Made by a program: the position numbers and the translations under genes. Positions 1 to 10,430 of a DNA stretch of 10,430 nucleotides are shown in pieces. Every line of letters begins with the position of its first letter. Within the stretch, counting starts at the first letter, position 1. Location: NCBI GenBank assembly GCA_019750345.1, contig JAIEON010000066.1, positions 1-10,430 of the forward strand, written 5' to 3'. Source of the DNA: Patescibacteria group bacterium (GTDB lineage: Bacteria > Patescibacteriota > Minisyncoccia > Phycocordibacterales > UBA9973). The notes below the pieces were generated by a model. The model searched no databases, was not told the DNA's origin, and saw only the letters and a list, made by a program, of their open reading frames with translations.

Positions 1-78
1 AAGCCAAATAAACCACTTGTTATCAAAAGTGTTAGTGATACTTCATTTTTATATCTCTTGATGCCGACTAATCGTTAA
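1..78 (+). CDS. dnaN: DNA polymerase III beta subunit (sliding clamp), C-terminal end only
   Basis: The frame is open from the first base of the window and gives 25 residues before TAA at 76-78; the rest of the gene lies to the left. The tail contains PLVIKSVSDTSFLYLLMPTN. Sliding clamps typically end in a hydrophobic strand followed by a MP(M/V/I)(R/N) tail, for example YVVMPMRL in E. coli, and this tail fits that pattern. The clamp encircles DNA and tethers the replicative polymerase. The stop is only four bases before the next start, so the two genes are probably co-transcribed, and the next gene is itself replication-related, which supports the call. The identification rests on a short stretch recognised by eye and is therefore moderate. 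Confidence 0.55.
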   Translation, partial: KPNKPLVIKSVSDTSFLYLLMPTNR

Positions 79-82
79 TATT

Positions 83-334
83 ATGGATGTATTCCAATCT
101 ATTCTCGCTACTCTAAAAAAGAAAATAGATACCCAGGCTACCCGTACTGATACTATTGCTGAGATTGTTGGTACAGTCTTAGGAATGACTGTGACATCTT
201 CTATGATTATATGTCGAGGTAAAGAATTATTATTGAAATTACCACCAACAGCAAGAATGAAACTTACACTAAAGCGCCAAGCAATACTGCTGGCGCTTCA
301 TGAAGCTTCTATTGATATTGTTTCTGTTCGTTAG
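83..334 (+). CDS. Small DUF721/DciA-like protein (83 aa)
   Basis: This 83-residue protein has an N-terminal helix with lysines (residues 1-20). It is followed by a compact alpha/beta part with strands around TSSMIICRGKELLLKL, then a helix (KRQAILLALHE), and it ends in ASIDIVSVR. The layout of a strand pair, then a basic helix, then a terminal I-x-x-(I/V)R strand resembles the C-terminal half of DUF721/DciA proteins. DciA assists loading of the replicative helicase DnaB. Position directly after a probable dnaN end agrees with that: DUF721 genes often sit near dnaN, recF and gyrB. It is shorter than typical DciA (about 100-170 aa) and could be a minimal version or an unrelated nucleic-acid-binding protein. 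No Shine-Dalgarno motif is visible. The stop overlaps the stop of the convergent PBP gene. Confidence 0.6.
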   Translation: MDVFQSILATLKKKIDTQATRTDTIAEIVGTVLGMTVTSSMIICRGKELLLKLPPTARMKLTLKRQAILLALHEASIDIVSVR

Positions 335-354
335 TTAGTGAACAGAATATTTTT
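322..354 (+). terminator. Rho-independent terminator overlapping two stop codons
   Basis: An 8-bp perfect stem (TTCTGTTC 322-329 with GAACAGAA 340-347) encloses a 10-base loop that contains the stop codons of both converging genes. Five Ts follow at 350-354. The T tract lies only on the plus-strand side, so it should end the dnaN/DUF721 transcript. The minus strand has no comparable U tract after the stem. Confidence 0.6.
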
Positions 355-2853
355 CTCTATTGTAGTTTTCGAATAAATACTATTAGTCGCGATTATTTTG
401 ATTGTATGTTTTCCTACGGTATAACCTAGGTCACTTGGATTAAGTGTAAACCGGAATGGAGAAGAGGGGAGGGTGGCAATAAAACTATTGTCTATGAAAA
501 CATCTACAGTGGTGAGTGGGTATTCTCCTGTTGTTTTTACTGTAAGTACTTCAGTTGCTCCGAGTGAGAGCTCTTCAGAGAGACCAATAAGTTCTACACC
601 TTTTGATGAATCTTCTCCGTGTACTGTTTCGTACTCTGTAGGGATATCTCCTAGTGCGACAGCATTATATTTCGTCGCATTATTTTGCCACCAATACTGT
701 ACTGCTGGACTCCAGAGACTAAATTGAGGATCACTGTTTGGGTTAGAAGGAGCAGGTCCTCGAGGGTTTTTCTTGTCCACCCAGTAAAGAATATCTTGTA
801 CATCAGTAATAACTTTTTCAATACGAGCTTCAATAGGGGTATTTTCTGTAGCACGAAGTCCTGTAACTTTATCTATTTCAACTGTTTGATTACCCATCCA
901 TTGACCTCGAAGTACTGGTTTAAGTGTGTTGTATTCAGGGTCAGGAATTGGTTTCTCAAATCCTGGTGTGGGATATTTCTTGAGTGCTTCTATCATAAAC
1001 TGTTTCCAAATTGGACCTGATACTCCAGAACCACCACTCGCCATTGATTTGTTGTCGTTGTTTCCTGACCATACACCCGCAGCAATAGTTGGAGTGAATC
1101 CTACAATCCAGGCATCTTTGTTGTCGTTGGTTGTACCAGTTTTTACTGCTACATCAGGTATTGTAATTGCGGAACCATAGGTAGGAGTTCGTGCAACAGG
1201 GTCACTCATAACATCAGCGAGTGTCAGTGTTACATTTTTATCCATTACCTCAGTACTACTTTCTTCAAACTGCTCAACTACTTCACCTTTACGATCTAAG
1301 ACTTCAAGGATTCCTGTCGTAGGGTTACGAACCCCTGCATTTCCAAAGACACTGTATGCACTTGTCATATCGAGTAGTGTTACTTCACCACCACCAAGTA
1401 CGAGAGAAAGTCCAATATCTTTTGGATTATTAAGGGTGCTAATACCAAGAGCATGTGCGGTTTTTACTGCCTCATCTACTCCCACAAGATAGAGTAATTT
1501 TACTGCAGGAATGTTACGAGATTCTGCGAGCGCATTACGAAGTTGCATCGGTCCTTTGAATGCATTATCAAAGTTCGAAGGGTGATAACAATCTTTGTCG
1601 GTATAACCACCTTTCGGTGTACTGTTTGCAGTACAGTTGGTAGAAAATTCTGTTGGAACATCAAAGAGAATTGTTTCCGGAGTGTATCCTTTTGCAAACG
1701 CAGTAGCGTAGACAAATGGTTTAAACGATGATCCAGGTTGTCGTTGTGCAGTTGCTACGTTGTATGCACCATCAATATCTTTTGCAAAATAGTCTTTTGA
1801 TCCAACCATCGCCAAGATCTGTCCTGTTTTAGGATCAATTGCAGTTAATGCTGAGTTACTCGCGCGATAATTCTTTTGATTACTTTCGGCATGGTCAGTA
1901 ATAGCTTTTTCTGCAGCAACCTGAAGGTCGTAGTCGAGTGTTGTTCTAATAGTATAACCACCTGTTTCCATAACATCTTCACCGTATTTACTTTGAAGAT
2001 AGTCAAGCATAGAAAAGACAAAGTGAGGAGCTTTAATACTATTTGACGCTGCCTTGTTGAAGGTAACTTCTTCAGTGAGCGCTGCTTGATATTCTTCATC
2101 AGTTATACGTCCGTACTGAAGCATTTTTTCTAGCACTAAATTTTTACGATTAGTGAGACGATCTTTATGGTTACCAAAAGGGGAGTAATAACTTGGTGCA
2201 GGGAGCATTGCTGCTAAGTATGCAGATTCAGATATTGAGAGATCTACCGAGTGTTTACTATAAAATGCTGAAGCTGCTTCTTCTACACCATAAATAGTAC
2301 TACCAAACGGAGCGTCATTAAGATAAATTTGTAGGATTTGTTCTTTACTAAAATGTCGTTCGAGACGTACTGCTAATACCCACTCTTTGATTTTTCGAGT
2401 GATTGACTTGTCTGTATTAAGAAGTGTGTTTTTAATAATTTGTTGAGTGATGGTTGAACCTCCTCCTTTTGAAAAACTACCAGTGGTCAGTACTCCTAAT
2501 GTTGCGCGAAGAATAGAGGTAGGACGAATACCATTGTGTTCGTAAAAATGAGTGTCTTCTATAGAAATAACCGCATTTTGTATATTAGTACCCATTTGTT
2601 CAAGTGGGATTTCGTTGCGACGAACTGACTGGTTAATATCATAGAGTACGATTTCTCCAGTGCGGTCAGTAATTTTGGAAGAGTTGGCAATCTTGCGTGC
2701 TTCAAAGGTACTGATGTCAGGAAGTTTTAGGAGACTTGCCCAGACAAGTCCTCCTCCAACTATAAGTAATAGAGCTGCACAGGTACCGAGAATAAGTTTT
2801 TTCCACGGCACATGCGTAATATTCTTTTTTATATCATAAAGCAGTTTTTTCAT
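331..2853 (-). CDS. Bifunctional class A penicillin-binding protein (PBP1A type) with Ig-like C-terminal domain
   Basis: This enzyme polymerises lipid II glycan chains and cross-links the peptides at the outer face of the membrane. Numbering below is from the upstream TTG at 2868; subtract 5 for the chosen ATG at 2853. A short basic cytoplasmic tail precedes one membrane helix (about 25-47). The GT51 glycosyltransferase domain (about 75-260) has E104 in EDTHFYEHNG, the GGGSTITQQIIKN motif (135-147), and E162 in KIKEW. The transpeptidase domain (about 335-630) has the three penicillin-binding motifs: S380-SF-K383, S450-R-N452 and K576-T-G. A linker rich in Pro, Asn and Trp follows (about 635-755). 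The protein ends in an Ig-like beta domain (about 758-845) with the VDVFIDNSFIATL repeat-type strand. ATG 2853 is preferred because a TATGAT box ends seven bases upstream; the five-codon TTG extension would overlap that box. It converges on the DUF721 gene with stops overlapping. Confidence 0.93.
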   Translation of the reverse strand: MKKLLYDIKKNITHVPWKKLILGTCAALLLIVGGGLVWASLLKLPDISTFEARKIANSSKITDRTGEIVLYDINQSVRRNEIPLEQMGTNIQNAVISIEDTHFYEHNGIRPTSILRATLGVLTTGSFSKGGGSTITQQIIKNTLLNTDKSITRKIKEWVLAVRLERHFSKEQILQIYLNDAPFGSTIYGVEEAASAFYSKHSVDLSISESAYLAAMLPAPSYYSPFGNHKDRLTNRKNLVLEKMLQYGRITDEEYQAALTEEVTFNKAASNSIKAPHFVFSMLDYLQSKYGEDVMETGGYTIRTTLDYDLQVAAEKAITDHAESNQKNYRASNSALTAIDPKTGQILAMVGSKDYFAKDIDGAYNVATAQRQPGSSFKPFVYATAFAKGYTPETILFDVPTEFSTNCTANSTPKGGYTDKDCYHPSNFDNAFKGPMQLRNALAESRNIPAVKLLYLVGVDEAVKTAHALGISTLNNPKDIGLSLVLGGGEVTLLDMTSAYSVFGNAGVRNPTTGILEVLDRKGEVVEQFEESSTEVMDKNVTLTLADVMSDPVARTPTYGSAITIPDVAVKTGTTNDNKDAWIVGFTPTIAAGVWSGNNDNKSMASGGSGVSGPIWKQFMIEALKKYPTPGFEKPIPDPEYNTLKPVLRGQWMGNQTVEIDKVTGLRATENTPIEARIEKVITDVQDILYWVDKKNPRGPAPSNPNSDPQFSLWSPAVQYWWQNNATKYNAVALGDIPTEYETVHGEDSSKGVELIGLSEELSLGATEVLTVKTTGEYPLTTVDVFIDNSFIATLPSSPFRFTLNPSDLGYTVGKHTIKIIATNSIYSKTTIEKNILFTN

Positions 2854-2859
2854 ATATCT

Positions 2860-2865
2860 ATCATA
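2860..2865 (-). promoter_or_regulatory. -10 box of the PBP gene, apparently leaderless
   Basis: TATGAT (5 of 6 matches to TATAAT) lies on the minus strand with six bases between it and ATG 2853. Normal -10 spacing would start the transcript at or within a base or two of the start codon. No good -35 hexamer and no Shine-Dalgarno sequence are visible. Confidence 0.5.
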
Positions 2866-2960
2866 CAAAGAAATCAGTCAAAAGAGAACGTATTTCAAAA
2901 AAGTCTTTTAGTAGAATAGAGACGACGAACTACTGTCTAGTATTACCAAAAAGATGAAAA

Positions 2961-2969
2961 TGCTATAAT
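2961..2969 (+). promoter_or_regulatory. Extended -10 promoter of tyrS, leaderless
   Basis: TGCTATAAT is a perfect extended -10 (TG-N-TATAAT). Seven bases separate it from the tyrS ATG at 2977, so transcription should start on the start codon itself. There is no convincing -35, as expected for an extended -10 promoter. Confidence 0.75.
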
Positions 2970-2976
2970 CACTGCA

Positions 2977-4173
2977 ATGAAACCAGATAAAACCGATTTA
3001 ATAGAACTCGCTCTGACTAAAGGGGTGGCGGAAGTGTTACCCAACAAAGCCTCTGTAGAAAAACTTCTTTTGCAAGATAAGAGACTTACTATTTATGCAG
3101 GATTTGATCCTACAGGTCCAACGCTTCATATTGGGCACGGTATTCAACTACGGAAGCTTCGACATTTTCAAGATCTTGGGCACAGAATTATTTTTTTGAT
3201 AGGGGATTTTACGGCCCGTATTGGTGACCCTGATAAAAAAAATGCGCGAGAACCTCTGACAGCGAAGCAAATAAAAACCAATCTCAAACTCTACAAAAAA
3301 CAAGCATCAAAATTCATTCGGTTTTCTGGTAAGAATGCGGCAGTGGTGAAATTCAATAATGACTGGCTTGGTAAAATGAAATTTGCTGAAGTACTTTCTC
3401 TTGCATCAAATATGACAGTGGATCAAATGCTTAAGCGAGATATGTTTGCTCGTCGTATGGAAGAAAACAAACCAATTTATATTCATGAATTTATGTACCC
3501 ACTGATGCAAGGGTATGACAGTGTAGTGATGGATGTTGATGGGGAAGTAGGAGGAAATGATCAACTCTTCAATATGCTTACAGGGCGTACACTAATGCGT
3601 ACACTAAAAAATAAAGAAAAATTTGTTGTTACAGTAAAACTACTTGAGGACCAGACTGGTGCAAAAATGGGTAAGACAACAGGAAATATGATCAGTCTTA
3701 TTGATACTCCGGAGGATATGTATGGAAAAGTAATGGCGTGGACCGACGGAATGATTGTTAGCGGGTTTGAGCTTTGTACTGATTACACTCTAGAGCAAAC
3801 GAAAGCAATTGCTGAAGAATTGAACGCTGGTATTAATCCTCGTGATATTAAGATGCGTCTCGCATTTGAAATTGTACGTACTTGTGTAGATGAAAAAAGT
3901 GCACGAAGAGCAGAAGAATCTTTTGTTGCTACATTTCAAAAAAGAGAAGTGCACCAAGACATTATTGAAATAAAAAGTAATAACCGAACACTTGAAACTA
4001 TTTTGATAGAAGAAAATCTTGTATCATCAAAAACAGAAATCCGTCGCCTTGCAGAGGCTTCGGCTATCAGTGATTTTGAAAACAAAAAAACACTTTCTGC
4101 TTCTGAAGTAAAAAGTGTCATTGCGCCAAGTGTGTATAAAGTAGGAAAGAAGATTTTTATTCGTATAGTTTAA
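2977..4173 (+). CDS. tyrS: Tyrosyl-tRNA synthetase
   Basis: This cytoplasmic class I aminoacyl-tRNA synthetase charges tRNA-Tyr with tyrosine using ATP. The 398-residue length suits the family. The nucleotide-binding signature HIGH is at residues 51-54, after YAGFDPTGPTL. The tyrosine-site region PLMQGYDS (175-182) and the VGGNDQ motif (191-196) fit the TyrRS type that includes many extremophile and CPR enzymes. The second ATP motif reads KMGKT (230-234) instead of KMSKS. An S4-like RNA-binding domain occupies about 335-398 and would contact the tRNA. It is transcribed from its own extended -10 promoter, divergently from the PBP gene. Its stop overlaps the stop of a convergent 48-codon gene. 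Confidence 0.95.
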   Translation: MKPDKTDLIELALTKGVAEVLPNKASVEKLLLQDKRLTIYAGFDPTGPTLHIGHGIQLRKLRHFQDLGHRIIFLIGDFTARIGDPDKKNAREPLTAKQIKTNLKLYKKQASKFIRFSGKNAAVVKFNNDWLGKMKFAEVLSLASNMTVDQMLKRDMFARRMEENKPIYIHEFMYPLMQGYDSVVMDVDGEVGGNDQLFNMLTGRTLMRTLKNKEKFVVTVKLLEDQTGAKMGKTTGNMISLIDTPEDMYGKVMAWTDGMIVSGFELCTDYTLEQTKAIAEELNAGINPRDIKMRLAFEIVRTCVDEKSARRAEESFVATFQKREVHQDIIEIKSNNRTLETILIEENLVSSKTEIRRLAEASAISDFENKKTLSASEVKSVIAPSVYKVGKKIFIRIV

Positions 4174-4316
4174 TAACTAAATAAATCACTGAGCATTGTT
4201 GACCATATTTTTTGGCAATATGTCACTACGAGAAGGCACGGAAGAAAAACAATACTCAATAGTACAAATAATATAACGTTAGCAACGAAGGTAAGAGATT
4301 TAAATACGATATCCAT
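4170..4316 (-). CDS. Small single-pass membrane protein (48 aa)
   Basis: The reading frame starts at ATG 4316 and ends at TAA 4172-4170. It encodes MDIVFKSLTF, then a strongly hydrophobic run to about residue 34 (VANVILFVLLSIVFLP, then CLLVVTYC), then a short polar tail ending MLSDLFSY. One transmembrane helix with the single N-terminal lysine just before it is the obvious reading. Two things support a real gene. A TTGCAT/TAGTAT promoter sits seven bases upstream of ATG, matching the leaderless pattern elsewhere in the window. The stop also abuts and overlaps the tyrS stop, like the other convergent pair at 331-334. No family is recognised, so function is unknown. It could still be a chance frame. 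Confidence 0.55.
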   Translation of the reverse strand: MDIVFKSLTFVANVILFVLLSIVFLPCLLVVTYCQKIWSTMLSDLFSY

Positions 4317-4323
4317 AGAGTAA

Positions 4324-4353
4324 ATACTACTTGATGAGGGGTCTATTATGCAA
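4324..4353 (-). promoter_or_regulatory. Promoter of the 48-aa membrane protein gene
   Basis: On the minus strand TTGCAT (4353-4348) and TAGTAT (4329-4324) are separated by 18 bases. The -10 ends seven bases before ATG 4316. The -35 is weak (3 of 6 matches), but the spacing and position match the other leaderless promoters here. Confidence 0.45.
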
Positions 4354-4406
4354 TAGATGACGAAGTCTCAAATTCATTGTGTATGAGATATTCATATGTT
4401 TCATTA

Positions 4407-4415
4407 TGCTAGAAT
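4407..4415 (+). promoter_or_regulatory. Extended -10 promoter of the epimerase gene, leaderless
   Basis: TGCTAGAAT (TG-N-TAGAAT) ends eight bases before ATG 4424. It lies inside the 15-codon upstream extension of the open frame, so it also argues that 4424, not 4379, is the true start. Confidence 0.65.
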
Positions 4416-4423
4416 GGTTTTAT

Positions 4424-5329
4424 ATGACTATTGTGGTTACAGGGGGAGCTGGTTTTATTGGTAAAAACCTCTTGGAAAGTCTTCTTGGGGATGGATATAC
4501 CGTTATTGTGGTGGACCGTGTTGCACCCAACAGGATCCACCCAAAACTATTTTTTATACAGTGTGATATCACTGCAACACCACTACCGTACAATATTCTC
4601 GAGCACACTGATGCAGTAATCAATCTTGTTGGTGAACCAATTGCTGGTGCCTGGACCCCTGAAAAAATGACTCTTATCAAAGAGAGTCGTATAAAGAGTA
4701 CTCAACACATCGTAGAAAGTATCGCTGCAACAAAAAGTCGACCAGGTGTATTTATTAATGCATCGGCAATTGGTTTTTATGGTGATACCGCAGATGAAGT
4801 GGTTGATGAGCAGGGACCTGTAGGAACAGATTTTCTTGCTGAAGTTGTAGCTAGTTGGGAAGCGGTCGCACGAACTGCGATTGACTATGGAGTACGAGTG
4901 GTGTGCGTACGAACAGCTCCAGTACTTGGTAAAGGGGGAATACTAAAATTGACGACAAAGACTTCACCATTTGGTTTTTTAGTAAAAACAACAAAAACAA
5001 ATCCATGGTTTTCTTGGATACATATTAGTGACATTGTGGGGGTTTATCGTTTTGCACTTGAAACAACAACACTACAAGGAGTGGTGAATGCTAGTGCTCC
5101 TGAGCCGGTACTGTACCAAACGTTTATGAGTACACTCTCAGCTGTAATACATAGACCAATTACAATAACAGCGCCGCTGTGGTTGTTAACTATTTTTTAT
5201 AAAGGAATGTCTACAGAATTTACCAAGAGTAGTAGAGTGGTACCGCGAAGACTGGTGGATAAAGGATATGTATTTAAATACCCAACAATAGAAGAAGCAT
5301 TAAGAGATATAACAAACAAGGTATACTAG
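4424..5329 (+). CDS. NAD(P)-dependent epimerase, TIGR01777/YfcH family (SDR superfamily)
   Basis: An extended short-chain dehydrogenase/reductase of 301 residues, the usual length for the TIGR01777 (YfcH-like) family. The N-terminus is a Rossmann nucleotide-binding motif, TGGAGFIG (residues 6-13). Family hallmarks follow in order: VINLVGEPI (65-73), W77 with the KESRIKST stretch (86-93), INASAIGFYGD (111-121), the FLAEVVASWE helix (137-146), WIHISD (198-203), and the C-terminal YPTIEEALRDI (286-296). The start is chosen at MTIVVTGG because the family begins at the first Rossmann strand and a -10 box lies just upstream. The physiological substrate of this family is not established; a role on a nucleotide sugar or other small molecule is inference. 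The next gene's -10 box overlaps its stop. Confidence 0.9.
   Translation: MTIVVTGGAGFIGKNLLESLLGDGYTVIVVDRVAPNRIHPKLFFIQCDITATPLPYNILEHTDAVINLVGEPIAGAWTPEKMTLIKESRIKSTQHIVESIAATKSRPGVFINASAIGFYGDTADEVVDEQGPVGTDFLAEVVASWEAVARTAIDYGVRVVCVRTAPVLGKGGILKLTTKTSPFGFLVKTTKTNPWFSWIHISDIVGVYRFALETTTLQGVVNASAPEPVLYQTFMSTLSAVIHRPITITAPLWLLTIFYKGMSTEFTKSSRVVPRRLVDKGYVFKYPTIEEALRDITNKVY
5322..5327 (+). promoter_or_regulatory. -10 box of the methyltransferase gene overlapping the preceding stop
   Basis: TATACT (5 of 6 to TATAAT) spans the last codons of the epimerase gene and its TAG. Six bases separate it from ATG 5334. A TTAAGA hexamer 16 bases upstream is a fair -35. The following gene could therefore be transcribed alone, as a leaderless mRNA. 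Confidence 0.5.
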
Positions 5330-5333
5330 AACC

Positions 5334-6191
5334 ATGAAAAGAATAGATACTATAACTACAGGGTGGAAAGACTATCAATTACTAGACTCTGGTGATGGGC
5401 GCAAGCTTGAACAATTCGGAGCCTTCCTTCTTGATAGACCAGATACTCAGACACTGTGGCATAAATCGGTACCAGCTCAATGGAGTGAGGCTTGCGCGCA
5501 GTTTGTCTGGGCAGAAAAAGGGGAACGATGGAAAATTGATAAAGGGATCCCTGAACAATGGACGTTCTCTTGGAAAGATATGATACAACAATTATCTTTT
5601 AAAGGGTTTAAACATATTGGAATATTTCCAGAGCATAGTGCTCAGTGGGAGTTATTACATAGTCTCGGTAAAAGAACTACTGGTTTGCGTATGTTGAACC
5701 TCTTTGGGTATACCGGTGCGGCAAGTGTTGCTGCGGCACTTGGTGGAATGACTGTGACGCATGTGGATGCTTCAAAGCAAACAGTTCAGATCGTGAAAGA
5801 AAATGCAGTACTCTCTGGTTTGACAACAGAATCAATTCGAGTAATTACTGAAGATACTCTTAAGTATGTGAAGCGCTTGATCGCTCGTGGTGAACAATTT
5901 GAAGTCATTGTTCTTGATCCACCAGCATTTGGGCGTGGACCAAAAGGGGAGGTCTGGAAAATAGAAGAATCTCTTGCTGAGCTATTAGAACTAATCCCTC
6001 AATTACTTTCAAAAAATGCACGTATGGTTATTTTGAATGGGTATGCTGCGGGTTATAGTGCTCGAACATTTGCAGAGTTATTAAAAGCGGTTCTTCCTTC
6101 TGGAACTATTTGCTATGGAGATGTTGGCATTGCCGTACATAACTCTGAAAAACAGTTGCCAACAGGGATTTATGCAATGTGGACGAACTAA
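5334..6191 (+). CDS. Class I SAM-dependent methyltransferase, COG1092/RlmI-like
   Basis: The 285-residue protein has an N-terminal domain opening with W11-KDYQLLDSGDGRKLE, typical of a COG1092-related subfamily that lacks the PUA domain of RlmI. The Rossmann methyltransferase core follows. Motif I is NLFGYTGAAS (122-131), an acidic residue follows the second strand (D145), and motif IV is DPPAFGRG (195-202). COG1092 enzymes that are characterised methylate cytosine C5 in 23S rRNA (RlmI) or related positions. RNA, most likely rRNA, is therefore the inferred substrate, but the position cannot be read from sequence. The start is four bases after the epimerase stop, with its own -10 box, and no Shine-Dalgarno is present. 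Confidence 0.85.
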   Translation: MKRIDTITTGWKDYQLLDSGDGRKLEQFGAFLLDRPDTQTLWHKSVPAQWSEACAQFVWAEKGERWKIDKGIPEQWTFSWKDMIQQLSFKGFKHIGIFPEHSAQWELLHSLGKRTTGLRMLNLFGYTGAASVAAALGGMTVTHVDASKQTVQIVKENAVLSGLTTESIRVITEDTLKYVKRLIARGEQFEVIVLDPPAFGRGPKGEVWKIEESLAELLELIPQLLSKNARMVILNGYAAGYSARTFAELLKAVLPSGTICYGDVGIAVHNSEKQLPTGIYAMWTN

Positions 6192-6201
6192 GAATCGATA
6201 A

Positions 6202-6210
6202 TGATATACT
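6202..6210 (+). promoter_or_regulatory. Extended -10 promoter of the SET-domain gene
   Basis: TGATATACT (TG-N-TATACT) lies 10 bases before ATG 6221 and 13 bases before ATG 6224. It follows the methyltransferase stop and lies downstream of the alternative start at 6179, so the longer frame is unlikely to be translated from this transcript. Confidence 0.55.
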
Positions 6211-6220
6211 CAAGTATTTT

Positions 6221-6673
6221 ATGATGAAAAAAACCAAAGCAGAAGACAATAAAATAAATGAAGCACTAAAAGATCATCTCAAGGTTAAGCGTGGAGTTGA
6301 TGGGTTAGGGCTTTTTGCAGAACAACCAATTAAAAAAGGTGAGTACCTTATCGAGTACTGGGGACCATTACTTACTGATGAAGAAGTTGAGAAAAAAGGT
6401 GGCCAATATCTTTTTGAAGTGAAAAAGAATGTAACTATTGACGGTACTCATCGCGCAAACACTGCTCGATATATCAACCACTCTTGTCGTCCGAATTGTG
6501 AAGTATCTATAAAAAAGGGAAGAGTGTTGGTTTACACCAAAAAAGCTATTAAAGCTGGAGAAGAGTTAGGGTATGATTATGGTAAAGATTTTTGGAATGA
6601 ATATATCAAACCAAAAGGCTGTCGGTGTATTAAATGTAAGGAGGTGGGCACACTTATTGCTCCCAAACAATAA
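6221..6673 (+). CDS. SET-domain protein-lysine methyltransferase with post-SET cysteines
   Basis: A compact SET protein of 150 residues (149 if the adjacent ATG at 6224 is used). SET enzymes transfer methyl groups from SAM to lysine side chains. The hallmarks appear in order: GLGLFAEQPIKKGEYLIEYWG-type N-terminal strands (about 28-48), ARYINHSCRPNCEV (92-105, the N-H-S-C knot for SAM and the active site), and GEELGYDYG (113-121, the catalytic tyrosine region). A post-SET cluster follows, CRCIKC (134-139), which together with the NHSC cysteine can bind zinc. The open frame extends to 6179 and would overlap the previous gene. The 6221 start is chosen because an extended -10 box lies between them. 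The substrate is unknown: a ribosomal or other cellular protein, or a host protein, are both possible. Confidence 0.88.
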   Translation: MMKKTKAEDNKINEALKDHLKVKRGVDGLGLFAEQPIKKGEYLIEYWGPLLTDEEVEKKGGQYLFEVKKNVTIDGTHRANTARYINHSCRPNCEVSIKKGRVLVYTKKAIKAGEELGYDYGKDFWNEYIKPKGCRCIKCKEVGTLIAPKQ

Positions 6674-6737
6674 AAATATTTTCCTGCGACTAGGGCTGCA
6701 TACTCGGAAAACATTTTTATTTTTGTTTGCAAGCATG

Positions 6738-6743
6738 TACTAT
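6738..6743 (+). promoter_or_regulatory. Probable -10 box of msrB
   Basis: TACTAT (T-A-x-x-x-T) ends seven bases before ATG 6751, the same spacing as for tyrS. No clear -35 is visible. The 77-base gap between the SET gene and msrB shows no strong terminator. Confidence 0.35.
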
Positions 6744-6750
6744 ATGAATT

Positions 6751-7122
6751 ATGAACAAAGATCTCTCACATCTGACAGAAGAAGAACGACATGTTACTCA
6801 AGAGAAGGGGACAGAGCGACCATTTTCAAATAAATATTTTGATCATCATGAAAATGGTGTATATACCTGTAAGGTCTGTGGTGAGCAGTTGTTTGATTCT
6901 TCGACTAAGTTCGATTCAGGGACAGGGTGGCCATCATATGACGCTCCAATAAGGACTGATTCTGTAGAGTATGTAGAGGATACTACTCACGGTATGTCTC
7001 GTGTAGAGGCACTCTGTGCACACTGTGGGGCTCATCTCGGACACGTCTTCAATGATGGTCCTACGAGTACCGGAAAACGGTTTTGTATTAATTCAGCTAG
7101 TTTGAATTTTGAACAAAAATAG
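6751..7122 (+). CDS. msrB: Peptide-methionine (R)-S-oxide reductase
   Basis: This enzyme reduces the R epimer of methionine sulfoxide in oxidised proteins. The 123-residue single-domain length fits MsrB. Zinc is held by two CxxC pairs, C40/C43 (CKVCG) and C89/C92 (CAHCG). The core motifs GTGWPSY (57-63), GAHLGHVF (93-100) and RFCINSASL (110-118) are present, with C112 as the catalytic cysteine. In E. coli MsrB a resolving cysteine lies in the SGCGWPS segment; here that position is threonine (SGTGWPS) and no other cysteine remains. It should therefore act as a one-cysteine enzyme, regenerated by a thioredoxin-like or low-molecular-weight thiol. The stop is directly followed by the terminator palindrome. 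Confidence 0.95.
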   Translation: MNKDLSHLTEEERHVTQEKGTERPFSNKYFDHHENGVYTCKVCGEQLFDSSTKFDSGTGWPSYDAPIRTDSVEYVEDTTHGMSRVEALCAHCGAHLGHVFNDGPTSTGKRFCINSASLNFEQK

Positions 7123-7166
7123 TAAATAAAAAGAGCTCTCCCATATGGGAGAGCTCTTTTTATTTA
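7123..7166. terminator. Bidirectional terminator: perfect 44-bp palindrome
   Basis: Every base from 7123 to 7144 pairs with 7166 to 7145, with no mismatch. The centre is GAGCTCTCCCATATGGGAGA, and the arms end in AAAAA on one side and TTTTT on the other. It begins at the base after the msrB stop and includes the stop codon of the convergent acidic-protein gene. It thus fills the whole space between the two genes and can terminate both transcripts. Confidence 0.9.
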
Positions 7167-7418
7167 GCGAGCGTCGAATCCTTTGTCTTCATCAAAGAAG
7201 TAAGAAGCTTCTTCAGTGTCTACTTCTTCTTCGTCTTCTTTTCCTTCCTCATCTTCATCAAGTGGGCTTCGTTTTACAGGTAAAACGTCAGTGTCATCGA
7301 TTGGAGTATCCGAGTCATCAACTTCGTCTACTGCATCAACATCTACTGTGCTCATACCTTCGGGTAACTCTTCCTCTGTTAATTCATCTGGGCCCCCGAA
7401 CTCAATATCATCTGACAT
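7164..7418 (-). CDS. Highly acidic low-complexity protein (84 aa), function unknown
   Basis: About 36 of 84 residues are Asp or Glu and only about five are Lys or Arg, so it is strongly negatively charged and probably largely disordered. The N-terminus is MSDDIEFGGPDELTEEELPE, the middle is a D/V/T-rich stretch, and the C-terminus ends with ASYFFDEDKGFDAR, the only aromatic-rich part. No family is recognised. The minus strand is chosen over the opposite serine-rich frame because its stop sits inside the shared terminator palindrome and because it lies in line with ruvB-ruvC. A nucleic-acid mimic, a metal or cation binder, or a partner of a basic protein are possibilities only. No Shine-Dalgarno is visible. 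Confidence 0.6.
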   Translation of the reverse strand: MSDDIEFGGPDELTEEELPEGMSTVDVDAVDEVDDSDTPIDDTDVLPVKRSPLDEDEEGKEDEEEVDTEEASYFFDEDKGFDAR

Positions 7419-7437
7419 ACGTTATGTACTACTTTTA

Positions 7438-7468
7438 TTTATAATTGTTATGAACATAGTTGTATCAA
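7438..7468 (-). promoter_or_regulatory. Possible promoter of the acidic-protein gene
   Basis: On the minus strand TTGATA (7468-7463) and TATAAA (7443-7438) are separated by 19 bases, slightly long. The leader would be roughly 12-20 bases. Read-through from ruvBC is an alternative, because no strong terminator is seen after ruvC. Confidence 0.25.
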
Positions 7469-7503
7469 AAACTGTTTTGCTTGGCAAGTAGGAGATTGGA
7501 TAA

Positions 7504-7992
7504 TTATTGCCAGGTGGAGACCTTTAGTGCACCAGCTGCTGCAAATCCTACTGCAATGGCATCAATTTCATCATCTAAAAGTTTACTAGTGTCCAGTACG
7601 AGAGTCAGTGCTACCATTTTTTGTACCTGCGCTTTGTTTGCGTTCCCACTACCAGTCATTGATTGTTTTACTTCTTGAGGAGATAGTTCTATCAGTGGGA
7701 TATTGTGGAGTCCTGCGAGTGTCACTACAATTCCACGCGCTTCAGCTACTTTCAACGCGGTAGTTTTATTGACTGAAAAAAACAGTGTTTCAACAGCAAT
7801 ATGTGTTGGTTGCCATTCTTCGATTAATGCTTGTATAGCTTTGAAAACAAAGGCTAATCGAAACGAGTGAGTATCGGTTTTTTTTGTGGTGATACAGGTT
7901 GATGTTTCGAGTTGCGGTTTGCCATGCTCTACTGTAATCAGTGCTGCACCACATCGGTCATATCCAGGATCAATAGAGAGAATTCTAGTCAT
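7504..7992 (-). CDS. ruvC: Holliday junction resolvase RuvC
   Basis: An RNase H-fold endonuclease that cuts Holliday junctions symmetrically during recombination. At 162 residues it is close to the usual 160-175. The acidic active site is complete: D8 in the first strand (ILSIDPG), E68 (IAVETLFF), and D141 with D144 near the end (DEIDAIAVG). The conserved central stretch VKQSMTGSGNANKAQV (108-123) is also present. The ATG lies eight bases inside the end of ruvB in another frame, so translation is probably coupled to ruvB; no separate ribosome binding site is needed or seen. ruvA is not in this window. Confidence 0.95.
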   Translation of the reverse strand: MTRILSIDPGYDRCGAALITVEHGKPQLETSTCITTKKTDTHSFRLAFVFKAIQALIEEWQPTHIAVETLFFSVNKTTALKVAEARGIVVTLAGLHNIPLIELSPQEVKQSMTGSGNANKAQVQKMVALTLVLDTSKLLDDEIDAIAVGFAAAGALKVSTWQ

Positions 7993-8968
7993 TGGTTAAA
8001 TAGTCACGACCCGTTTCTGTGAGAATACGACCTCGTGGGGTTCGCTCTATTAATCCAAGTTGTATGAGGTATGGCTCTATAACGTCTTCGATAGTGCCCT
8101 CGTCTTCACCGGTCGCAGCAGCGAGGTTTTTTACTCCGGTTGGACCACCATTAAATTTGTCTCGAAGTGTGACGAGAATAGTAATGTCACTTTGTGAAAG
8201 ACCGTTGTGGTCGAGACCGAGCAGTTCAAATGCGTCACGAACTGAATCTGTGTCTATCTCTTTTTTATGCATTTGTGCATAGTCACGAACTCGTCTGAGA
8301 AGATAGTTGGCGATTCGAGGAGTTTTACGAGAGCGTGACGCAACACTCGGGAGAAGTTCTGTAGGAAGTACCACTCGCAATATCGCGGCAGAGCGACCAA
8401 TGATGGTACTAATTTCTTCATCAGTATAAAAGTCTAAACGAAACGCACCACCAGAAAAACGAGAACGAAGTGGGCTCGAAAGCATACCAAAACGAGTAGT
8501 TGCACCGAGCAATGTAAATGGGGGAAGCTCAAGTTGAATAGTTCGCGCACTCGGACCCTTACCAATCATGATGTCGAGTTTACCAGTCTCCATCACAGGA
8601 TAGAGGACTTCCTCAATTGTTTTATTGAGGCGATGAATTTCGTCGATAAAAAGCATATCACCCGGTTGAAGGTTAGTGAGTATTGCTGCAAGATCGCCGA
8701 CGCGCTCAATGGCTGGACCTGATGTCACGCGAAGGTTTGCTCCGACTTCTTTTGCAATAACATGGGCGAGTGTTGTCTTGCCGAGCCCTGGTGGTCCATA
8801 AAAAAGAATGTGTTCTGGAGAGTGACCACGCTCTTTTGCTGCTCCCAAAAGTATTGAAAGGTTCTTTTTTATTTGCGTTTGACCAATATATTCAGCGAGA
8901 GAATTAGGGCGGAGAACATTGTCGCTAAATTGGTCGTCTAATGGGGGAATAGGAAGTGGGCTTGACAT
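7985..8968 (-). CDS. ruvB: Holliday junction branch migration helicase RuvB
   Basis: The hexameric AAA+ motor of the RuvAB complex drives branch migration at Holliday junctions. From ATG 8968 the protein has 327 residues, normal for RuvB, and starts MSSPLPIPPLDDQF shortly before the conserved LRPNSLAEYIGQ (19-30). Walker A is GPPGLGKTT (58-66), Walker B is LFIDEIHR (106-113), and sensor 1 is in GATTRFG (155-161). The arginine finger lies in PLRSRF (166-171). The C-terminal winged helix includes GGPTGVKNLA (274-283) and IERTPRGR (307-314). The frame stays open for 34 more codons to GTG 9070, but that extension has no family counterpart and would overlap the promoter region. The gene overlaps ruvC at its 3' end. 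Confidence 0.95.
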   Translation of the reverse strand: MSSPLPIPPLDDQFSDNVLRPNSLAEYIGQTQIKKNLSILLGAAKERGHSPEHILFYGPPGLGKTTLAHVIAKEVGANLRVTSGPAIERVGDLAAILTNLQPGDMLFIDEIHRLNKTIEEVLYPVMETGKLDIMIGKGPSARTIQLELPPFTLLGATTRFGMLSSPLRSRFSGGAFRLDFYTDEEISTIIGRSAAILRVVLPTELLPSVASRSRKTPRIANYLLRRVRDYAQMHKKEIDTDSVRDAFELLGLDHNGLSQSDITILVTLRDKFNGGPTGVKNLAAATGEDEGTIEDVIEPYLIQLGLIERTPRGRILTETGRDYLTND

Positions 8969-8979
8969 TTTAGAATGGT

Positions 8980-8988
8980 ATGCTATCA
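8980..8988 (-). promoter_or_regulatory. Proximal candidate -10 of the ruvB-ruvC operon
   Basis: TGATAGCAT on the minus strand (TG-N-TAGCAT) ends 11 bases before ATG 8968, giving a leader of zero to about five bases. It is a 4 of 6 match to TATAAT plus the TG extension. Confidence 0.35.
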
Positions 8989-9024
8989 TGTCTTCAGAGT
9001 CGTAGAGCAATGAAGGTTGTCTAC

Positions 9025-9033
9025 ATTCTAACA
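9025..9033 (-). promoter_or_regulatory. Distal candidate extended -10 of ruvB-ruvC
   Basis: TGTTAGAAT on the minus strand (TG-N-TAGAAT) has the same hexamer as the epimerase promoter. It would give a leader of about 50 bases. It overlaps a plus-strand TACATT (9022-9027) that could serve the putative RNA gene. Confidence 0.35.
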
Positions 9034-9037
9034 CAAC

Positions 9038-9185
9038 AAAGAATATATAAATCTCTAAGCAGTCAGCCACAGGTTCTAAGTGTCGGCGCAGGACGTTTTG
9101 GTTTCGACTGGGGCCATCCTACAAATATGCTTTACTTATAGAGCACTGTCTCTATAAGGACTGTTTAGAGATTTATGCATTTTTT
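9038..9185 (+). ncRNA. Putative structured non-coding RNA between ruvB and pilB
   Basis: No credible protein frame fills the 275 bases between ruvB and pilB. The segment is closed by a 27-position helix, 9038-9064 with 9159-9185. It has 23 Watson-Crick pairs, three wobbles (9059/9164, 9046/9177, 9041/9182) and one mismatch (9045/9178). All three wobbles are G-U on the plus strand and would be C-A mismatches on the minus strand, so a plus-strand RNA is indicated. The 3' arm ends in six Ts (9180-9185), as a terminator would. A perfect 9-bp hairpin (9135-9143/9150-9158, six-base loop) abuts the closing helix. Two weaker hairpins are possible at 9066-9087 and 9090-9120. A TACATT box at 9022-9027 would place the 5' end near 9034. 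I recognise no family; part of it resembles the tmRNA 5' end. Confidence 0.5.
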
Positions 9186-9205
9186 GTTCCAATAGGAATG
9201 AGAAA

Positions 9206-9235
9206 AATCCCCTACAACAATTGTTGTAGGGGATT
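9206..9235 (-). terminator. Rho-independent terminator of pilB
   Basis: A perfect 30-bp palindrome (AATCCCCTACAACAA and its complement) begins nine bases beyond the pilB stop on the minus strand. There it is followed directly by a T-rich tail that includes the last two bases of the stem (ATTTTTC). The plus-strand side lacks a U tract, so it mainly ends pilB transcription. Confidence 0.85.
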
Positions 9236-9243
9236 CTCCATTT

Positions 9244-10430
9244 CTAGTCTTCGTTCAAATCCACAACAGACTCTACTTCAGCGAAGTCTGTAAGTCCCTT
9301 AAGGATTTTTACAATACCATCTTCTTTCATATCAAGAGTTCCTTGTAGTGTGGCAACTTTTTTAATATCTCGCTCACTCGGACTATCGATAATGATTCTC
9401 TCGATACGTTCATCTGTTTGAATCGCTTCAAAAATACCAAGACGTCCTTTGTAACCAGTACTATTGCAATGCTCACAGCCTTTCACTCCCCAGAGAGTAG
9501 TAACATCTCTCTGTACGCCGTATTGTTCCATGTTTTTACCTTCAGCAATTGCAGCGTCCCAAATACGAGTAATATGAGCGAGTTCTTCTGTGGTTGCGGG
9601 TCGTTCGTATTTACACTCTGGACATAGTGTGCGAACAAGGCGTTGGGCGATAGAGAGTGATAGTGCAGAAACCAAAATCTTCGGGTTCACATCCAGGTCA
9701 ATGAGTCGAGGGATAACACCAGAAGCATTGTTGGTGTGAAGTGTTGAAAACACTAAGTGTCCGGTGAGCGCGCTCTCTACTGCAATCTTTGCGGTTTCTG
9801 AGTCACGGATCTCACCGACCATGATTACGTCTGGGTCCTGACGAAGCGCGCTGCGAAGTCCTTCTAAGAAGGTGTACCCCTTTTTGTGGTCAGTCTGTGT
9901 TTGAGTAATACCGGCTATGTGATATTCAATCGGGTCTTCAATAGTAATAATTTTTAATTCTTGTGAAAATATTTTCTTCAAAAAAGCATACAGGGTAGTA
10001 GTCTTACCACTCCCTGTTGGTCCGGTAAGGAGAATCAATCCGTTAGGCTTTTTGATTTCTTTCATAAATATTTCGTACAACGGAGCACTAATACCGAGTT
10101 CATCAAGTTGCACTTGAATACTTTTTGGATTCAAAATACGGAGCACAATACTTTCCCCGTACGCCCCCGGAATCATTGAAGTACGAAAGCTAATTTCTGT
10201 TTCTTCTTCAAGTGGTTTAAAGAACGCGCTAAAGCGACCGTCTTGTGGGTTGCTGTTGATGGTAAGCTTGAGTCCTGATAATAATTTGATACGAGTATTG
10301 ATTTGCTTGTAGGTTGCGGCATCAAACTGTGTAATCACACGAAGTACACCATCAAGACGGAATCGAAGTTCAACAGAGCTTTCCATTGGTTCGATGTGGA
10401 TATCAGATGCGCCGAGACCAATTGCTGTAC
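9244..10430 (-). CDS. pilB: Type IV pilus assembly ATPase PilB/GspE family (5' end outside window)
   Basis: This hexameric secretion ATPase powers pilus extension at the inner face of the membrane. The frame is open through the right edge, giving 394 visible residues; 14 codons lie upstream of the first in-window ATG (10386) and encode TAIGLGASDIHIEP, a hallmark of the family's N2 domain. So ATG 10386 is not the start. Counting from that Met: RFRLDG (8-13), Walker A GPTGSGKTT (122-130), Asp box ITIEDPIEY (147-155), Walker B region DPDVIMVGEIRD (184-195), His box TGHLVFSTLHTN (208-219). A zinc-binding tetracysteine follows, C255/C258 and C304/C307. PilB is favoured over type II GspE from the likely lineage, in which type IV pili are widespread and type II secretion is not. 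The gene ends in its own terminator. Confidence 0.93.
   Translation of the reverse strand, partial: TAIGLGASDIHIEPMESSVELRFRLDGVLRVITQFDAATYKQINTRIKLLSGLKLTINSNPQDGRFSAFFKPLEEETEISFRTSMIPGAYGESIVLRILNPKSIQVQLDELGISAPLYEIFMKEIKKPNGLILLTGPTGSGKTTTLYAFLKKIFSQELKIITIEDPIEYHIAGITQTQTDHKKGYTFLEGLRSALRQDPDVIMVGEIRDSETAKIAVESALTGHLVFSTLHTNNASGVIPRLIDLDVNPKILVSALSLSIAQRLVRTLCPECKYERPATTEELAHITRIWDAAIAEGKNMEQYGVQRDVTTLWGVKGCEHCNSTGYKGRLGIFEAIQTDERIERIIIDSPSERDIKKVATLQGTLDMKEDGIVKILKGLTDFAEVESVVDLNED

Follow-up and report, generated by a model that had tools for sequence, protein, structure and literature searches.

The ruvB–pilB gap contains a long inverted repeat

The window analysed here (the whole stretch of DNA, 10,430 nucleotides in length) contains two minus-strand genes separated by a short gap. 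On one side lies ruvB (7985–8968), which matches NCBIfam NF000868 and TIGR00635 above cut-off. On the other lies a gene for a pilB/gspE-like ATPase (9244–10386) that runs off the window; its best matches, TIGR02533 and TIGR02538, both fail to reach their cut-offs, probably owing to truncation of the gene at the window end. Between them, at 9038–9185 on the plus strand, lies a structured element with ruvB as its divergent and pilB as its convergent neighbor. A perfect 30-base palindrome at 9206–9235, between this element and the end of pilB, is likely a bidirectional terminator. A further inverted repeat at 7086–7174, 3′ of a small methionine-sulfoxide-reductase-like frame (named by reading), is probably also a terminator, and gives weak matches to many Rfam hairpin families.

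The first-pass annotation described a long inverted repeat around 94 bases in this gap, and mapping of the pairs reproduced its counts exactly. The arms of this closing helix, here termed P1, lie at 9038–9064 and 9159–9185 and form 27 positions, comprising 23 Watson–Crick pairs, three wobbles (9041/9182, 9046/9177 and 9059/9164) and a single A–C mismatch (9045/9178). The six Ts reported at the end of the 3′ arm are present at 9180–9185, within the helix, and give it a terminator-like close. A perfect 9-bp hairpin (P4, 9135–9158, pairing 9135–9143 with 9150–9158) abuts P1, also as described; its sequence is variable and covaries in relatives. The plus-strand fold is predicted at −59 kcal/mol (z = −7.44), with 0/200 dinucleotide shuffles as stable, and the minus-strand fold is weaker yet also unusual (−52, z = −5.55; 0/200 shuffles as good).

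The arms between P4 and the 5′ side of P1 had to be partly redrawn. The hairpin at 9090–9120 (P3b) is backed by relatives, and features a conserved core, AGGAC...UGG...CUG...AUCCU, with tandem U–G/G–U wobbles and a variable tip. A second proposed hairpin, at 9066–9087, occurs only in the single-sequence fold and is not conserved; alignments of relatives instead support a short hairpin, P2 (9065–9075; 9065–9067/9073–9075), whose length varies among relatives, and a helix, P3a (9078–9132; 9078–9081/9129–9132), which the first-pass annotation had missed. The four-way junction that had been inferred from the single sequence thus stands, formed by P1, P2, P3 and P4, with the replacement of 9066–9087 changing which arms enter it. 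The P3 arm is short.

Relatives covary and identify the RNA strand

The element was aligned with 29 relatives by sequence alone using MAFFT (30 sequences including the window; alignment A1). Here 96.7% of cells pair, two-sided changes occur in 23 of the 53 pairs (13.3 in shuffles), and compensatory cells number 161 (43.5 in shuffles), a level of covariation reached by 0/500 shuffles and 0/6 slid versions. Covariation among the ruvB–pilB relatives, named beforehand as a check on the helix, is therefore strong. A broader alignment, A4, comprises the 92 of 100 sources that matched at E ≤ 2e-13; these sequences were fitted to the model, hence A4 is biased towards it. Its pairs change on both sides in 46 of 53 cases, including 26 of the 27 P1 pairs and all four P3a pairs (three of four in A1), and 93.3% of its cells pair. 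When A4 columns were ranked by mutual information, blind to structure, the top 29 column pairs were all model pairs.

The A4 counts leave out L141, L160, L162, L164, L188, L195, L199 and L212. In these eight loci, three of them named as Adler- or Kaiserbacteria, the P1 arms are retained and enclose a different interior; an AGGAC-type core was recognized in four of them, and they possibly comprise a subfamily.

The three P1 wobbles had been read as a sign of plus-strand RNA, and the relatives bear this out. Across 55 loci there are 376 GU/UG cells, which pair only in plus-strand RNA, versus 35 AC/CA cells, which pair only in the minus strand; the underlying set (A3, 105 rows) covered both strands and the best row per locus was kept, so the model chose the strand. 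This asymmetry indicates that the plus strand is the RNA strand. We judge the RNA to be non-coding, because its lengths across relatives (147–214 nt) leave all three possible remainders when divided by three, and its longest internal ORFs are short (median 19 aa, at most 46).

The family is found within one bacterial class

The genome of origin (466,719 bases in 113 contigs, 81.75% complete) contains one copy of the element; the other rows of the search are the RNA's own arms. The first-pass annotation had named dispersal as a mobile repeat as grounds for doubt, and this single copy speaks against it; a mobile or dispersed palindromic repeat, which would be expected in several copies, was rejected on the same count. 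Nucleotide search of 148 genomes, including this one, detected clear copies in nine of the 11 other genus members (E 1.4e-19 or better), chance-level matches only in the remaining G003 and G008, and copies in many genomes of the family.

To this we added two covariance models, whose E-values are rough. The first, R1, was built from A1, and scores the window element, one of its training sequences, at 148.2 bits on the plus strand and 39 on the minus strand. At E ≤ 0.01, R1 detected the RNA in 135 of the 147 family genomes, among them 97 of the 106 that are at least 90% complete. In an even sampling of the order it matched 145 of 197 genomes at E ≤ 1, 143 of them at E ≤ 2e-4; the 30 training sequences match by construction, and the matches in other families do not. 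The 12 family and 52 order genomes without a match include some that are nearly complete, and loss, divergence or assembly gaps are possible reasons. The second model, R2, was built from 44 sequences spanning the order. It matched 55 of 285 genomes in a class sample at E ≤ 0.1, with 38 outside the order, of which 25 score at least 50 bits. In a phylum sample, 16 of 332 genomes matched, five of them outside the class and at most at 30.2 bits. With R2 the opposite strand of true copies scores 28–59 bits, such that scores under roughly 60 bits are weak evidence on their own, and position beside ruvB was therefore used as the criterion instead.

This position is strikingly constant. Among 30 family loci, ruvB is upstream and divergent in 30, and pilB downstream and convergent in 26, with no pilB recognized in the other four within the 1.5 kb examined. 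Beyond this family, 49 loci elsewhere in the order or class were compared; RuvB was recognized in a neighboring frame at 45 and PilB at 44, and every one of the 49 had at least one of the two. Of 40 hand-picked weaker matches (20 class, 20 order, a set that excludes the still weaker G508, G530, G249 and G315), 38 have ruvB on the same stretch and 38 a pilB-like gene; L292 has pilB in the other orientation. As the models hold no flanking sequence, this neighborhood is independent support that the weak matches are real.

By contrast with such loci, the five phylum-level matches outside the class were judged to be palindromes; in the three that were compared, the nearest frames match neither RuvB nor PilB. 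A weak class match in G581 (L277) was likewise set aside as a bare palindrome lacking ruvB and pilB. Convincing matches are thus confined to one CPR class among the genomes sampled, in agreement with the early suggestion of a CPR-specific RNA. A pattern scan of named genomes recovered, among the matches listed, Candidatus Nomurabacteria, Taylorbacteria, Zambryskibacteria, Adlerbacteria, Kaiserbacteria, Vogelbacteria and other Paceibacterota.

Three further sets of matches deserve mention. In the order sample, second matches lie on other contigs of G106 (C9, 51.7 bits), G244 (C42, 56.4 bits) and G273 (C45, 71.2 bits), and may be second copies, mixed bins or palindromes. A Lachnospiraceae genome accounts for at least six rows (L148, L152, L184, L193, L201 and L207), representing an unrelated element, a long palindrome in whose arms some letters of P1 recur; the P3 core is absent from the four copies inspected. 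In IMG/VR, the P1 arm pattern gave no matches and the P3-core pattern a raw count of six. One of these, L304:825–927 (IMGVR_UViG_3300050132_000108), lies on a phage-like contig that also encodes a primase and a chaperonin, and scores 27.6 bits; it has the same core and P3a- and P4-like helices, with no matching P1. The L304-type RNA is absent from L306, the one relative found.

The RNA's predicted promoter is entangled with the ruvB start codon

Upstream of the RNA body we predict a σ70-type promoter, with a −35 box, TTGACA, at 8962–8967 and an extended −10 element (TGC followed by TATCAT) at 8981–8989, at a spacing of 16; both the sequence and the relatives support the latter. By rule of thumb, transcription is expected to start near 8996, so that a leader of approximately 40 nt may precede the RNA body in the window. 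A promoter of this type points at the RNA in 84 of 91 loci and is found on the opposite strand in two, compared with a mean of 7.2 and a maximum of 13 in mononucleotide shuffles; L153, whose upstream sequence is too short, was left out of the count. The extended −10 (TGn before the hexamer) is present in 77 of the 84. Across loci, P1 lies anywhere from 4 to 121 nt beyond the −10 element.

The −35 box overlaps the start codon of ruvB, which reads CAT at 8966–8968 in the minus-strand direction. This arrangement recurs: among 88 loci with a perfect TTGACA, 60 have a start codon at TTGACAT in frame with RuvB (a few are not ATG). The remaining 28 have a promoter-like pair with no recognized overlap, some of which may reflect chance or cut contigs. 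Sharing of letters between promoter and start codon could explain why the RNA stays beside ruvB. It also raises the alternative that the locus is a local regulator, in which making the RNA from a promoter over the start codon would oppose ruvB transcription or translation, by collision or through an antisense leader, a reading in keeping with the in-frame −35 box and the strict neighborhood. We consider it distinctly unlikely, since the conserved part is the folded body, which in the window is clear of ruvB, the variable −10-to-body distance implies that an antisense leader would be absent in some lineages, and the 28 loci noted above lack a recognized overlap.

At the 3′ end, a T-rich stretch follows P1 in 50 of 92 loci versus 16% of 548 control stretches. 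The claim of a built-in terminator accordingly holds for the window and about half of the relatives, and is unproven for the 42 that have no T-rich end. At the level of sequence, then, conservation, covariation, strand asymmetry and the promoter all back the discrete plus-strand RNA of about 150 nt that was originally put forward, and we infer that it is transcribed and stable.

These observations bear on whether the element might be a mere DNA palindrome, a mobile-element end, or an elaborate intergenic terminator. The length of the inverted repeat and its T tract would fit such an origin, unrelated palindromes with similar arms do exist, as in the multicopy Lachnospiraceae case, and second places are listed in G106, G244 and G273. 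Against this, the element is single-copy in its own genome, GU cells far outnumber AC cells, P2, P3 and P4 covary, and the internal helices and core are conserved behind a promoter of their own; we regard this explanation as so improbable that it can be set almost wholly aside.

The RNA matches no family in Rfam 15

Searches of Rfam 15 assigned the window region to no family, beyond weak hairpin noise, and none reached its gathering score in 12 divergent relatives. At E ≤ 10, the window and three relatives gave weak matches far below cut-off, mostly to microRNA precursors; RF04205, a microRNA family, recurs in two of the three relatives at 23–30 bits (cut-off 139.7). Matches of this kind are common with long hairpins, which we take to explain them. 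The first description of the RNA as undescribed is upheld to this extent, and the family appears new as judged by its absence from Rfam 15, the sole basis for its newness.

A likeness to 6S RNA had also been suggested. 6S RNA binds RNA polymerase and templates a product RNA, and its layout is a long rod, comprising a closing stem, a large single-stranded bubble and a terminal stem. As family membership the suggestion finds no support: RF00013 has no match in the window at E ≤ 5, in 8960–9250 at E ≤ 10, or in the three divergent relatives, and the covarying P2, P3a and P4 fill the place of the open bubble. RF00013 exceeded its cut-off in 0/60 order genomes, a weak guide to absence given that only five of 14 controls were positive (four over cut-off). 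Two weak 6S matches in the order (E 0.0038 and 0.0044) lie on contigs other than those carrying the RNA. The RNA might still be a lineage-specific replacement that binds and holds back RNA polymerase outside the 6S family, as it is stand-alone, has a consensus promoter and is widespread in an order where the post looks vacant. We consider this unlikely: the vacancy depends on that same insensitive search, the RNA region and the three relatives lack 6S matches, and a conserved four-way junction with a short P3 arm contrasts with a rod bearing one open bubble.

SRP RNA was considered because the order has none detectable. RF00169 and RF01854 were each found in 0/60 order genomes at E ≤ 0.1 with stricter filters, versus 12 (nine over cut-off) and nine (three over cut-off) of 14 controls, respectively. 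This identity was rejected because the Ffh M domain, PF02978, through which the protein binds SRP RNA, was likewise found in 0/60 order genomes at E ≤ 0.001, against 14/14 controls; a possible explanation is loss of the signal recognition particle in this order. For tmRNA, neither RF00023 nor ARAGORN matched in the window. The letters GGTTTCGACTGG, which we take by eye to resemble the 5′ region of tmRNA, suggested a tmRNA piece, which was rejected as a separate tmRNA lies on a different contig of this genome (G000:C109, 91 bits) and relatives swap these letters for other tips. RNase P RNA is separate from this RNA, and was detected in 55 of 60 order genomes, 23 over cut-off. By the tests run, the RNA belongs to no tmRNA, SRP RNA or 6S family.

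Conserved helices favor a protein-binding RNA

Conservation reaches at least 90% at 40 window positions; modelled pairs account for 36 of these, another two face each other in P4, and the last two, 9094 and 9116, are unpaired. Nowhere in the window do two or more adjacent model-unpaired positions reach 85% conservation, and the loops, internal ones included, differ among relatives in both sequence and length. The middle of P1 is conserved, reading CUCUAAGCAA/UUGCUUAGAG in most relatives. This distribution makes trans control of mRNAs by a base-pairing small RNA very unlikely in our estimation, as no conserved unpaired run is available and the loops drift, even though size, a dedicated promoter and a terminator-like end would all suit such an RNA.

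Since nearly all conserved letters lie in helices, with no conserved unpaired seed, a trans-acting, protein-binding housekeeping RNA is the favored reading. With somewhat better than even confidence, we propose that the locus encodes a stand-alone, structured non-coding RNA outside the Rfam 15 families, which has its own promoter and acts in trans within an RNA–protein particle. Transcription would begin from the σ70-type promoter at the ruvB start and end at P1 and its T tract. The transcript would fold into a body closed by P1, with P4 beside it and P2 and P3 as side arms, the P3 core being nearly invariant and irregular. Acting in trans as the RNA part of a particle, it would present the conserved P1 middle and P3 core to a protein, helix identities of this kind being readable by proteins or tertiary contacts, and tips and loops would be free to drift. 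A more far-reaching version, to which we give slightly less than even chances, is that this is a class-wide housekeeping RNA of Paceibacteria, comparable in its spread there to RNase P RNA or tmRNA; it would assemble with a protein into an as yet unknown particle, in a lineage without detected 6S or SRP RNA, and be held in position by the entanglement of its promoter with the ruvB start codon.

Few RNAs of housekeeping type are conserved throughout a bacterial class. CPR bacteria are abundant, have few genes and for the most part lack cultured members, and a conserved RNA among them points to a cellular function invisible to protein annotation. The family offers a search model, a conserved core for pull-down or structural work, and a marker for metatranscriptomes.

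Comparison with known RNAs

Among known systems, tmRNA (RF00023) differs in that the stretch GGTTTCGACTGG is here a UNCG-type tip, replaced by other hairpins in relatives. 6S RNA (RF00013) is closer in general character, being likewise stand-alone, of similar size and closed by a helix; it differs in placing a bubble between two stems where this RNA has a four-way junction, and the two share no covariance match. Bacterial SRP RNA differs in having no match in the 60 order genomes, where PF02978 is also not found, and the arm tips of the present RNA are variable; the two resemble one another in being housekeeping-like and widespread, with a conserved core set within a helix.
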